This document shows, piece after piece, positions 1 through 64,000 of a DNA stretch of 64,000 nt. The notes beneath the pieces were generated by a model. It was not told where the DNA came from, searched no databases, and saw only the letters and a list, made by a program, of their open reading frames with translations. A program made the position numbers and the translations under genes. The DNA is from Christiangramia echinicola DSM 19838 (lineage in GTDB: Bacteria > Bacteroidota > Bacteroidia > Flavobacteriales > Flavobacteriaceae): the NCBI RefSeq assembly GCF_000423065.1, contig NZ_AUHG01000010.1, forward strand, positions 496,001-560,000. Direction: 5' to 3'. Numbering within the stretch: position 1 is the stretch's first letter; every line of letters starts with the position of its first letter.

Positions 1-464
1 AAATGAAACCCATGTTTAAACAAAGATTGAATTTTATAAAGAGAAACTTTTTCTACAAGAATTCTTAATAGGAATGCTACCGTTTTTAGCTTAGGCTGGT
101 CTCGGAAAAAGATCTGAGTTCGAGTCATTTTTATTTAGGCAGGCCGATGCTGGCCTATGCATAGACCGTTTTTATCAATACTGAAATATCTTCTTTGTTC
201 AAACCTGAAGTCCGATATAACTGTATTCAGTCCCCTATGGGCAAAGCAAATAATTCCGATGGAGATAGAGAAAATTACCATGCATAAGGTGCTGGCCGGT
301 AATGATAAATGGGATTCAACTGGAAGATTAGGTAAATAACTACATATTTAATTGTCTAAAGGTGTTATTAATACTTTTTTCGTAGTAAAAACTATCAATC
401 TATAACAGGTTAATAATTTTTCAATGAAAAAATTATGTAAACTGGTGTAGCTTTACTATTTTAG
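1..464. other. Leader region without a supported gene
   Basis: This AT-rich stretch precedes the pectin block. A 60-codon open frame at 157-339 has no recognisable domain or signal peptide and I do not support it as a gene. Near 412-435 there is an imperfect inverted repeat of the form AATTTTTC-aat-GAAAAAATT. The region probably carries the promoter of the first GH28 gene, but I see no exact TAnnTTTG element. Confidence 0.5.
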
Positions 465-478
465 TGCAATCGATTACA
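465..478 (+). promoter_or_regulatory. LacI-family operator-like palindrome before the pectin block
   Basis: The bases TGCAATCGATTACA fit the general LacI-family half-site pattern TGnAAnCGnTTnCA at every fixed position, with a perfect AATCGATT core. The site ends 9 bases before the preferred ATG at 488, so bound protein would sit between promoter and start codon. LacI-type repressors commonly control uronate and pectin genes in bacteria. The regulator itself is not in this window, so assignment is inference. Confidence 0.5.
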
Positions 479-487
479 AAAATAAAT

Positions 488-1915
488 ATGAAAAAAGATT
501 CAGTAATTAATTTTATCATCAACGCAGTAGTTTTCGGATTGATATTTATGCTGGCTTCCTGTAAAGCCGGAGCTCAGGATTTCAATTCTGATGAAGCCTG
601 GAAAAAGGCCGACGATATTATTAAAAATATTACAGTTCCTGAATTTCCTGACCGAACCTTCAATGTTACTGATTTTGGAGCTAAACGCGATGGGGTAACT
701 GATAATACCGAGGCTTTTAAAAAAGCCATTGCAGCTTGTAATGAACAGGGAGGAGGGAAAGTTCTGGTTCCTGAAGGTAAATACTTAACAGGACCTATAC
801 ACTTGAAATCTAATGTAAATTTTCATCTGGAAGAGGGTGCTGAGATTCTTTTTACCACAAATACATCAGCATACCTGCCAATGGTGCATACTTCCTATGA
901 AGGTATGGAATTAATGAATTATTCACCTTTGATCTACGCTTATGGTCAGAAGAATATTGCGGTAACAGGTAAAGGTGTGTTTAACGGCCAGGCAGATAAT
1001 GAGAACTGGTGGCCATGGGCTGGAAAAGATGTGTATGGATATCAGGAAGGACAGCCAAAACAGCACGATGACAAGAATCTACCAAGTTTAAGAAAAATGG
1101 TTGCAGATGGAGTTGCTGTGGAGAATAGAAAATTTGGAGAGGGACATCAGCTACGGCCAACCTTTTTTGAACCATTCGAATGCGAAAATATACTCATTGA
1201 AGGGGTGACTTTTACCAATGCTCCATTCTGGATCATCCATCCTATAAAAAGCAACAATATAACGGTTGATGGAGTGACTGTACGTAGTCATGGTCCTAAT
1301 AATGACGGTTGTGATCCCGAATATTCTAAAAATGTTCATATCAAAAATTCCGTTTTTGATACGGGTGATGATTGTATCGCAATTAAATCAGGTCGTAACA
1401 ACGATGGGCGTCGCGTGAATATACCCAGTGAGAATATCGTGATTGAGAATTGTGAAATGGCAGATGGCCATGGAGGAGTAGTAATGGGAAGCGAGATCTC
1501 TGCCGGGGTTAGAAATGTTTTTGTGAGAAACTGTACGATGGACAGTCCAAATCTTGATCGTGCTATAAGAATTAAAACCAATACCATTCGTGGAGGTTTT
1601 GTTGATGGAGTTTATGTTAAAGATGTTCAGGTAGGACAGGTTAAGGAAGCGGTATTAAAAATAAATACCTACTACGCTATTTATGACAATCAGGAAGGGG
1701 ATCACATTCCAGAGATCAGGAATATTTTTCTTGAAAACGTGACGGTAGAAAATGGAGGTGAATATGGTTTACTTATAAAAGGAAGGGAGCAATCACCCGT
1801 TCAGAATGTCAGGCTTAAAAATGTAACTATTAAAAGCACGGAAGTTCCTTTGAGCATTGAGAATTGTGAACCTGTAATCTTTGTAAATACCACTATAAAC
1901 GGTAAAGAATATTAA
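488..1915 (+). CDS. GH28 polygalacturonase-family lipoprotein
   Basis: Glycoside hydrolase family 28 right-handed beta-helix enzyme, expected to hydrolyse alpha-1,4-galacturonan outside the cytoplasm. Visible GH28 motifs are NNDGCDPEYSKN (NTDG-like), TGDDCIAIKSGRN (catalytic Asp pair), GHGGVVMGSE and RIKT. An in-frame GTG at 464 would add eight residues. I prefer ATG 488 because it opens directly into a signal peptide (MKKDSVINFI..FMLASC) with an LASC lipobox, so the 475-residue product is probably membrane-anchored. It is the first gene of a co-directional pectin block and is followed 24 bases later by the DUF4861 gene. The family is clear; endo or exo mode and exact substrate are not. Confidence 0.93.
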   Translation: MKKDSVINFIINAVVFGLIFMLASCKAGAQDFNSDEAWKKADDIIKNITVPEFPDRTFNVTDFGAKRDGVTDNTEAFKKAIAACNEQGGGKVLVPEGKYLTGPIHLKSNVNFHLEEGAEILFTTNTSAYLPMVHTSYEGMELMNYSPLIYAYGQKNIAVTGKGVFNGQADNENWWPWAGKDVYGYQEGQPKQHDDKNLPSLRKMVADGVAVENRKFGEGHQLRPTFFEPFECENILIEGVTFTNAPFWIIHPIKSNNITVDGVTVRSHGPNNDGCDPEYSKNVHIKNSVFDTGDDCIAIKSGRNNDGRRVNIPSENIVIENCEMADGHGGVVMGSEISAGVRNVFVRNCTMDSPNLDRAIRIKTNTIRGGFVDGVYVKDVQVGQVKEAVLKINTYYAIYDNQEGDHIPEIRNIFLENVTVENGGEYGLLIKGREQSPVQNVRLKNVTIKSTEVPLSIENCEPVIFVNTTINGKEY

Positions 1916-1939
1916 GCGTTCCATTTTATTTAAATTATT

Positions 1940-2944
1940 ATGAAGAAATATTTTATTCCTGTATTAATGGCTCTGGCTATCATTTCCTGTAAAGAAGGAA
2001 AAGAAGAGAAAGAAGTTGCTGTAGAGAATGAAGAGATAAGCGAAGTGGAAACCTTACAGAAGACTTATGCTGAAATTTCGGTAAAAAAAGGAGGCTCATG
2101 GGAAGGCCGTGAGTATATGAACGGTGAATTTGAAAATGTGGATAGTTTAGAGGTTCCTAAAGAGCATACAGATCATTCATGGTATATACGATATGAAGGT
2201 CCGGGGTGGGAAAATAAGCATGTTGGTTACAGGATTTACCTGGATTGGCGAAATGCTATCGATATCTTCGGAAAAAAGGTAGATACGCTCGTTTTGCCTT
2301 ATGTTGGACAGGACGGCTTTGATTCTTATCATGAAGAAGCTGCATGGGGACTCGATATTCTGAAAGCCGGAAAATCGATGGGTATTGGTGGTTATGGAAG
2401 ATATATGAACGATACCGTTGCTCATTTCAGGAATGTAGATAAAACGAAGGCGGCTGTAGAAAATTCTGAAAACAGTTCTTCAGTAGAGATTTCATATCAC
2501 AACTGGACTACCGGGAATGCTACTATAGACCTGGATGCAAAACTCTCCATATTTCCGGAAGGCAGATATACTAAAGCTGAACTTACCCCTTCTAAGGAGA
2601 TCGAAGGACTTACTACCGGTATCGTAAAACATGGTCCGGAACTTATCAAGAAACAAAGTGAGAATGGAAAGTGGGGCTATATAGCAACCTATGGCGCTCA
2701 GACTCTGGTAAACGATACTGATAAACTGGGGATGGCCCTATTTTATAATACCGAGCAACTGGATAAACAACTTGAAGGGACAGACGATCATCTGGTGATC
2801 TTTAAACCTACTACCCAAACGATCACCTACTATTTTCTTGGTGCCTGGGAGCAGGAAAAGGGAGGGATTACTAATAAGCAAGATTTTATCTCTCATATAG
2901 ATAAGTTGCTCCAGGACTTAAACCAAAATAATACTTTAAAATAA
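1940..2944 (+). CDS. DUF4861-family lipoprotein of pectin locus
   Basis: A 334-residue protein with a lipoprotein signal peptide (MKKYFIPVLMALAIISCKEG), so an exported, lipid-anchored product. The body (for example WYIRYEGPGWENKHVGYRIY and the GQDGFDSYHEEAAWG stretch) matches my memory of DUF4861 proteins, which recur in Bacteroidota polysaccharide loci for uronate-containing glycans. The biochemical role is not settled as far as I know; a binding or hydrolytic role on pectic fragments is inference. It lies tightly between GH28 and GH105, only five bases before the GH105 start, which supports one transcript and a shared substrate. Confidence 0.75.
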   Translation: MKKYFIPVLMALAIISCKEGKEEKEVAVENEEISEVETLQKTYAEISVKKGGSWEGREYMNGEFENVDSLEVPKEHTDHSWYIRYEGPGWENKHVGYRIYLDWRNAIDIFGKKVDTLVLPYVGQDGFDSYHEEAAWGLDILKAGKSMGIGGYGRYMNDTVAHFRNVDKTKAAVENSENSSSVEISYHNWTTGNATIDLDAKLSIFPEGRYTKAELTPSKEIEGLTTGIVKHGPELIKKQSENGKWGYIATYGAQTLVNDTDKLGMALFYNTEQLDKQLEGTDDHLVIFKPTTQTITYYFLGAWEQEKGGITNKQDFISHIDKLLQDLNQNNTLK

Positions 2945-2949
2945 TTTCA

Positions 2950-4203
2950 ATGAGAATTTTGAAAGATCGACTTCATTTCTGTGTGATTTTCCTTTTTATA
3001 GCCGGAACCTTTTTAAGCTGTAAGGAAAATGGAGAAAAACAAAGTGCGGAAATTGCTTCTGCAGACCAGGAAAAATTAGTTCCGGAAGACTTAAAATGGT
3101 CTGAAAGAATGCTGTTATCAGAAATCCATCGATTTCCGGAAGCTTCCAAACTTGACTTTAGGGAAGAACCTAAATGGAGCTATACTAATGGACTTGTTTT
3201 AAAGGCAGCAAAAGAAGTGTTTGAAGAAACAGGTGATGAAAGATATTACCAGTATATCTATGAATATGCAGATACGATGGTTACCGATGAAGGTGATATA
3301 AGGACCTATAAGCTGAGTGATCAGAATCTTGATATGCTTAATTCTGGAAATACCCTGCTATATCTTTATCCTGAAACTAAAGAAGAGCGTTTTCTTGAAG
3401 CATTGAAATTATTACGAAGCCAGATAGATACTCAGCCAAGAACTAAAGAAGGAGGATTCTGGCATAAAAAACGTTATACCGAGCAGATGTGGCTTGACGG
3501 ACTTTATATGGCACATCCTTTCTATGCCCACTACACTAAGATGTATAGTGAAGGTGAAGAAGCAGAAGAGGCCTATGATGATATAATCCATCAATTTGAT
3601 CTTATACAGGAATACGCCTATGATCAAAATACCGGTTTGTTATATCACGGCTGGGATTCCAGTAAACAACAAAAATGGGCCGATAAGGAAACCGGCACCT
3701 CTCCAAATTTCTGGTCCAGGGCGATGGGCTGGTATGGAATGGCGATGGTAGACGTTTTGGATTATCTTCCGGAAGATCATGAAGGTCGTGAAAAGATCAT
3801 TAATTATTTAAATCAGTTTGCTGAAGCATTGGTAAAATATCAGGACCAGGAATCTGGTTTATGGTATCAGGTGCTTGACCAGGGAGAAAGGGAAGGAAAT
3901 TACCTGGAAGCTTCCGGTACTTCTATGTTTACCTATACTTTCGCCAAAGCAGCGAAAAAAGGATACCTGCCTGAAGAATATATGGAGGTGGCTAAAAAAG
4001 CCTATGAGGGAATTTTAAATAATCTCATCACCGTGGAAGATAACGGCGTGGTAAATCTAAACCAGGTGTGTGCAGTTGCCGGCCTTGGTGGCGATCCTTA
4101 CCGGGATGCTTCTTATGAATACTACATAAATGAAGAAATAAGAAGCAACGATCCTAAAGGAACCGGGCCTTTTATCCTGGCAAGTTTACAGTTAGATAAA
4201 TAA
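2950..4203 (+). CDS. GH105 unsaturated galacturonyl hydrolase, lipoprotein
   Basis: A 417-residue protein of the YteR/RhiN type (alpha/alpha toroid). It is expected to remove the unsaturated uronic acid that polysaccharide lyases leave on the non-reducing end of pectic oligomers. Family features include PKWSYTNGLVLKA near the start of the catalytic domain, EQMWLDGLYMAHPFYAHY in the middle and SRAMGWYGMAMVDVLDYLP later. The signal peptide ends FLSCKENG, giving a lipobox. It fits with the PL9 and PL10 lyases encoded downstream, whose products it would process. GH88 is a related alternative, but the length and motif pattern favour GH105. Confidence 0.88.
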   Translation: MRILKDRLHFCVIFLFIAGTFLSCKENGEKQSAEIASADQEKLVPEDLKWSERMLLSEIHRFPEASKLDFREEPKWSYTNGLVLKAAKEVFEETGDERYYQYIYEYADTMVTDEGDIRTYKLSDQNLDMLNSGNTLLYLYPETKEERFLEALKLLRSQIDTQPRTKEGGFWHKKRYTEQMWLDGLYMAHPFYAHYTKMYSEGEEAEEAYDDIIHQFDLIQEYAYDQNTGLLYHGWDSSKQQKWADKETGTSPNFWSRAMGWYGMAMVDVLDYLPEDHEGREKIINYLNQFAEALVKYQDQESGLWYQVLDQGEREGNYLEASGTSMFTYTFAKAAKKGYLPEEYMEVAKKAYEGILNNLITVEDNGVVNLNQVCAVAGLGGDPYRDASYEYYINEEIRSNDPKGTGPFILASLQLDK

Positions 4204-4218
4204 TCTAAAAATAAAGAA

Positions 4219-5844
4219 TTGCGGTATTTAAGCAGCTTCATATTATTACTAACTATTAACCTATCTGCCCAAGATCAAAATAATTATAGATCTGAAGTCT
4301 GGGTAGCCGATAATAATGATGGCACCTATACCAATCCGGTTTTGCACGCAGATTATTCAGACCCCGATGTGATAAGGGTTGGAGACGATTATTATATGAC
4401 CGCCTCAAGTTTTAATGCTGCCCCCGGCTTGCCTGTGCTGCATTCAAAGGATATGATCAACTGGAAGCTGATTAACCACGCTCTTCCTGTGCAGGTGCCT
4501 GAAGAAACCTTTGCAGTACCACAACATGGAAACGGGGTGTGGGCTCCAAGCATTCGATCTCATAACGATGAACTTTATATCTACTGGGGTGATCCAGATC
4601 ATGGCATCTACATGGTGAAAACCAATGATCCTTATGGAAATTGGGAGGAGCCGGTATTGGTCATGGAAGGAAAGGGGCTTATAGATCCATCCCCGCTTTG
4701 GGATGATGACGGTAAAGCCTATCTGGTTCACGCCTATGCCGGAAGCCGTGCCGGAGTTAAGAGCCTGGTCACGGTTAATAAAATGAATACTGAAGGCACC
4801 AGAGTGCTGGACGCTGGGAGACATGTTTTTGATGGTCATGAGGAGCATCCTACCGTTGAAGGCACGAAATTTTATAAGCGTAACGGTTATTATTACATTT
4901 TTGCTCCGGCCGGGGGTGTTTCAACTGGCTGGCAGCTGATCTTGAGATCCAAGAATATTTACGGCCCTTATGAAGAAAAAGTGGTTCTGGAACAGGGTAG
5001 TACAGATATAAATGGCCCGCACCAGGGTGCTTGGGTAGAAACTACGGAAGGTGAAGATTGGTTTTATCATTTTCAGGATGTTGAAGCTTATGGTAGGATC
5101 GTTCATTTACAACCTATGAACTGGGAAAATGACTGGCCTGTCATGGGTGAGGATAATGATGGAAATGGAATTGGCGAACCGGTGAAATCTCATAAGAAAC
5201 CTAATGTAGGTAAAGAATATCCGATTGTTACTCCCGTAGAAAGTACCCAATTTGAAGGAGACAGCCTTGGCCTCCAATGGCAATGGCATGCAAACCCAGA
5301 AGTGGTGTGGCACGCCAAACTTCCGGGAGAAAATTATCTAAGGTTGTTTTCAATTAAAACCCAGGAGAATTATAAGAATCTCTGGATGACTCCAAATCTT
5401 TTACTTCAGAAATTCCCTGCGCCAGATTTTACAGCCACTACCAAAATCAGTCTCTTTCCTGAGGAAGCTTCAGAAGGCAAAAGAACAGGGCTAATTATCA
5501 TGGGAATAGATTATGCGACACTTACACTTACCCACGATACTGATGGTTTTATTATAAAGCAGACTCAGGCGATCGACGCGATCGATGGAAAAGAAGAGGT
5601 GACTATTGTTGAAAAACGCATTGACTCCAATGAAGTTGTTTTTCGTGTTGAGGTAAGTTCTCCAGGTGCGATCTGCCAGTTTAGCTATAGTAAGAACGGG
5701 AAAGACTTCAGTAAGATCGGAAAGTCATTTAAAGCTCAGCCTGGAAAATGGATCGGCGCTAAAGTAGGCCTGCTTAGCGTAAGCACACGGGAAGCCAAAC
5801 GTGGAGGGTATGCTGATGTGGAATATTTTAGAATAAGCAAGTAA
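4219..5844 (+). CDS. GH43 family arabinofuranosidase/xylosidase-like enzyme
   Basis: A 541-residue five-bladed-propeller enzyme. The N-terminal blade NPVLHADYSDPDVIRVGDDYYM contains the GH43 catalytic-base Asp context, followed by LHSKDMINWKLINHAL and GVWAPSIR. A C-terminal beta-sandwich (about residues 335-541) resembles the DUF1349/GH43 C2 accessory domain. The start appears to be TTG at 4219: the first in-frame ATG lies inside the catalytic blade, and TTG opens a clean signal peptide (MRYLSSFILLLTINLSAQ). It probably trims arabinose or xylose side chains from pectin. The subfamily cannot be fixed from sequence alone. Confidence 0.85.
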   Translation: MRYLSSFILLLTINLSAQDQNNYRSEVWVADNNDGTYTNPVLHADYSDPDVIRVGDDYYMTASSFNAAPGLPVLHSKDMINWKLINHALPVQVPEETFAVPQHGNGVWAPSIRSHNDELYIYWGDPDHGIYMVKTNDPYGNWEEPVLVMEGKGLIDPSPLWDDDGKAYLVHAYAGSRAGVKSLVTVNKMNTEGTRVLDAGRHVFDGHEEHPTVEGTKFYKRNGYYYIFAPAGGVSTGWQLILRSKNIYGPYEEKVVLEQGSTDINGPHQGAWVETTEGEDWFYHFQDVEAYGRIVHLQPMNWENDWPVMGEDNDGNGIGEPVKSHKKPNVGKEYPIVTPVESTQFEGDSLGLQWQWHANPEVVWHAKLPGENYLRLFSIKTQENYKNLWMTPNLLLQKFPAPDFTATTKISLFPEEASEGKRTGLIIMGIDYATLTLTHDTDGFIIKQTQAIDAIDGKEEVTIVEKRIDSNEVVFRVEVSSPGAICQFSYSKNGKDFSKIGKSFKAQPGKWIGAKVGLLSVSTREAKRGGYADVEYFRISK

Positions 5845-5854
5845 TTAAAAACTC

Positions 5855-7078
5855 ATGAAAATATTCATATACATACTTGCAGCGATAATTTCGGTTTCCT
5901 GCCTAAATCTTAAGAATACCAGCGAAGTAAACGAGGCGGAAAATTCAGGAATTGAAAATCGAATAATAAATGTTTCTAATGCTGAAGAATTAAGATTGGC
6001 TTTGGATGAACCAAAGCCAGGAGACTCCATTTTTGTACATGCTGGAACCTATAAATTTTCTGAACGAATATATATCAATGATTCAGGGGAGGCTTCCAGT
6101 AAAATTTATCTCATCGGTGATACCTCCGAAGAGAGACCCCTCCTTGACTTTTCAGAAATGGAAGAAAACTCTTCCAACCAGGGAATTGTTTTAAAAGCTG
6201 ATAACTGGCATATTAAAGGGCTTCAGTTCTACAAGGCAGGTGATAATGGTCTTCATATTCGCGGCAATAATAATATTATTGAATTCTGTAGCTTTTCAGA
6301 ATGTTCAGATACCGGACTTCAACTGGATGACGGAGCTTCCAATAATACTATTCTAAACTGTGATTCCTTTTTCAATGCAGATTCAAAACTTGAGAATGCT
6401 GACGGCTTTGCAGTTAAGATGGATGTTGGATCAGGAAATAGATTTATTGGATGCCGTGCCTGGAATAATCTCGATGATGGCTGGGACGGTTATTTAAGAG
6501 AAGCCAACAATGTGAATACAATCTATGAAAATTGCTGGGCTTTTAATAATGGATATTTAAAGGATGGTTCCGCAGGAAAAGGTGATGGGAATGGGTTTAA
6601 AACCGGGGGAAGTGATGATAAGGATAGAAAGCATAATGCTTCTTACACACGCTGTTTTGCTGTAAACAATCTAAATGACGGTTTTGATCATAACAGCAAT
6701 CGCGGAACAGTTTCGGTCATTAACTGTTCAGCTACCGGGAATGGCCGAAATCTGGCTTTTTCTGAAAAGAATGGACTTGAAAAGATCGTAATCATCAATA
6801 CGCTAGTCTTAGGGAAATTTGGAAAATATAATGCGGAAACTGAAAAGGTTGAAAATAATAGCTGGCAGATGGATTTTGAAATAACTAAAAATGATTTTCA
6901 GTCTGTAGATATCTCAGAACTATCTGCTCCCAGGAAAAGAGATGGTAGCCTTCCTGAGATCAGTTTTATGAGACCAAAACTATCAAGCGAATTAGTAGAT
7001 GCAGGAATTAAAAATGGACTGGATTATAATGGAAGTGCTCCGGAGATAGGCGCATTAGAAGCTATAAAATCTGAATAA
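5855..7078 (+). CDS. PL9-type pectate lyase, lipoprotein
   Basis: A 407-residue right-handed beta-helix protein of polysaccharide lyase family 9 type, expected to cleave galacturonan by beta-elimination with calcium. The acidic repeats typical of this family are visible: DDGWDGYL, GKGDGNGFKTGG and LNDGFDHNSN, which resemble the calcium-binding and substrate-cleft turns of Pel9A. The N-terminus MKIFIYILAAIISVSC gives a lipobox. It lies 10 bases after the GH43 gene and 6 before the CE12 gene, consistent with an operon. PL1 or a generic parallel beta-helix protein is less likely. Confidence 0.82.
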   Translation: MKIFIYILAAIISVSCLNLKNTSEVNEAENSGIENRIINVSNAEELRLALDEPKPGDSIFVHAGTYKFSERIYINDSGEASSKIYLIGDTSEERPLLDFSEMEENSSNQGIVLKADNWHIKGLQFYKAGDNGLHIRGNNNIIEFCSFSECSDTGLQLDDGASNNTILNCDSFFNADSKLENADGFAVKMDVGSGNRFIGCRAWNNLDDGWDGYLREANNVNTIYENCWAFNNGYLKDGSAGKGDGNGFKTGGSDDKDRKHNASYTRCFAVNNLNDGFDHNSNRGTVSVINCSATGNGRNLAFSEKNGLEKIVIINTLVLGKFGKYNAETEKVENNSWQMDFEITKNDFQSVDISELSAPRKRDGSLPEISFMRPKLSSELVDAGIKNGLDYNGSAPEIGALEAIKSE

Positions 7079-7084
7079 TAAAAT

Positions 7085-7882
7085 ATGAGAAGCATAACCG
7101 CTTTATTATTAATTATAATTCTTGGCTCAGTAGATTTTATATCTAAGAAGGAACCTGGAATGATCTACCTAATAGGTGATTCTACCATGGCTGATTATTC
7201 TGGAGATTATGATCCCGGGAAGGATTATATGAAGACCCGATATCCTTTAATGGGTTGGGGACAGGTATTTCAGCAGTTTATGGTTTCAGATAGTCTGGAC
7301 AAAATTCCCCGGCTTATAGAATCAGATTCTGTTATAGTTGATAACAGGGCCCGTGGGGGAAGAAGTACCAGAACTTTTTTTCAGGAGGGACGTTGGCGCT
7401 CTGTATTTAAGGATCTGAAAGAGGATGATCTGGTTCTGATCCAATTCGGACATAACGACGCCTCTGAAAGCAAAACAGAACGTTATGTGAATATTCAAGG
7501 CTATAAGGAATTTCTAAGATTATTTGTAAGTCAGGCGCGCCAAAAAGGAGCGCACCCAATAATTCTTACTCCGGTTGCCCGAAATTATCCCTGGGAAGAT
7601 AGTCTCTTAAAGAATGTTCATGGTGAATATTATCAGGCTGCGAAGGATGTGGCGAAAGAAATGGATGTCATGCTCATCGATCTGAATCAAAGGTCTATGG
7701 ATCACTTTTTTAGGAAGGGGAAAGAATATGTAAGTAGTAACTATTTTATGAATCTGCCTGCGGGTAAATATGAAGCCTATCCTGAAGGACAAGAGGATAA
7801 TACCCATTTTCAGCCGGCAGGAGCTAAAGCGGTAGCTCAGTTGGTATTTGACGGAATGAAAGAGGTTGAATTAAAAGAATAG
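7085..7882 (+). CDS. CE12 SGNH acetylesterase (rhamnogalacturonan/pectin)
   Basis: A 265-residue SGNH/GDSL hydrolase of carbohydrate esterase family 12. Block I is YLIGDSTMADYSG with the nucleophile Ser, block II is NRARGGRSTRTF, block III is IQFGHND, and block V is DNTHFQPAGA with the Asp/His pair. It should remove acetyl groups from rhamnogalacturonan or homogalacturonan so that lyases and hydrolases can act. A short hydrophobic N-terminus suggests export without a lipobox. The same fold recurs fused to a lyase at 9803-11617, so the locus encodes two distinct CE12 modules. Confidence 0.9.
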   Translation: MRSITALLLIIILGSVDFISKKEPGMIYLIGDSTMADYSGDYDPGKDYMKTRYPLMGWGQVFQQFMVSDSLDKIPRLIESDSVIVDNRARGGRSTRTFFQEGRWRSVFKDLKEDDLVLIQFGHNDASESKTERYVNIQGYKEFLRLFVSQARQKGAHPIILTPVARNYPWEDSLLKNVHGEYYQAAKDVAKEMDVMLIDLNQRSMDHFFRKGKEYVSSNYFMNLPAGKYEAYPEGQEDNTHFQPAGAKAVAQLVFDGMKEVELKE

Positions 7883-7902
7883 AATAAATACTGAAACCTG
7901 GT

Positions 7903-9801
7903 ATGAAATTGAGATCGATATTATTTTTTCTGAATCTGTTGGTCTGCCTGCTTCTTACAGCACAGGAAAAGCAGGAGATCCGACCCTATTCTATTGAGTC
8001 CACCTATGAAAAGCTGAAAAAGGATTATCCTTTTATCACGCCTATAAAACCTCTTATTTCTAAAAAAATAAATGCCCGGGAGAACCTGGTTTATAAAACC
8101 GTAGATGGCAAAGAAATAAAGGCTGATGTTTATATTCAAAATAACGGAGAAAATAGAGAGTATCCTGCGGTTCTTCTGATACATGGCGGTGGATGGCTTA
8201 CCGGGAGCAAGGAAAACCAACGCGTGATGGCGCAACATCTTGCAATGAACGGTTATACCGCTGTAACAGCTGCTTATCTTCTCGGAACCGAGGCTGAGTA
8301 TCCCGCTGGAGTTTTAGATTTGAAAGATGCAATAAAATGGATGCGTGAGAACGCGAAAGAATTCAAGATAGATAAAGATAAAATTGCCGTTCTGGGTGCT
8401 TCAGCCGGAGCACAACTTGCAACTCTTTTGGGAGTTACCCCGGATTCAGAAATATATGACACCGGAAATAATGAAATTTCAGATGAGGTACAGGCGATCA
8501 TCAATGTTGATGGAATAGTCTCTTTTATTCACCCTGAAACTGAAGAAGGCTGGATGGCCGCGACCTGGCTTGGAGGTTCAAAAGATGACCAAGGAGATGT
8601 ATGGGAGGAAGCTTCACCGTTAACATATGTAGATGAAAATACACCGCCTACCATTTTCATTAATAGCTCCTATCCTCGGTTTCATGCAGGAAGGGACGAT
8701 ATGACCAGGACTTTATCTGAATATAATATTTATCAAGAAGTCCATACCTTGGAGAATTCCCCGCATTCCTTCTGGTTAATGCATCCCTGGTTCGAGCGAA
8801 CTTTAAGTCTAAGCCTTCATTTTCTGGATAAGATTTTTAAAAATTCTTCTTCGCCGAAAGAAACGTATCGAGAAATTACCGTTGCAAAGGATGGTTCGGG
8901 AGATTTTTTAACAATCCAGGAGGCGATCAATTCTACCCGCGATTTGGGTCCCGGGGAAGTGAAAATTCATATTAATAATGGTATTTACCATGAGAAACTG
9001 GAGATCCCTTCCTGGAAACATCAGCTTAGTTTGATTGGGGAAAGCAAAGAAAATACTGTAATTACCAATAATGATTATTCTGGAAAGGTAAATCCAGTGA
9101 CCGGTAAGAAATTTTCCACTTTCACTTCCTATACGGTTGTGGTACGGGGGGATGATATCAAAATTGAAAACCTTACTATAAAGAATGCTTCCTGTGGCGA
9201 AGGTCAGGCGGTAGCTTTACATGTCGAAGGAGATCGTTTTTTAATTAAAAACTGTAATATTCTGGGTTGTCAGGATACTATTTATACCGCAACTGCTGGA
9301 AGCCGACAATTATATCTTGATTGTTATATAGAGGGAACTACAGATTTTATTTTCGGGGAGGCGACGGTAGTTTTTAAAAATTGCACTATTCATAGTTTGA
9401 AAAACTCTTATGTGACCGCAGCCGCTACACCTCAGAGCCAGGATTTTGGATATGTCTTTATCAATTGTAAACTTACTGCTGCTGAAAATGTTGATGAAGT
9501 TTACCTGGGACGCCCTTGGAGACCTTACGCCAAAACGGTTTTTCTTAATACAGAAATGGGACCACATATTGTTCCTGAAGGCTGGAATCCATGGGAAGGA
9601 GACGAAATGTTCCCTTATAAAGAAGAAACTACTTATTACGCCGAATATAAGAGCACCGGAGCGGGAGCTTCTTCTGAAACAAGAGTGGAATGGTCACATC
9701 AGTTGAACGAGGAGGAAGCGAGACAATATACCCTTGAAAATATTTTCAGTAACAGTAAAGACTGGTTCTGGGCTTCTAAAGCAATAAATGAAAATAAATG
9801 A
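7903..9801 (+). CDS. Bifunctional esterase: alpha/beta hydrolase fused to CE8 pectin methylesterase
   Basis: A 632-residue exported protein with two catalytic modules. Residues about 50-315 form an alpha/beta hydrolase of the BD-FAE/COG0657 type with the oxyanion motif HGGGW (about residue 93), nucleophile elbow GASAG (about 165) and a His in SPHSFW (about 287). Residues about 322-632 form a CE8 pectin methylesterase with GCQDTIY, TTDFIFG and LGRPWRPY, which hold the two catalytic Asp residues and the Arg. The C-terminal half should remove methyl esters from pectin; the N-terminal half probably removes acetyl or another ester. The signal peptide is MKLRSILFFLNLLVCLLLTAQ. The join is one continuous frame. 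Confidence 0.9.
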   Translation: MKLRSILFFLNLLVCLLLTAQEKQEIRPYSIESTYEKLKKDYPFITPIKPLISKKINARENLVYKTVDGKEIKADVYIQNNGENREYPAVLLIHGGGWLTGSKENQRVMAQHLAMNGYTAVTAAYLLGTEAEYPAGVLDLKDAIKWMRENAKEFKIDKDKIAVLGASAGAQLATLLGVTPDSEIYDTGNNEISDEVQAIINVDGIVSFIHPETEEGWMAATWLGGSKDDQGDVWEEASPLTYVDENTPPTIFINSSYPRFHAGRDDMTRTLSEYNIYQEVHTLENSPHSFWLMHPWFERTLSLSLHFLDKIFKNSSSPKETYREITVAKDGSGDFLTIQEAINSTRDLGPGEVKIHINNGIYHEKLEIPSWKHQLSLIGESKENTVITNNDYSGKVNPVTGKKFSTFTSYTVVVRGDDIKIENLTIKNASCGEGQAVALHVEGDRFLIKNCNILGCQDTIYTATAGSRQLYLDCYIEGTTDFIFGEATVVFKNCTIHSLKNSYVTAAATPQSQDFGYVFINCKLTAAENVDEVYLGRPWRPYAKTVFLNTEMGPHIVPEGWNPWEGDEMFPYKEETTYYAEYKSTGAGASSETRVEWSHQLNEEEARQYTLENIFSNSKDWFWASKAINENK

Positions 9802-9802
9802 T

Positions 9803-11617
9803 ATGAAAAATATACTGATCTACGTTTTTACCCTTTTTTCGCTTTCTATCTCGGCACAGGAAAAACCTACGCTATACCTGATCGGAGATTCCACAATGTC
9901 AGATAAAAAGGATCCTGAAAAAAATCCAGAACATGGCTGGGGACAGATGCTACCAGAATTAATGAGTTCAGAAATAACAATTGAAAATCATGCGGTGAAC
10001 GGTAGAAGCACAAGAAGTTTTATAGCTGAAGGACGCTGGGAAAAAGTAAAGGAACAACTGAAACCCGGAGATTTTGTTTTTATCCAGTTTGGTCATAATG
10101 ACCAGAAAGTAAATGATCCCGCCAGGTATACCAATCCTTTTACTCAGTACAGAAGTAACCTGGAAAAATTTGTAAGAGAGACAAGGGACAAAGGAGCTAC
10201 CCCTATCCTTTTTAGCTCCATTGCTCGCCGCAACTTCAATGAAGATGGCGTGCTGGTAGATACGCATGGGCAGTATCCCCTGGTGGCAAGAATGGCATCA
10301 AAAGACCTGGATGTGACTTTTATAGATATGCAGATGTCAACAGAACAACTGGAGATCTCCTACGGTCCTCAAGATTCCAAACAATTGCACCTTCACCTGG
10401 AGCCAGGGGAAGATCCTTATGAACCCAGAGGAGTAACCGATGATACGCATCTCTCAAAAAAGGGTGCTACGCTCGTCGCTAGTCTTGCACTTCAGGAGAT
10501 TGCGGCACAGGATCTGGATTTGAAAAAGTATATAAAGAAGACGGTTTTATCTCAAAAAATTCTGAAAGAAGTTCCGGTTGGTTCGGTAGAATATTCAGAA
10601 AAAGTTCCGTGGAGAAAGGCCTTAAGACAGGACAGTAAGTGGTATGGTAGTAAGGAAGCACAAAGGATTACAGATAATGTGTTGCTTTATCAGCATGACA
10701 ATGGAGGCTGGTATAAGAACATCGATATGTCCAATGAATTGAGTGAAAACGAAAAAGACAGCCTCAAGGCGATGCAGGTTAAAGAAATGGGCACCACTAT
10801 AGATAATGGCGCAACTCATACTCAGTTGAGGTATGTGGCAAAAGTTTACAAGGCTACGAAAAAAGAGGAATATAAAAGGGCGTTTTTAAAAGGTATAGAT
10901 TTTCTTCTTGAGGCACAATACAGCAATGGAGGCTGGCCTCAGTTCTATCCTATAAAGAAAGGCTATTACGAACACATTACTTACAATGATGGTGCTATGA
11001 TTGGGGTGATGAGGTTGTTAAGGGATATTGCAATGTATGATAAGTCTTATTCTTTTGTGGATACTACCAGAAAGGAAAAAGCTGCTAAGGCGGTTGAAAA
11101 AGGCCTGGAGATTATTCTCGCCACCCAGGTAGAGGTAGACGGAAAGTTAACAGCCTGGGGTGCGCAGCATGACAGGAAAACCCTCAAACCGGCAAAGGCA
11201 AGATCTTATGAACTAGCTTCTTTAAGCGGAAAGGAAAGTGCTGAAATCGTACGGTTTTTAATGGAGATCGAAGATCCTTCCGGAGAAATAAAACGGTCTA
11301 TTCAAAGTGCCATGCGGTGGTTTGATGATGCCAAGGTAATGGGAAAAAGAGTGGAATGGATCAAGGGAGAGCACCTGCCTGAAGGCCGGGATCGCATATT
11401 AGTCGAAGATCCGGAAGGGGGACCGCTCTGGGGAAGGTTTACTGAAATTGGAACAAACAGGCCAATGTTCATTGGTCGTGACGGAGTGGTAAAATATAAT
11501 CTTGACGAAATAGAGCACGAACGCCGCACCAATTACAGTTATATAGATAATTACGCTGAAGATCTTTTAAAAGAAAAATATCCTAAATGGGAAGCTAAAC
11601 ATACCTCTCAAAAATGA
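9803..11617 (+). CDS. CE12 acetylesterase-PL10 pectate lyase fusion
   Basis: A 604-residue exported protein. The N-terminal SGNH domain (residues about 22-245) carries YLIGDSTMSD, NGRSTRSF, IQFGHND and DDTHLSKKGA. The C-terminal domain (about 260-604) matches PL10 pectate lyase, with DNGGWYKNIDM, TTIDNGATHTQLRYVAKVY and NGGWPQFYP. Deacetylation and beta-elimination would thus act on the same chain. An ATG at 9788 overlaps the preceding gene, but ATG 9803 starts right after that gene's stop and gives a cleaner signal peptide (MKNILIYVFTLFSLSISAQ), so I prefer it. The cupin gene starts four bases inside this gene's end. Confidence 0.9.
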   Translation: MKNILIYVFTLFSLSISAQEKPTLYLIGDSTMSDKKDPEKNPEHGWGQMLPELMSSEITIENHAVNGRSTRSFIAEGRWEKVKEQLKPGDFVFIQFGHNDQKVNDPARYTNPFTQYRSNLEKFVRETRDKGATPILFSSIARRNFNEDGVLVDTHGQYPLVARMASKDLDVTFIDMQMSTEQLEISYGPQDSKQLHLHLEPGEDPYEPRGVTDDTHLSKKGATLVASLALQEIAAQDLDLKKYIKKTVLSQKILKEVPVGSVEYSEKVPWRKALRQDSKWYGSKEAQRITDNVLLYQHDNGGWYKNIDMSNELSENEKDSLKAMQVKEMGTTIDNGATHTQLRYVAKVYKATKKEEYKRAFLKGIDFLLEAQYSNGGWPQFYPIKKGYYEHITYNDGAMIGVMRLLRDIAMYDKSYSFVDTTRKEKAAKAVEKGLEIILATQVEVDGKLTAWGAQHDRKTLKPAKARSYELASLSGKESAEIVRFLMEIEDPSGEIKRSIQSAMRWFDDAKVMGKRVEWIKGEHLPEGRDRILVEDPEGGPLWGRFTEIGTNRPMFIGRDGVVKYNLDEIEHERRTNYSYIDNYAEDLLKEKYPKWEAKHTSQK

Positions 11618-11952
11618 TTAACGGAAGCAACTTTTTTAAAGAAGCAGAAACTGAATGGGAGCCTGCAGCAGCGGAAATCTCGCGGCAAATTACCGGTTAC
11701 AATACACAGTTGATGATGGTCAGGGTTAAATTTGAAACAGGAGCAGTTGGTTACGAGCATGACCATTTTCACTCCCAGGGAACTTTCGTTGCTTCAGGAA
11801 AATTCAAGATTACGATTGATGGAAAATCTGAAATCCTCGAAACAGGCGATGGATTCTTCGTGCCTCCCAATGCCACACACGGCGCTGAATGCCTGGAGGC
11901 AGGAATGCTGGTGGATGTTTTTAGTCCGGTGCGGGAAGACTTTCTAAAATAA
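11614..11952 (+). CDS. kdgF: KdgF-like cupin, uronate linearization
   Basis: A 112-residue single-domain cupin without a signal peptide. The metal-site motif EHDHFHSQGTFVASG and the second cupin motif GDGFFVPPNATHGAE are visible. KdgF proteins convert unsaturated 4,5-uronate monomers made by lyases plus GH105/GH88 into the linear keto-uronate that enters the KDG pathway. Its ATG overlaps the end of the CE12-PL10 gene (ATGA), suggesting translational coupling. The lack of an export signal suggests cytoplasmic action. Cupins are functionally broad; the context and size make KdgF the best call. Confidence 0.85.
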   Translation: MINGSNFFKEAETEWEPAAAEISRQITGYNTQLMMVRVKFETGAVGYEHDHFHSQGTFVASGKFKITIDGKSEILETGDGFFVPPNATHGAECLEAGMLVDVFSPVREDFLK

Positions 11953-11959
11953 AGAAATT

Positions 11960-13324
11960 ATGAAAAAGTTTATACTACTACTATGCTTCGTCTTATTGGG
12001 AGTGAACGTCCATGCCCAGTTATCTGAGCCCCAAAGAAAGGCAGCTATTGAAGAAATCGTGGATAGGATCCAGCTGCCAGAAATACCCGATTACGAGGTC
12101 TCAATCCTAAAATTTGGAGCTAAAGGAGATGCTGTTTCAAATAATAAAAAAGCTTTTGACCAGGCGATGAGCCACCTCCAGAAACGAAAAGGGGGAAAAC
12201 TTATAGTTCCAAAAGGAGTGTATACTGTTAATGGTCCAATTCATTTTGTGAGCGGTGTAAATCTTCATCTCGAAGAAGGTGCAAAGATCAGGTTTGGAGA
12301 TGATCCTAAAAATTATCCTCTGGTCCTTACCAGTTGGGAAGGAACCATGCTGTACAATTACAGTCCGCTTATCTACGGGAACGAACTTGAAAATATCGCC
12401 ATTACCGGAAAGGGTACTATAGATGGAGAAGGTGGAGGAGCCTGGGCAGCCTGGAAGCAACTTGAGGATAAGGACAAGCAGCTAAGCAGGGAAATGAACC
12501 ATTCCGGAGTGCCAATAGAGGAAAGGATCTTCGGGGAAGGGCATTACCTTCGCCCGCAATTGATCCAGTTTGTGAATTCTCAGAATATTCTACTCGAAGA
12601 CGTTACCATAGAAGATTCCCCTTTTTGGTGCGTCCATCTCCTTAGGTCCAAAAGTGCTACTATAAGAAGATTGAAATTTGACGCTCATAACTTTAATAAT
12701 GATGGGATAGATGCAGAATATGCCAGCGATATTCTTATTGAAGAGGTCGAGTTTGATAACGGAGATGACAACATCGCCATCAAGGCCGGACGAGATCATG
12801 AGGGTCGTGCCAATTCGGCTACACCTTCAGAAAACATTGTTATAAGAAACAATTTACTAAAAGGACTGCACGGAGTTGTAATTGGCAGTGAAATGTCTGC
12901 CGGGGTTCAGAATGTTTATGTGGAAAACAACAAAGCCTCTGGTTATCTCAAAAGGGGGATCTACTTCAAGACCAATCCGGATAGAGGTGGTTTTATAAGG
13001 AATATTTACATTAATGATATTGAGCTTCAAAAAGTCGAAGATTGCTTCTACATTACCGCCAACTATCATGGGGAAGGAGAAGGTTTTAATTCAAAAATTT
13101 CAGATGTTTTTATCAGCAACGTCACTTGTGAAGAGGCTACAGGGACCGCTGTGGTAATTCAGGGTTTTGAGCAGAGCAAGGTGGAGAATGTGAAACTCAC
13201 CAACATTAAAGTGAACAGGACGAAGAATGCCACTTCCATAACCAACACCAAAAATGTCATTTTGGAAGAGGTAATTATTGGAGAAGAAGCTACTGTTCCT
13301 ACTTCAGTTTCCGGGAAGGAATAG
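11960..13324 (+). CDS. Second GH28 family enzyme with altered RIK motif
   Basis: A 454-residue exported GH28 protein with signal peptide MKKFILLLCFVLLGVNVHAQ and no lipobox. It keeps NNDGIDAEY, the catalytic pair in NGDDNIAIKAGRD and the His in LHGVVIGSE. Where the first GH28 in this locus has RIKT, this one reads YFKT, so the Arg usually placed at the sugar subsite is absent. That suggests a different mode or substrate, for example exo-acting or rhamnogalacturonan-like specificity, but this is inference. It closes the extracytoplasmic part of the block; a 79-base gap separates it from uxuA. Confidence 0.9.
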   Translation: MKKFILLLCFVLLGVNVHAQLSEPQRKAAIEEIVDRIQLPEIPDYEVSILKFGAKGDAVSNNKKAFDQAMSHLQKRKGGKLIVPKGVYTVNGPIHFVSGVNLHLEEGAKIRFGDDPKNYPLVLTSWEGTMLYNYSPLIYGNELENIAITGKGTIDGEGGGAWAAWKQLEDKDKQLSREMNHSGVPIEERIFGEGHYLRPQLIQFVNSQNILLEDVTIEDSPFWCVHLLRSKSATIRRLKFDAHNFNNDGIDAEYASDILIEEVEFDNGDDNIAIKAGRDHEGRANSATPSENIVIRNNLLKGLHGVVIGSEMSAGVQNVYVENNKASGYLKRGIYFKTNPDRGGFIRNIYINDIELQKVEDCFYITANYHGEGEGFNSKISDVFISNVTCEEATGTAVVIQGFEQSKVENVKLTNIKVNRTKNATSITNTKNVILEEVIIGEEATVPTSVSGKE

Positions 13325-13403
13325 CAGCGTTGCTAAATTTCTCTTTCTTCAGTTTTGACAGAGAAGAAAATGATGTAACTTATTATATAATTAAACAAAT
13401 TCT

Positions 13404-14594
13404 ATGGTTTTTGAACAAAGCTGGAGGTGGTACGGCCCTCAGGATCCCGTGAAACTTGAAACTATAAAGCAGGCTGGAGCAAATGGAGTGGTTACTGCTT
13501 TACATCATATTCCTGTAGGGGAAATCTGGACGGTGGAAGAGATTGAAAAACGAAAGAAACTGCTCGAGGAAAGCAATAAAGAACACCCTTTCCCACTACA
13601 CTGGAACGTAGTGGAGAGCCTTCCTGTACATGAACATATTAAGCAAGCCAGGAGCGACAGGGGAAAATATATTGAAAACTATAAGCAAAGCCTTATAAAC
13701 CTTGGCAAATGCGGGATTTCTCGCGTATGTTACAATTTTATGCCCGTGCTGGACTGGTTGAGGACCAATGTTAGATATCAGCTGGAAGACGGCAGTACCG
13801 CACTTCTTCATAATCTGGAAGATCTTATAATTTTCGATTTATTTATTCTGAAAAGGGATAATGCTGAAGCAGATTATGATGTTGAAATGGTAAAAAAAGC
13901 CAGGACAAAATATGCTGAAATGAAGCAGGAGGAACTGGATGTTCTGAAACAAAGCCTGCTGATGGCATTGCCTGGTGATAAAGAAGGTTTTACACTTGAA
14001 AAGTTAAGGAATGGCCTGAAGGATTACGAAGGAATTTCAGCAGCACAGTTGCGGGAGCACCTGGTTGAATTTTTAGCGGAAGTAATTCCTGTAGCTGAAG
14101 AAGCCGGGGTGGTAATGGCCATTCATCCAGATGATCCGCCATGGCCCGTACTTGGACTGCCACGGGTGGTTAGCAAAGCTTCAGATCTGGATTATATCTT
14201 TAATAAAGTGCCGCAGAAAGCTAACGGTCTTACTTTCTGCAGTGGAAGTCTGGGCGCTTCAGAAAATAATGATTTACCGGAAATGATTGAAGCTTATTAT
14301 GACATGATTCATTTCGTGCATTTACGATCTGTTCAGCGAGGTGAAAATTCGAGATTTTATGAGGCTAATCACCTTGAAGGCAGCGCAGAAATGTATAAGC
14401 TGGTGAGAACATTTTATGAGCTTCAGAAGAAAAATAATAGACAACCAATTCCAATGAGACCAGATCATGGGCATGAGATGCTGGACGATCAGGAGAAACC
14501 TTTTTATCCCGGGTATTCTGCAGTAGGCAGGTTGAGAGGTCTTGCAGAATTACGTGGACTGGAATTCGGAATTATAAAATCACTGGAAAATTAG
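13404..14594 (+). CDS. uxuA: Mannonate dehydratase
   Basis: A 396-residue cytoplasmic TIM-barrel enzyme converting D-mannonate to 2-keto-3-deoxygluconate. The opening FEQSWRWYGPQDPVKL and the active-site segment AIHPDDPPWPVLGLPRVV are characteristic of UxuA, and the length agrees with the family. It is followed 13 bases later by the SDR gene and then the tagaturonate epimerase. Here UxuA probably handles galacturonate-derived mannonate, because no altronate enzymes (UxaA/UxaB) are seen. The 79-base upstream gap contains a short hairpin and could hold an internal promoter. Confidence 0.95.
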   Translation: MVFEQSWRWYGPQDPVKLETIKQAGANGVVTALHHIPVGEIWTVEEIEKRKKLLEESNKEHPFPLHWNVVESLPVHEHIKQARSDRGKYIENYKQSLINLGKCGISRVCYNFMPVLDWLRTNVRYQLEDGSTALLHNLEDLIIFDLFILKRDNAEADYDVEMVKKARTKYAEMKQEELDVLKQSLLMALPGDKEGFTLEKLRNGLKDYEGISAAQLREHLVEFLAEVIPVAEEAGVVMAIHPDDPPWPVLGLPRVVSKASDLDYIFNKVPQKANGLTFCSGSLGASENNDLPEMIEAYYDMIHFVHLRSVQRGENSRFYEANHLEGSAEMYKLVRTFYELQKKNNRQPIPMRPDHGHEMLDDQEKPFYPGYSAVGRLRGLAELRGLEFGIIKSLEN

Positions 14595-14607
14595 TAAAAG
14601 AGATAAA

Positions 14608-15414
14608 ATGAAGAGATTAGAGAATAGAGTTGCCGTAGTTACAGGTGGAAATGGAGTTTTAGGGGGAGCAATTGCTATAGGTTTGGCAAAACAAGGAGCG
14701 AAAGTTGGCATCCTGGGAAGAAGTGAAGATACCGTGCAGGAAAGAGTAGAGGAGATTAAAAAGTTTGGTGGGGAAGCAATTTCGCTGGTTGCCGATGTAC
14801 TGGATAAGAAGAAATTAATTTCAGCTAAAGATAAAATAGAGACAGAATTCGGTAAAGTTGATATTCTGGTAAATGCTGCCGGGGGCAATATGAAAGGCGC
14901 CACCATTTCTCCAGATCAGAGTATTTTTGATCTTGAGTTGGATGATTTTGATAAGGTGAACCATTTAAACTTTAAAGGAACCGTACTGCCTACTTTGATT
15001 TTTTCCAAAGCAATGGTAGACAATAAAAAAGGTAGTATTATCAATATTTCCTCCCTTGCCGCTCAACGTGCCTTAACACGGGTGATGGGATATGCTGCTG
15101 CCAAAGCGGCCGTAGATAACTTTACGAAATGGCTGGCTGTGGAAATGGCACAAAAATATGGAGATGGGATTAGGGTAAATGCCATTGCGCCGGGTTTTTT
15201 TATAGGAGAGCAAAACCGGGATCTTTTGTTAGATAAAGCAGGAAATTTGACAGATCGGGGTCAAACAATTGTAAGCCAGACTCCAATGAAACGCTTTGGA
15301 GAACCCGAAGAATTGCAAGGAGTAGCGAATTGGCTGGCAGGAGAAGAATCTTCTTTTGTTACCGGTATTGTAGTACCAGTAGATGGAGGTTTTGGAGCGT
15401 TTAGCGGAGTATAA
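14608..15414 (+). CDS. SDR oxidoreductase, probable fructuronate reductase
   Basis: A 268-residue short-chain dehydrogenase. The cofactor loop TGGNGVLGGAIAIGLA, the NAAGGN segment and the catalytic Ser with the Tyr-Lys motif (YAAAKAAVDNF) are present. Position between uxuA and uxaE indicates that it reduces fructuronate to mannonate, replacing the classical long-chain UxuB. Members of this SDR group are often annotated D-mannonate oxidoreductase. The fold is certain, the substrate is inferred from neighbours. No signal peptide is present, as expected for a cytoplasmic step. Confidence 0.85.
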   Translation: MKRLENRVAVVTGGNGVLGGAIAIGLAKQGAKVGILGRSEDTVQERVEEIKKFGGEAISLVADVLDKKKLISAKDKIETEFGKVDILVNAAGGNMKGATISPDQSIFDLELDDFDKVNHLNFKGTVLPTLIFSKAMVDNKKGSIINISSLAAQRALTRVMGYAAAKAAVDNFTKWLAVEMAQKYGDGIRVNAIAPGFFIGEQNRDLLLDKAGNLTDRGQTIVSQTPMKRFGEPEELQGVANWLAGEESSFVTGIVVPVDGGFGAFSGV

Positions 15415-15425
15415 AAAAATATGAT

Positions 15426-16667
15426 ATGGCAAGATTAGGAAAATATTCCTTTGGAGTAGGAGATCGTTTTGGAGAAGAAGGGAAAGCGCAGTTAAAGGCG
15501 GTGCTTAAAATGCAGGAAAAAGGGATTGAGGTTATCCCGGTTTGGAATAAATCTAACCGGGAGCATGAAACGGTGGGAACAAAGCCGGAGAGCGTAAGAA
15601 AAGAAGCCAATAATGCTGTTCAAGAGCTGAACTATAAAGGAGATTATCTTGTTGATGCAGATCATATTGGGTTACAAAATGTAGATCCTTACCTTAAGCA
15701 TAGTGATTTTTTCACCATAGATGTTGCCGATTATATAGGTGAAAAAGCTGAAGAAAAGGACGAAAGAGAATTTTTAGAATTCTTTGAGAAATACCTTGGA
15801 GAGTTTCAGATTCCCGGAATTGAACATAGAATAGAAATATCAAAAATGCAACTTCAGGAAATGCTGGATAATTTTCTGCTGGCAATGAAAAAAGCAGGAG
15901 AAGTTTACCGGCATATTGCTTCGGAAAAATCAGAGGAGTTTTCCACTGAAGTTTCCATTGATGAGGTTGAAAATCCACAATCTCCGGTAGAGCTATTTTT
16001 TATCCTGGCAGCACTGGCGTATTATAAAGTTCCGGTAAATACCATTGCTCCAAAATTCACAGGAGAATTTAACAAAGGCGTAGATTATAGAGGAGATTTG
16101 CAGCAATTTGAAAAGGAATTTGAAGAGGATCTGCTGGTATTGAAATTTGTCATAAAGGAGTTTGGCCTTCCGCCGAATTTAAAATTAAGCATTCACAGTG
16201 GTAGTGATAAATTTTCAATTTATCCGGTAATGCAAAAACTGATTAAAAAGCATAATATGGGGCTGCACCTAAAGACGGCTGGTACCACCTGGCTGGAGGA
16301 ATTAATTGGCCTGGCTGAAAGTGAAGGAGAAGGCTTTGAATTTGCTATGCTCATATATACAGAGGCTTTAGAAAGATATGATGAACTAACTCGTGATTAT
16401 ACGTCAGTACTTTCAATTAATAAGAAGATGTTGCCACAGCCCGAAAGTCTTGAATCCGGTTTTCAATACGCCAATATGCTAAGGCATGAAGAGGACTCAA
16501 AACATTACAATCCTCATTTTCGTCAATTATTGCATTGTGCTTACAAGGTAGCCGCAGAAAATAAGGAGGCCTATTTTCGTTTACTTGAAAAGCATCGTAT
16601 TAAAATTGAAGATAATGTTACCTATAACCTGTATGAAAGGCATTTAAAGCCATTATTCCTAAAATAG
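15426..16667 (+). CDS. uxaE: Tagaturonate epimerase
   Basis: A 413-residue protein starting [20 protein letters not shown], matching the UxaE family that interconverts D-tagaturonate and D-fructuronate (first described in Thermotoga). Other recognisable stretches are [14 protein letters not shown] and [15 protein letters not shown]. This step lets galacturonate enter the glucuronate branch: galacturonate isomerised to tagaturonate, epimerised here to fructuronate, then reduced and dehydrated by the two upstream genes. Its presence explains why altronate genes are absent. It lies 11 bases after the SDR gene and 7 before fbp. Confidence 0.85.
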
Positions 16668-16674
16668 AAGAGAG

Positions 16675-17688
16675 ATGGAAAGACACCAGACCCTGGGAGA
16701 GTTCATTATAGAAAACCAAAAAGATTTTCCCTATGCTAAAGGCGAATTGAGCGCATTGCTTAGCTCTATAAAACTGGCAGGTAAAATGGTCAATGAATCT
16801 ATTAATAAAGCTGGACTGGCCCAGATACTGGGAAAGATTGGCCGGGAAAATGTGCAGGGAGAAAGCCAGGCAAGGCTTGACCTACTGGCTAATGATGTAT
16901 TTGTTAGTACGCTCAAAAACAGGGGAGAGATTTGTGGGATTGCCTCTGAGGAACTTGAAGATTTTATCGCATTTGAAGATGAAATTCATAAAGAAGCCAA
17001 ATACATAGTATTAATGGATCCGCTGGATGGCTCTTCAAATATTGATGTCGACATTACGGTGGGTACGATCTTTAGTATTTATCGAAGAATTTCACCTGTT
17101 GGAACTAAGGTAACTAAAGAAGATTTTCTACAACCGGGAAAAAATCAGGTGGCTGCAGGTTATATAATATACGGCACATCAACGATCCTGGTTTATACTA
17201 CTGGAAACGGGGTAAATGGTTTTACGTTTGATCCCGGCATTGGTTCTTTTTTTCTTTCACATCCTACTATTAAATTTCCGAAAGAAGGCTGTATTTATTC
17301 CGTAAATGAGGGGAATTACATTCATTTCCCCAAAGGAATTAAAAAGCTTATTAAGTGGATGCAGGAATTGGACAATGAAAGTATGAGACCATATACCGCC
17401 AGATATACCGGATCCCTGGTGGCCGATTTCCATCGTAATATGTTACAGGGTGGCCTTTATCTTTATCCGCAGGGTAGTACAGCACCAAAAGGAAAGCTTA
17501 GATTGTTATATGAATGTAATCCCATGGCATTTTTAGCCGAACAGGCGGGGGGAAAAGCCAGTGACGGGGAAAATCGGATAATGGAAATCATACCTTCTGA
17601 ACTTCATGAAAGAGCACCTTTTATCTGCGGAAATTCGGAAATGGTGGACATAGCAGAGAGGTTTATTGAAGAGAATAAGGAAAATTAG
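16675..17688 (+). CDS. fbp: Class I fructose-1,6-bisphosphatase
   Basis: A 337-residue enzyme with the class I signature [17 protein letters not shown] and the substrate-site region [19 protein letters not shown]. It hydrolyses fructose-1,6-bisphosphate in gluconeogenesis. It is seven bases after uxaE and shares the strand, so it looks like the last gene of the uronate operon. That is sensible because uronate catabolism yields pyruvate and glyceraldehyde-3-phosphate, and hexose phosphates must then be made by gluconeogenesis. It may be the only fbp of the cell; that cannot be judged here. Confidence 0.95.
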
Positions 17689-18053
17689 GATGCATTATTT
17701 AGATGTGTAAGAAGAGAAAACAAATTCTATAATTAAGTATAGTAATCATCCTCCTTTGTTTCTCCAGTTAGACACCCAATATTAAGTCATTAGATATTAT
17801 AATATTGTAAATAGAGTAGAGCCAGAACGAAACTTCCATTAGAAAAATTCAGTGTCAGATTGGTTTGTAAAGAATCCTAGATTAAACCTTCTACCCTTAT
17901 TTAAGTTTTTGGATAATGAGCCATTTTGTGCTGAAAATTAAATATCAGCAACTTAAAATTCGCAGTTCGTCTACAGTTAAAAGAAAAACTCAGTCGAGGT
18001 ATATAACTCTGGTGAGGCTACTTAAAACCTTGGTATTTTATGGGAGCTTTACT
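17689..18053. other. Intergenic region after fbp
   Basis: Between two converging transcription units. An 81-codon open frame beginning at 17916 runs into the antisense of the PAP2 gene and has no recognisable domain. I see no convincing terminator, RNA gene or repeat. It may contain decayed coding sequence, but I cannot name a parent gene. Confidence 0.4.
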
Positions 18054-18629
18054 TTAGAAATTGTACGTATATCCTATCAAATAACTTCCGTTTCCACTGC
18101 TGAAGGTAAGCTGCATAGGCTCCTGTTGATATTCTTTGGTGAACAAAAGATTGCTGCCTAAACCAATTGCTGCACCTGCAATTATATCCAGAATATCGTG
18201 TTTATCTGAATCAATTCTGCTGGCGGCGGTAAAACCCGCAAGGGCGTAGGCAGGAATACTATATTTAAAACCATACCTCCTGTGTACGAAACCGGCACTA
18301 TGAAAAACGGTTGAAGTGTGTCCTGAAGGAAATGCGTTATCGTCACTATTATCTGGCCGGGGTTTATTGATACCGAATTTTAATCCGTAAGTAACCGCTT
18401 CAGTTAAAATAAGACCTTTAGTGAACTGCCATGCTCCTTTTTCATCACCAATTATAAAGCTAGTGCCTAAAGTTACTACAGGCATGGCAAATAAAATCAC
18501 ATCTCCAATTTTCTGGTTGGCACCCTTATGTGGCGTGGTTTCGCTAGTGTCCTGGGCGTATATGGACTGACAGGAAATAAGCCAGAATCCAATTATTAAA
18601 GCCCATTTAGGTGATCTAAAATTAATCAT
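18054..18629 (-). CDS. PAP2-family phosphatase
   Basis: A 191-residue membrane or periplasmic phosphatase of the type 2 phosphatidic acid phosphatase superfamily. The three motifs are visible: KFGINKPRP (motif 1, KxxxxxxRP), PSGH (motif 2) and SRIDSDKHDILD (motif 3, SRxxxxxHxxxD). A signal peptide with a SCQ context opens the protein (GFWLISCQSIYAQ). Likely substrates are lipid phosphates or undecaprenyl pyrophosphate; the specific one is unknown. It stands alone on the minus strand and converges with the pectin operon. Confidence 0.9.
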   Translation of the reverse strand: MINFRSPKWALIIGFWLISCQSIYAQDTSETTPHKGANQKIGDVILFAMPVVTLGTSFIIGDEKGAWQFTKGLILTEAVTYGLKFGINKPRPDNSDDNAFPSGHTSTVFHSAGFVHRRYGFKYSIPAYALAGFTAASRIDSDKHDILDIIAGAAIGLGSNLLFTKEYQQEPMQLTFSSGNGSYLIGYTYNF

Positions 18630-19016
18630 TAGAGGGAGTTGTGTGATAATTCAGAATAGAAAAGGATAAAATTTTGTATTAAATAACGTCTTTCAAATGT
18701 AAAGTTTTAAAACCTGGGACTTTCTGAAATATATTATTAGAAAGATATTTAATTATAATGAAGTTGGATAAGTTTGAGCACTGCTAAGGCTATTCATATA
18801 ACCTTATGAATATTTTTAAATAAGGATAATTTTTAACTGGAAAATCTCAATATATACTAAGATGTTAAATTGTTAATATCCTGGTTAAAAACTATTTACA
18901 GTCATCAGGTTATTGAGGCTAATCTCTCCTTAAATTGCAAATAACCCAGGCACGCCCTACTTGAAATAGCTGGATTTACAACCTACAGTAATTTAATTAC
19001 TGCTAAATCGCACTAT
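18630..19016. other. Intergenic region between PAP2 gene and small membrane ORF
   Basis: AT-rich region with divergent orientation of the flanking frames. The only structure I find is the inverted repeat at 18986-19002, listed separately. No RNA gene or longer open frame is convincing. Confidence 0.4.
18986..19002. promoter_or_regulatory. Inverted repeat before small membrane ORF
   Basis: CAGTAAT-tta-ATTACTG forms a perfect 7-base inverted repeat ending 14 bases before the ATG at 19017. It could be an operator for a dimeric regulator. The evidence is symmetry and position only. Confidence 0.3.
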
Positions 19017-19226
19017 ATGAGACTTTTTTTGCGCCAAATTAAACTGATCGATCAAACAGTGACTGATATTAACATTATTAGTTTCCTGTTTAAATTCTTT
19101 CTGATTACTGCCATTGCTTTATTTGTATTTTTTCTAACGGCGAGGACCTACTCCTCAACATCTTTTAACGATACCAGTGGAAATATACCATTAATGCTTA
19201 AAGCCAATCCGCCTGCACCTTACTAG
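19017..19226 (+). CDS. Possible small single-span membrane protein
   Basis: A 69-residue frame with a strong hydrophobic segment at about residues 21-43 (IISFLFKFFLITAIALFVFF) and a polar C-terminus. No family is recognised. In favour of a real gene are a clean ATG, an inverted repeat just upstream and a strong stem-loop terminator 20 bases after the stop. Against it are the short length and lack of any homolog I can recall. It may instead be part of a transcript for an untranslated RNA. Confidence 0.4.
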   Translation: MRLFLRQIKLIDQTVTDINIISFLFKFFLITAIALFVFFLTARTYSSTSFNDTSGNIPLMLKANPPAPY

Positions 19227-19245
19227 AGCGAGTTGCTTGAAAACA

Positions 19246-19290
19246 AACGCCTGTAAATTCTGAATTCTAATTTACAGGCGTTGTTTTTTT
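19246..19290 (+). terminator. Bidirectional intrinsic terminator
   Basis: A 14-base-pair stem (AACGCCTGTAAATT at 19246-19259 with AATTTACAGGCGTT at 19269-19282) is followed by G and seven T on the plus strand. On the minus strand the stem is followed by TTGTTTTC. It can end both the small frame upstream and the minus-strand serine hydrolase gene. Confidence 0.85.
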
Positions 19291-19305
19291 AACTAATTAA
19301 AAGAT

Positions 19306-20784
19306 TTATTCTGTGCCTTCCTGAAGGTTTTTAATGATCTGTACAGCATTGGTAATTGAAGGATCTATTTCCACAGATCTCTGATAATTTTTTAACGCTA
19401 ATTTCTTATCCCCTTTCTCTAAATAGGCTTCCGCAAGGCTATCATATACATTTCCCGATTCTGGAAATGCTATAACATTTAATTTGAAAATTTTGATAGC
19501 AGCATCTGTTTTCTGGTTTCTCAAAAGTTCGTAACCAAATGAGTTCATCTCACCTTCATTAAGTTCAAATTCTTCAGAATCTTTATTCTTAGCATAAAAT
19601 TCGTTTGCTGCAGCAAGTCCATTATCATAAAACTCTTCCATCATTGCCACCACTAAAGACCTTTTAGGCATCTTATAATCTTCATCATATAGAATTCTGC
19701 CAATAGCTTCGGTCATATCATTTAATGGTTTACCACCAGTATTGTTTAGAAGGACGATCAAGGCATCATCTTCTGGAATTCTTGTGATCAAAGCATTATA
19801 TCCGTTAATACCTCCACTATGTACCGTTGTAAAAACTGAATCGTTCACCTGTCCAAATTTCTGATCTCCCACAAACCATCCATAAGCTGAAGCCTGTGAA
19901 CCTAATTTTTTATGTGCAGTGAACATGATATCCTTCGATTCCTGGGAAATAAGATCATTATTCAGCAAAGCTTTATGCCATTTATAAAGGTCTTCTACGG
20001 TGCTGTAAATAGACCCCGCAGCATAAGGAATAGACATATCCAGGTATTTGGAATTCGTGAATTTACTGCCTCGCTGCTCGTAACCGGTAGATCTGTTCTT
20101 AATGATCTTTTCAAAGTTATCGTAACCAGTATCTTTCATGTTTAAAGGATCCAGAATTCTTTCATGAAGTACTTCTTCATAAGGTTTCCCGGTAGCCTCT
20201 TCTATAATAGCTCCAAGTAAAATATATCCTGAATTGCTATATGCGAATTTTTCTCCAGGTTTAAAGACAAGGCTTGAATCTGCAAATACCCCGGTAAGCT
20301 CTCTAACCGAATATGGGTCTCGGCTCATATCTTCAAAGAATCCAGGGAATGAGGTCATATTTGGTATTCCCGAAGTATGTGATAATAAATGATGAATACT
20401 AATCTGGTCTCCCGTCTCCTTCGGGTAATCCTTCAAATAGGTAGTAATTGGTTTATCCAGTTCCAGTTTATTTTCTTCCACTAGTTGCATGATCAACATG
20501 GAGGTGAATTGTTTAGTAATAGATCCAACCCGATGTTTTGTATCTGTGCCATTCGGAATATTCCATTCCATATTAGCCAATCCATAGCCTTTTTTCAGGA
20601 TTACTTCGCCTTTTTCAGCTACCAGAAGGGAACCGTTAAATTGTTTATACTCTTCATATTTACTAATTAGTTCGTCTATTTTCTCAGCTTTTACGGAATT
20701 CTGAGAGAATCCCAGGAAAATGAATGCCGGTAGTATCAGTAATAAATAGAGGGTTCTAAAGGAATTAGATGTGTATATTTTCAT
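19306..20784 (-). CDS. Serine hydrolase, beta-lactamase/PBP-like with C-terminal TPR
   Basis: A 492-residue exported protein of the class C beta-lactamase / DD-peptidase superfamily. The SxxK motif is in VGSITKQFTS (about residue 90) and the YxN motif in FAYSNSGY. The catalytic domain spans about residues 30-365, followed by a linker and about two tetratricopeptide repeats (residues 425-485, with NVYDSLAEAYLEKGDKKLA). An N-terminal signal peptide is present. Such proteins range from esterases to D-amino acid peptidases, so the substrate is open. It stands alone, divergent from the SYLF gene. Confidence 0.88.
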   Translation of the reverse strand: MKIYTSNSFRTLYLLLILPAFIFLGFSQNSVKAEKIDELISKYEEYKQFNGSLLVAEKGEVILKKGYGLANMEWNIPNGTDTKHRVGSITKQFTSMLIMQLVEENKLELDKPITTYLKDYPKETGDQISIHHLLSHTSGIPNMTSFPGFFEDMSRDPYSVRELTGVFADSSLVFKPGEKFAYSNSGYILLGAIIEEATGKPYEEVLHERILDPLNMKDTGYDNFEKIIKNRSTGYEQRGSKFTNSKYLDMSIPYAAGSIYSTVEDLYKWHKALLNNDLISQESKDIMFTAHKKLGSQASAYGWFVGDQKFGQVNDSVFTTVHSGGINGYNALITRIPEDDALIVLLNNTGGKPLNDMTEAIGRILYDEDYKMPKRSLVVAMMEEFYDNGLAAANEFYAKNKDSEEFELNEGEMNSFGYELLRNQKTDAAIKIFKLNVIAFPESGNVYDSLAEAYLEKGDKKLALKNYQRSVEIDPSITNAVQIIKNLQEGTE

Positions 20785-20832
20785 GTTTTCTAAGTATGGT
20801 TATATAAATAGGACGACTAAATAACAAAGCCG

Positions 20833-20848
20833 TTACAATTAATTGTAA
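20833..20848. promoter_or_regulatory. 16-base perfect palindrome between divergent genes
   Basis: TTACAATTAATTGTAA is a perfect palindrome located between the minus-strand serine hydrolase gene (start 20784) and the plus-strand SYLF gene (start 20988). Its place 49 bases upstream of the hydrolase start fits an operator. Regulator unknown. Confidence 0.4.
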
Positions 20849-20987
20849 TACACTGTATTAGTTATATTCCAGCCTATACAATTTTGTACAACATGATCGA
20901 GATATGCAGCGCCTTTCACCACCTGATTATCCATGGAATATTATTACATTATTATTAAATTTATGGTTCAATATTAAAACCGGAGCT

Positions 20988-21545
20988 ATGAGAAATTTAA
21001 AGATTTATGGAGTGTTGTTTTTTCTATTATTCAGCTATGGACTGGAGGCACAAACTAAAAAAGATAAAAGATTTATCAAGGATAAAGACAAGGAGACCCT
21101 GGTTGTTGATGCCCGTTATGCCCTGGATGAATTAAAAGCTAATAATCCTGACGTGGCAAAAATGGCAGAAGAGTCCTATGGGTATGTGATATTTCCAAAT
21201 GTTGGTAAAGGAGCCTTTATTGCGGGAGGCGCTGCCGGTAACGGTGTTGTATATCAAGGCGGAAAGCAAATTGGTTGGGCTAAATTAAGACAGATAGATG
21301 TTGGTCTTCAAATTGGAGGAGAAGCCTTTAGAGAGGCGATATTTTTTCAATCTAAACAGGACCTGGAGGAATTTAAATCTAGCGAAATGGAATTTACAGG
21401 AGGAGTTTCTGCCGTTGCAATCACTAAAGGAGAATCACGTAGTGTGAACTTTGAAGAAGGTATGGCCGTAGTGACCATGCCTAAAGGCGGAGCGATGATA
21501 GAGGTTTCTGTTGGGGGACAAAAATTCACATATCAGGATATGTAA
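20988..21545 (+). CDS. SYLF-domain (YSC84-like) lipid-binding protein
   Basis: A 185-residue exported protein. The SYLF/YSC84 core is visible as SYGYVIFPNVGKGAFIAGG, then NGVVYQGGKQIGWAKL and later GVSAVAITKGESRS. SYLF domains bind phospholipids; bacterial members are poorly understood. The open frame extends to 20904, but the extension has no signal character while ATG 20988 opens MRNLKIYGVLFFLLFSYGLEAQ, a good signal peptide, so I use that start. It is followed by an intrinsic terminator and is probably transcribed alone. Confidence 0.85.
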   Translation: MRNLKIYGVLFFLLFSYGLEAQTKKDKRFIKDKDKETLVVDARYALDELKANNPDVAKMAEESYGYVIFPNVGKGAFIAGGAAGNGVVYQGGKQIGWAKLRQIDVGLQIGGEAFREAIFFQSKQDLEEFKSSEMEFTGGVSAVAITKGESRSVNFEEGMAVVTMPKGGAMIEVSVGGQKFTYQDM

Positions 21546-21567
21546 GTATAAATAATAAATTATTGGA

Positions 21568-21592
21568 AGCCGGTAATCCTACCGGCTTTTTT
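21568..21592 (+). terminator. Intrinsic terminator after SYLF gene
   Basis: Stem AGCCGGTA/TACCGGCT with a four-base loop, followed directly by a T tract (21587-21592). Located 23 bases after the stop codon. Confidence 0.85.
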
Positions 21593-21603
21593 ACTTTATA
21601 GTT

Positions 21604-22275
21604 ATGATTAAGAATATTGAATTTATCATCTTCGATGTAAATGAAACATTGCTGGACCTAAGTCCATTAAAGAATAGTATAAATTCTGCTTTGGGAAAGG
21701 GTGCTGCTGAGGTGTGGTTTTCCCAGCTATTACATTATTCACTGGTGGAGAGTATAACTGGCACCTATCATGATTTTAGTGAAATTGCTTTAGCGGTCCT
21801 AAAGATGAATGTTCAAAAGGCCGATCTTGATCTATCTGAATCTGACCTACAGGATATCCTAAGCCCAATAAGTAAATTAAAGGCTTATCCAGATGTGGAG
21901 AAGGGTTTGGATCAATTAAAGAAGGCAGGATATAGAATAATAGCGTTTAGCAATGGGAAGCCTTCAGTATTGAACGAACAACTGAAATTTGCCGGTTTAA
22001 CTACCTATTTCGACCAGATTCTAAGTGTTGATGAGATTAAAAAATATAAACCGCATCCTAAAGCTTATAAGTATGCTTTAAGGAAAACCAATTCAAAAGC
22101 AGAAAGTTCTATGATGGTAGCTGCTCATGGATGGGATATCGCTGGAGCGCAAAGAGCAGGTTTAAAAACTGCCTTTATTGAAAGACCCGGGAAATTTATT
22201 TTTCCATTGGCAGAAAAACCAACTCTCGAAACTAATTCTATACTAGAACTGTCTAAATTGTTGACCGGAGATTAG
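21604..22275 (+). CDS. HAD-superfamily hydrolase, haloacid dehalogenase type II-like
   Basis: A 223-residue cytoplasmic HAD hydrolase. Motif I is IIFDVNETLLDL, with the nucleophile Asp but Asn-Glu instead of the Asp-Gly seen in phosphatases, as is common in the type II haloacid dehalogenase group. Motif II is IAFSNGKPSV, the motif III Lys lies in KKYKPHPKAYKYAL, and motif IV is VAAHGWDIAGAQRAGLKTAFIER. It may dehalogenate 2-haloacids or hydrolyse another small substrate. The gene starts 11 bases after the previous terminator and ends before a bidirectional one. Confidence 0.88.
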   Translation: MIKNIEFIIFDVNETLLDLSPLKNSINSALGKGAAEVWFSQLLHYSLVESITGTYHDFSEIALAVLKMNVQKADLDLSESDLQDILSPISKLKAYPDVEKGLDQLKKAGYRIIAFSNGKPSVLNEQLKFAGLTTYFDQILSVDEIKKYKPHPKAYKYALRKTNSKAESSMMVAAHGWDIAGAQRAGLKTAFIERPGKFIFPLAEKPTLETNSILELSKLLTGD

Positions 22276-22301
22276 CTGTATTACTAAAAAGATAGACATA
22301 A

Positions 22302-22336
22302 AAAAACCGCGCTGATATTTCATCAGCGCGGTTTTT
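22302..22336 (+). terminator. Bidirectional intrinsic terminator
   Basis: AAAAACCGCGCTGAT (22302-22316) pairs with ATCAGCGCGGTTTTT (22322-22336), a 15-base-pair stem with A and T runs at both edges. It separates the converging HAD gene and the large minus-strand barrel gene and can serve both. Confidence 0.9.
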
Positions 22337-22356
22337 ATTTCGATAATTTTATATTT

Positions 22357-25300
22357 CTAAAAATCGAAATTAAAAGTGAAATTCAGTCTTCCGCCTTCAT
22401 CCCCAACATAGTATCCAATATTACCGGTAAAGGCTTTAAATGCGTTAATAAAGATAGATCCACCAACATTGGTATGCCAGTCATTGCTATTATCATCTGC
22501 TACCCACACACGACCATAGTCAAATCCGGCACTCGCACCTATCCTTAAAGGAATAAAATTAGTTCTAAATTGAGTTATACCGCTTCTTAGATCTATATTC
22601 TGATAGAAGGCATATTTACCATTAAATCTATCGTTTCTATATCCTCTAAGGCTATTTGTATTTCCACCACCTAGCAGGGCACCATGATAGAATTCATAGT
22701 TATCACCAAAATTCGCCTGTCCACCAATTTTAGTGGCTATTACGGCAAATCCGCTTTCGTGTAAAGGATAATCTAACGCCAGCATAGGTCTTACATACCC
22801 AAGTTCGTTGTCATTATCATCGATATTGGTCTTATAGCCAGCTAAAACATCAAGTTCTACACCTCGAGAAGGAAATGCACTTCGGTCTTTATTGGTATAG
22901 TTATATCTCAATTCTCCCCCTGCATATAACTGACTATCGAAAACAGGGTCTAGAGGGTCAAAAACATCACCTACGAAGAGTCCGTCATTACTACTAACAT
23001 CGACAGATTCTATCATAGGTTTGATAGAGAATAAAGTTTGCGTTCCATTTCTCCAGATTAAAGAAGGAGCAAATCTCCACTGCTGCATCTGAACCCGGTT
23101 ATATTCCTTATCGGTATCATCTCGATCAAATTCTGTGTCATTCCCGGTACCGAAGTAATTCATAGTAAAGTTCGGACTGGAATAATAGGCGTTTATTCCA
23201 AAGTTCCAGTTATAGAAAATATGAGCAAACTCTCCATCATATTCAGCTTCAAAACCTTTGGTTCTAAAAAAGTAATTCAGAGTTACACTTTGTCTGGTTG
23301 TAAATGGATTTTTAACCAGGCCATAAGTGGTATAAGTGTTTTTTGCTCCAAGTTTAAAACCAACATCTGAGTTAAAGTCAACACTTGGAAAAACAGTGAA
23401 CTGTCTTATTTTCTTTTTCTTAGGAGCGTAGTTGTTGATATCATAAGAATCTACCAGCATTTTATTCGCGCCCGGAGTTTTTATAGTGTTCGGCTTGCTT
23501 TTAAAATCGTAAAGCTTTGCTCGTTTTGTATTCTGAAAATCATAAATATCATTCTCCTCACCACCAATTACTTTTAATTTTAAAAGCTTTGAGCCACTGC
23601 CTTCAATACGAAATTCATCATCACCATCCAGGCCATAGATCCATACCTCCCTGGTCATATCAGAATTGTAAGTTTTTTCAGCAAGGAGTTCGCCGTCTTT
23701 ATCCATTAATTCTACGGTAGTAATCCCATTAGGTTTTCTGGTGATCAAAAATTTATCGTCATCATTAGTTCCTGTGAACATATCAAATTCTGCCAGGTGC
23801 TTATAATAGTCACGAGCTATCTTTTCCAGATTTCCTCTACGAGCCTTCATGGTTGCCTTAATATCATCAACATACTCATCTTTCTGTATTCCTTGTGGTA
23901 GTACAGCGAAACCTTCTTCTATTACATCATCTGAGAGTTTATTCTGAATATATTCTACCTGTACTTTCCAGTCTTCCCATTCAGCATTTCTAATAAAGGC
24001 TTTATCTAAAGGATAACCTGCCACGTTGAACCATTTTGGTTTTTTTACCTCATCGCTATATTCCTCCATAGCTCTGAAAGGAGGGAAGGCTAATCTTAAC
24101 ATAGATAGCGCAAAGCCATCTGTTTTTGGAAAAACCTGGTCACGATCTTTTGCAATTGGCAAATATCTCTTTTTACCGTCTTCATCTTCTAATTCTGCCC
24201 ATTCATACTGGCCTTCATGTCTGTCCCAGTCTCCCAGGAGCATATCCAGTAACCTTGCCCTTATGAACATGTCTTCATCTACATATACATCTTTTGTTTC
24301 TTTCATCTCTATAAAAAGATCTGCAGAATTCAGGATATCGTCGGCATTTCCAAAGATCTCCAGATCCTTGTTTTCTCCACCAACATGCGCTTCAAACATA
24401 TATAGTTCGTCACCATACTCTTCGTTATAAACTCCCAGGGCCTCTTGCTTGGGCACATAATATAAATTGGAATTAGGGTGGAAAATTCCTAATTCGTCCA
24501 TAAATTCTCCAGCGGGGAACGTTCCGTAAGGAAATGCAGTGGTATAAAAATCCTGTACATATCTTTCTGCGATAGTATTCTCAAGGTATTCTTCTACATA
24601 ATGCGTGGTAACTACGGTAGTCTGCAGAAATTGAAGTGCACTTTTCCTTATTGCTCTCATCGTGTATTCATGATCCTGAGCATCTTTAAAACCCAAAGAT
24701 CGGGACTGGTGACCACCACCGGCACCCAGCACCTCCAGTTGACTGGCAACTGTGTCAAGGTAAAGCACCGGGAATTCAAATTTTCTACTATATAATGGGC
24801 GATAATGTTCACCCCATAGACTTACATGAAAACCATCTTTATCTGTTTCTTCCTCTGTATATACTGAAGCCATTTTAGTTTGACCAATTCGGGTTTCCGG
24901 CCATTCCACCTCGTCCAGTGTTGGACGTTCGCGGGAAATTCTTTTAGTGAAGATCTTTTCTGAACCCGTAGGAAGTACTTTATAAAGTTCAACATTAGAA
25001 CTTCCCAATTTATTAATATTCATCTTCGCATAACCAAGGTCATAGGCTGCGAAATCCCCATTATCTTCTTCAGGCTTTGCCTTAACTGGTTTTTCGGTTA
25101 CTCCTACGATTACCTGCTCAATATTATCATCCTGTACATATTGCAGGTTTCTATCTTTACCTGAAATGAAAATCACATCGTTATATTGTCTCGCAAGTGT
25201 TTCCAGAGTCCCCATTAATTCTTTTAACTGAGGATTTCTAACGGTCTGTTCATCTGTACCCACCATTTTCTGCCAGAAATTCAACTTGGTTTGGGTCATT

Positions 25301-25977
25301 ACCGGGTGATGCACTGCTACAAGAACTGTTTTCTTTTGATTGTCTTCCAGTTCATCATTAAACTCTTCTCTAAATTGTGCCCGGGTTTTAATTTCGCAAT
25401 CATTGTTTATATAAGGATGGTCATCCCAGTTTTCAATATACCATTGTGAATCTATCATTATGAGCTGGATATCGTCACCTAAACTCTCGCTTTCCATAGG
25501 ACAACCATCATTTGGCCAGAATTTCCCTCTGGAATTGTCCTGTAGAAAAGATTCAAGATCATCTATGTTATCTGGAGCATCATCCTGCCATTCATTATAT
25601 CCTGGGGTAAAAACGATATTTCCTTTAAAATCATTGATCTTCTCCAGTATTTTTTCTTTCAGATCCTGTTCTACCTTTTCACGACCCTTATCTTTATCAG
25701 GGAATCCTTTTTTGGGAACCAGGTTACCTACAATAACAAGGGTAGCAGAGTCTTCTTCTTTCTTTGAAGATTCCACGATCTCTTTGAAAATTAAATTATT
25801 TGATTCATCACTTCTAAGTGCAGTATTTGAAGTGATATATACTGAATGCACTTTCTCTTTTTTCTCATTTTTTACTTCCTGTGCTAACCCTGAGAAGGTT
25901 GTAAGCAAAATAGAAAGAGTTAAAAATGTAAAGTTCCAGGAATTATTAAATTTTTCTAATCGTTTTATAATGCTCAT
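22357..25977 (-). CDS. Metallophosphoesterase-kinase-like-outer membrane barrel fusion
   Basis: A 1206-residue exported protein. Residues about 40-320 look like a calcineurin-type metallophosphoesterase (VIVGNLVPKKG, FTPGYNEW, VAVHHPVMTQ), though GDNR-type motifs are degenerate. Residues about 400-640 resemble an atypical protein kinase: a Gly-rich GAGGGHQSRSLGF, a Lys in YTMRAIRKS, then LLGDWDRHEG (about 582-587) and LPIAKDRDQVF. Residues about 730-800 have Asp/Gly repeats (GTNDDDKF, GLDGDDEF) like a short beta-roll. From about 860 a 16-strand Omp85/BamA-type barrel follows, with GGGNTNSLRGYR and a C-terminal Phe. An upstream ATG at 26088 exists, but ATG 25977 opens the signal peptide. The kinase reading is my inference. 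Confidence 0.8.
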   Translation of the reverse strand: MSIIKRLEKFNNSWNFTFLTLSILLTTFSGLAQEVKNEKKEKVHSVYITSNTALRSDESNNLIFKEIVESSKKEEDSATLVIVGNLVPKKGFPDKDKGREKVEQDLKEKILEKINDFKGNIVFTPGYNEWQDDAPDNIDDLESFLQDNSRGKFWPNDGCPMESESLGDDIQLIMIDSQWYIENWDDHPYINNDCEIKTRAQFREEFNDELEDNQKKTVLVAVHHPVMTQTKLNFWQKMVGTDEQTVRNPQLKELMGTLETLARQYNDVIFISGKDRNLQYVQDDNIEQVIVGVTEKPVKAKPEEDNGDFAAYDLGYAKMNINKLGSSNVELYKVLPTGSEKIFTKRISRERPTLDEVEWPETRIGQTKMASVYTEEETDKDGFHVSLWGEHYRPLYSRKFEFPVLYLDTVASQLEVLGAGGGHQSRSLGFKDAQDHEYTMRAIRKSALQFLQTTVVTTHYVEEYLENTIAERYVQDFYTTAFPYGTFPAGEFMDELGIFHPNSNLYYVPKQEALGVYNEEYGDELYMFEAHVGGENKDLEIFGNADDILNSADLFIEMKETKDVYVDEDMFIRARLLDMLLGDWDRHEGQYEWAELEDEDGKKRYLPIAKDRDQVFPKTDGFALSMLRLAFPPFRAMEEYSDEVKKPKWFNVAGYPLDKAFIRNAEWEDWKVQVEYIQNKLSDDVIEEGFAVLPQGIQKDEYVDDIKATMKARRGNLEKIARDYYKHLAEFDMFTGTNDDDKFLITRKPNGITTVELMDKDGELLAEKTYNSDMTREVWIYGLDGDDEFRIEGSGSKLLKLKVIGGEENDIYDFQNTKRAKLYDFKSKPNTIKTPGANKMLVDSYDINNYAPKKKKIRQFTVFPSVDFNSDVGFKLGAKNTYTTYGLVKNPFTTRQSVTLNYFFRTKGFEAEYDGEFAHIFYNWNFGINAYYSSPNFTMNYFGTGNDTEFDRDDTDKEYNRVQMQQWRFAPSLIWRNGTQTLFSIKPMIESVDVSSNDGLFVGDVFDPLDPVFDSQLYAGGELRYNYTNKDRSAFPSRGVELDVLAGYKTNIDDNDNELGYVRPMLALDYPLHESGFAVIATKIGGQANFGDNYEFYHGALLGGGNTNSLRGYRNDRFNGKYAFYQNIDLRSGITQFRTNFIPLRIGASAGFDYGRVWVADDNSNDWHTNVGGSIFINAFKAFTGNIGYYVGDEGGRLNFTFNFDF

Positions 25978-26189
25978 ATGAGGCAGGGTTGTTAGATTGA
26001 ATTTAGGAAATAGATAGATTAATATAACTAACCTCCAAAAAAATTCAATATTCTTAGGATGACATAGGTCTTTATAATACTTTAACATCCAAGCCTAAAA
26101 GTTTTACTAATAAATGCATGGCTTTAATCAGAATAAAATTTTCTGTTTAGGGCTTTGATAGTTAACTTTCGCCGTATAATTATGTCCCC

Positions 26190-28976
26190 TTGGGTAAGAA
26201 ACTCACAATTTTATCACTCCTTTTTTCAATTTTCAGTGTCTTAGGACAGGAGTTACCTCCTGTGGTTAATTTTGGCCCCAATCAATATTCAGCAGGGAAT
26301 CAAAACTGGATGATCGCTCAGGCTGATAATAAGAATTTATACTTTGCAAATAGCACCGGGCTTTTAGAATATAACGGGGAAAACTGGAATCTTTATCCGG
26401 TACCTAATAATACTATTGTGAGATCTTTAAAGGTAGTGCGCGATCGTATTTATACCGGGGCTTATATGGAAGCTGGGTACTGGGAAAAAGATGAATTTGG
26501 CGCACTAACTTATACGAGTCTGGTGTCTCTATTTAATGGGAAAATTAGCGATGGAGAGCAGTTCTGGGATATAGAATATCTGGATGATCTGGTGATATTT
26601 AGAAGTTTCGGCGGAATTTATTTTTATGATCCCAATGAGAATGTGATTACTAAAATGCAGAATCCTTTGGAAAGACCTGTTTCAGGTATATTCAAGGTTG
26701 AAAATGAACTTTTTTACCAGCTCGTTAATGAAGGACTTTATAAAATAAACAATGGTGCACCTCAATTGGTTATTCCTTATGATCAATTGGGGGATTCAAC
26801 CATAATGCACCTATTCTTTGATGATGAGGATTTATCAATAATTTCAGGTAAAACTGAATTTTTTAGCTGGAATGGTAATATTCTTAAGGGTGTACACAAA
26901 CCAGTAAACGAAGAACTGGGAAACCCTAACATTCTAGACGCAATAAATCTACCAAATGGTGATATAGTACTTGGGACCGTTGGTAAGGGGGTTGTAGAAA
27001 TAGATTCTGATGGTTTTATCGTTAATGTCTTTAACCAGGAAAATGTACTACTTAATAACACAGTTCTGGATATGTTCATCGATACAGAGAATAATCTTTG
27101 GGCCGGTCTCGATTACGGAATAAGTAGTATAGACCTGGATTCTTCCTTTAGATCGTTTCAGGATAATCGTGGAGAAATAGGTTCTGTTTATAGCTCTTTT
27201 GAAAAAAATGGAGCTTTATATTTAGGGACTAACCAGGGCTTATACCTTAGAAAAAAAGGGGAAAGTAAATTCAAATTAATAGATGGAACAAACGGGCAGG
27301 TTTGGTTCGTGGATGAAGTGGCGGGGCAAATTCTTTGCGGACAGGATAGCGGAACCTTCCTTATTAAAGAGGATAATGCGGTTAAGATCTGTGATAGATT
27401 AGGTACATGGGTTGTAAAAAAATTAGATGATGATATATTAATTCAGGGTCATTATAATGGCTTAAGCTTTCTTAAGAAAACAGGTGACAATTTAGAGGCC
27501 TTACCAATGCTTCCTGATTTTCCTCATTCATCAAAATTCATTGAAATTGATGAAAGATCTAACATCTGGATAAGCAATGAGCACAAGGGTGTTTTTAAAA
27601 TGCATTTGAATGATTCATTGAATTCTATTCTGAATATTGAAAACTACAAATTCTCAGAGGAATCTGGGATCACCTCTAGCCTATTCAAATTTAATGATAG
27701 CATTTACTATAGCTCCAGGGAAAATGTTTATCAGTATAATAAAAACCAGGATAAATTTTTAAAAGAGAATCCAATTAATTCTTTGATATCAGATCTTAAT
27801 AGGATTTCAGGAAGAATAATAAGTGAGGATGGAGAGAACAAAATTTGGGGATTCGCCAATGATGGTATTTTTTATATTAAAAATGCCCAACTTAGTAAGG
27901 ATTACGACCTTAATTTTATTTTTATAGATCAGGACTTCAGGAATATAGCTGTAGGATATGAAAATATATCAGATCTTAACGATTCAGACTATTTGCTGGG
28001 TATAGCTAATGGATATTTAAGGTTCAATGATAAGGAGGAGAATGAACTTAATACATCAATCAACCTCGATGAAATTTACGTAGGGGAGTTGGATGCCTCT
28101 CCAAATAGTGTGAGGCTAGATGAAATTGGAGATTTCGATTATAAAACTAACAATATCTTTTTTCATTTTAGTGCACCAGTTCATAACAAGTACCTTGATG
28201 CGGTATATAGTTACCGGCTACTGGGCCTAAGTCCTAAATGGAGTGAGTGGAGTAATTCTCCCGAGGTTAATTTTAAAAATCTGAATTTTGGCGAATATAT
28301 TTTTGAAGTAAAAGCAAAAGTTGGTGATAACGTAACCGAAAGCGTTACCTACGAATTTGAAATTGATCGCCCATATTATCTTAGTACGATAGCTGTCATT
28401 GGTTATTTTATAATCTTTTTATTGATCTTATACTTTATTCATGTTCTGAATAAGAGGCATCATAAGAAAAGTGTCGCAGAAAACGAACGTGCTTTAAAAA
28501 TGAAAAACCTGGAAGCAGAGCAGGAGATCTTTAAATTAAAAAACGAGAAGCTAGAGCAGGATATGGCCAATAAGAACAGGGAACTGGCAGTTTCGACCAT
28601 GAGTTTGATCAAGAAAAATGAATTCCTAACCAGTATCAAAGATAAACTGAAGACCTCTGAGGGTTCCACCAATGTGAAATCTGTTATTAAAACAATAGAT
28701 AAAGATATTAGTGAAGAGGATAACTGGAAATTCTTCAAAAAAGCATTTAGCAATGCCGATAAAGACTTCTTCAAGAAAATAAAAGCACAGCATCCAGAGC
28801 TAACTTCTAATGATCTAAAATTGTGTGCCTATTTAAGACTTAATCTTTCTTCAAAAGAGATTGCTCCATTATTGAATATTTCTGTAAAAAGTGTTGAAAT
28901 TAAACGATATCGTTTGCGTAAAAAGATGAATTTAGATCGCGAAACGAATTTAACTGAATATATCCTCGCCCTTTAA
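26190..28976 (+). CDS. SusR-like transmembrane sensor-regulator of the beta-glucan locus
   Basis: A 928-residue protein with signal peptide, a large periplasmic beta-propeller sensor (about residues 20-640), a Y_Y_Y-like immunoglobulin domain (about 650-728), one membrane span (about 731-753), a coiled coil (about 765-830) and a C-terminal LuxR-type helix-turn-helix (NLSSKEIAPLLNISVKSVEIKRYRLRKKM). There is no kinase or receiver domain, so it resembles SusR rather than a hybrid two-component protein. It presumably senses a glucan oligosaccharide and activates the downstream SusCD operon. TTG 26190 is the likely start: the frame has a stop at 26163-26165, no ATG in between, and the signal peptide begins there. 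Confidence 0.87.
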   Translation: MGKKLTILSLLFSIFSVLGQELPPVVNFGPNQYSAGNQNWMIAQADNKNLYFANSTGLLEYNGENWNLYPVPNNTIVRSLKVVRDRIYTGAYMEAGYWEKDEFGALTYTSLVSLFNGKISDGEQFWDIEYLDDLVIFRSFGGIYFYDPNENVITKMQNPLERPVSGIFKVENELFYQLVNEGLYKINNGAPQLVIPYDQLGDSTIMHLFFDDEDLSIISGKTEFFSWNGNILKGVHKPVNEELGNPNILDAINLPNGDIVLGTVGKGVVEIDSDGFIVNVFNQENVLLNNTVLDMFIDTENNLWAGLDYGISSIDLDSSFRSFQDNRGEIGSVYSSFEKNGALYLGTNQGLYLRKKGESKFKLIDGTNGQVWFVDEVAGQILCGQDSGTFLIKEDNAVKICDRLGTWVVKKLDDDILIQGHYNGLSFLKKTGDNLEALPMLPDFPHSSKFIEIDERSNIWISNEHKGVFKMHLNDSLNSILNIENYKFSEESGITSSLFKFNDSIYYSSRENVYQYNKNQDKFLKENPINSLISDLNRISGRIISEDGENKIWGFANDGIFYIKNAQLSKDYDLNFIFIDQDFRNIAVGYENISDLNDSDYLLGIANGYLRFNDKEENELNTSINLDEIYVGELDASPNSVRLDEIGDFDYKTNNIFFHFSAPVHNKYLDAVYSYRLLGLSPKWSEWSNSPEVNFKNLNFGEYIFEVKAKVGDNVTESVTYEFEIDRPYYLSTIAVIGYFIIFLLILYFIHVLNKRHHKKSVAENERALKMKNLEAEQEIFKLKNEKLEQDMANKNRELAVSTMSLIKKNEFLTSIKDKLKTSEGSTNVKSVIKTIDKDISEEDNWKFFKKAFSNADKDFFKKIKAQHPELTSNDLKLCAYLRLNLSSKEIAPLLNISVKSVEIKRYRLRKKMNLDRETNLTEYILAL

Positions 28977-29217
28977 CCTTTACATAGGTTTTAAATAACT
29001 CTACATTACCTATACAAAATCATATATTCCTCGTATTTAGGAACTTAACATGATAATTATTAATTCCTTCTATAAGCCCGTTTGGATTAGGATTATAATA
29101 ATATTTAAACCAAAAGATTATTAAATTATCAATTGTAGATATTTTGTAAAGGTAGCTATGCACCTTTTCATAACAGAATGTTAATATATTGAGATTTCAA
29201 TTTTAATAAATAAACAC

Positions 29218-32193
29218 ATGAAGAAATTTACCTGTCTTTTGATTGTATTTCTATGCGGGTCTTTAGGTGCATACGCGCAATCGTTTTCGGTCAGCGGAAA
29301 TGTTACCGATGAAAACAACATACCTTTACTAGGAGTAAATGTAATTGTAAAAGGAGAATCGCGAGGAACTACTACAGATTTTGATGGAAACTATAGCGTA
29401 GATAATATCTCTACAGGAGATATTCTTCAGTTCAGTTATTTAGGTTTTGTTGCTCAGGAAATTACTGTATCTAATGAGAATACAATTAACGTGCAATTAT
29501 TAACTGATTCTGAAGCCTTGGATGAAGTTGTAGTAGTGGGTTACGGAACTCAAAGAAAAAGTAATGTTGTAGGTTCTGTAAGTAGTGTGGAGGTTGATGA
29601 AGCTACAGCTATACCAACCACGAATGTCTCTGAAATGTTAAGAGGTAGAGCAGCTGGTGTGCAGGTAAATCTTGGAAGTGCAAGACCTGGAGGAGGATCT
29701 GATATCACTATTCGTGGAAATGTTTCTGTTGCACCCAATGGGAATTCCCCACTTATTATAGTAGATGGATTACCATTTGACAGTTTAAATGATGTAGCCC
29801 CAGATGATATTGCAAATATAGAGATACTTAAAGATGCTGCTTCAACTGCCATTTATGGTTCCAGGGCTTCTAACGGAGTAATTTTGGTCACTACTAAAAA
29901 AGGAGCTGAAGGTATAACCAGAATAAATTATAATGCTTATACCACGGTGCAGTCTCTAACCAAAAATTTCAATCTCTACGATGGATCCCAATTTGTTGAT
30001 TTAAGAAGAGAAGCCAATAGAAATAGATTTACCGGGGATTATCTTAGAGATGAAAATATTTTCAGTCAATTTGAATTAGAGACCATAGAAAATCAGGAGT
30101 ATGTGAATTGGGAGGATTTGGTTCTTCAGGATGCTATGATTCAATCTCACGCACTGAGCTTTTCTACTGGTACAGAGAAAACCAAGATTTTTTCAAGTGT
30201 AAATTATTTTACTCAGGATGGTATCATTCCAAACTCTGGATATGATAGAGGAACTTTTAAACTAAACCTGGAGCATCAGTTAACCGATAAACTTACTTTC
30301 AAAGGTATCTTCAATTATCAAAAAGCAGCACAAGACCAGGAGACTGGAGGTTTAAACTTTACTACCATTACCCCATTAGCAAAACCATTTGATGAAAATG
30401 GAGATTTGGTGAAATTCTACCTTGGTAATTCTGTTACCGCAGTGAATCCATTGTGGGATCAAAGAGAATCTGTAGATGAGAGTAAGATTAATTTAACAGA
30501 CCTTAATCTTAATCTATCTTATGCTTTTACTCCTTCTTTAAGCTATACGCTTAACACATTTATTAGAAACAGGAATACTGATAGAGGTATTTATAGATCT
30601 TCACTGCACTCGGCAGGTGATGAGGGATTTGATGGAATAGGCGTATTGATAAATAGTTGGTTTCAGCAGGTTTTGATTGAAAATATCGTGAATTATAATC
30701 CGGAATTAAATGAAGATCATAATTTAGATATTACTGCAGTTCAGGCTTTTGATGAGCAACAAAATGAATATACTCAGGTTGACAAATCTGGATTTACAAA
30801 TGATGCCTTACAATACAATGGTAATGCTACGACAATATTAGCTAATCCTAGAAATGTTTCACGAAGAAGGCTTTTATCTTTCTTAGGTCGTGTGCGTTAT
30901 AGTTACTTAGATAGGTACCTGCTTGAAGCGACTGCCAGGGCAGATGGGGCTTCGGTTTTTGCAGAAAATAATAAATGGGGATATTTTCCGGCTGTTTCGT
31001 TTGCCTGGAAAGCGCACCAGGAACCTTTCTTGAAAGAGATAGACGCTATTAATGAACTTAAGTTTAGGGTTAGTTACGGGGCAACAGGAAATCAAGGGAT
31101 TAATCCTTTAGAATCTCTAGGTGTTGCAGAAGACAGACCTTATGTTTTTGGAGGTCAAACTGTGGGTGGTGCTACTGCATCTTCTCGTTTGCCTAATCCA
31201 GATTTAAAATGGGAGACCACTACTACGTTCAACGCTGGTGTCGATTTTAGATTATTCAATAATTTGTTTACTGGTACTGTAGAATATTACAAGGCTAATA
31301 CAACAGATCTTTTATTAGATAGATCTATAGCAGGAACAACTGGTTTTAATGTTATTCGTTTTAATGTTGGGGAATTGCAGAATCAAGGTTTTGAAGCATC
31401 TCTAAATACTAACTTCGTTAACACAGAGAATTTCAGATGGACCATGGGTCTTATCTTCTCTACAAATCAGAATGAAATTATTTCCCTTACCGGTGAAACC
31501 GACGATGAGGGAAATCCTATAGACATTACAGATAGTTCTGGTAGACGCCTGTCTATTGGCCAGTCTATTAACAACATCTGGTTACCTAAATATGACGGGA
31601 TATACCAGGAAGGTGATGATATAGCCGGCTCAGGAAATCCTCTGGCTCAACCAGGAGATGTTAGGGTTGTGGATCAGGATGGAAATGGTCAAATAGATGA
31701 CAGGGATAACGTATTTACTAATACAGATCCAGACTGGTATGGTTCCATAACTAATACATTTAATTATAAGAATTTCGAACTCTTTGCCGATGTTTATATT
31801 GTAGAGGGTGCAACGAGACTAAATTCTGTACTGGCAAATGGAGAGCTTTGGAAAGGAGCAATTAATGGGATAAGAACCAAATACTACACTCCAGAATTCC
31901 CTTCTACTGAATACCCAAGGCCAAAACCTGATACACACCTGCATCTTTTTCCTTTCGCTGTACGTGACGCATCATATGTTAGGCTGAGAACTTTGACAAT
32001 AGGGTATAATTTACCTAATAGTGCTCTTTCACAGATTGGGCTGGATAAAGTGAAAATTTATGCAACAGGAAACAATTTATTCACCTTTACCGATTTTAGA
32101 TCTTATAGTCCTGAGCAGGATTTATTTAGTGATGGCGGTACTTCTTTTCCTGAGACCAGAAATATCACCATAGGAACAAATATCACATTTTAA
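29218..32193 (+). CDS. susC: SusC-like TonB-dependent glycan transporter
   Basis: A 991-residue outer-membrane receptor. After the signal peptide (MKKFTCLLIVFLCGSLGAYAQ) comes a carboxypeptidase-regulatory-like domain (VSGNVTDENNIPLLGVNVIVKG), a TonB-box-like LDEVVVVGYGTQ, the plug with ITIRGNVSVAPNG, NGVILVTTKKG, and a long barrel ending RNITIGTNITF. It imports oligosaccharides captured by the SusD partner encoded 88 bases downstream. The neighbouring GH16 and GH3 genes indicate a beta-1,3-glucan such as laminarin as the cargo. The name is by family, not by starch specificity. Confidence 0.95.
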   Translation: MKKFTCLLIVFLCGSLGAYAQSFSVSGNVTDENNIPLLGVNVIVKGESRGTTTDFDGNYSVDNISTGDILQFSYLGFVAQEITVSNENTINVQLLTDSEALDEVVVVGYGTQRKSNVVGSVSSVEVDEATAIPTTNVSEMLRGRAAGVQVNLGSARPGGGSDITIRGNVSVAPNGNSPLIIVDGLPFDSLNDVAPDDIANIEILKDAASTAIYGSRASNGVILVTTKKGAEGITRINYNAYTTVQSLTKNFNLYDGSQFVDLRREANRNRFTGDYLRDENIFSQFELETIENQEYVNWEDLVLQDAMIQSHALSFSTGTEKTKIFSSVNYFTQDGIIPNSGYDRGTFKLNLEHQLTDKLTFKGIFNYQKAAQDQETGGLNFTTITPLAKPFDENGDLVKFYLGNSVTAVNPLWDQRESVDESKINLTDLNLNLSYAFTPSLSYTLNTFIRNRNTDRGIYRSSLHSAGDEGFDGIGVLINSWFQQVLIENIVNYNPELNEDHNLDITAVQAFDEQQNEYTQVDKSGFTNDALQYNGNATTILANPRNVSRRRLLSFLGRVRYSYLDRYLLEATARADGASVFAENNKWGYFPAVSFAWKAHQEPFLKEIDAINELKFRVSYGATGNQGINPLESLGVAEDRPYVFGGQTVGGATASSRLPNPDLKWETTTTFNAGVDFRLFNNLFTGTVEYYKANTTDLLLDRSIAGTTGFNVIRFNVGELQNQGFEASLNTNFVNTENFRWTMGLIFSTNQNEIISLTGETDDEGNPIDITDSSGRRLSIGQSINNIWLPKYDGIYQEGDDIAGSGNPLAQPGDVRVVDQDGNGQIDDRDNVFTNTDPDWYGSITNTFNYKNFELFADVYIVEGATRLNSVLANGELWKGAINGIRTKYYTPEFPSTEYPRPKPDTHLHLFPFAVRDASYVRLRTLTIGYNLPNSALSQIGLDKVKIYATGNNLFTFTDFRSYSPEQDLFSDGGTSFPETRNITIGTNITF

Positions 32194-32281
32194 GTAACTA
32201 GTTTTAAATAGCTCATTAAAGATTTATAATAGAAATATTTGTTCTTAAGTGGGTCAGTTTAAACCAAATAAATAGCAAGAG

Positions 32282-33895
32282 ATGAAAAATATAAAAGGTT
32301 ATTTGGTATCTAAAAGATTTCTTTTAATACTCATAACAATAGCTGTATGTACGTCTTGTCAGGATGATTTCCTTGAAGACAAGTTATTGTCTGATACTTC
32401 GGTAGATTTTCTGTATTCCTCTCCAGAGGGATTAGAGTCAGCAGTTGTAGGGCTTTATTCATTGAACAGAGGCATTTACGAGAATAATAATTTTAATGGT
32501 GCAATCCCATTGGTATTGCAAGGAAAGAATGATCTTTCTGTTGGTGTCACCGGGGAAATTTCCCTTTTTAGCAGGCTATTATGGGGTGCAAGCCTGGGAG
32601 ACGCCGGTACCGCATTAATATATAACCCTTACTGGGAGACTTATTATAGAATAATAGACAGATCTAACGCTATTATTAAAGGGGCTGAGAATCTAACCAA
32701 TGTCGATGAAGATAGAAGAAATCAAATATTAGGAGAGGCAAAAGCTATGCGCGCTAATTCTTATTTTATCTTATATAGACTTTTCAATAATATATTTATC
32801 ACCACAGAACCAACTACTCCTGAAAATGCCTTTGATGTTCCTCAGGATAAATCTTCTGAAGAGGAGATCTTTGCATTATTGAGGTCAGATCTTGATTTTG
32901 CCATTGAAAACCTTGATTATAATCCCGCGGAATTTGGACGTTGGAGTCAGGGAGCTGCGAGGCATGTACGTGCCAAGGTGGCCATGTGGGAAGAAGATTA
33001 TACTGAAGCGGCAGCACAAGCAGATGCGGTTATTAATAGTGGAAATCATAGCCTGGTGGCTACCGAGCAGGTTTTTGCTGATGATATTAATCATTCTGAA
33101 ACTTTATTTGCGGTAAACTTTGAATTGCAAACTATTGGAGGAGGTGGTCCACATATTATGAACTGGAGCACGGTTTCCAATTATGCCGCTGCCCCAGGTC
33201 TGGTTCAATCTGTAGAAAACGGTGGAAATGGTGTTGGATTTCTTTCTTTGAACGATTATGCAATAGACCTTCTTAATGAAGATCCCAATGACGAAAGAAG
33301 AGATGGTACATACTATATTTTTGAATACGAATATAATGATGAAGCCACACTTCCAGCTGGAAAAGAAATCGGGGAACCTTTAGACTTATATGTGAACAGC
33401 GAAACAGATCAGAATGAATTTATGCTTTATTATGGTAGACAAAATCCTGGAGTAATTAAGTTTCTGGATGCGACTGTGGAGCCTACAGATAGAAATCATT
33501 TTAAAAACGTGATGGTTTATAGACTTGCTGAAACCTATCTCATAGGAGCTGAAGCGCATATGATGTTAGGAAATACAACTAAAGGATTAGAGTATCTGAA
33601 TGCTGTAAGAACAAGAGCTAATACAGCCGAGGTATCGCAGATAGATTTACAGGCTGTTCTAGATGAAAGAGCTAGAGAATTAGCTTTCGAAGGTCAACGT
33701 TGGTATACCTTAAAACGTACAGGGAAATTATACGATTTCCTTCTGGATCATATGAATAATGACAATATGAATGAATCTTATCCTGAAGGAAATCCTAAGA
33801 ATATACTGAGAGAGTATATGAAAAACTGGCCTATTCCTCAGCAGCAAATCGATCTCTTGGGGCCAAACTATCCTCAAAATGAAGGTTACAACTAA
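32282..33895 (+). CDS. susD: SusD-like surface glycan-binding lipoprotein
   Basis: A 537-residue RagB/SusD-family lipoprotein. The signal peptide ends ITIAVCTSCQDDFLE (lipobox), followed by the family's N-terminal pattern LYSSPEGLESAVVGLYSL, TPR-like helices (LGEAKAMRANSYFILYRLF) and the C-terminal segment ERARELAFEGQRWYTLKRTGKL. It forms the lid on the SusC transporter and binds the incoming beta-glucan oligosaccharide. SusD-like proteins of related marine strains bind laminarin, which agrees with the enzymes here; the ligand is still inferred. Confidence 0.95.
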   Translation: MKNIKGYLVSKRFLLILITIAVCTSCQDDFLEDKLLSDTSVDFLYSSPEGLESAVVGLYSLNRGIYENNNFNGAIPLVLQGKNDLSVGVTGEISLFSRLLWGASLGDAGTALIYNPYWETYYRIIDRSNAIIKGAENLTNVDEDRRNQILGEAKAMRANSYFILYRLFNNIFITTEPTTPENAFDVPQDKSSEEEIFALLRSDLDFAIENLDYNPAEFGRWSQGAARHVRAKVAMWEEDYTEAAAQADAVINSGNHSLVATEQVFADDINHSETLFAVNFELQTIGGGGPHIMNWSTVSNYAAAPGLVQSVENGGNGVGFLSLNDYAIDLLNEDPNDERRDGTYYIFEYEYNDEATLPAGKEIGEPLDLYVNSETDQNEFMLYYGRQNPGVIKFLDATVEPTDRNHFKNVMVYRLAETYLIGAEAHMMLGNTTKGLEYLNAVRTRANTAEVSQIDLQAVLDERARELAFEGQRWYTLKRTGKLYDFLLDHMNNDNMNESYPEGNPKNILREYMKNWPIPQQQIDLLGPNYPQNEGYN

Positions 33896-33930
33896 GGATT
33901 GAAAATATTAGGTAATTAAAATTTTAAGAA

Positions 33931-36585
33931 ATGAAAAGGAATAAAATAATACAGAAAATACAGAACCTTGATTTTTCTACGGTTCGTATCCTTCTATTTT
34001 TAGGGGTAATTGCAATATTGGCATCCTGTGAAATGGAGGATGATATACCACCTCCATCGGCCTATGTTGCACCCGAACCTGTTGAAGGATGTGTGCAATT
34101 AGAAGGTGTCCCTGAACTATCAGAAGGAATAGACTTCGAATGTCTGTATCCTGAATTCGGAACTTTTGGAGGAACCGACGCTGGGACTATAACTGTTGAG
34201 CCCTCCGACAATCCTTTTATAGAAGGAATTAATACCTCAGATAAGGTAATTATGGTTACCCAGACTGCTGGAGTAGAAGGCTGGGCCGGAATATTCTTTG
34301 ATGTGGCAAATAAAATTGATTTCTCTGAAGAACAAACTATTAAAGTGAAGGTAAACTCACCGGCCGCTGGGCAGACTATTCTTCTGAAACTAGAAGATAG
34401 TGCAGATTCATCCCTTAATAAGGAAGTTTCTACAACCACTACGGTAGCTGAAGGATGGGAAGAGCTTTCATTTACATTCGCTGCAGGTGATTCAGACAAA
34501 TTTGACAGAATGGTACTTTTCTTTAATTTCAATGGAGATAAAGATGCAACAACAGTACATTATTTTGATGATATAAATCTAGGTGAAGCGGGTCCTGCAG
34601 AGGATCCTATGAAATTACCTGTTACCTTTGATGACCCGTTGGTAAATTATGATGTAGTACCGTTTGGTGCAGAAGGTACAGCTTTCGAAATCGTGACTAA
34701 TCCAAACCTTTCTGGAACTAATGATATTGATTCACAGGTTGGGGCAATAACTAAAACAGGTGCTGCTTATGAAGGGGCAACTTTTAACCTAAGTGAAGCA
34801 CTAGACCTGTCTGGCGATAATAAAACTTTAAGTGTAAAAGTATATTCTGAAGTTGCTTACACCGTATTATTAAAATTAGAAACAGGTGTTAACGATGAAA
34901 GATCTAACGAAGTTTCTGCAGATCATGGTGGAACAGGCTGGGAAACCCTAAATTTCGATTTCGCCACAGATGCAACAACTAGTTATCAAAGCGACAGTGA
35001 TCCAGGAGGTGAGGCTATTGTTCCTGATGGGCAATATGATCAAATTTCATTATTCCTTGACCTTGCAGGAAGTGCTTCTGGTACTTTTTATGTAGATGAT
35101 TTGATTTATGTAGAAGGTGATGGGGGATCTGCAACAGCTCCATCTGAAGCTGCGCCAACACCTACGGCTGATGCAGCCAATGTACAGTCAATATTTAGTG
35201 ATTCCTATACAGATCCAGCCGGTATAAACTACTATCCAGACTGGGGACAGTCTACTACATTCGAGGTTTTAGATTTTGATGGTAATGAGGTGATAAAATA
35301 TGGAAATGCTAATTACGAAGGAATAGATTTCGGTGAAGCTTTAGATCTTACTTCTTATTCTACTTTAAGAATAGATGTATGGTCTGGAGATTATACCTCT
35401 ATACTAATTTTCCTAATTAGCGCTGGTTCCGGTGAGAATTCTGTAAATATGAATGTAACACCAAACCAGTGGAATACTATTGAGATTTCATTAGCAGACT
35501 TTACAAGCCAGGGTCTTGACATTAGTGATATTATTCAAATAAAATTTGATGTTCAGCCAGAAGTTGGAGGTGCATTTTATTTAGATAACCTGTATTTCAC
35601 AAGTGAAGCAGCTGCCGTAACAGAGCCACAATCTGCGGCTCCAACACCAACCGCGGATGCTGGAAATGTACAGTCAATATTTAGTGATTCCTATACAGAT
35701 CCAGCCGGTATAAACTACTATCCAGACTGGGGGCAATCTACAACATTCGAAGTTTTAGATTTCAGTGGCAACGAAGTGATAAAATATGGGAACGCTAATT
35801 ACGAAGGGATAGATTTTGGTGAAGCTTTAGACCTGACTTCTTTTTCTTCATTGAAAATAGATGTTTGGTCAGGTGATTATACTTCCATTCCAATCTTCTT
35901 AATTAGTTCTGGATCTGGTGAGAAATCTATTAGTATGAATGTTACTCCAAACCAGTGGAACACTATTGAAATTCCATTAGTTGACTTTACAGACCAGGGA
36001 CTTGATATTAGTGATATTATTCAAATAAAATTTGATGTTCAGCCAGATAACGGAGGTAGCTTTTATATAGATAACCTTTATTTCTCTAAAGGAACAGAGA
36101 CATCTGCTCCAGCAGAACCAACAACGGCCGCACCAGCTCCTACTGCAGGTTCTGGTGATGTGATTTCTATCTTCAGTGATGAATATACAGACCCGACAGA
36201 CATTAACTATTATCCAGATTGGGGTCAATCAACAACATTTGAAATGATTACTCTGGAAGGAAGTGAAACTATTAAATATGGGAATGTTAATTACCAGGGG
36301 ATTCAATTTGGAGAGGCATTTGATCTTACAGCTTACAACTCTGTAAAAATCGATGTATGGTCGGGAGATTATACTTCTATTTCTTTTTTCCTAATTAGCC
36401 AGGGATCGGGAGAAAAATCAGTGAGTCTTAGTGTTACTCCAAATACTTGGACGACAATTGAAATTCCATTATCAGATTTCACAGATCAGGGACTTTCAGT
36501 AAATGATATTCATCAAATAAAATTTGATGTTCAGCCAGATAACAGCGGTGCATTTTATATCGATAATCTGTATTTCCAGAAATAG
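33931..36585 (+). CDS. Multi-module surface glycan-binding lipoprotein with threefold repeat
   Basis: An 884-residue lipoprotein (lipobox AILASCEMED). It reads as five beta-sandwich modules: two diverged ones at about residues 50-225 and 230-395, then three close repeats at about 405-566, 567-729 and 730-884, joined by Pro/Ala/Thr linkers such as APTPTADA. Each repeat contains INYYPDWGQSTTFE, YEGIDFGEALDLT and KFDVQP, with conserved Trp and Tyr that could stack on sugar rings. Position after SusD suggests a SusE/F-like binding protein for beta-glucan. No catalytic motif is seen. The first two repeats are almost identical in DNA, implying recent duplication or gene conversion. Confidence 0.88.
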   Translation: MKRNKIIQKIQNLDFSTVRILLFLGVIAILASCEMEDDIPPPSAYVAPEPVEGCVQLEGVPELSEGIDFECLYPEFGTFGGTDAGTITVEPSDNPFIEGINTSDKVIMVTQTAGVEGWAGIFFDVANKIDFSEEQTIKVKVNSPAAGQTILLKLEDSADSSLNKEVSTTTTVAEGWEELSFTFAAGDSDKFDRMVLFFNFNGDKDATTVHYFDDINLGEAGPAEDPMKLPVTFDDPLVNYDVVPFGAEGTAFEIVTNPNLSGTNDIDSQVGAITKTGAAYEGATFNLSEALDLSGDNKTLSVKVYSEVAYTVLLKLETGVNDERSNEVSADHGGTGWETLNFDFATDATTSYQSDSDPGGEAIVPDGQYDQISLFLDLAGSASGTFYVDDLIYVEGDGGSATAPSEAAPTPTADAANVQSIFSDSYTDPAGINYYPDWGQSTTFEVLDFDGNEVIKYGNANYEGIDFGEALDLTSYSTLRIDVWSGDYTSILIFLISAGSGENSVNMNVTPNQWNTIEISLADFTSQGLDISDIIQIKFDVQPEVGGAFYLDNLYFTSEAAAVTEPQSAAPTPTADAGNVQSIFSDSYTDPAGINYYPDWGQSTTFEVLDFSGNEVIKYGNANYEGIDFGEALDLTSFSSLKIDVWSGDYTSIPIFLISSGSGEKSISMNVTPNQWNTIEIPLVDFTDQGLDISDIIQIKFDVQPDNGGSFYIDNLYFSKGTETSAPAEPTTAAPAPTAGSGDVISIFSDEYTDPTDINYYPDWGQSTTFEMITLEGSETIKYGNVNYQGIQFGEAFDLTAYNSVKIDVWSGDYTSISFFLISQGSGEKSVSLSVTPNTWTTIEIPLSDFTDQGLSVNDIHQIKFDVQPDNSGAFYIDNLYFQK
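35143..36582 (+). repeat. Three tandem coding repeats of about 486-492 bases
   Basis: Repeat units begin near 35143, 35629 and 36118. Anchoring on the codons for V-x-S-I-F-S-D gives spacings of 486 and 492 bases. Units 1 and 2 share an uninterrupted 66-base identity (35181-35246 and 35667-35732), while unit 3 is more diverged. They encode the three C-terminal binding modules of the surface lipoprotein. The near-identity makes copy-number change by recombination likely. Confidence 0.9.
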
Positions 36586-36626
36586 GGATAAGCAGTAATG
36601 AGATTTTCGAATATTATAAATTTTTG

Positions 36627-36670
36627 ATCATCAGATCCTGGTAGTTTGCTACCAGGATAATGGTGATTTT
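36627..36670 (+). terminator. Strong stem-loop between binding proteins and enzymes of the glucan locus
   Basis: Inner stem ATCCTGGTAG/CTACCAGGAT (36635-36644 with 36649-36658) with a TTTG loop, extended by an outer 7-pair stem (36627-36633 with 36661-36667, one G-U pair), then TTTT at 36667-36670. The T tract is short, so it may end only part of the transcripts or protect the susCD mRNA 3' end. Confidence 0.6.
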
Positions 36671-36753
36671 AGATCTTGAATATTGTAAAAAAATATTAAT
36701 TGCAGGCGCGTATAATTATTTGAAGATTGATTAATGAAAATGAAAAGAATAAT

Positions 36754-37884
36754 ATGTCATATAATTTTAGAAGTTCGACCTTCTTCTACTTTGCTTTTTC
36801 CGTGCTACTATTCCTTAACTCCTGTAGTTCAGACGATTCAGGAACCGATAAACAGGTTTCAAATTTACAGGTAAATGTAACTCTGGTGGGTGCAAATGAT
36901 CAACAGCCTAATGGAGATGGATCTGGAGTGGTTCAGGTAACGGCGACGGCTACAAATGCGGTGAGTTATGCATTTAGATTTAATAGCGGTGAGGTTCAGG
37001 AAAGCAACTCAGGAAATATGGAATACACTTTTTCTGAAGAAGGAACATATGATTCAAATGTTGTAGTATGGGCCTATTCAGCATCCGGGGAGTTTGTGAA
37101 TGAAACAGTAGATTTCACTGTATTTAAATCTGACCAAAAGTTCAATACACTTGTGTTCTTCGATGAATTTGAGGATGAAGGAAGTTTGGATGAACTAAAA
37201 TGGCATCATCAGGTCATACCACCAAATAATGGTAGCTGGTTCAATGGCGAGTTACAGCATTACACAGCTCGAACTGAGAACTCCTATGTGAGCGATGGGA
37301 CCTTAAAAATTAAAGCCATTAAAGAACAATACACCTATAATGGTTCAACTAAATCCTATACATCTGCGCGCTTAAACTCAAAATTTGCCTTTACTTTTGG
37401 GCGGGTTGAGGTAAGAGCTAAACTGCCAGCGGCGGCTGGTACCTGGCCTGCAATCTGGACATTGGGTGCAAATTGTAATGAAACAGGTAGTTATTTTGAA
37501 GGTCAGTATGGTAGCGGACAATGGCCCGGTTGTGGAGAAATTGATATTATGGAACAGACAGGCTGGGATAAGAATGAGGTTATTTCACATTTCCATTGGG
37601 GAGATGGAAATACTGGAGAATATAAGAATACAGGAGGTACCAGAACTGTTCAAAATACCTCGAGTGAATTTCACATTTATTCAATGGAATGGACTAGCAG
37701 TAGTATAAAGACTTATGTAGACGGGGAATTAATTTTCCAACTGCCCAATTCCTCAGAAAAACCTTATGATAATCCACATTATTTATTGTTGAATATAGCG
37801 ATGGGAGGAAATTTGGGAGGTGACGTTCCAGCCGACTTTACAGAGGCTATTTATGAAATTGACTACGTAAAAGTATTTCAATAG
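36754..37884 (+). CDS. GH16 beta-glucanase lipoprotein with PKD-like N-domain
   Basis: A 376-residue protein. The signal peptide ends FLNSCSSDDS (lipobox), a PKD-like module follows at about residues 30-125, then a GH16 domain at about 130-376. The catalytic motif ExDxxE is GEIDIMEQ with Glu262, Asp264 and Glu267. Laminarinase-type GH16 enzymes cut beta-1,3 links, and surface anchoring fits the first cut of polysaccharide for SusCD import. The frame extends to a TTG at 36727, but ATG 36754 gives a proper signal peptide. An endo-beta-1,3-glucanase is the best call. Confidence 0.9.
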   Translation: MSYNFRSSTFFYFAFSVLLFLNSCSSDDSGTDKQVSNLQVNVTLVGANDQQPNGDGSGVVQVTATATNAVSYAFRFNSGEVQESNSGNMEYTFSEEGTYDSNVVVWAYSASGEFVNETVDFTVFKSDQKFNTLVFFDEFEDEGSLDELKWHHQVIPPNNGSWFNGELQHYTARTENSYVSDGTLKIKAIKEQYTYNGSTKSYTSARLNSKFAFTFGRVEVRAKLPAAAGTWPAIWTLGANCNETGSYFEGQYGSGQWPGCGEIDIMEQTGWDKNEVISHFHWGDGNTGEYKNTGGTRTVQNTSSEFHIYSMEWTSSSIKTYVDGELIFQLPNSSEKPYDNPHYLLLNIAMGGNLGGDVPADFTEAIYEIDYVKVFQ

Positions 37885-37903
37885 ATGTTGTATATCTAAG
37901 CTT

Positions 37904-37936
37904 AATCCCTCAGGGTAATTGCTCCGGGATTCTTTT
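37904..37936 (+). terminator. Possible weak terminator between GH16 genes
   Basis: AATCCC (37904-37909) can pair with GGGATT (37926-37931), followed by CTTTT. The stem is only six pairs with a long loop, so support is weak. Confidence 0.3.
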
Positions 37937-38028
37937 AATTAATCAGGAAGAATTTAATAGTGTTCCTTTTTTTGGAACCCCTGAAACACTGGGGTTTTCG
38001 GGATAATTATTCTTTTAAACTAATTTAT

Positions 38029-38910
38029 ATGAGACTCAAAGATTTAAATACCTTCGTAATACTGGCTATTCTTTTCAGCGGATATTCATATGCCCAGGAC
38101 ATAGCTGCCACAGCAGAAACAGACACCCTCTTCTTTGATGATTTCTCTGGAAATTCTCTCGACAGGGAGAAATGGAATGTCGTTGGGACCGACTTTTGGG
38201 TGAATAATGAGCAGCAGATCTATGTAGATTCCACTGCAACTATTTTTAATGTAAAAGGCGCCGATGCAAAAGGAGCTGAAAATGCTCTGGTACTCAAAGC
38301 CCATTATAGCCCAAACTATATAACTTTTAGAGATAATAATTTCGATTTTATTTCTGGAAGAATTAATACCCGTGATAAAGTAATGTTTACCTATGGTACA
38401 GCCGCTGCCAGGATGAAACTTCCGGAAGGTTCAGGATTCTGGCCAGCGTTCTGGGCTCTGGGTGGTGGTAATTGGCCTGAAACCGGTGAGATCGACATCA
38501 TGGAATATGTGGGAGAGACAGATTGGATAGGTGTGGCTCTACATGGTCCGGGATTTTCCGGGGAAACCCCATTGGTCAATAAATATTTCTTTCCGGAAGG
38601 GGAAGATGTAACAGACTGGCATGTATATTCAGTTGACTGGACGCCAGAAGGAATTAATTTTAAAGTTGATGGAAGATTGATCTATCGGGCTACAAAACCT
38701 ATGGTAGAACATTACGGGAAATGGTCTTTTGATAATCCTAAATATCTTATTCTCAACTTAGCTCTTGGTGGTGCTTATCCGTATAAAACCAATGGAGTTG
38801 AAAAACCATATAATGGAATTCCCGAATCAACACTGGACCTTATAAAAGATGGAAAAGCTGAGGTTTATATTGACTGGGTCTTGATAAGTAAACAAGATGG
38901 CGTAAACTAA
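38029..38910 (+). CDS. GH16 beta-glucanase, second copy
   Basis: A 293-residue exported GH16 enzyme with signal peptide MRLKDLNTFVILAILFSGYSYAQ and no lipobox, so probably periplasmic or secreted. The catalytic motif is GEIDIMEYVG (Glu154 and Glu159 by my count), with AFWALGGGNWPETG just before it. A GTG at 37960 would add 23 residues of non-signal sequence; ATG 38029 is preferred. It differs from the first GH16 in lacking the N-terminal module and in having an insertion DNNFDFISGRI near the cleft. It likely acts on beta-glucan oligosaccharides after import or on a different linkage pattern. Confidence 0.9.
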   Translation: MRLKDLNTFVILAILFSGYSYAQDIAATAETDTLFFDDFSGNSLDREKWNVVGTDFWVNNEQQIYVDSTATIFNVKGADAKGAENALVLKAHYSPNYITFRDNNFDFISGRINTRDKVMFTYGTAAARMKLPEGSGFWPAFWALGGGNWPETGEIDIMEYVGETDWIGVALHGPGFSGETPLVNKYFFPEGEDVTDWHVYSVDWTPEGINFKVDGRLIYRATKPMVEHYGKWSFDNPKYLILNLALGGAYPYKTNGVEKPYNGIPESTLDLIKDGKAEVYIDWVLISKQDGVN

Positions 38911-39020
38911 TACGAGGTCATTTCAGATTAGCAAAAATAATATTTAGAACAAAAACAGGAATGCAAAATAATATTGAGCACAAACTCAAGTAAATTTTTG
39001 ATTCATAATAATTTACCTTC

Positions 39021-41297
39021 ATGAGAAAATATTTCTTGATCATTTCTTCCTTTATTCTAGGGACACTGGGGTCTACTGCACAGAATTCTGGTATCCAGAG
39101 TACTGTGAAAGACGTTGAGACTAAAGTTGATTCGGTATTAAACCTGATGACCCTCGAAGAGAAAGTTGGACAAATGATTCAATATAACGGTAGTTGGGAC
39201 CTTACAGGGCCTGCTTCTGAAGTTGGAAATAAGGAAAAAGAAGACCGCCTTAAAAAAGGACTGGTTGGTTCAATGCTAAATGTGCTTTCTGTCGAAGCTA
39301 CAGAAAAAGCGCAGAGAATGAATATGGAGAACTCAAGGATCAAAATTCCTTTGATCTTTGGTTATGATGTGATCCATGGATATAAAACTATTTTCCCGGT
39401 GCCACTTGGGGAGACCGCAAGCTGGGACCTTGAGGCTGCTCAGGAATCGGCCAGAATTGCTGCATTAGAATCTGTAGCACAGGGAGTGAACTGGACCTTT
39501 TCACCTATGATAGATATTTCCAGAGATGCCCGTTGGGGTAGGATCATGGAAGGATCTGGGGAAGATACCTACCTGACGTCTAAAATCGCTGTAGCTAAAA
39601 TTAATGGTTACCAGGGAGATGACCTTTCAGATCCAAAGACTATCGCTGCAACTGCGAAACATTTTGCAGGTTATGGACTTGCTGAAGGTGGTAGAGATTA
39701 CAATGCCGTGAACATCGGTAAATATGAGCTTCATAATGTGGTGTTACCACCATTTAAAGCTGCTGCAGATGCGGGAGTAGCTACTTTTATGAATTCTTTC
39801 AATACTATTGACGGTATACCCGCTACCGGAAGTAAAAGTCTGCAAAGAGATCTTTTAAAAGGTAAATGGGACTGGCAGGGATTCATAGTTTCAGACTGGG
39901 GTTCTATTTCAGAAATGATCCCCCACGGATTTGCCCGTGATAAGATTCATGCTGCTGAAATTGCCGTTATCGCTGGTAGCGATATGGATATGGAAGGTGG
40001 TGCTTATGAAGCTGGATTAGAACAGCTGGTTAAAGAAGGTAAGATAGATGAAGGGTTGATTAATGAAGCTGTAAAAAGGATTCTTCGCGTTAAGTTCAAA
40101 ATGGGCTTATTTGAGGATCCTTATAAATACATGAATGCTAACCTGGAAAATGAAGTGCCTTATGATGAGCATAGAAAGACTGCTCGCGATATTGCAAAAA
40201 AATCTATCGTTCTATTAAAGAATGAGAATGATCTCTTGCCTATAAAATCTTCAGTTAAGAAAATAGCAGTTATAGGTCCACTGGCAGATGATAAAGATAC
40301 GCCCATAGGAAACTGGAGGGCACAGGGAGAAACGAATTCAGCAGTTTCAGTATTAGAAGGATTGAAAAATACAGAATTTAATTCGAAAATCACTTATGCC
40401 AAAGGGGTTGCGCTTGGCCAGGGAGAACGCAGTTTTTTGATGCCCCTGGAGATCAATAAAACTGACAGATCTGGAATTCCAGATGCTGTGGCCAAAGCCA
40501 AAGATGCCGAATTGGTGATCATGGTTCTTGGTGAGGACGCATTTCAATCTGGAGAAGGACGTAGCCAGGCAAATATAGGTCTTGCAGGTTTACAACTTGA
40601 ATTACTTAAAGAGGTTCAGAAGGTAAATAAGAATATTGTTTTAGTACTGATGAACGGTAGGCCTATGGAAATTACCTGGGCTGCTGAGAATATTCCTGCA
40701 ATTGTGGAAGTGTGGCAATTAGGAACTGAAAGTGGTAATGCAATCGCCGATGTGCTTTTAGGAAAATATAATCCCTCAGGTAAATTACCGGTTTCATTCC
40801 CTAGAGCTGTTGGTCAGGAGCCACTGTATTATAATAGAATGAATACAGGTAGGCCTGCCAACGATCTGCATGTGACCTATTCTCACTATACAGATATCAC
40901 CAACGGGCCATTATATCCTTTTGGTTTTGGGCTAAGTTATACTACTTTCAATTATGGTGATGTATCATTATCTTCAGAAGAACTATCTGAAGGTGGATCT
41001 CTTACCTTAAGCGTACCGGTTACTAATTCTGGTGATGTAAAAGGAAAGGAAGTCGTTCAGCTTTATCTTCATGATCTTGTTGCAAGTGTAGCCAGACCAA
41101 TCAAAGAATTAAAAGGTTTTAAAATGGTAGAATTGGCTCCCGGTGAAACAAAAACAATTGAATTTATCATTAGCGAAGAAATGCTTAAATTTTACGGTGC
41201 TTCTGAAAAATGGGAAGCTGAACCAGGAGAATTTAAGTTAATGGTTGGTGGAAATTCTGAAGAGCTTAAGACAGTTAAATTTAATTATAACAAGTAA
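39021..41297 (+). CDS. bglX: GH3 beta-glucosidase (BglX-like)
   Basis: A 758-residue exported GH3 enzyme with signal peptide MRKYFLIISSFILGTLGSTAQ. The (beta/alpha)8 domain includes KHFAGYGLAEGGRDYN and the nucleophile in FIVSDWGS (Asp292). The second domain includes KKSIVLLKNENDLLPI, and a C-terminal fibronectin III-like domain starts near FGLSYTTFNYG. It probably releases glucose from beta-glucan oligosaccharides in the periplasm, completing what the GH16 enzymes begin. Its stop codon overlaps the start of the third GH16 gene by one base, so the two are translationally coupled. Confidence 0.95.
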   Translation: MRKYFLIISSFILGTLGSTAQNSGIQSTVKDVETKVDSVLNLMTLEEKVGQMIQYNGSWDLTGPASEVGNKEKEDRLKKGLVGSMLNVLSVEATEKAQRMNMENSRIKIPLIFGYDVIHGYKTIFPVPLGETASWDLEAAQESARIAALESVAQGVNWTFSPMIDISRDARWGRIMEGSGEDTYLTSKIAVAKINGYQGDDLSDPKTIAATAKHFAGYGLAEGGRDYNAVNIGKYELHNVVLPPFKAAADAGVATFMNSFNTIDGIPATGSKSLQRDLLKGKWDWQGFIVSDWGSISEMIPHGFARDKIHAAEIAVIAGSDMDMEGGAYEAGLEQLVKEGKIDEGLINEAVKRILRVKFKMGLFEDPYKYMNANLENEVPYDEHRKTARDIAKKSIVLLKNENDLLPIKSSVKKIAVIGPLADDKDTPIGNWRAQGETNSAVSVLEGLKNTEFNSKITYAKGVALGQGERSFLMPLEINKTDRSGIPDAVAKAKDAELVIMVLGEDAFQSGEGRSQANIGLAGLQLELLKEVQKVNKNIVLVLMNGRPMEITWAAENIPAIVEVWQLGTESGNAIADVLLGKYNPSGKLPVSFPRAVGQEPLYYNRMNTGRPANDLHVTYSHYTDITNGPLYPFGFGLSYTTFNYGDVSLSSEELSEGGSLTLSVPVTNSGDVKGKEVVQLYLHDLVASVARPIKELKGFKMVELAPGETKTIEFIISEEMLKFYGASEKWEAEPGEFKLMVGGNSEELKTVKFNYNK

Positions 41298-42082
41298 TGA
41301 GAAAATATTCCGAAATAATAATCACGGGAAGCTTTTTAATTGGAGCCTTCCTTTCTGGACAGTCACAGGAAAAAATCATTTTTGAAGAGAACTTCAATGG
41401 TGATAAACTGGATATGAGCGTCTGGAATTATGAAGAAGGTGACGGTTGTCCAAACCTTTGCGGCTGGGGAAATAATGAAGAACAGATTTACGACCGCAAG
41501 TATGTAGAGGTGAAAGATGGCAACCTCGTGATCACAGCAGTTAAGAAAGACGGTGAATATTATTCGGGAAAGATCAATTCCAAAAACAACGTTGAATTTA
41601 CCTATGGAGTGATAGAAGTAAGGGCAAAAATTGCTACGGGTAAAGGTCTCTGGCCTGCTATATGGATGTTAGGTGCAAATATTAGCGAGGTTGGATGGCC
41701 TGCTAGTGGTGAAATAGATATTTTGGAGTATATAGGTAGAGAAACTGGAACAGTTTTCACCTCTCTGCACACCCCTGCCAGTCATGGCAATACAATAAAT
41801 ACAAAGAAGACTAAGATTAAAGATATCGAAGAAGGTTTTCATACCTATAAAGCTGTATGGACTAAGAATTATATTGAATTTTTTGTAGATGATGAGCAGT
41901 TGTACAGATTTACTCCAGAGAAATATGATGATAAACATTATCCTTTCAGAAAGGATTTCTATTTCCTTATAAATATGGCAGTTGGTGGAAATCTTGGTGG
42001 TGCCGAAATAAATGATCAGGCCTTACCAGATAAATTCTATATAGATCATATCAAGGTAACTGAGCTTCCTGAAGATTTGTAA
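41297..42082 (+). CDS. GH16 beta-glucanase, third copy
   Basis: A 261-residue GH16 enzyme, close to a bare catalytic domain with a signal peptide (MRKYSEIIITGSFLIGAFLSGQSQ). The catalytic motif is GEIDILEYIG (Glu139 and Glu144), preceded by KGLWPAIWMLGANI, and NMAVGGNLGG near the C-terminus is typical of laminarinases. The ATG shares one base with the stop of the GH3 gene. It is the last gene of the glucan locus and is followed by an intrinsic terminator. Confidence 0.92.
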   Translation: MRKYSEIIITGSFLIGAFLSGQSQEKIIFEENFNGDKLDMSVWNYEEGDGCPNLCGWGNNEEQIYDRKYVEVKDGNLVITAVKKDGEYYSGKINSKNNVEFTYGVIEVRAKIATGKGLWPAIWMLGANISEVGWPASGEIDILEYIGRETGTVFTSLHTPASHGNTINTKKTKIKDIEEGFHTYKAVWTKNYIEFFVDDEQLYRFTPEKYDDKHYPFRKDFYFLINMAVGGNLGGAEINDQALPDKFYIDHIKVTELPEDL

Positions 42083-42090
42083 AAGTACAG

Positions 42091-42157
42091 GCGAAACCTG
42101 GAAAATTATTGGGTTAGCTAGCCTATGTGGATGATTAGCTAAGGTTTCGCTTTTTTT
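42091..42157 (+). terminator. Terminator of the glucan locus
   Basis: GCGAAACCT (42091-42099) pairs with AGGTTTCGC (42142-42150), followed by seven T. The long loop contains a second pairing option between two TTAGCTA segments. Located right after the third GH16 gene. Confidence 0.8.
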
Positions 42158-42232
42158 GTTTATTGACTTCTAATATGTGATTAAAACATAAATCACTGAA
42201 AAAGTGTATATTAAACCCTTAAATCTTAGGGT

Positions 42233-42916
42233 ATGGAACTACGATATACTAAATTTTTCTTCGTTCTAATTTTCTTTCTTTCCTCTTGCGGTAGTACTTA
42301 CATTTATTATAAAAAAGATGCCAAGGTTAAATCAGCCTTTGCTAATAAGGGGAATCCACCGCAAACAGTGCAACAAACAAATGTTGACATCTCCATTGGA
42401 AATTGGAGGCTGGATGCTTTATCTGTTTCTCCAGATGGAACCCACCTTGCTTTGGGCATGGCTCAATTGAATTCTCCAACTCGAAATAGTAATGGGAAAC
42501 TCGAAGTTTATAGTGAATTTGGTAGAAATTTGAAATATACTTTTAAAGATGCCGATCTAAAAAGAATGATAGAAAGCAAAGCTGATTTGGAATATCCTGA
42601 TGCTGTTTATGCTTTTCATCCTTTCAATGTTGGCTATGAAAATAAGAATATTTTGATCGCTCATATTCAACCCTGGTCATCTTCTGATGGTATCCCCCAG
42701 GATGTAGCTTTAAAAATTGATTTAAAAACAGGGAAAGCTGTTGGAGTGCAATTTTTTCCGAGAACAGGTAGACCTCCAATGCCGCAACATGCTTCTAAGG
42801 ATAAATACAATTTTGAGGTTATTAATGGAGAAATGTTCGTGAATGGCCAGAAATTAAATGGAATGCCATCCGGGCTGGATCCCAAATTGCATGATGAGGT
42901 AACTCTCGGTAAATGA
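42233..42916 (+). CDS. Uncharacterised lipoprotein with beta-propeller-like segment
   Basis: A 227-residue lipoprotein (lipobox in FFLSSCGSTY). I do not recognise the family. The stretch DALSVSPDGTHLALGMAQ resembles a WD40/TolB-type propeller blade, and further short beta motifs follow (KLEVYSEFG, NILIAHIQPW), but the protein is too short for a full propeller. It is transcribed after the glucan terminator and ends seven bases before the convergent tadA. Function unknown; no link to the glucan locus is shown. Confidence 0.75.
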   Translation: MELRYTKFFFVLIFFLSSCGSTYIYYKKDAKVKSAFANKGNPPQTVQQTNVDISIGNWRLDALSVSPDGTHLALGMAQLNSPTRNSNGKLEVYSEFGRNLKYTFKDADLKRMIESKADLEYPDAVYAFHPFNVGYENKNILIAHIQPWSSSDGIPQDVALKIDLKTGKAVGVQFFPRTGRPPMPQHASKDKYNFEVINGEMFVNGQKLNGMPSGLDPKLHDEVTLGK

Positions 42917-42923
42917 TAGGATA

Positions 42924-43373
42924 TTAATTCAAATTCCGCTTTTCAATAAAAAATCTTTTTAAAATATCGCTGGCTTCTTTTGCTAAAATTCCGCTTTTTA
43001 CTTCGGTTTTAGGATGTAATTGAACCCCAAATTTTCTGTAACCTCGCTGGAGATCTTCTGCAGCGAATACAATTTTTGAGATCTGACTCCAGTATAAAGC
43101 TCCTGCACACATCTGGCATGGTTCCAGGGTAATATACATGGTGCAATTCTGAAGGTACTTCCCGCCAAGAAAATTTGCTGCGGCAGTGATCGCCTGCATT
43201 TCGGCGTGAGCGGTTACATCATTTAAAGTTTCCGTCAGGTTGTGCCCGCGTGCGATTATCCTGTCATTTATAACTACAACAACTCCAACCGGGATCTCTC
43301 CTTTTTCATAGGCCGTTTCAGCTTCTTCCAAAGCCTTTTTCATAAAATATTCATCGTTGAATGGAGACAGCAT
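42924..43373 (-). CDS. tadA: tRNA adenosine deaminase
   Basis: A 149-residue cytidine-deaminase-fold enzyme that converts A34 to inosine in tRNA-Arg. Zinc ligands and the catalytic Glu are in TAHAEMQAI and LEPCQMCAGALYW. The open frame continues upstream to 43445, but that part overlaps the dxs promoter region and is unlike TadA; two adjacent ATG codons at 43376 and 43373 give the normal length. The gene is divergent from dxs with about 90 bases between starts. Confidence 0.92.
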   Translation of the reverse strand: MLSPFNDEYFMKKALEEAETAYEKGEIPVGVVVVINDRIIARGHNLTETLNDVTAHAEMQAITAAANFLGGKYLQNCTMYITLEPCQMCAGALYWSQISKIVFAAEDLQRGYRKFGVQLHPKTEVKSGILAKEASDILKRFFIEKRNLN

Positions 43374-43449
43374 CATTAAATTTTTCCTGAAAGATATAAA
43401 TTTTGAAGGTTGAATTATAGCAAGCCCTGTGCAATTCAGTTGCATAATG

Positions 43450-43457
43450 TAACTTTG
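43450..43457 (+). promoter_or_regulatory. -7 element of a very short-leader dxs promoter
   Basis: TAACTTTG matches the Bacteroidota -7 consensus TAnnTTTG exactly and lies only 6 bases before the dxs ATG at 43464. Transcription would start at or within a few bases of the ATG. I see no TTG at the ideal -33 spacing. Confidence 0.5.
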
Positions 43458-43463
43458 CGGGGT

Positions 43464-45233
43464 ATGGCCGGAATTCTAGAAAATATAAATACTCCTTTAG
43501 ATCTTAGGGATCTGAAGGAAGAAGAACTAGCTCAGCTTGCTCAGGAACTTCGTAGATTCATTATTGATATTGTTGCTACCAAAGAAGGACATCTTGGAGC
43601 TAGTCTTGGAGTGGTGGAACTAACCATTGCCTTGCATTATATTTTTAATACTCCCAAAGACCTCCTGGTTTGGGATGTTGGACACCAGGCATATGGTCAT
43701 AAGATCTTAACCGGCAGGCGTGATAATTTTGAAACCAACAGGCAGCTTAATGGATTAAGCGGATTTCCTAAGCGAGAAGAAAGTGAATACGATACTTTTG
43801 GGGTGGGGCATTCTTCTACCTCTATCTCGGCAGCATTGGGAATGGCAATTGCTTCAAATTTAAAGGGAGAAACCGAAAAACAGCATATAGCCGTGATCGG
43901 GGATGCTTCCATAGCCAGCGGGATGGCCTTTGAAGGATTAAATCATGCCGGAGTAACCAAAGCGAATCTCTTAGTAATTCTTAATGATAATGCGATTGGG
44001 ATAGACCCAAGTGTTGGAGCATTGAAGGAGTATCTTACCAAAGCCAGAGTTGGTTATAGACCATCCCGGGATAATATTATTGAAGCGCTCAACTTTAAAT
44101 ACTTCGGGCCGGTAGATGGTCATGACCTAAAAGGCCTTTTAAAGGTGCTGGAGGAAATGAAAGCTATCAAAGGACCCAAGTTTCTACATGTGATCACAAA
44201 GAAGGGGAAAGGCCTTAAAAAGGCTGAAGAGGATCAGGTTAAGTATCATGCTCCCGGGAAGTTTGAACCGAATACGGGTGAGCTTCTGAAATATGACACT
44301 GATGGATTGCCTCTGAAGTATCAGGATGTATTTGGGCTTAGTCTCGTAGAACTGGCAGAAAAAAATGAAAAGATCATCGGGATCACTCCGGCTATGCCTA
44401 CAGGGAGTTCATTAAAGTACATGATGAAAACTTTCCCAGAAAGAGCATTTGACGTGGGTATCGCAGAGCAACATGCCGTCACTCTTTCCGCAGGGATGGC
44501 GACACAGGGATTTGTGGTCTATTGTGCTATTTATTCTACCTTTCTGCAAAGAGCCTATGATCAGTTGATACATGATGTGGCTTTACAAAAATTACCGGTG
44601 ATCTTTTGCCTGGACCGTGCAGGACTGGTAGGAGAAGATGGAGCCACGCATCACGGAGTCTTTGATATTGCTTATGCCAGGTGTATTCCCAATCTTATGA
44701 TCGCTGCACCAGCAAATGAAGTAGAGCTTAGAAACTTATTATATACCGCTCAATTAGGCCTGGATGCACCACTAATAATTAGATATCCAAGAGGTAGGGG
44801 AGTTTTAAATGAATGGAAGCTGCCTTTTGAGAAAGTAAAGATTGGTAAGGGAGAATGTATAAAAGAGGGTAGTGATCTGGCTGTTCTAAGTATTGGTAAT
44901 ATGGCCTGTAATGTAGATACCGCAATCAAGCAATTACTTTCGCCTGGAAAAGTCGCCCATTACGATATGAAATTCGTAAAACCAATGGATGAAGAATTGC
45001 TTAAAGGCATCTTCAAGAAATACTCAAAAATCATTACTGTAGAGGACGGAGTGAAAAAAGGTGGTTTTGGGAGTGTAATTTTAGAATACGCGGCAAGCCT
45101 TGGTTATAAGGGAGATATCGAAATATTAGGTGTCCCCGATGAATTTATTGAACAAGGAAGTGTAGATCAATTACAAGAAATTTGCGGAATTCACGTTGAA
45201 GGAATACAAGAAAAAATAAAATCTATGATATAG
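43464..45233 (+). CDS. dxs: 1-deoxy-D-xylulose-5-phosphate synthase
   Basis: A 589-residue thiamine-diphosphate enzyme making DXP from pyruvate and glyceraldehyde-3-phosphate, the first step of the MEP isoprenoid pathway. Visible features: GHQAYGHKILTGR, GHSSTSISAALGMA, the ThDP motif starting GDASIASGMAFEGLNHAG and ending LNDN, and DVGIAEQHAVTLSAGMA. An upstream TTG at 43410 would add 18 residues overlapping the promoter; ATG 43464 gives the usual start MAGILENINTPLDLRDL. It is followed 39 bases later by the DUF3078 gene. Confidence 0.95.
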   Translation: MAGILENINTPLDLRDLKEEELAQLAQELRRFIIDIVATKEGHLGASLGVVELTIALHYIFNTPKDLLVWDVGHQAYGHKILTGRRDNFETNRQLNGLSGFPKREESEYDTFGVGHSSTSISAALGMAIASNLKGETEKQHIAVIGDASIASGMAFEGLNHAGVTKANLLVILNDNAIGIDPSVGALKEYLTKARVGYRPSRDNIIEALNFKYFGPVDGHDLKGLLKVLEEMKAIKGPKFLHVITKKGKGLKKAEEDQVKYHAPGKFEPNTGELLKYDTDGLPLKYQDVFGLSLVELAEKNEKIIGITPAMPTGSSLKYMMKTFPERAFDVGIAEQHAVTLSAGMATQGFVVYCAIYSTFLQRAYDQLIHDVALQKLPVIFCLDRAGLVGEDGATHHGVFDIAYARCIPNLMIAAPANEVELRNLLYTAQLGLDAPLIIRYPRGRGVLNEWKLPFEKVKIGKGECIKEGSDLAVLSIGNMACNVDTAIKQLLSPGKVAHYDMKFVKPMDEELLKGIFKKYSKIITVEDGVKKGGFGSVILEYAASLGYKGDIEILGVPDEFIEQGSVDQLQEICGIHVEGIQEKIKSMI

Positions 45234-45272
45234 ATTTTTTATTTTCGCAATTCCGAAAACCCAAGTCAATAA

Positions 45273-46265
45273 ATGAAGTTCCGAATCCTACTATTCCTTT
45301 TCTGCCTTACATCACTAAAAACTCTAGCCTCTGATAATAAATTTATTACAGTAAGGGATACTACTTCAACCATATCAAAAGACACTACAAATACAGATTC
45401 CATGATGATCTACTGGACCGAGAAGAACACTTTTGGAGTGAATCTTAGTGAGGTGGCTTTCGTGAACTGGAATTCTGGTGGTAATAACTCTGTTTCAGCA
45501 CTTTTTTACGCCAACTTTCAAAGGAACTTCGAAAAAGATTATACGATCTGGAAAAATTCGGCTTCGCTGCGGTATGGTATCAATGCCCAGGAAGGACGTG
45601 AGATCAGAAAGACAGAAGATGAATTAAGACTGAATTCATCCTTCGGCTTCAGGCAGGATAGTACATCAAACTGGTATTATTCGGGAAAATTTAGTTTTAA
45701 TTCTCAGTTCTCCAATGGTTATAAGTATCCAGATACCGAAGTTGCCATTTCCAGGTTTATGGCCCCAGGTTATACCTTTCTTGGTGCCGGAACAGAATTT
45801 TCGCATCCAGAGGAAGATCTAACAGTATATCTATCTCCCATAACTTTCAAATCTACCTTTGTACTGGACCAGAGACTGGCCAATGAAGGTATGTTCGGGG
45901 TGGAACCTGCGGTCACAGATGAACTGGGAAATATTCTAAAGGAAGGAGAGAACGTTAGGACAGAATTCGGGTTCCTGGTCACCAGTGGCTTCAGTAAAGA
46001 GGTCTGGGAGAATATCGACGTAAACAATCAGGTAAGTCTTTATTCAGACTATTTGAATAAATTCGGGAATGTAGATGTAGACTGGCAATTATCAGTGAAC
46101 ATGCAGGTAAACGACTTTGTAAAAGCTAACGTTGGCACCCATATTCGCTATGATGATGATGTAAAATTCAAGGAAGATACCAACGGAGACGGGAAGCTAG
46201 AAACTTCCGGTCCGCGTATTCAGCTTAAACAAATGCTGGGTGTAGGTATCGTATATGATTTCTGA
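45273..46265 (+). CDS. DUF3078 outer-membrane-type protein
   Basis: A 330-residue exported protein, signal peptide MKFRILLFLFCLTSLKTLAS. The body is rich in alternating beta strands (VAFVNWNSGGNNSVSALFYANFQ, YYSGKFSFNSQFSNGY) and ends GVGIVYDF with a C-terminal Phe, as outer-membrane barrels do. The NWNSGG segment is typical of DUF3078, common next to dxs in Flavobacteriia. Function unknown. It converges with dgt, with two bases between stop codons. Confidence 0.8.
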   Translation: MKFRILLFLFCLTSLKTLASDNKFITVRDTTSTISKDTTNTDSMMIYWTEKNTFGVNLSEVAFVNWNSGGNNSVSALFYANFQRNFEKDYTIWKNSASLRYGINAQEGREIRKTEDELRLNSSFGFRQDSTSNWYYSGKFSFNSQFSNGYKYPDTEVAISRFMAPGYTFLGAGTEFSHPEEDLTVYLSPITFKSTFVLDQRLANEGMFGVEPAVTDELGNILKEGENVRTEFGFLVTSGFSKEVWENIDVNNQVSLYSDYLNKFGNVDVDWQLSVNMQVNDFVKANVGTHIRYDDDVKFKEDTNGDGKLETSGPRIQLKQMLGVGIVYDF

Positions 46266-46267
46266 AC

Positions 46268-47614
46268 TTAAAGGCTTTGTCCCTTATATTTTTTAAAAGA
46301 TGCTACCGTCATTCCATCGGTAAGTGAAGCTGTATAGGAACAAATCCCTATTAGTTTCTCATAAACCGATTCACTTTCCATTACTGGATCCAATTCCGGA
46401 ACCGATTTTAAAACCAGTTTAGTAAAATTAGAGCTTTCAGCATTCCTTTCAGGAAGTATAGCTTTAGTGTAAACATCCAGGAGGTAAGAAAGCATTCTGT
46501 ATCCCGCAATTTCTTTGCTTATCACCTCTTCACTCTGATAGATCTTTTCAATACTAATCTTAATGATATCCTTGATCTGAGCCTCATATTTGCTCATATC
46601 GAATAGAGATTCATGAAATTCACCGTTTAAAATGGCTTCTTCATTCTGAATAAAAATATCAGCCGCTTCAACGATCAATGTATTTATGGCAAGTGAACGC
46701 AAATATGCTAACCTGTCTGCAGTACTTTTTAGTTGATTATACTTGCCAGTATTAATGTTATCCTTAACCAGTTTTATAAGGTATTCAAGGGCATAATCTT
46801 CATCTATAAGCCCAAGATTTATCCCGTCTTCAAAATCGATGATCGTATAGCAAATATCATCTGCTGCTTCAACCAGAAACGCCAGTGGGTGCCTAGAATA
46901 GCCAATATCCTTTCCGTCCCTGGTCTTTTTAAGACCCAGTTCTTCGGCTACTTCCTCAAAAACAGCTCTTTCACTTTGGAAAAATCCGAATTTCTTATCT
47001 TCAATTTTATTCGTTGGTTTGTGTGGTAAAGATTCTTTAGGGTATTTAGTAAAGGCTCCCAGAGTGGAATATGATAATCTTAGACCTCCGGTAATTCCCG
47101 GTCTGTTTTCAGTAAGTATCTTGAAACCATTTGCATTACCTTCAAATTTCACCAGGTCCTGAAATTCTTTTTCTGAAAGCTGATCCTTGAATCGGTTCCC
47201 GTTCCCATGGCTAAAATATTCGCCAATAGCTTTCTCTCCTGAATGTCCAAAAGGTGGATTTCCAATATCATGAGCAAGCGCAGCCGCGGCTACAATTGCT
47301 CCGAAATCGTTCATTCTATAACCAAAAGTATCTCTTAAATGAGGATGTTTTTCAATTAGTTTCTGGCCGGCGAGTCTGCCTAAAGATCTTCCCACAACCG
47401 AAACTTCAAGACTGTGTGTTAGCCTGGTATGTACGAAATCTGTCTTGGAAAGCGGTATCACCTGAGTCTTATCCTGTAAACTTCTAAAGGCAGAAGAAAA
47501 GATGATCCTGTCGTAATCCACTTCAAAACCCAGACGGGTTTCATTCTGTTCTTTTCTTAGTCTTTTATGTGTGTCTCCAAATCGTTTAAGAGATAAGAGT
47601 TGCTCCCAATTCAT
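46268..47614 (-). CDS. dgt: dGTP triphosphohydrolase-like HD protein
   Basis: A 448-residue HD-superfamily phosphohydrolase that cleaves dNTPs to nucleoside and triphosphate. The metal ligands are in HTRLTHSLEVS and AALAHDIGNPPFGHSGE, with a further Asp in LVEAADDICYTIIDFED. An ATG eight codons upstream (47638) exists; MNWEQLLSLKRFGD at 47614 is the typical start. It lies directly downstream of the nrdA terminator, so dNTP degradation and dNTP synthesis genes are neighbours on the same strand. Confidence 0.92.
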   Translation of the reverse strand: MNWEQLLSLKRFGDTHKRLRKEQNETRLGFEVDYDRIIFSSAFRSLQDKTQVIPLSKTDFVHTRLTHSLEVSVVGRSLGRLAGQKLIEKHPHLRDTFGYRMNDFGAIVAAAALAHDIGNPPFGHSGEKAIGEYFSHGNGNRFKDQLSEKEFQDLVKFEGNANGFKILTENRPGITGGLRLSYSTLGAFTKYPKESLPHKPTNKIEDKKFGFFQSERAVFEEVAEELGLKKTRDGKDIGYSRHPLAFLVEAADDICYTIIDFEDGINLGLIDEDYALEYLIKLVKDNINTGKYNQLKSTADRLAYLRSLAINTLIVEAADIFIQNEEAILNGEFHESLFDMSKYEAQIKDIIKISIEKIYQSEEVISKEIAGYRMLSYLLDVYTKAILPERNAESSNFTKLVLKSVPELDPVMESESVYEKLIGICSYTASLTDGMTVASFKKYKGQSL

Positions 47615-47635
47615 ATAAATGTCTTTGTTGTGGCC

Positions 47636-47643
47636 CAAAAATA
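47636..47643 (-). promoter_or_regulatory. -7 element before dgt
   Basis: Read on the minus strand, TATTTTTG fits TAnnTTTG and starts just past the nrdA terminator T run. It is 21 bases upstream of the preferred dgt ATG. No clear -33 TTG is seen at the ideal spacing. Confidence 0.4.
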
Positions 47644-47645
47644 TT

Positions 47646-47672
47646 AAAAAAGGGAAGTAATAACTACTTCCC
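47646..47672 (-). terminator. Intrinsic terminator of nrdA
   Basis: On the minus strand GGGAAGTA pairs with TACTTCCC across a five-base loop (47652-47659 with 47665-47672) and is followed by six T. It begins about 33 bases after the nrdA stop codon. Confidence 0.88.
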
Positions 47673-47704
47673 CTTCTTAATTCAAATTTGTATTAGCCAA
47701 ATTT

Positions 47705-50164
47705 TTAAGAACCGCACATTAAACAGTCGTCACCCTCAGCTTCTTTAGACTGAGCGATGATCGCTCTTAACTCCTCGGGAGATAGAGCTCCTTCCTCTTC
47801 AGTTTGTGCAGAAATAACAGGTTGTGATTGTGCTTTAAGTTTTTCAGCCGCTTTAGCAGGAGCATCAGTAGTTACTGCAACGGGTTCTTTCTTCTTTTCT
47901 TTCTCCAGGGTAAACTTAATGGCGTCTACTGCAGATTTAGTTCGCAGATAATACATACCTGTTTTAAGTCCGCTTTTCCATGCATAGAAGTGCATCGAAG
48001 TAAGCTTGCTGTAATTCGCATTTTCCATGAACAGGTTAAGCGATTGAGACTGATCTATAAAATATCCTCTGTGTCTGGACATGTCGATGATATCTTTCAT
48101 GCTCATTTCCCAAACGGTCTTGTATAGTTCTTTAAGGTCCTCAGGAATAACATCTATATCCTGAACCGACCCATTATTTCTCATGATCGCGTTCTTCACA
48201 TCTTCAGTCCACAGGTCTCTGGAAACCAGGTCTTCCAGTAAATGCTTGTTCACTACAATAAATTCTCCAGATAATACTCTCCTGGTATATATGTTAGAAG
48301 TGTAAGGTTCAAAAGCTTCGTTGTTTCCAAGGATCTGAGAAGTAGATGCGGTAGGCATAGGTGCTAGTAAAAGAGAATTTCTAACTCCGTTCTTCATAAC
48401 CTGCTTGCGCAATTTTGTCCATTCCCATCTTCCGCTTAATTCTTCATCTTTTATTCCCCATAAGTTATACTGAAATTCTCCCTGGCTTATTGGTGATCCT
48501 TCAAATGTTGAGTATGGTCCTTCTTCTTTCGCCAGTTCCATAGAGGCGGTAACAGCAGCGAAATATAAAGTTTCGAAGATCTCCTGGTTCAGTTTCTTAG
48601 CCTCGTCTGAAGTGAAAGGCATTCTAAGTTTTATAAACGTATCAGCAAGACCCTGCACCCCAAGTCCAACCGGACGGTGGCGCATGTTTGAATTTTCAGC
48701 CTCCTTTACGGGATAGTAATTCCTGTCTATAACCTTGTTAAGGTTTTTGATAACTCTCTTCGTGATCTTAAAAAGCTCTTTATGATCAAATTCGTTACCC
48801 TTAATAAACATAGGTAGAGCAATAGAAGCAAGGTTACAAACCGCTACTTCATCTTTACTGGTATATTCTAAAATTTCAGTACATAGGTTTGAAGAGCGAA
48901 TGGTACCAAGGTTCTTCTGATTAGATTTCCTATTTGCTGCATCCTTGTAAAGCATGTAAGGAGTTCCGGTTTCAATCTGAGATTCCATGATTTTTTCCCA
49001 TACCTCACGCGCTTTTATAGTTCTTCGGCCTTTTCCTTCAGCTTCATATTTTTCATAAAGCTTTTCGAATTCTTCGCCGTAAGTGTCATACAATCCTGGA
49101 CATTCATGCGGACACATTAAAGTCCACTTTCCATTTTCCTGAACCCTTTTCATGAATAGATCTGGCATCCACATGGCATAGAATAGGTCCCGAGCTCTCA
49201 TTTCTTCCTTTCCATGATTCTTTTTGAGGTCAAGGAAGTCGAAAATATCAGCATGCCACGGTTCCACATACATGGCGAAAGACCCTTTTCTCTTTCCGCC
49301 ACCCTGGTCTACGTAACGTGCAGTGTCATTGAAAACTCTTAACATTGGTACAATCCCGTTTGAAGTACCATTAGTACCGGAAATATAAGAACCTGTGGCT
49401 CTTACATTGTGGATAGAGAGTCCAATTCCCCCGGCAGATTGAGAGATCTTGGCAGTTTGTTTAAGCGTATCGTAAATTCCGTCTATGCTATCATCTTTCA
49501 TAGTAAGCAGGAAACATGACGACATTTGGGGTTTAGGAGTACCCGAGTTAAAAAGTGTTGGAGTAGCGTGGGTGAAGTATTTTTTAGACATCAGCTCATA
49601 GGTTTCTATGGCTGCATCTAGATCATCAATATGAATCCCGATAGAAACCCGCATTAACATATGCTGAGGTCTTTCGGCGATCTCTCCATTCAATTTAAGA
49701 AGATAAGATCTCTCCAGTGTTTTGAATCCAAAGTAATCATAACCGAAATCGCGGTTATAGATGATCGTAGAATCCAGTTTTTCCTTGTTTTCCATGATCA
49801 CCTTGTAAACCTCTTCAGAAAGGAGTGGAGCTTTCTCATCGGTACGAGGATTCACATACTCAAAGAGATCTGTCATAACCTCAGAGAAGGTCTTCTTGGT
49901 ATTTTTATGCAGGTTGGAAACAGAGATCCTGGCGGCAAGTTTAGCATAGTCTGGATGTGCTGTAGTCATTGTTGCTGCGATCTCTGCAGCAAGATTATCA
50001 AGTTCACTGGTGGTTACGTTGTCGTAAAGACCTTCAATCACACGCATCGCGACCTTAACAGGATCTACTAATTCGTTGAGACCATAACACAGTTTTTTAA
50101 CTCTGGAAGTGATTTTGTCGAACATGACGGGTTCCCTTCTCCCGTCTCTTTTAACTACATACAT
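47705..50164 (-). CDS. nrdA: Ribonucleotide reductase class I, large subunit
   Basis: An 819-residue catalytic subunit that reduces ribonucleoside diphosphates. An N-terminal ATP-cone ([20 protein letters not shown]) mediates allosteric control. Active-site cysteines are in [13 protein letters not shown] and [11 protein letters not shown], and the radical Cys and Glu in [11 protein letters not shown]. The C-terminal tail ends DDCLMCGS, the shuttle Cys pair for thioredoxin, preceded by an Ala/Pro/Glu-rich linker. It follows nrdB on the minus strand after about 150 bases containing a GC-rich hairpin. Confidence 0.96.
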
Positions 50165-50281
50165 ACGCTACAATTTTAGTTAGTTGGGCTAAAGTATCTT
50201 GGGAAAGAGTATTAGCATTCCAGGCCGGTGGTTAATCCGGATTAATAAAAATATAATTTCGGGTGAAAACAAAGATCAACT

Positions 50282-50307
50282 TGCGCCAAATTGGGGGGCT
50301 TGGCGCA
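50282..50307 (-). other. GC-rich hairpin between nrdB and nrdA
   Basis: TGCGCCAA (50282-50289) pairs with TTGGCGCA (50300-50307) around a loop with six G. It lies 8 bases after the nrdB stop on the minus strand. No T run follows, so an intrinsic terminator is unlikely. It may tune relative levels of the two subunits by mRNA processing or stability. Confidence 0.5.
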
Positions 50308-50315
50308 GTTGCTCT

Positions 50316-51293
50316 TTAGAAATCAGCATCAAAGCTGATCTCGTCTGATTCTTTGTCTTTGTTCATTACTCCTGCCTTCTGGTATTCACTTACTCGTTTT
50401 TCGAAGAAATTGGTTTTACCCTGCAGGTTGATCATATCCATAAAGTCGAATGGATTTGAAACATTGAATTCTTTTTCACATTCCAGTTCTACAAGTAGCC
50501 TGTCGGTTACGAACTCCAGGTATTGAGTCATTAACTTGGCATTCATACCAATCAAACTAACAGGAAGTGATTCGGTTACGAACTCACGTTCTATATTTAG
50601 AGCATCGATGATGATCTTTCTTATTTTTTCTTTTGGCACTTTGTTAACCAGGTGATGGTTGTGCAGGTGTACTGCGAAATCACAATGCATTCCTTCATCT
50701 CTTGAGATAAGCTCATTAGAAAAAGTAAGCCCGGGCATTAAACCACGCTTTTTCAACCAGAAAATAGAACAAAAGGCTCCTGAGAAAAATATACCTTCTA
50801 CGGCAGCGAAAGCGATCAGTCTTTCAGCAAAAGAATCTGAATCTATCCACTGTAAAGCCCAATCTGCTTTTTTCTTGATTGCCGGGAAAACCTCTATAGC
50901 TCTGAATAACTTGTCTTTTTCTTTATCATCTTTTACATAAGTATCTATCAAAAGAGAATAGGTCTCAGAATGAATATTTTCCATCATGATCTGGAAACCA
51001 TAGAAGAATTTAGCTTCGGAATATTGAACTTCATTTACGAAGTTCTCGGCAAGGTTTTCATTTACAATCCCATCTGAAGCTGCAAAGAATGCCAGAATAT
51101 GTTTTATAAAATATCTTTCGTCTGAATTTAACTTATTGGTCCAATCGGTTAAATCCTGGTGAAGATCAATTTCTTCAGCGGTCCAGAAACAAGCCTCCAT
51201 TTTTTTATACCAATCCCAAATGTCATGATGTTTGATCGGGAAGATGACAAAGCGATCTTTGTTCTCCTGCAAAATGGGTTCGTTCTGGGCCAT
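50316..51293 (-). CDS. nrdB: Ribonucleotide reductase class I, radical-bearing small subunit
   Basis: A 325-residue ferritin-like R2 protein. Metal-ligand and radical residues are visible in [12 protein letters not shown], where Glu, His and the radical Tyr follow the ExxHxxxY pattern of class Ia, and in [16 protein letters not shown] with the second Glu/His set. It supplies the tyrosyl radical to NrdA. It is first in the nrdB-nrdA order, separated by 151 bases. The upstream non-coding region is long and contains repeated sequence, see separate entries. Confidence 0.96.
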
Positions 51294-51387
51294 AATTGTT
51301 AAAATTTTAATTCTTTGTGGTTATAATTGAAAAGTGTTTAACAAATATTTAAAAATGAGACAGATAATGAAAGAATATAAGAGAAAC

Positions 51388-51409
51388 GTTTTCAACAAAG
51401 TTTTCAACA
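51388..51409. promoter_or_regulatory. Direct repeat resembling DnaA boxes upstream of nrdB
   Basis: GTTTTCAACA occurs twice, 12 bases apart (51388-51397 and 51400-51409), about 95-116 bases upstream of the nrdB start. The TTTTCAACA core differs by one base from the DnaA-box pattern TTWTNCACA. DnaA control of ribonucleotide reductase is known in Escherichia coli; here it is a hypothesis. Confidence 0.35.
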
Positions 51410-51589
51410 CTTGTCTTCCCAAGTTTTTCATACTTTCTTGTTAAATAAGGATAGTAAACACCTGTAAAACAAATTGTTATAATTTGTTAATAATTTTATA
51501 ACCAAAAAGATTGTTTGAGGTTATAAATCAAGTGTATAAGTATGAAAGAACTCTGAAAAAGGCCTTGAAATATGAGGTTTTAACGAATG

Positions 51590-51614
51590 AAAACCGGTAA
51601 AAATTACCGGTTTT
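51590..51614 (-). terminator. Stem-loop terminator in the nrdB-DUF3109 gap
   Basis: AAAACCGGTAA (51590-51600) pairs with TTACCGGTTTT (51604-51614) with a three-base loop and A/T runs on both sides, so it could act in either direction. It probably ends the DUF3109 transcript about 235 bases after the stop codon, or a small RNA. Confidence 0.6.
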
Positions 51615-51848
51615 CTAGAAAACAGAATTAATTTTTTGGTTGGTCCACCTATAATAATTTGTTGGGTATAGATAGATATTTAACTCTGTTAATATCATTG
51701 ATTTGATAAATACGACGAATTTACCGCCTTAATTATCATGTAATTAAAAATTTCGGGGGGATAAAAAGAATGAATATTCTTTTTATTTTCAGAATAAACC
51801 TAAATATAGTGAAAATATTGAATGAAAATTAAGGTAAGCTACTGAAAA

Positions 51849-52436
51849 TTAGTTCGTTGATTTGGTTTTTTTCTGAACAGTTTCAGCAATAACCTCCAGT
51901 TCTTCATACCAGTCTTCTCCAAACTTTCTTATTAAAGCATCCTTCACAAACTTATAAATAGGCACCTGTAATTCGGCTCCCAGACTGCATGCATCATCAC
52001 AAATTTCCCAGCGATGATAATTAACTGCTGAAAATGCTGAATATTCATCAACTCTAACCGGGTATAAATGGCAGGACACTGGTTTCTTCCAGTTGATATC
52101 ACCCTGGTTATAAGCTTCTTCAATTCCACATAAAGCAGTTCCCCTATCATCAAAAGTCACATAGGCGCAATCTGCTCCATTGATAAGCGGTGTTTCAATT
52201 TCGCCATTCTCACGGGTAATATAAACACCCTGTTCTTCAATTGCTTTTATTCCTTCTTTACGTAAATATGGCTTTACTTTAGGGTAGATCTCTTCCATAA
52301 TTGCTCTTTCCTCGGGCTCAACAGGAGCTCCTGCTTCACCATCTATACAGCAGGCACCTTTACAGGCTGAAAGATTACACACAAAATCATTCTTGATGAT
52401 CTCTTCTGATACTAAAGTCTTACCTAATTGAAACAT
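51849..52436 (-). CDS. DUF3109 cysteine-cluster protein
   Basis: A 195-residue cytoplasmic protein of the DUF3109 type, related to YkgJ-like proteins with putative metal-binding Cys clusters. The cysteines lie in FVCNLSACKGACCIDGEAG, GADCAYV, ALCGIEEA, VSCHLYPVRV and ICDDACSLG, a pattern suggesting a zinc or iron-sulfur site. Function unknown. The gene has its own -7 element just before its start codon and is divergent from marC. Confidence 0.85.
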   Translation of the reverse strand: MFQLGKTLVSEEIIKNDFVCNLSACKGACCIDGEAGAPVEPEERAIMEEIYPKVKPYLRKEGIKAIEEQGVYITRENGEIETPLINGADCAYVTFDDRGTALCGIEEAYNQGDINWKKPVSCHLYPVRVDEYSAFSAVNYHRWEICDDACSLGAELQVPIYKFVKDALIRKFGEDWYEELEVIAETVQKKTKSTN

Positions 52437-52442
52437 GGCGCA

Positions 52443-52450
52443 AAGATAAT
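52443..52450 (-). promoter_or_regulatory. -7 element directly before DUF3109 gene
   Basis: On the minus strand TATCTTTG matches TAnnTTTG and ends 6 bases before the ATG at 52436. A TTC, not TTG, occurs at the -33 position. Together they suggest a leaderless or nearly leaderless transcript. Confidence 0.5.
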
Positions 52451-52515
52451 TTTCTATGGTTTATGTCGAAGAAATTGGCTAAAAAACTTTACATAAATTT
52501 AACCTGTCCACCCGA

Positions 52516-52545
52516 TTGTTAATCAGATAACTTGAAGTACTTTTG
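52516..52545 (+). promoter_or_regulatory. Promoter of the marC operon
   Basis: TTG at 52516-52518, a 19-base spacer and TACTTTTG at 52538-52545 match the Bacteroidota promoter pattern TTG-N19-TAnnTTTG exactly. Transcription would start about 5-8 bases later, 20 bases before the marC ATG. Confidence 0.75.
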
Positions 52546-52570
52546 CCGCCAATTTTGAAAGAAGGAAGTT

Positions 52571-53149
52571 ATGTTTAAAGTATTAGATGTCAAGCAGATA
52601 TTTACAGCGGGGATGGTGCTTTTTGCGGTTATCGATATTATTGGAAATATTCCAATTATTATCGATCTAAGAAAGAAAGTAGGACACATTCAGAGCGAAA
52701 AGGCCTCATTTGTTGCGGGGATTATCATGATCGTATTTCTATTCCTGGGGAAAGAGATTCTGAATCTTATTGGGATAGATGTTAATTCATTTGCCGTCGC
52801 CGGTTCATTTATACTATTCTTCCTTGCTTTAGAAATGATTTTAGGAATTAGCCTTTATAAAGATGATGCGCCAGAGACAGCTTCTGTAGTTCCTTTGGCA
52901 TTTCCATTGATCGCTGGAGCCGGTACAATGACCTCCCTGGTTTCTCTGCAGGCTGAATATGAAACGGTAAATATCATTGTTGCTATTATTATCAATATTA
53001 TATTTGTATACCTGGTTCTAAAGTCTTCTTCTAAGATCGAGAAGATCCTTGGATCACAGGGAATCAATGTAATTAGAAAAGTTTTTGGAGTAATTCTACT
53101 AGCTATTGCAGTTAAACTTTTCGCCGCAAATATTCAGAACTTATTTTAA
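52571..53149 (+). CDS. MarC-family membrane protein
   Basis: A 192-residue integral membrane protein with about six spans, for example AGMVLFAVIDIIGNIPIII, FVAGIIMIVFLFLG and VAGSFILFFLALEMILG. The segment VPLAFPLIAGAGTM is typical of the MarC/NAAT family. The real transport role of this family is unclear. It starts a three-gene unit: its stop overlaps the next ATG by one base, and the following FAD protein overlaps in turn. Confidence 0.9.
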   Translation: MFKVLDVKQIFTAGMVLFAVIDIIGNIPIIIDLRKKVGHIQSEKASFVAGIIMIVFLFLGKEILNLIGIDVNSFAVAGSFILFFLALEMILGISLYKDDAPETASVVPLAFPLIAGAGTMTSLVSLQAEYETVNIIVAIIINIIFVYLVLKSSSKIEKILGSQGINVIRKVFGVILLAIAVKLFAANIQNLF

Positions 53150-53343
53150 TGAAGTATTTTATTTATACCATTATTTTCTTAGCAGTAGTATTTATTGGGA
53201 TTAGCGCCGGTAAGCTGGATTTTCAGAATTTAATGGAAGGGGATAGCGCAAATGCCTTAATAGTAATTGCAGCAAGCCTTTGTGTAATTGTATTAATGGT
53301 CATACTTCTTGTGTCAAGAACGATCTCAAGGAAGCATGCATAA
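53149..53343 (+). CDS. Small two-span membrane protein in marC operon
   Basis: A 64-residue protein with two hydrophobic helices (about residues 3-20 and 36-56, the latter ALIVIAASLCVIVLMVILLV) and a basic C-terminus (SRTISRKHA). The size and tight coupling (one-base overlap with marC, eight-base overlap with the FAD gene) argue for a real gene. No family is recognised; small membrane proteins next to MarC are often annotated only as hypothetical. It may assist the transporter. Confidence 0.75.
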   Translation: MKYFIYTIIFLAVVFIGISAGKLDFQNLMEGDSANALIVIAASLCVIVLMVILLVSRTISRKHA

Positions 53344-53956
53344 TTCTCCGGAATTCGATGTGTTGATCATAGGAGGTGGGGCAGCAGGTCTTTCCTGTGC
53401 CCTGGTAATAGGGTCTGCTTTAGAAAAGCCATTCGCTAAAGATAAAAAAGCCGGGATCATCCTGCATCAAAAGGCCTCGCATTTAAATTCAGCATTATTA
53501 AATAATGTCTTCGGAATTCCTCCCGGAACAAAGGGAAGCGATCTTCTAAAAGAGGGAGCTAATCATCTCAAGAATCTATATCCTGAAATGGAACAAATTC
53601 CCGGAGAAAAGGTTAAGGAGATTAGGGAGGTTGAAGATAGATTCAAGATAATTACCAATAGGAACGAGTATATTTCTAAATCGATCGTGGTTGCTATTGG
53701 TTATACGAGTCCATTTAGGATAAGCGGACTGGAAGATTATCTAATACCACATAAAAAGGCCAAAATCTCGAAGAACAGGCTGCAATTAAAGAATGAAGAT
53801 CACCTGGTGAAACCAGGATTATATGTTGCCGGAACTCTTGCTGGCTGGCGTAGCCAATATAGTATTGCAACTGGTAGCGGTGCAGCTGTGGCTACAGATA
53901 TACTTACTGAATGGAATGATGGAGCGCACACTAAGGTGCATGATAAATTACCTTAG
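53336..53956 (+). CDS. Short FAD-binding thioredoxin-reductase-like protein
   Basis: A 206-residue flavoprotein. The FAD Rossmann motif is DVLIIGGGAAGLSC at the N-terminus, and GLYVAGTLAGWRSQYSIATGSGAAVATDIL near the C-terminus is the second FAD-contact region of thioredoxin reductases. Full enzymes have about 310 residues; here the NADPH-binding domain and its CxxC motif are absent, so the two FAD halves are joined directly. An upstream TTG at 53309 is possible, but ATG 53336 starts just before the motif. It may use another electron donor; function is unknown. Confidence 0.8.
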   Translation: MHNSPEFDVLIIGGGAAGLSCALVIGSALEKPFAKDKKAGIILHQKASHLNSALLNNVFGIPPGTKGSDLLKEGANHLKNLYPEMEQIPGEKVKEIREVEDRFKIITNRNEYISKSIVVAIGYTSPFRISGLEDYLIPHKKAKISKNRLQLKNEDHLVKPGLYVAGTLAGWRSQYSIATGSGAAVATDILTEWNDGAHTKVHDKLP

Positions 53957-54250
53957 GAAGTAAAAAATGATCGTTACGGGTAGGCTAACTATTGCAGATA
54001 TCATAAAGCTTTGCTGTAGATTTCTATATAACAGGGCTTTTTTTAGCTGTATTGTGAATTCCGGATCTTCTGCAGCCTTTATCTGATTCTTTAGAACGCT
54101 TCTGGAGACATTCGATGAATTGATCAAAATTTCTTTCTTCAGGAATAGATAAGCGCTATTATCCATCAATCTAAATATTACTGCTATTATAAACAGGAAA
54201 AGAGGCGCTAGGGGCCAGATTTCTGATAGATAGACAAGAAATTTTTGCAT
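53948..54250 (-). CDS. Uncharacterised two-span membrane protein
   Basis: A 100-residue protein with hydrophobic segments at about residues 10-28 (IWPLAPLFLFIIAVIFRL) and 80-98 (FMISAIVSLPVTIIFYFL), and a polar helical centre. I do not recognise a family. It overlaps the convergent FAD gene by nine bases at the 3' ends and starts 15 bases after the protease gene stop, so it may be the last gene of the unit that includes the deaminase and the protease. Confidence 0.65.
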   Translation of the reverse strand: MQKFLVYLSEIWPLAPLFLFIIAVIFRLMDNSAYLFLKKEILINSSNVSRSVLKNQIKAAEDPEFTIQLKKALLYRNLQQSFMISAIVSLPVTIIFYFLR

Positions 54251-54265
54251 CGAAATGCCAAAATA

Positions 54266-55858
54266 TTATTTTTCCCTGGACAACTCGATCACTTTCTCGA
54301 TTATTCGGTCATCTTCATTTAAATACCGTTCAAATACATTCGTCCCAAATAATTGTTGGGCGATTTCGGCTTTTAAATACTTTCTAAGAAGAGGTTTATG
54401 AGAATCACTGGTAGATTTCATCCCGATATTTAATTGTCGTAAATATCTGTCAAAATCTGTGATCATTTTATCGGTGATCTTGATCTCTTTTCTAAATTTT
54501 TCCTTAGTTATAGAGTTGTAATACTCCCTGTTCTCTTCAAGGATAGAAAAAACAAAACGGCGTAAGTAACCGCTTCTTAGGAGGAAATTAAGTTTCTCTT
54601 TTTCTGAATCTGTATCCTTGGCAACGAATATGTCTGGGATGATCCCTCCTCCACCGAAAACGATCTTGCCTCCGGGGGTTTTATATTTTAAAGAATCATT
54701 TACCTCGATACTGTCTTCATTGTTCAATTCACCGTTTTTATAACGTCGCATGTAATCATTGAAATAGGATTCATTTCCGTTATTATATGGTTTCTGAATG
54801 GATCTACCCGTGGGCGTGTAATACCGGGCAATGGTTAACCTTACAGCACTCCCATCCCCAAGTTCCATTTCACGCTGAACCAGGCCTTTGCCGTAAGAAC
54901 GCCGACCAATAATGGTCCCCACATCATTGTCCTGTAAGGCCCCGGCGACCACCTCACTTGCTGAAGCAGAATTTTCGTTGATAAGCACATATACTTTACC
55001 ATTTTCGAAGCTGCCTTTTCTTTGGGCATAGGTTTCTTCAATAGCTCCGCTTTTATTCTTGGTGAAAAGGATCAACTTATCATCCTTTATAAATTCGTCT
55101 GCTATATTTATGGCTTCAGAAAGGTATCCACCTGGATTATCCCTTAGGTCCAGGGCTATTTCTTTGGCCCCTTTCCCTTTTAATTCCTTAATGGCTTCAC
55201 TAAATTCGTTATAGGTCGTTTCAGAAAACCGGTCAATTTTAATATATCCGAGCTTCTCTGTAAGCATATAAGATGCGTTAACACTCTTTAAAGGTACTTT
55301 TCCTCTCTTAATTTTAAATGTAAGCAGGTCTTCAATTCCTTTACGTAAAACTTTGATTGTAACCCTTGTATTCTCTTTGCCTTTTAGCTGTGTGGTAACG
55401 GAATCTTCACTTATATCCAGATTAAACAGCTTTTTGCCATTTGCATAAAGTATGCGATCACCACCCCGGATGCCCAACTTTTCACTGGGGCCGCCTTCCA
55501 TGGCATTTATTACAACTATGGTGTCCTGGATATTATAAAAACTAACTCCAATTCCCACAAAATCACCTTTCATGTTCTCGGTCACTCTTGCATATTCATC
55601 TTTGGGGATATAAACCGAGTGCGGGTCAAGGTTTTCCAGGATCTTGTTTACCGTAACATCCACGATACTATCTGTATTCACATCGTCTACATATTCATAG
55701 TCGATATAATCTATGAGGCGGTTTAGTTTTTGCTTCTTGGGATTAGCTGTAAATAGCTCGTCTGAAGGGTCAAAATTTAGCCTCGCGCCAAGAATAAGGC
55801 CTATGGCACAAGCAATGCTTAATAATAGCGGAGTGTATATTTTATTTTTTCCTTTCAA
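54266..55858 (-). CDS. S41 C-terminal processing protease
   Basis: A 530-residue periplasmic protease with an N-terminal membrane anchor (YTPLLLSIACAIGLILG), a PDZ domain (about residues 85-165, GIGVSFYNIQDTIVV, LGIRGGDRIL) and the S41 catalytic domain with Ser in NENSASASEVVAGAL and Lys in RRSYGKGLVQ. The C-terminal 100 residues form a tail with helical character. CtpA-type enzymes trim or degrade periplasmic proteins. The start overlaps the deaminase stop by four bases, suggesting coupling. Confidence 0.92.
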   Translation of the reverse strand: MKGKNKIYTPLLLSIACAIGLILGARLNFDPSDELFTANPKKQKLNRLIDYIDYEYVDDVNTDSIVDVTVNKILENLDPHSVYIPKDEYARVTENMKGDFVGIGVSFYNIQDTIVVINAMEGGPSEKLGIRGGDRILYANGKKLFNLDISEDSVTTQLKGKENTRVTIKVLRKGIEDLLTFKIKRGKVPLKSVNASYMLTEKLGYIKIDRFSETTYNEFSEAIKELKGKGAKEIALDLRDNPGGYLSEAINIADEFIKDDKLILFTKNKSGAIEETYAQRKGSFENGKVYVLINENSASASEVVAGALQDNDVGTIIGRRSYGKGLVQREMELGDGSAVRLTIARYYTPTGRSIQKPYNNGNESYFNDYMRRYKNGELNNEDSIEVNDSLKYKTPGGKIVFGGGGIIPDIFVAKDTDSEKEKLNFLLRSGYLRRFVFSILEENREYYNSITKEKFRKEIKITDKMITDFDRYLRQLNIGMKSTSDSHKPLLRKYLKAEIAQQLFGTNVFERYLNEDDRIIEKVIELSREK

Positions 55859-56286
55859 TCTTCGAGTTCAGATATTTGCTGAAGTTCAACTCCAGCTTTT
55901 TCAAGAAATTCCAGTCCGGAGTTATCCTTATAATCAATATGATAAACCAGCCTGCTAATACCAGATTGGTGTATCAACTTACTACATTCCTTACAGGGCG
56001 ACATGGTTATATATAGCGTGGCGTCCTTACATGATTGTGTAGAACCAGCAACCTTTAAGATCGCATTGGCTTCAGCATGCAATACATACCATTTGGTATA
56101 ACCTTCATCATCCTCACAAAAATTTTCAAATCCAGATGGCGTTCCGTTATATCCATCAGATATGATCATTCTATCTTTAACAATTAACGCGCCAACCTGT
56201 TTTCTATTACAATGGGATAATTTACTCCATTCATTGGCAATTCTCAAATAAGCCTTGTCGAATTTTTGTTGTTTTTTCTTATTCAT
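55855..56286 (-). CDS. dCMP deaminase-like protein (ComEB family)
   Basis: A 143-residue zinc-dependent deaminase. Ligands and catalytic Glu are in VLHAEANAILKVAGS and MSPCKECSKLI; CNRKQVGALIVKDRMIISDGYNGTPSG is typical of deoxycytidylate deaminases. It would convert dCMP to dUMP for thymidylate synthesis. It is co-transcribed with the downstream protease by a four-base overlap. The dCMP assignment rests on family motifs only. Confidence 0.9.
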   Translation of the reverse strand: MNKKKQQKFDKAYLRIANEWSKLSHCNRKQVGALIVKDRMIISDGYNGTPSGFENFCEDDEGYTKWYVLHAEANAILKVAGSTQSCKDATLYITMSPCKECSKLIHQSGISRLVYHIDYKDNSGLEFLEKAGVELQQISELED

Positions 56287-56376
56287 GGAAATTGAAAAAG
56301 ACTAATAGGTCTATAATTAATAATAGACTGCAAATTAAAAGATTATTGGTAAAATCACTGCTGAAAATTCCAATAT

Positions 56377-56964
56377 CTAGAGGGCCAGAAAACTTTTATG
56401 CAGAATTGGTAGTATAATCCCAATAACGATAGATGCGGTAACCAGGATCCAGTCCCGTTTTGAAACGTTTAGGACATTCTGAAATAGGAAACCTATGATC
56501 ATAACCGCTAAAACTACAATAACCTGTGCAGCTTCTATTCCCAAAGCGAATTCTATGAGCGGTAGAAATTTGCTTTCAGCTCCTGCGGCGATCATTTTAA
56601 AGTAGGATGAAAAGCCCAGACCGTGAATAAGTCCGAAGAAAATTGTGGTAAAATATAATACGTTGTAATTTGTATTTCTCACCTTTTTTCCAGCAGTGGC
56701 AATATCAAAAATCGCCGTTGCGAGAATGGTTACGGGAATTAAGAATTCCACATAATCTGAATCTACTCTAACGATTTCATATACTGAAAGGAATAAGGCA
56801 AGGGTGTGTCCCAATGTAAAAAGTGTGACCAACCATAAAACTCGTTTCCAGGTGCTAAAGCCGTAAGAGGCTACAAGCACAATTAAAAATAAAACATGAT
56901 CATATGCCTGCCAGTCGAGTACGTGATCTAGTCCAAGCCTGAAGTAGAGCCAAAATTGCGACAT
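56377..56964 (-). CDS. HupE/UreJ-like membrane protein
   Basis: A 195-residue protein with about six membrane spans. Conserved motifs of the HupE/UreJ family are present: YDHVLFLIVLVASYG, TLFTLGHTLALFLS, FFGLIHGLGFSSYF and LGIEAAQ, with the His residues that may bind nickel or another metal. Family members are proposed metal permeases. There is no urease or hydrogenase gene nearby, so the substrate is open. It lies 90 bases upstream of the deaminase on the same strand. Confidence 0.85.
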   Translation of the reverse strand: MSQFWLYFRLGLDHVLDWQAYDHVLFLIVLVASYGFSTWKRVLWLVTLFTLGHTLALFLSVYEIVRVDSDYVEFLIPVTILATAIFDIATAGKKVRNTNYNVLYFTTIFFGLIHGLGFSSYFKMIAAGAESKFLPLIEFALGIEAAQVIVVLAVMIIGFLFQNVLNVSKRDWILVTASIVIGIILPILHKSFLAL

Positions 56965-57019
56965 AAATAACTTTTAAATAGGAAAGACCCGAAATTACAA
57001 CATATTAATACAATCACAA

Positions 57020-57080
57020 AAACCCCTCGAATGGGTATTTCATCTGGAGGTTAAATATTTTAGTTTTATCAGCTGAATTA
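57020..57080 (+). promoter_or_regulatory. Conserved promoter element, copy 1 (before two-component operon)
   Basis: Contains ACCC..ATGGGTATTT (57031-57040), then 26 bases from its start ATTTTAGTTTTA (57057-57068) and GCTGAATTA (57072-57080). The same three blocks occur upstream of the lipoprotein gene at 60159 with identical 26-base spacing. TAGTTTTA resembles a -7 element (TAnnTTTG with a last-base change), and the GGGTATTT block falls at the -33 position. This looks like a regulator-dependent promoter; the adjacent response regulator is the natural candidate. Confidence 0.7.
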
Positions 57081-57206
57081 ATATGGGGAATATATTTTTT
57101 AAACTGCATTTTACTGTACGTCAGTACTTGAAAGTTATAATTAGATAATTTTTTCGAAATTAGAGCTTATTTTAAAAAACATTAACCAACCAAAAATTTT
57201 AATTAA

Positions 57207-57584
57207 ATGGATAAGGAATACGAAAGAGTTCAATTTGGAGTAGATAGCAAAAAACTTCATTTTAAAACCAATGGAGGAAAATTATCTGAAGTAAAGTTCA
57301 AAATTCACTTTCCCGAAAAGTTCGAATTCTTAAACGCAGAATTTACAGAGAAAGAAAAAATAGAAATATATTTCAAAGGAATAGCCGGATCTACTGTAAA
57401 CGAGAATTGGTCCTCTTCTATTAAAGAAGAAACGCAAAATATTACTGTTGATCTGAGTAATGTAACCGGAATTCCTAAAGTTATGGGGATTGAATATATC
57501 CTGTCTGCAGTTAAGGCTAAAACTGAAGAAGGTTTTGTGCCTGAGACCGCTGGTGGTGGAATTTTAGTTGGAACTGGAGGTTAA
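57207..57584 (+). CDS. Uncharacterised protein at head of two-component operon
   Basis: A 125-residue protein without signal peptide or membrane span; I do not recognise it. The sequence is mixed alpha/beta with Lys/Glu richness and ends in a Gly-rich tail (AGGGILVGTGG). It starts 127 bases after the conserved promoter element and its stop is one base before the kinase start, so it is transcribed with the kinase and regulator. A role as a cytoplasmic partner or target of the signalling pair is possible but unproven. Confidence 0.7.
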   Translation: MDKEYERVQFGVDSKKLHFKTNGGKLSEVKFKIHFPEKFEFLNAEFTEKEKIEIYFKGIAGSTVNENWSSSIKEETQNITVDLSNVTGIPKVMGIEYILSAVKAKTEEGFVPETAGGGILVGTGG

Positions 57585-57585
57585 T

Positions 57586-59355
57586 TTGCAACCCAAACTA
57601 ATACATAGAATTATTATAGCAGCAGGTTTCTTACTTGCTGCTTGTTCCTATGCTCAAAACCAGAAACTGGAAGCGGTAGACAGTCTTTTAGGTATTCGGG
57701 AGACTAAAGAAGCTAGCCAGGTTTTAAAGCAGATCGACTCGGCAAAACTTAACCTGGCCCAGAATGCCGAATATTACTACCTCTTTGCTAAACTTGAAAA
57801 TTTAGAGAATAACGCAGATAGTGGTTTTGAACATTTTTTGATCGCAAGGAAAAAATTCCGGGCTTTAGATAGTCTGGATAAAGTTGCTAGCATCAATCTC
57901 CAAATCATCCCCATACTTACATCCAGTAAGAATAAGGATCTGGATCCTCAGCCGTATATGGACGAGTATTTAAATTATGCCCGGCAACAGGACGATCCGG
58001 CTTTACTAGCCAAAGCTTATATGCAACTGGGAAGTATTTTTATTAATACTGATGTGGAAAAAACTATTCAGTATTATAGGAATGCGATCCGGGAAAATAA
58101 GAAAACCGGGGATTCGCTTATGAATGCCAAAATCCATCATAATCTGGGAGTAGCCTATGGTGAGATGACCAAAGAAAAAGATTCGGCCATGCATCATTAT
58201 GAGATTGCATTGACAGAATATAAGAAGCGTGATCTTACAGATTATATCTCCTATATCTATAATAACAAGGCTTCAGTATATAAGCAGCAAAAAGAATTTG
58301 ATTCTGCCATCTTTTACTATAAGAAAGCAGAAGCGATTGCGCCCAAAGAATACGAAAAGGAAAATAAGCGCTTGCTTTATGATCACATGGCCACCGCATA
58401 TGAATTGAAAGGAGATTTTTCTAATGCCTATAAGTATCTGAAGTTAAGGAATATCTATAGTGACAGTATTCAGCAAAGTGAACAGAATAAGGCGATGCTG
58501 GATATACAAACCAAGTATGAGGTCGAGAAAAAGGAGAATGAGAATCTGAGACTGAAGCAAAACAGGATATGGTTGATGGCTGCTCTGGCTGTTCTTTTAC
58601 TGGTGCTTGTAATTGGATTTTTAGCCTATAAAAATATGCGCTCTAAAAAGAAGATCGCAGAAAAGGATTATGAAGTTCAGAAGCAAAAGCTGGATAAAGT
58701 TTTAAAACAACAGGAGTTGGCAGGGATAGACGCCATGATCGAAGGTCAGGAAAAGGAAAGGCAACGAATTGCGAACGATCTTCATGATAATCTGGGTAGT
58801 TTACTGGCTACTTTAAAGCTTCATTTTCAGAATATGAAGATAAGGAAAGACAGGCTGAAGGAAGAAGAGGACAGGATCATGCAACAAACCGATGAGCTTT
58901 TAGATGAGGCCTACCAGCAAGTGCGAAATATTGCGCATACGAAGAATGCCGGGGTTCCCGCACAGGAAGGATTGCTGCCTGCGGTAAAGAACTTTGCCAG
59001 TAAGGTTTCAGCATCCAATAAACTGATAATTGAGGTGGAGGACAGCGGCATGGATGAGCGCCTGGAGAACTCCCTGGAGATCCTTATTTTCAGAATCATT
59101 CAGGAATTGATCACCAATGTTATCAAACATGCAGAGGCTTCAGAAGCGACGATCCACCTCACGCATTATGGAGATGCTATTAATATTCTTGTAGAGGATA
59201 ACGGAAAAGGATTTGTGGAGGAAGAATTAAAGCCAAAAGAAGGAATGGGAATCTATTCTATTCAGAAAAGAGTGGAGCACCGCGGTGGTACCGTAGATGT
59301 GGAAAGTATTCCCGGGAAAGGTACTTCTGTAGTAATAAACATGCCTATATCATGA
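57586..59355 (+). CDS. TPR-containing sensor histidine kinase
   Basis: A 589-residue membrane kinase. The N-terminus is an export signal (LIHRIIIAAGFLLAACSYAQ), followed by periplasmic TPR repeats (about residues 30-310, for example ALLAKAYMQLGSIFI), a membrane span at about 327-350, a coiled coil and a HisKA_3 domain with the phospho-accepting His in RIANDLHDNLGS (about residue 400). The ATPase domain is at about 490-588, with IIQELITNVIKHAEASEA and VEDNGKGF. TTG 57586, directly after the upstream stop, gives the best signal peptide; an earlier TTG at 57568 is also possible. The response regulator gene overlaps by four bases. Confidence 0.9.
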   Translation: MQPKLIHRIIIAAGFLLAACSYAQNQKLEAVDSLLGIRETKEASQVLKQIDSAKLNLAQNAEYYYLFAKLENLENNADSGFEHFLIARKKFRALDSLDKVASINLQIIPILTSSKNKDLDPQPYMDEYLNYARQQDDPALLAKAYMQLGSIFINTDVEKTIQYYRNAIRENKKTGDSLMNAKIHHNLGVAYGEMTKEKDSAMHHYEIALTEYKKRDLTDYISYIYNNKASVYKQQKEFDSAIFYYKKAEAIAPKEYEKENKRLLYDHMATAYELKGDFSNAYKYLKLRNIYSDSIQQSEQNKAMLDIQTKYEVEKKENENLRLKQNRIWLMAALAVLLLVLVIGFLAYKNMRSKKKIAEKDYEVQKQKLDKVLKQQELAGIDAMIEGQEKERQRIANDLHDNLGSLLATLKLHFQNMKIRKDRLKEEEDRIMQQTDELLDEAYQQVRNIAHTKNAGVPAQEGLLPAVKNFASKVSASNKLIIEVEDSGMDERLENSLEILIFRIIQELITNVIKHAEASEATIHLTHYGDAINILVEDNGKGFVEEELKPKEGMGIYSIQKRVEHRGGTVDVESIPGKGTSVVINMPIS

Positions 59356-59969
59356 TTAGATTAGTTATTGCCGAGGATCATACTGCCTTGATCGATGGAA
59401 TTAAGATCTTCTTCGAATATGAAGAAGATATTGAATTTCTTGGTTTCGCAGGGAACGGGAAAGAATTGATAGAACTGGTGAATCATAAAAGACCCAATTT
59501 TGTTATCACAGACATACGAATGCCAGTAATGGATGGGATAGAGGCTACAAAGCTGCTAAAAAAAGACCATCCGGAAATTAAAATAATCGCCTTTACCATG
59601 TTCGATCAGGATAATGCGGTAAAACAAATGCTGAATGCAGGTGCCCATGGTTATATTCTTAAAAATGCCAGTTTAAAGGAATTGTTGTTCGCGATAAGGA
59701 AAGTGCATGGGGGAGAACCTTATTATGACCCTAATATCAATACAGATGATAGAAATAATACTGCCGTAACGAAACCTGTGTTAACCAAACGCCAGCAGGA
59801 AATTCTCAAACTCGTGGGGCAGGGAAAGACGAATCAGGAAATTGCCGATACTTTATTTATTGGTAAAACTACGGTAGAAACACATCGCAAAAATATGATT
59901 CGCAAGTTAAAACTTCAGGGAGCGGGAGAACTCCTAAGGTATGCCCTGGAGCGCAAATATGATTTTTAA
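59352..59969 (+). CDS. NarL/FixJ-family response regulator
   Basis: A 205-residue two-domain regulator. The receiver (about residues 1-120) has the phospho-acceptor Asp54 in NFVITDIRMPVMDG and the conserved Lys in HGYILKNASLKEL. The LuxR-type DNA-binding domain (about 140-205) includes LTKRQQEILKLVGQGKTNQEIADTLFIGKTTVETHRKNM. It is coupled to the kinase by a four-base overlap. Its likely targets are the operon's own promoter and the promoter of the lipoprotein gene, which share a conserved element. Confidence 0.93.
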   Translation: MIRLVIAEDHTALIDGIKIFFEYEEDIEFLGFAGNGKELIELVNHKRPNFVITDIRMPVMDGIEATKLLKKDHPEIKIIAFTMFDQDNAVKQMLNAGAHGYILKNASLKELLFAIRKVHGGEPYYDPNINTDDRNNTAVTKPVLTKRQQEILKLVGQGKTNQEIADTLFIGKTTVETHRKNMIRKLKLQGAGELLRYALERKYDF

Positions 59970-59989
59970 ATAAGTCTTCACTTTAAAAT

Positions 59990-60050
59990 TACCCTTTAAT
60001 GGGTATTTATTTCAGTTTCAATAAATTTTAGTTTTAAACATGCTGAATTA
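59990..60050 (+). promoter_or_regulatory. Conserved promoter element, copy 2 (before lipoprotein gene)
   Basis: TACCC-tttaa-TGGGTA forms an inverted repeat overlapping ATGGGTATTT (59999-60008). ATTTTAGTTTTA follows at 60025-60036 and GCTGAATTA at 60042-60050. Spacing between the first two blocks is 26 bases, the same as in copy 1. The element lies 109 bases upstream of the lipoprotein ATG. Confidence 0.7.
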
Positions 60051-60158
60051 TTCCTGTGAGATCACTTTTTATAAATGTGATTTAAAAGGATGTTCCATGC
60101 TAAACCTAATTGTTAACTGTTCAAATACTCTTATAAGAGTGTTTTAAAATTTAATCAA

Positions 60159-61694
60159 ATGAAAACCTGGAAAAACTTAATGCTGTTTTTTTTATCTCTT
60201 GTATTATTTAGTTGTTCTGAAGATGACCCCGTCGATACAAATGATGACGGACCCGGAACAGATCCTGTGGCAGAAACCCAAACAGGTGTATTTAGAGACT
60301 CTGAAGTTGGAGGCTTAAAATATGAAACTGAAACCAAAAGTGGAATCACCGATGCCGATGGGGAATTTGAATACCTGGAAGGAGAAACAGTAACCTTTTA
60401 TGTTGGGGATATAGCCATTGGTAGTGGTCCCGCAAGTGAAGAGATGACTCCAATTTCTATTGCTTCTACTGAAAATGCAAGCATAGATTCTCCGGAAGTA
60501 AAAAATATAGCCGCATTTCTACAAACTTTAGATTCAGATAACGATCCTTCAAATGGAATAAGCATTAGTGCTGAAACTTCATCTGCAATTACCATCGATG
60601 CCATAGATTTTACCCAGCCTATAGAAAGAATCCTTGGAGAGATCGTGGCAGAGGTAAACCGGGAGACAGGATCTGAACTTAAAGTGATCTATCCGGAAGA
60701 AGCTACGGTTCACCTGGCAGAGACCACCGGGGAAACTTATGAAGCTGGAGTGGATGTATTCAAAAAATTCATTCCCACTTTAGAAAGCTGGAAACCATAT
60801 CCCACCACAAGCGTATACTGGATCCATGAAACTGATTCTGATGGAGATTTAGTTTCATCAACGATGTATGAAAAATATCCGGAAAGGAAATTGTATGAGA
60901 TTACATATACCGAGATTATGGAAAATGGACTGCCAGCAGAATATGATCAAACATATTATAATTTTGGTGAGGCTGGAAATACGGTGAATGTAGAAGTTAA
61001 TTATAATGAAGATAATACTGTAGCTGGTTTTTACAGAACCAATGCTGATGGATCATTTAATCAAAATCTAAAGTTTATTCTGGACGAAGAAAAAAGTATC
61101 TCAGAGGCTCTTTTTTATAGTGAAAATGATGATTTCTGGTATAGACAGGTTTATGATAAGTTAGAAAATGGAAATACCAGGGTGAACACCAGGTATTCTT
61201 CGGAAAGTGGAAATGATGAATCGACTATACAGCGAAAAGTTGAATATACATTTACAGAGTTTGGAGAAATAGCTAGTGAAACCATTGATTCTAAAACAGA
61301 TAATTTTGAAACTTATACTTGGTATTATACGTATACCAATGGAAATATACTGGAGTTTAAAGAAAGTGAATCTGTCGCTTTAAACGGCCGAATTCAAACC
61401 TGGGAAATTTTTTATGACTCCAACGAGAGAATGGAGAGACAGGTGATTTCAGCAGGTGATTATGTAAGCGATTACGTAGAATTCTATCCAAACGGAGATC
61501 CAAAAAGAGCAGAAACTTATTATCAGGGATTTCTATATGAAATTGTGGAATGGGCAGAAGATGGCACCTCTATCTGGACAACTATTAATGAAGATGATGG
61601 TTCTTACAAGATTGAATATAGAGATGAAAATGAAGTGGTCCTGAAAACCGAATATTATGATGCAGACGGTAATTTATTGTCTACTGAAGAGTAA
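60159..61694 (+). CDS. Lipoprotein with surface-domain and YwqK-like repeats, candidate output of two-component system
   Basis: A 511-residue lipoprotein (lipobox LVLFSCSEDD) with an Asp-rich start. Residues about 45-200 contain a domain seen in bacterial surface and adhesin-like proteins (GVFRDSEVGGLKYETET, GEFEYLEGETVTFYVGD). Residues about 210-500 hold repeated Tyr/Gly/Asn units (YYNFGEAGNTVNVEVNY, VEFYPNGDPKRAETYYQGF) like MORN/YwqK antitoxin-type repeats. No enzyme motif is seen. Its promoter carries the element shared with the kinase operon. An exposed binding or structural role is inferred. Confidence 0.75.
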   Translation: MKTWKNLMLFFLSLVLFSCSEDDPVDTNDDGPGTDPVAETQTGVFRDSEVGGLKYETETKSGITDADGEFEYLEGETVTFYVGDIAIGSGPASEEMTPISIASTENASIDSPEVKNIAAFLQTLDSDNDPSNGISISAETSSAITIDAIDFTQPIERILGEIVAEVNRETGSELKVIYPEEATVHLAETTGETYEAGVDVFKKFIPTLESWKPYPTTSVYWIHETDSDGDLVSSTMYEKYPERKLYEITYTEIMENGLPAEYDQTYYNFGEAGNTVNVEVNYNEDNTVAGFYRTNADGSFNQNLKFILDEEKSISEALFYSENDDFWYRQVYDKLENGNTRVNTRYSSESGNDESTIQRKVEYTFTEFGEIASETIDSKTDNFETYTWYYTYTNGNILEFKESESVALNGRIQTWEIFYDSNERMERQVISAGDYVSDYVEFYPNGDPKRAETYYQGFLYEIVEWAEDGTSIWTTINEDDGSYKIEYRDENEVVLKTEYYDADGNLLSTEE

Positions 61695-61713
61695 CCATTA
61701 TTTTGCTAGCCTT

Positions 61714-61741
61714 AAAAGCGGTCCACAGGGCCGCTTTTTTT
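61714..61741 (+). terminator. Intrinsic terminator after lipoprotein gene
   Basis: AAAAGCGGTC pairs with GGCCGCTTTT across a five-base loop (one G-U pair), followed by a T tract. It starts 19 bases after the stop. Confidence 0.85.
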
Positions 61742-61844
61742 AACCTGGTATTTTACCAAAATACCTTTTTGTATTAAAATAGTGAGAACTCGTCAAACAT
61801 TGTATTAAGGCCGAAAACATTTTAGTTTTCCCTATAAAATAAAT

Positions 61845-61864
61845 AAGCCCCAGAAATGGGGCTT
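61845..61864 (-). terminator. Terminator of small acidic lipoprotein gene
   Basis: AAGCCCC (61845-61851) pairs with GGGGCTT (61858-61864). On the minus strand the stem is followed by a T-rich stretch. It lies about 20 bases after the stop codon. Confidence 0.7.
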
Positions 61865-61884
61865 CAACAATCATTTTTTGTTAT

Positions 61885-62127
61885 CTACTGCATATCAGTT
61901 GCCTCTGCATCTACTTCAACTTCTGAAGTCTTTAGAGAATCTACCACTACTTCCGTCTCAATTTTTACTGAATCTTCTACTTTTTCAGTATTTAGTTCCA
62001 GGTTAGATTCAGAAATTTCAGCAGTTTCTTCAACAGCTTCAGTGTTATCCTCAGCATTCTCGTTTTTACAAGAAGTTACTGTGATAGCAAGTACTAGCGC
62101 AAGAGCGCTAAGAATCATTTTTTTCAT
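61885..62127 (-). CDS. Small acidic lipoprotein
   Basis: An 80-residue protein: signal peptide with lipobox (MKKMILSALALVLAITVTSCKNE), then a highly acidic tail rich in Glu, Val and Thr. No family beyond small lipoprotein is recognised. A longer frame runs to 62337, but it crosses the antisense of the tRNA-Leu gene and lacks signal character before this Met, so the internal ATG at 62127 is clearly better. A terminator follows. Confidence 0.8.
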   Translation of the reverse strand: MKKMILSALALVLAITVTSCKNENAEDNTEAVEETAEISESNLELNTEKVEDSVKIETEVVVDSLKTSEVEVDAEATDMQ

Positions 62128-62300
62128 ATTTATTAAATTAAAAGCCGGCGAATGTATTCTAAAAATGAATACAAAAATCAATTTGATAAAGAATTTTAAA
62201 TTTATTTTTCGGGATGTTACAATCTGCTTCTTATTCACCAAATAAAATAAGCAGTATTCATTCTTACAATCTAAAATTTTTATATTTTTGCCGTCCACAA

Positions 62301-62382
62301 GCTCGAGTGGCGGAATTGGTAGACGCGCTGGATTCAAAATCCAGTTCTTTCGGGAGTGCGGGTTCGATTCCCGCCTCGAGTA
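62301..62382 (+). tRNA. tRNA-Leu (anticodon CAA)
   Basis: An 82-base tRNA. Acceptor GCTCGAG pairs with CTCGAGT (one G-T pair), the D arm contains AATTGGTAGA, the anticodon stem CTGGA/TCCAG encloses loop TTCAAAA giving anticodon CAA, a class II variable arm follows, and the T arm is GCGGG-TTCGATT-CCCGC. No CCA is encoded. A terminator follows immediately. Confidence 0.95.
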
Positions 62383-62386
62383 CTTT

Positions 62387-62419
62387 AAACCCTGTTAATT
62401 ATATATTGACGGGGTTTTT
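62387..62419 (+). terminator. Terminator of tRNA-Leu
   Basis: AAACCCTGT (62387-62395) pairs with ACGGGGTTT (62409-62417, one G-U pair), ending in a T run. Located five bases after the tRNA. Confidence 0.8.
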
Positions 62420-62545
62420 ATTATTAGAGGTTTCCTTTAACCTTAATTATAGGTATAAGCCAAATTTTACATTTCACAATTAGCTAATAATTAGATTATA
62501 TTTAGCCCAATAAATCTTCAGTTAAACTTTTCAGTAAACGATGGC

Positions 62546-64000
62546 ATGGTAAATAATTCTGATAAATCAGAAAATATTGAGAATTCCAGGGATGTATCCA
62601 GAGATTTCCTTGAATCTATATTAGAAACCGTACGTGAACCTCTATTAGTGTTGGACACGAAGCTAAATTTCATAGATGGTAATTCTAAATTATTTGACGT
62701 ATTCCACGTTACGAATAAAGAAGCTTTTATCTCAGAATTTGAAGTTGAAGAGGGAATTTTCAAAGATCTCAGAGCAATTCTGGAAAATGCATTACCACTT
62801 CAAAAGCCCGTTGAGGATTCGGTCTTTTCTGTAATTCACCCGGTATACGGTTTTAAAAGTTTTAAGCTTAATACAAGAAAATTAAAGGGGTCAGGCTATA
62901 TTCTGGTTTCATTTTCTTTACACGAGGATGGTGATGATCATTTAGATTTTGATGAAATATTCTCACAGGCTCCGGCCATGATCTGCATTCTTCGAGGGCC
63001 AGAGCACGTTTTTGAAAGAGCGAATGAGAACTATTTTCAGATTGTAGGCCATAGAGATATATTGGGGAAAACTGTAAAAGAAGCGCTTCCTGAGATAGAG
63101 GGACAGGGCTTTTACGAGATGCTGGATGAAGTTTATAATACTGGTAAGGCCTTCATTGGAAATGAAATTCCGGTTAAGATTGATGCAGGAGAAAAGGAGC
63201 TTAAGAACGCTTTCCTGGACTTTGTTTACCAGCCTATTTTGGAGAGATCTGGAAAAGTTAACGGGATCTTTGTTCATGCAGTAGATATTACCGAAAAGGT
63301 AGAGGTTAAAAGAAAACTTGAGGAGAGTGAAAACGAATTGAGATATCTTATAGATACAGTGCCTGCAATAATCTGGATTACTGGTCCCGACGGTCAAAAT
63401 CAATACCTGAATAAGAATTGGTACATATTTACAGGCCAAACCGTTGAGAGTTCAAAGGATTTTGGTTGGTTAGACGCTATTCATCCGGATGATCGTCCAA
63501 AAGTGGAACAAAATTTCATGAATGCTAATTTAGAAAGAAAGGATTTTCATGATAGTTTTAGATTAAAGAATAAGCAAGGTGAATACAGGTGGGTGCTGGA
63601 TTCAGGTAGCCCTAAATATAATTCGGAAGGGCAGTATGAAGGTATGATAGGCACGGTGGTAGATGTTAATGAAGAGAAGGTCAAGGAGCAATTATTAAAA
63701 GATAAGGAACATAGAATTAGATCTATTATTGAAGAGGCGAATGTGGCAACTGCACTTTATACCGGTAAAGAGATGAAAATTGAAATGGCCAATGCTGCCA
63801 TGATCAATCTTTGGGGTAAGGACAGGTCTGTGATTGGAACCACACTGCATGAAGCATTACCAGAGCTTGAAGGCCAGCCGTTTCATGACCTTCTTCAGGA
63901 AGTTTATACAACCGGAAAAACTTATTGGGGAAAAGAAGATCCGGTAGACCTTGTAATTGATAACAAACTGCGTTCAGGTTATTTTAATTTTACCTACAAA
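62546..64000 (+). CDS. Multi-PAS sensor protein, probable histidine kinase (partial)
   Basis: An open frame of 485 codons from ATG 62546 that runs off the window. It translates into successive PAS domains: residues about 20-130 (FLESILETVREPLLVLD), 140-260 (IFSQAPAMICILRGPEHVFERAN), 265-385 (LRYLIDTVPAIIWITGPDG, with LDAIHPDDRPKV) and a fourth from about 395. There is no signal peptide or membrane span so far, suggesting a cytoplasmic sensor. Such proteins in Bacteroidota usually end in a histidine kinase. Domain four repeats the pattern of domain two (KEALPEIEGQGFYEML versus HEALPELEGQPFHDLL), so they arose by duplication. Confidence 0.85.
   Translation, partial: MVNNSDKSENIENSRDVSRDFLESILETVREPLLVLDTKLNFIDGNSKLFDVFHVTNKEAFISEFEVEEGIFKDLRAILENALPLQKPVEDSVFSVIHPVYGFKSFKLNTRKLKGSGYILVSFSLHEDGDDHLDFDEIFSQAPAMICILRGPEHVFERANENYFQIVGHRDILGKTVKEALPEIEGQGFYEMLDEVYNTGKAFIGNEIPVKIDAGEKELKNAFLDFVYQPILERSGKVNGIFVHAVDITEKVEVKRKLEESENELRYLIDTVPAIIWITGPDGQNQYLNKNWYIFTGQTVESSKDFGWLDAIHPDDRPKVEQNFMNANLERKDFHDSFRLKNKQGEYRWVLDSGSPKYNSEGQYEGMIGTVVDVNEEKVKEQLLKDKEHRIRSIIEEANVATALYTGKEMKIEMANAAMINLWGKDRSVIGTTLHEALPELEGQPFHDLLQEVYTTGKTYWGKEDPVDLVIDNKLRSGYFNFTYK

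Follow-up and report, generated by a model that had tools for sequence, protein, structure and literature searches.

The window analysed here, a stretch of 64,000 nucleotides from Christiangramia echinicola DSM 19838, carries a three-gene operon and a lipoprotein gene on its forward strand. The head gene (57207..57584, +) encodes a protein of 125 aa with a variable body and a conserved C-terminal tail, PETAGGGILVGTGG (57540..57581, +); AlphaFold models the body as beta-rich and the tail as disordered, and neither a Pfam match nor a signal peptide was found for this protein. The second gene (57586..59355, +; TTG start inferred) encodes a TPR sensor histidine kinase, recognizable by its TPR repeats, transmembrane segment, HisKA_3 and HATPase domains, with hydrophobic segments spanning residues 5-23 and 323-352 and a TPR sensor domain (57658..58551, +; AlphaFold mean pLDDT 90) that is predicted to lie outside the inner membrane. 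The third (59352..59969, +) encodes a NarL/LuxR-type response regulator in which Response_reg (90.8 bits) and GerE (65.2 bits) both exceed their cut-offs, as befits the NarL/FixJ type. Downstream, a gene for a lipoprotein of 511 aa without a Pfam family (60159..61694, +) is the putative output. Head, kinase and lipoprotein had no match among the PADLOC anti-phage defence models, and the regulator matched only models named CARF3--CARF, through its HTH region and with at most 26.4 bits, which falls short of a defence-model match.

A fixed-spacing operator-promoter ahead of the operon and of exported-protein genes

A sequence-only reading of this DNA had proposed that the operon and the lipoprotein gene share three promoter blocks. 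Two of these held. Block 1, ATGGGTATTT, occurs at 57031 and 59999 with no third copy in the window (at least two copies in 6 of 100 shuffles), and block 2, ATTTTAGTTTTA, was found in a search of the window only at 57057 and 60025 (two copies in 0 of 100 shuffles), 26 bases from block 1 at both sites; the exact two-block pattern matches the 3.51-Mb genome twice, both times at these sites, and the reversed control not at all. Block 3, GCTGAATTA, was likewise found in the window only at 57072 and 60042, at a variable 41 and 43 bases from block 1, and we rejected it as part of the element because it was not seen in the relatives' flanks shown for ACCCN6GGGTATTT matches. The proposed ACCC..GGGT symmetry is perfect at operator 2 (59990..60005, +; TACCCTTTAATGGGTA) and degenerate at operator 1 (57022..57037, +; ACCCCTCGAATGGGTA), where two mismatches to TACCCN4ATGGGTA fall in the left arm only; the relative G003 keeps CCCACGAATGGGTATTT there. 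Both promoters thus have one form, TACCC-N6-GGGTA with a -7 box, TAGTTTTA, 23 bases after GGGTA: operator-promoter 1 (57024..57068, +; CCC..TGGGTATTT-N20-TAGTTTTA, box at 57061..57068, +) ahead of the operon, and operator-promoter 2 (59992..60036, +; box at 60029..60036, +) ahead of the lipoprotein gene. Site 1 lies between divergent genes; site 2 begins 21 bases past the regulator's stop codon and is followed by T-rich sequence, and several relatives' sites start about 15-40 bases past a stop codon. With the box set at -12..-5, the position given with the consensus TAnnTTTG in PMC9723704, the palindrome is predicted to be centred at about -43.5.

The scan of the genome and its relatives had been set beforehand as a check, and it recovered the fixed-spacing element ahead of orthologous operons with reversed controls at zero. 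The strict element, written from the genus loci inspected first, has 24 sites in 11 of 24 Christiangramia genomes (reversed control 0). Nineteen of these fall in six genomes with a window-type head gene, a concentration that is partly built in because the pattern came from those loci; the remaining five fall in five genomes without the window regulator at a cut-off of E 1e-50. There are two strict sites in the window genome and up to five in relatives, and the suggestion of a self-contained system with two targets is accordingly too narrow. What relatives conserve is ACCC-N6-GGGTATTT with a -7-like TAnnTTTR exactly 20 bases on. ACCCN6GGGTATTT alone has 47 matches in the 24 genus genomes (control 13). 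In a phasing test on matches not selected for a -7 box, with sites palindromic beyond the core counted on both strands, TAnnTTT[AG] stands at +20 in 10 of 26 matches from six genomes with a 125-aa-type head (any other offset at most 2), in 0 of 6 from three genomes with the regulator but a different head type, and in 1 of 15 from the rest of the genus. The palindrome by itself was rejected as a genome-wide marker, since with up to two mismatches it shows no enrichment (95+69 matches against 91+79 in the control).

The same spacing recurs before orthologous operons in other genera, including Chryseolinea. Among 18 genomes chosen from loci of which most show the operator, 14 hold 28 element sites (control 0). 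Across 74 heads the element lies within 400 nt upstream in 16, compared with a background of 0.013 per 400 nt in the remainder of these loci; CCY-N6-GGGTA occurs 23 times upstream of these heads, with the -7 box at +23 in 15, at +14 in 3 and at no other offset. G004, G015 and G016 have no operator directly upstream of the head. Away from heads, the element precedes exported-protein genes, by eye, at 13 of 20 sites in the genus and 13 of 18 in the chosen genomes; the labels MgtC-like, MazG-like and leucine-rich repeat are presumptive, given by eye or from background knowledge. Lipoproteins resembling the 60159 product follow the element in three relatives (G011, 79% identical; G003 and G016, by eye). 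In the regulator's recognition helix (residues 174-182), eight of nine residues are 86-96% identical over 73 rows and E176 is just 29% identical; seven of the regulator rows fall below 25% identity and may be miscalled. The recurrence of the element and the conserved helix support the earlier view that the regulator is the likely binder of an autoregulated kinase/regulator system, with the lipoprotein as its probable output. The regulator shares the Response_reg and GerE domains of NarL/NarX, and operator 2 resembles the 7-2-7 arrangement of NarL sites, but sensor and targets differ and the NarL model scores 116.7 bits against a cut-off of 250.

A conserved tail that diverges together with the TPR sensor half

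The head gene had been read as that of an unknown cytoplasmic protein. A better description is a variable gene that carries the tail and adjoins the sensor half of the kinase. Of 79 loci fetched (from the best 80 of 199), a rule-based search placed a small ORF, which in some cases may be spurious, just 5' of the kinase in 74, and these 74 were kept. Their products (119-244 aa) form a hypervariable set whose bodies are often unrelated and whose C-terminal tail is conserved: a tail motif, written after inspecting the tails, occurs in 44 of 74 heads and in 6 of 628 other ORFs, against 3.0 matches expected after shuffling (maximum 10), and is absent as written from 30 heads. Third codon positions in the tail vary while its residues stay constant. 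Within Christiangramia, three unrelated bodies, in clades labelled by hand from a quick tree, carry one tail, the body being swapped with tail and kinase unchanged; between the window and locus L163 the body stands at 6%, the TPR half at 72% and the kinase at 87%. A PDB fold search with the window head gave no match at E <= 0.001, and a Pfam scan of 10 other heads gave none above cut-off. By a crude rule, none of 31 heads in two clades, the window's included, has a leader. A DNA pattern for the tail proved too loose over 397 family genomes; of 12 GG-x-ILVG-encoding matches taken among those listed, none lies beside a relative of the window's proteins (tblastn, 1e-5).

At 27 loci with the same neighbourhood, conservation extends to the neighbour (89%), the kinase half (81%) and the regulator (74%), but not to the TPR half (27%), the tail (23%) or the body (17%). 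Because the pairs in a Spearman test are not independent, we used a Mantel test on 26 of these loci, one near-duplicate being dropped. Tail similarity follows that of the TPR half (r 0.55, p 0.0003) and not that of the kinase half (r -0.05, p 0.67), with 0.54 and 0.04 over all 74 loci; the body follows the TPR half at r 0.23, against 0.55 for the tail, and over all 74 loci weakly tracks the kinase half (r 0.14, p 0.001). Locus L215 is an exception: its tail is GNIVVGYP, its TPR half is closest to the KKSEVQG clade (46%) and its kinase half to the GNILVG clade (89%). In the kinases themselves, a crude rule finds an N-terminal hydrophobic segment in 49 of 78 and a later one in 76 of 78, and Asn is conserved at 104, 186, 226 and 227 in 22-24 of 24. 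The TPR model matches the folds of LGN in structures determined with its peptide partners (TMq up to 0.75) and of Rap together with a Phr peptide (0.63-0.65); designed consensus TPRs are also among the fold matches, which are unspecific. Paralogues as a source of the differing tails within the genus were rejected for closer copies, as five of five genomes have one kinase at E <= 1e-90.

A candidate signal/receptor cassette

In this cassette of marine flavobacteria, a fast-changing small protein and a sensor kinase look like a signal-and-receptor pair. We regard it as quite plausible, though short of probable, that the operon works as an autoinducing cassette of signal and receptor, with the head's tail as ligand of the TPR sensor. 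The disordered tail, free or still attached, would dock in the groove of the TPR domain; the activated kinase would phosphorylate the regulator; and the regulator would bind TACCC-N6-GGGTA beside the -33 region, turning on surface-protein genes such as that of the lipoprotein and its own operon, and therefore yielding more ligand and receptor. Ligand and sensor half would diversify jointly while kinase half and regulator are conserved, as in pherotype systems. We infer binding of the operator by the regulator, activation in preference to repression, contact between tail and TPR domain, the biological role, and a route by which the head protein, though lacking a leader, gets to a sensor beyond the membrane. 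More tentatively, and with doubt prevailing, one may see here a polymorphic self-recognition system of Bacteroidota, in which each hypervariable head displays a C-terminal peptide specific to its clade, to be read by the TPR ectodomain of the kinase paired with it; autoinduction would run through a single conserved operator, the output would be surface proteins, and species of a genus would differ in signal/receptor type within one chromosomal neighbourhood, in the manner of pherotypes. Several observations speak against a cassette: window-clade heads are leaderless and yet their TPR sensor is predicted to be external to the membrane, many kinases show no N-terminal hydrophobic segment by the crude rule, the bodies are long for a pheromone precursor, L215 breaks the pattern, the body too weakly tracks the kinase half over all 74 loci, many heads lack the tail motif or the operator, five strict sites fall in genomes lacking the regulator, and the TPR fold matches are unspecific.

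An ordinary autoregulated two-component system, with the head protein a passenger and the kinase sensing something else, would suffice for all the operator evidence, but we consider it unlikely given how regularly a small ORF, often with the tail motif, precedes the kinase, and given that the tail tracks the TPR half. Somewhat less unlikely is a tail that serves as a tag for export, processing or turnover. Since it is encoded beside the kinase start, the tail may travel with the TPR half by linkage alone, as adjacent DNA in one recombined block. All four pairs examined break sharply close to the TPR/transmembrane border, which agrees with this, as do the leaderless heads of two clades and L215. 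A general tag should not, however, be expected to vary among alleles at one neighbourhood whose kinase half and regulator are constant, and the equally adjacent body tracks the TPR half less closely than the tail does. A role of the palindromes as transcription terminators or attenuators, in place of operators, is very improbable: the sites shortly past stop codons and the T-rich sequence after site 2 would suit such a role, but the distance to the -7 box is fixed, site 1 lies between divergent genes, and most non-head sites precede exported-protein genes.

The cassette reading finds partial counterparts in known systems. The ComP kinase of ComQXPA is, like the window kinase, of the HisKA_3 type, and agr likewise resembles the ComQXPA-type arrangement. 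In Bacillus ComQXPA, a variable signal gene adjoins a membrane kinase, variable in its N-terminal sensor half and conserved in its cytoplasmic part, and a GerE-type regulator (PMC4008528). Variable signal gene and sensor half and conserved kinase half and regulator are found here too, but the signal gene encodes a 119-244 aa protein in place of a short pre-peptide, and the sensor is a TPR domain where ComQXPA, in a different phylum, has membrane helices. RRNPP systems (Rap-Phr, Rgg-SHP) set a TPR receptor beside a gene with a C-terminal ligand in its product (PMC9765709). The TPR kinase here adjoins a gene with a conserved tail, which is a candidate ligand; Rap is among the fold matches, and tails with DIIVGG or DIIIGG at their end are similar to the streptococcal pheromone SHP, DIIIIVGG (PMC3150281). 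RRNPP receptors are cytoplasmic, whereas this TPR domain forms part of a membrane kinase, flanked on both sides by hydrophobic segments, and the putative precursor is a long protein with a folded portion. FimS/FimR of Porphyromonas gingivalis pairs a periplasmic TPR sensor kinase with a regulator driving surface structures; PMC11053733 gives the FimS signal as unknown and notes that polypeptide binding has been proposed. The window kinase is distant in sequence and no FimS equivalog (36.5 bits against an NCBIfam cut-off of 600).

No earlier description of such a tail/TPR-kinase pair appeared among the open-access papers listed, judged by title and start of abstract. To our knowledge, neither RRNPP peptide reading nor agr/ComQXPA membrane-kinase logic is known in Bacteroidota. 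If true, the cassette would join the two and bring signal/receptor polymorphism of the pherotype kind to marine flavobacteria. It would also offer a candidate ligand for TPR sensor kinases, of which FimS, the phylum's studied one, has a signal described as unknown (PMC11053733). Because the sequence supplies a candidate peptide, a groove, an operator and allele swaps, the ligand question can be reduced to a binding assay and a tail deletion.

The head gene and its conserved tail

The operon comprises a small head gene (57207..57584), a TPR sensor histidine kinase (57586..59355) and a NarL/LuxR-type response regulator (59352..59969). The sequence-only reading had taken it for an autoregulated two-component system with a surface lipoprotein (gene 60159..61694) as output. 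That regulon is essentially right, but the head gene makes the operon more than an ordinary autoregulated system: judged from sequence, it would most likely be an autoinducing ligand/receptor cassette.

The head protein of the window has no Pfam match, and its 125-aa type was found in 6 of the 59 genomes searched. Three other regulator-bearing Christiangramia genomes carry heads of 164 or 177 aa in the same place, with unrelated bodies. All nine Christiangramia heads end in P[ED]T[AVTS]GG[GS]ILVG, and the codons of this tail vary at third positions, so its conservation lies at the protein level. An AlphaFold model from six sequences (mean pLDDT 69, pTM 0.63) has a beta-rich body (blocks at 75-88), and its tail is disordered, with residues 102-125 scoring below 50; a PDB fold search with it gave no match at E <= 0.001.

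Alignment of the kinase yielded 79 loci (the best of 199), and by our own rule 74 of these have a small ORF immediately 5' of the kinase gene. A motif composed after the tails had been inspected, G-x-[IV][ILV][VIGTSKQ], lies within the final 14 residues of 44 of these 74 heads, as against 6 of 628 other ORFs and 3.0 expected (maximum 10) from shuffled tails; head bodies contain it 6 times per 11554 residues. Some additional loci have a related form, KKSEVQGxP. In a quick kinase tree (78 rows), tail spelling largely tracks kinase clade rather than genus, locus L215 being an exception, and the bodies of 77 heads fall into 29 clusters at E 1e-3. By a crude rule, a leader or lipobox is present in 20/23 heads of four clades and in 0/31 heads of two others, the GNILVGNP clade and that of the window; the compartment of such leaderless heads is the main weak point of the cassette reading. 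At five loci of relatives (L009, L010, L011, L105 and L106) a gene of 270-308 aa, its C-terminal part like the regulator's HTH, lies between HupE and the head; the window has no such gene there.

Joint divergence of tail and sensor half

A MazG-like gene lies at most three genes upstream in 27 loci of several genera, and the operon thus occupies one common neighbourhood there. Over 351 pairs, mean identity is 89% for the neighbour, 81% for the kinase half and 74% for the regulator; for the TPR half, body and tail it is 27, 17 and 23%. The step in identity from about 25% to about 90% falls close to the membrane segment in four kinase pairs inspected. Where TPR halves are at least 40% identical (26 pairs) tails average 53% (kinase 83), and where they are below 30% (293 pairs) tails average 19% (kinase 81). 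Loci L193 and L208, for instance, share 79% of the tail and 55% of the TPR half; for L193 and L229 the values are 7 and 21, with 79 for the kinase half. Mantel correlations over 26 loci were 0.55 for tail and TPR half (p 0.0003), 0.23 for body and TPR half (p 0.007) and -0.05 for tail and kinase half (p 0.67); over all 74 loci they were 0.54, 0.25 and 0.04 (p 0.26), with 0.14 for body and kinase half (p 0.001). Christiangramia presents the converse case, in which the body is swapped (6%) and both the tail and the TPR half (72%) are kept. The joint divergence in the 27 loci and this body swap point to the tail as the part of the head that would go with the TPR half. The main alternative is that the tail follows the TPR half because it adjoins the kinase start. 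Counting against a partnership of tail and TPR half is L215, an apparent chimera whose kinase half is nearest one clade (89%) and whose TPR half is nearest another (46%): its tail is GN-type, like the clade of its kinase half, and its TPR half is KKSEVQG-type.

The TPR domain model (24 sequences, mean pLDDT 90) has its closest solved folds in LGN complexes (TMq up to 0.75), with further matches to designed consensus TPRs and, lower, to Rap with Phr peptide (0.63-0.65). Asn 104, 186, 226 and 227 are conserved in 22, 22, 22 and 24 of 24 diverse kinases; such groove residues bind peptide backbone in TPR proteins. PMC4008528 describes ComQXPA as a variable signal gene and a variable sensor half with a conserved kinase half, a layout shared by the window cassette, including the GerE regulator. 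The proposed pairing of a TPR with a C-terminal peptide recalls RRNPP systems as outlined in PMC9765709 and PMC10075063. The cassette is a member of neither family. Three tails, EGDIIVGG (L193), GGDIIVGG (L199) and EGDIIIGG (L208), are similar to DIIIIVGG, a streptococcal pheromone (PMC3150281); over so few residues the likeness may be chance. For FimS, PMC11053733 calls the signal unknown and suggests a polypeptide.

The shared element and its probable binder

The two shared promoter regions are present as first described, at 57024..57068 ahead of the head gene and 59992..60036 ahead of the lipoprotein gene, and a genome-wide scan gave two exact two-block matches in 3.51 Mb, both at these sites, and 0 for the reversed pattern. 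The element, a TACCC-N6-GGGTA palindrome with a -7 box, is a predicted operator-promoter. An activator bound near -43.5 could make contact with RNA polymerase. If the -7 box spans -12..-5, as given in PMC9723704, the palindrome would be centred at about -43.5. In five relatives' loci TACCC-N6-GGGTATTT is retained, the bases between and after are changed, and a -7-like box lies 20 bases on.

Among 24 genus genomes the strict pattern was found 24 times, spread over 11 of them, and its control 0 times: 19 sites are in the six with a 125-aa-type head gene, 0 in three with the regulator and another head type, and 5 in the 15 where no regulator was found at E 1e-50, the concentration in the six being partly built in, as the pattern was derived from their loci. 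A variant, GGGTATT[TC]-N20-TACTTTAG, precedes the head at L106 and L107, in two of the three other-head genomes. Freed of the -7 requirement, ACCCN6GGGTATTT has 47 matches (control 13); TAnnTTT[AG] follows at +20 in 10/26 matches in the six genomes, 0/6 in the other-head genomes and 1/15 in the remainder, and at any other offset in at most 2. Across many genera, CCY-N6-GGGTA occurs 23 times upstream of the 74 head genes; counted from GGGTA, the -7 box stands at +23 in 15 of these and at +14 in 3, with none at other offsets. The full element lies within 400 nt upstream of 16/74 heads, versus a background of 0.013 per 400 nt over the rest of these loci. A looser pattern has 28 sites in 14 of 18 genomes picked from the head loci (control 0), the 14 including Chryseolinea, of a different class (Cytophagia). 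We infer that the response regulator binds the element, because it heads the regulator's own operon across genera and the recognition helix is conserved (8/9 residues of 174-182 are 86-96% identical in 73 rows, E176 excepted). Leaders from -7 box to start codon span 138 bases (57069-57206) and 122 bases (60037-60158) in the window, versus 17-43 at 23/28 places in other genera.

Genes behind the element

Read by eye, 4 of the 24 strict sites stand ahead of head genes, 13 ahead of genes whose products are exported or lipid-anchored, 4 ahead of MgtC-like genes and 3 elsewhere, of which one (L048) lies inside a reading frame. Among the products are the lipoprotein of 60159, its counterpart in genome G011 and lipoproteins resembling it in G003 and G016; two more are DUF5723 proteins (above the Pfam cut-off), and another, scoring below cut-off, is weakly barrel-like. 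In other genera 10 of the 28 looser sites precede heads, and 13 of the other 18 precede products with an N-terminal hydrophobic leader. In Winogradskyella psychrotolerans, two operator-led genes about 1.1 kb apart (L262 and L265) code for a nuclease-like protein, scoring below cut-off, and a caspase-domain protein, scoring above it; this pair hints at a role in conflict for some regulons. The element also precedes MgtC-like genes in the regulator-less genomes G001, G005 and G013, and a palindrome of the same form stands in the divergent region before MgtC-like genes at G000:C8:43739 (L065, L119) and at L042, L045, L047 and L060; this palindrome could be the site of another regulator, or an attenuator. 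At L013:6971-7095 two element copies 57 bases apart lie between the head gene and a divergent outer-membrane-protein-like gene. In a Lutibacter MAG (L264, L266, L268) three consecutive exported-protein genes downstream of the operon each have their own copy.
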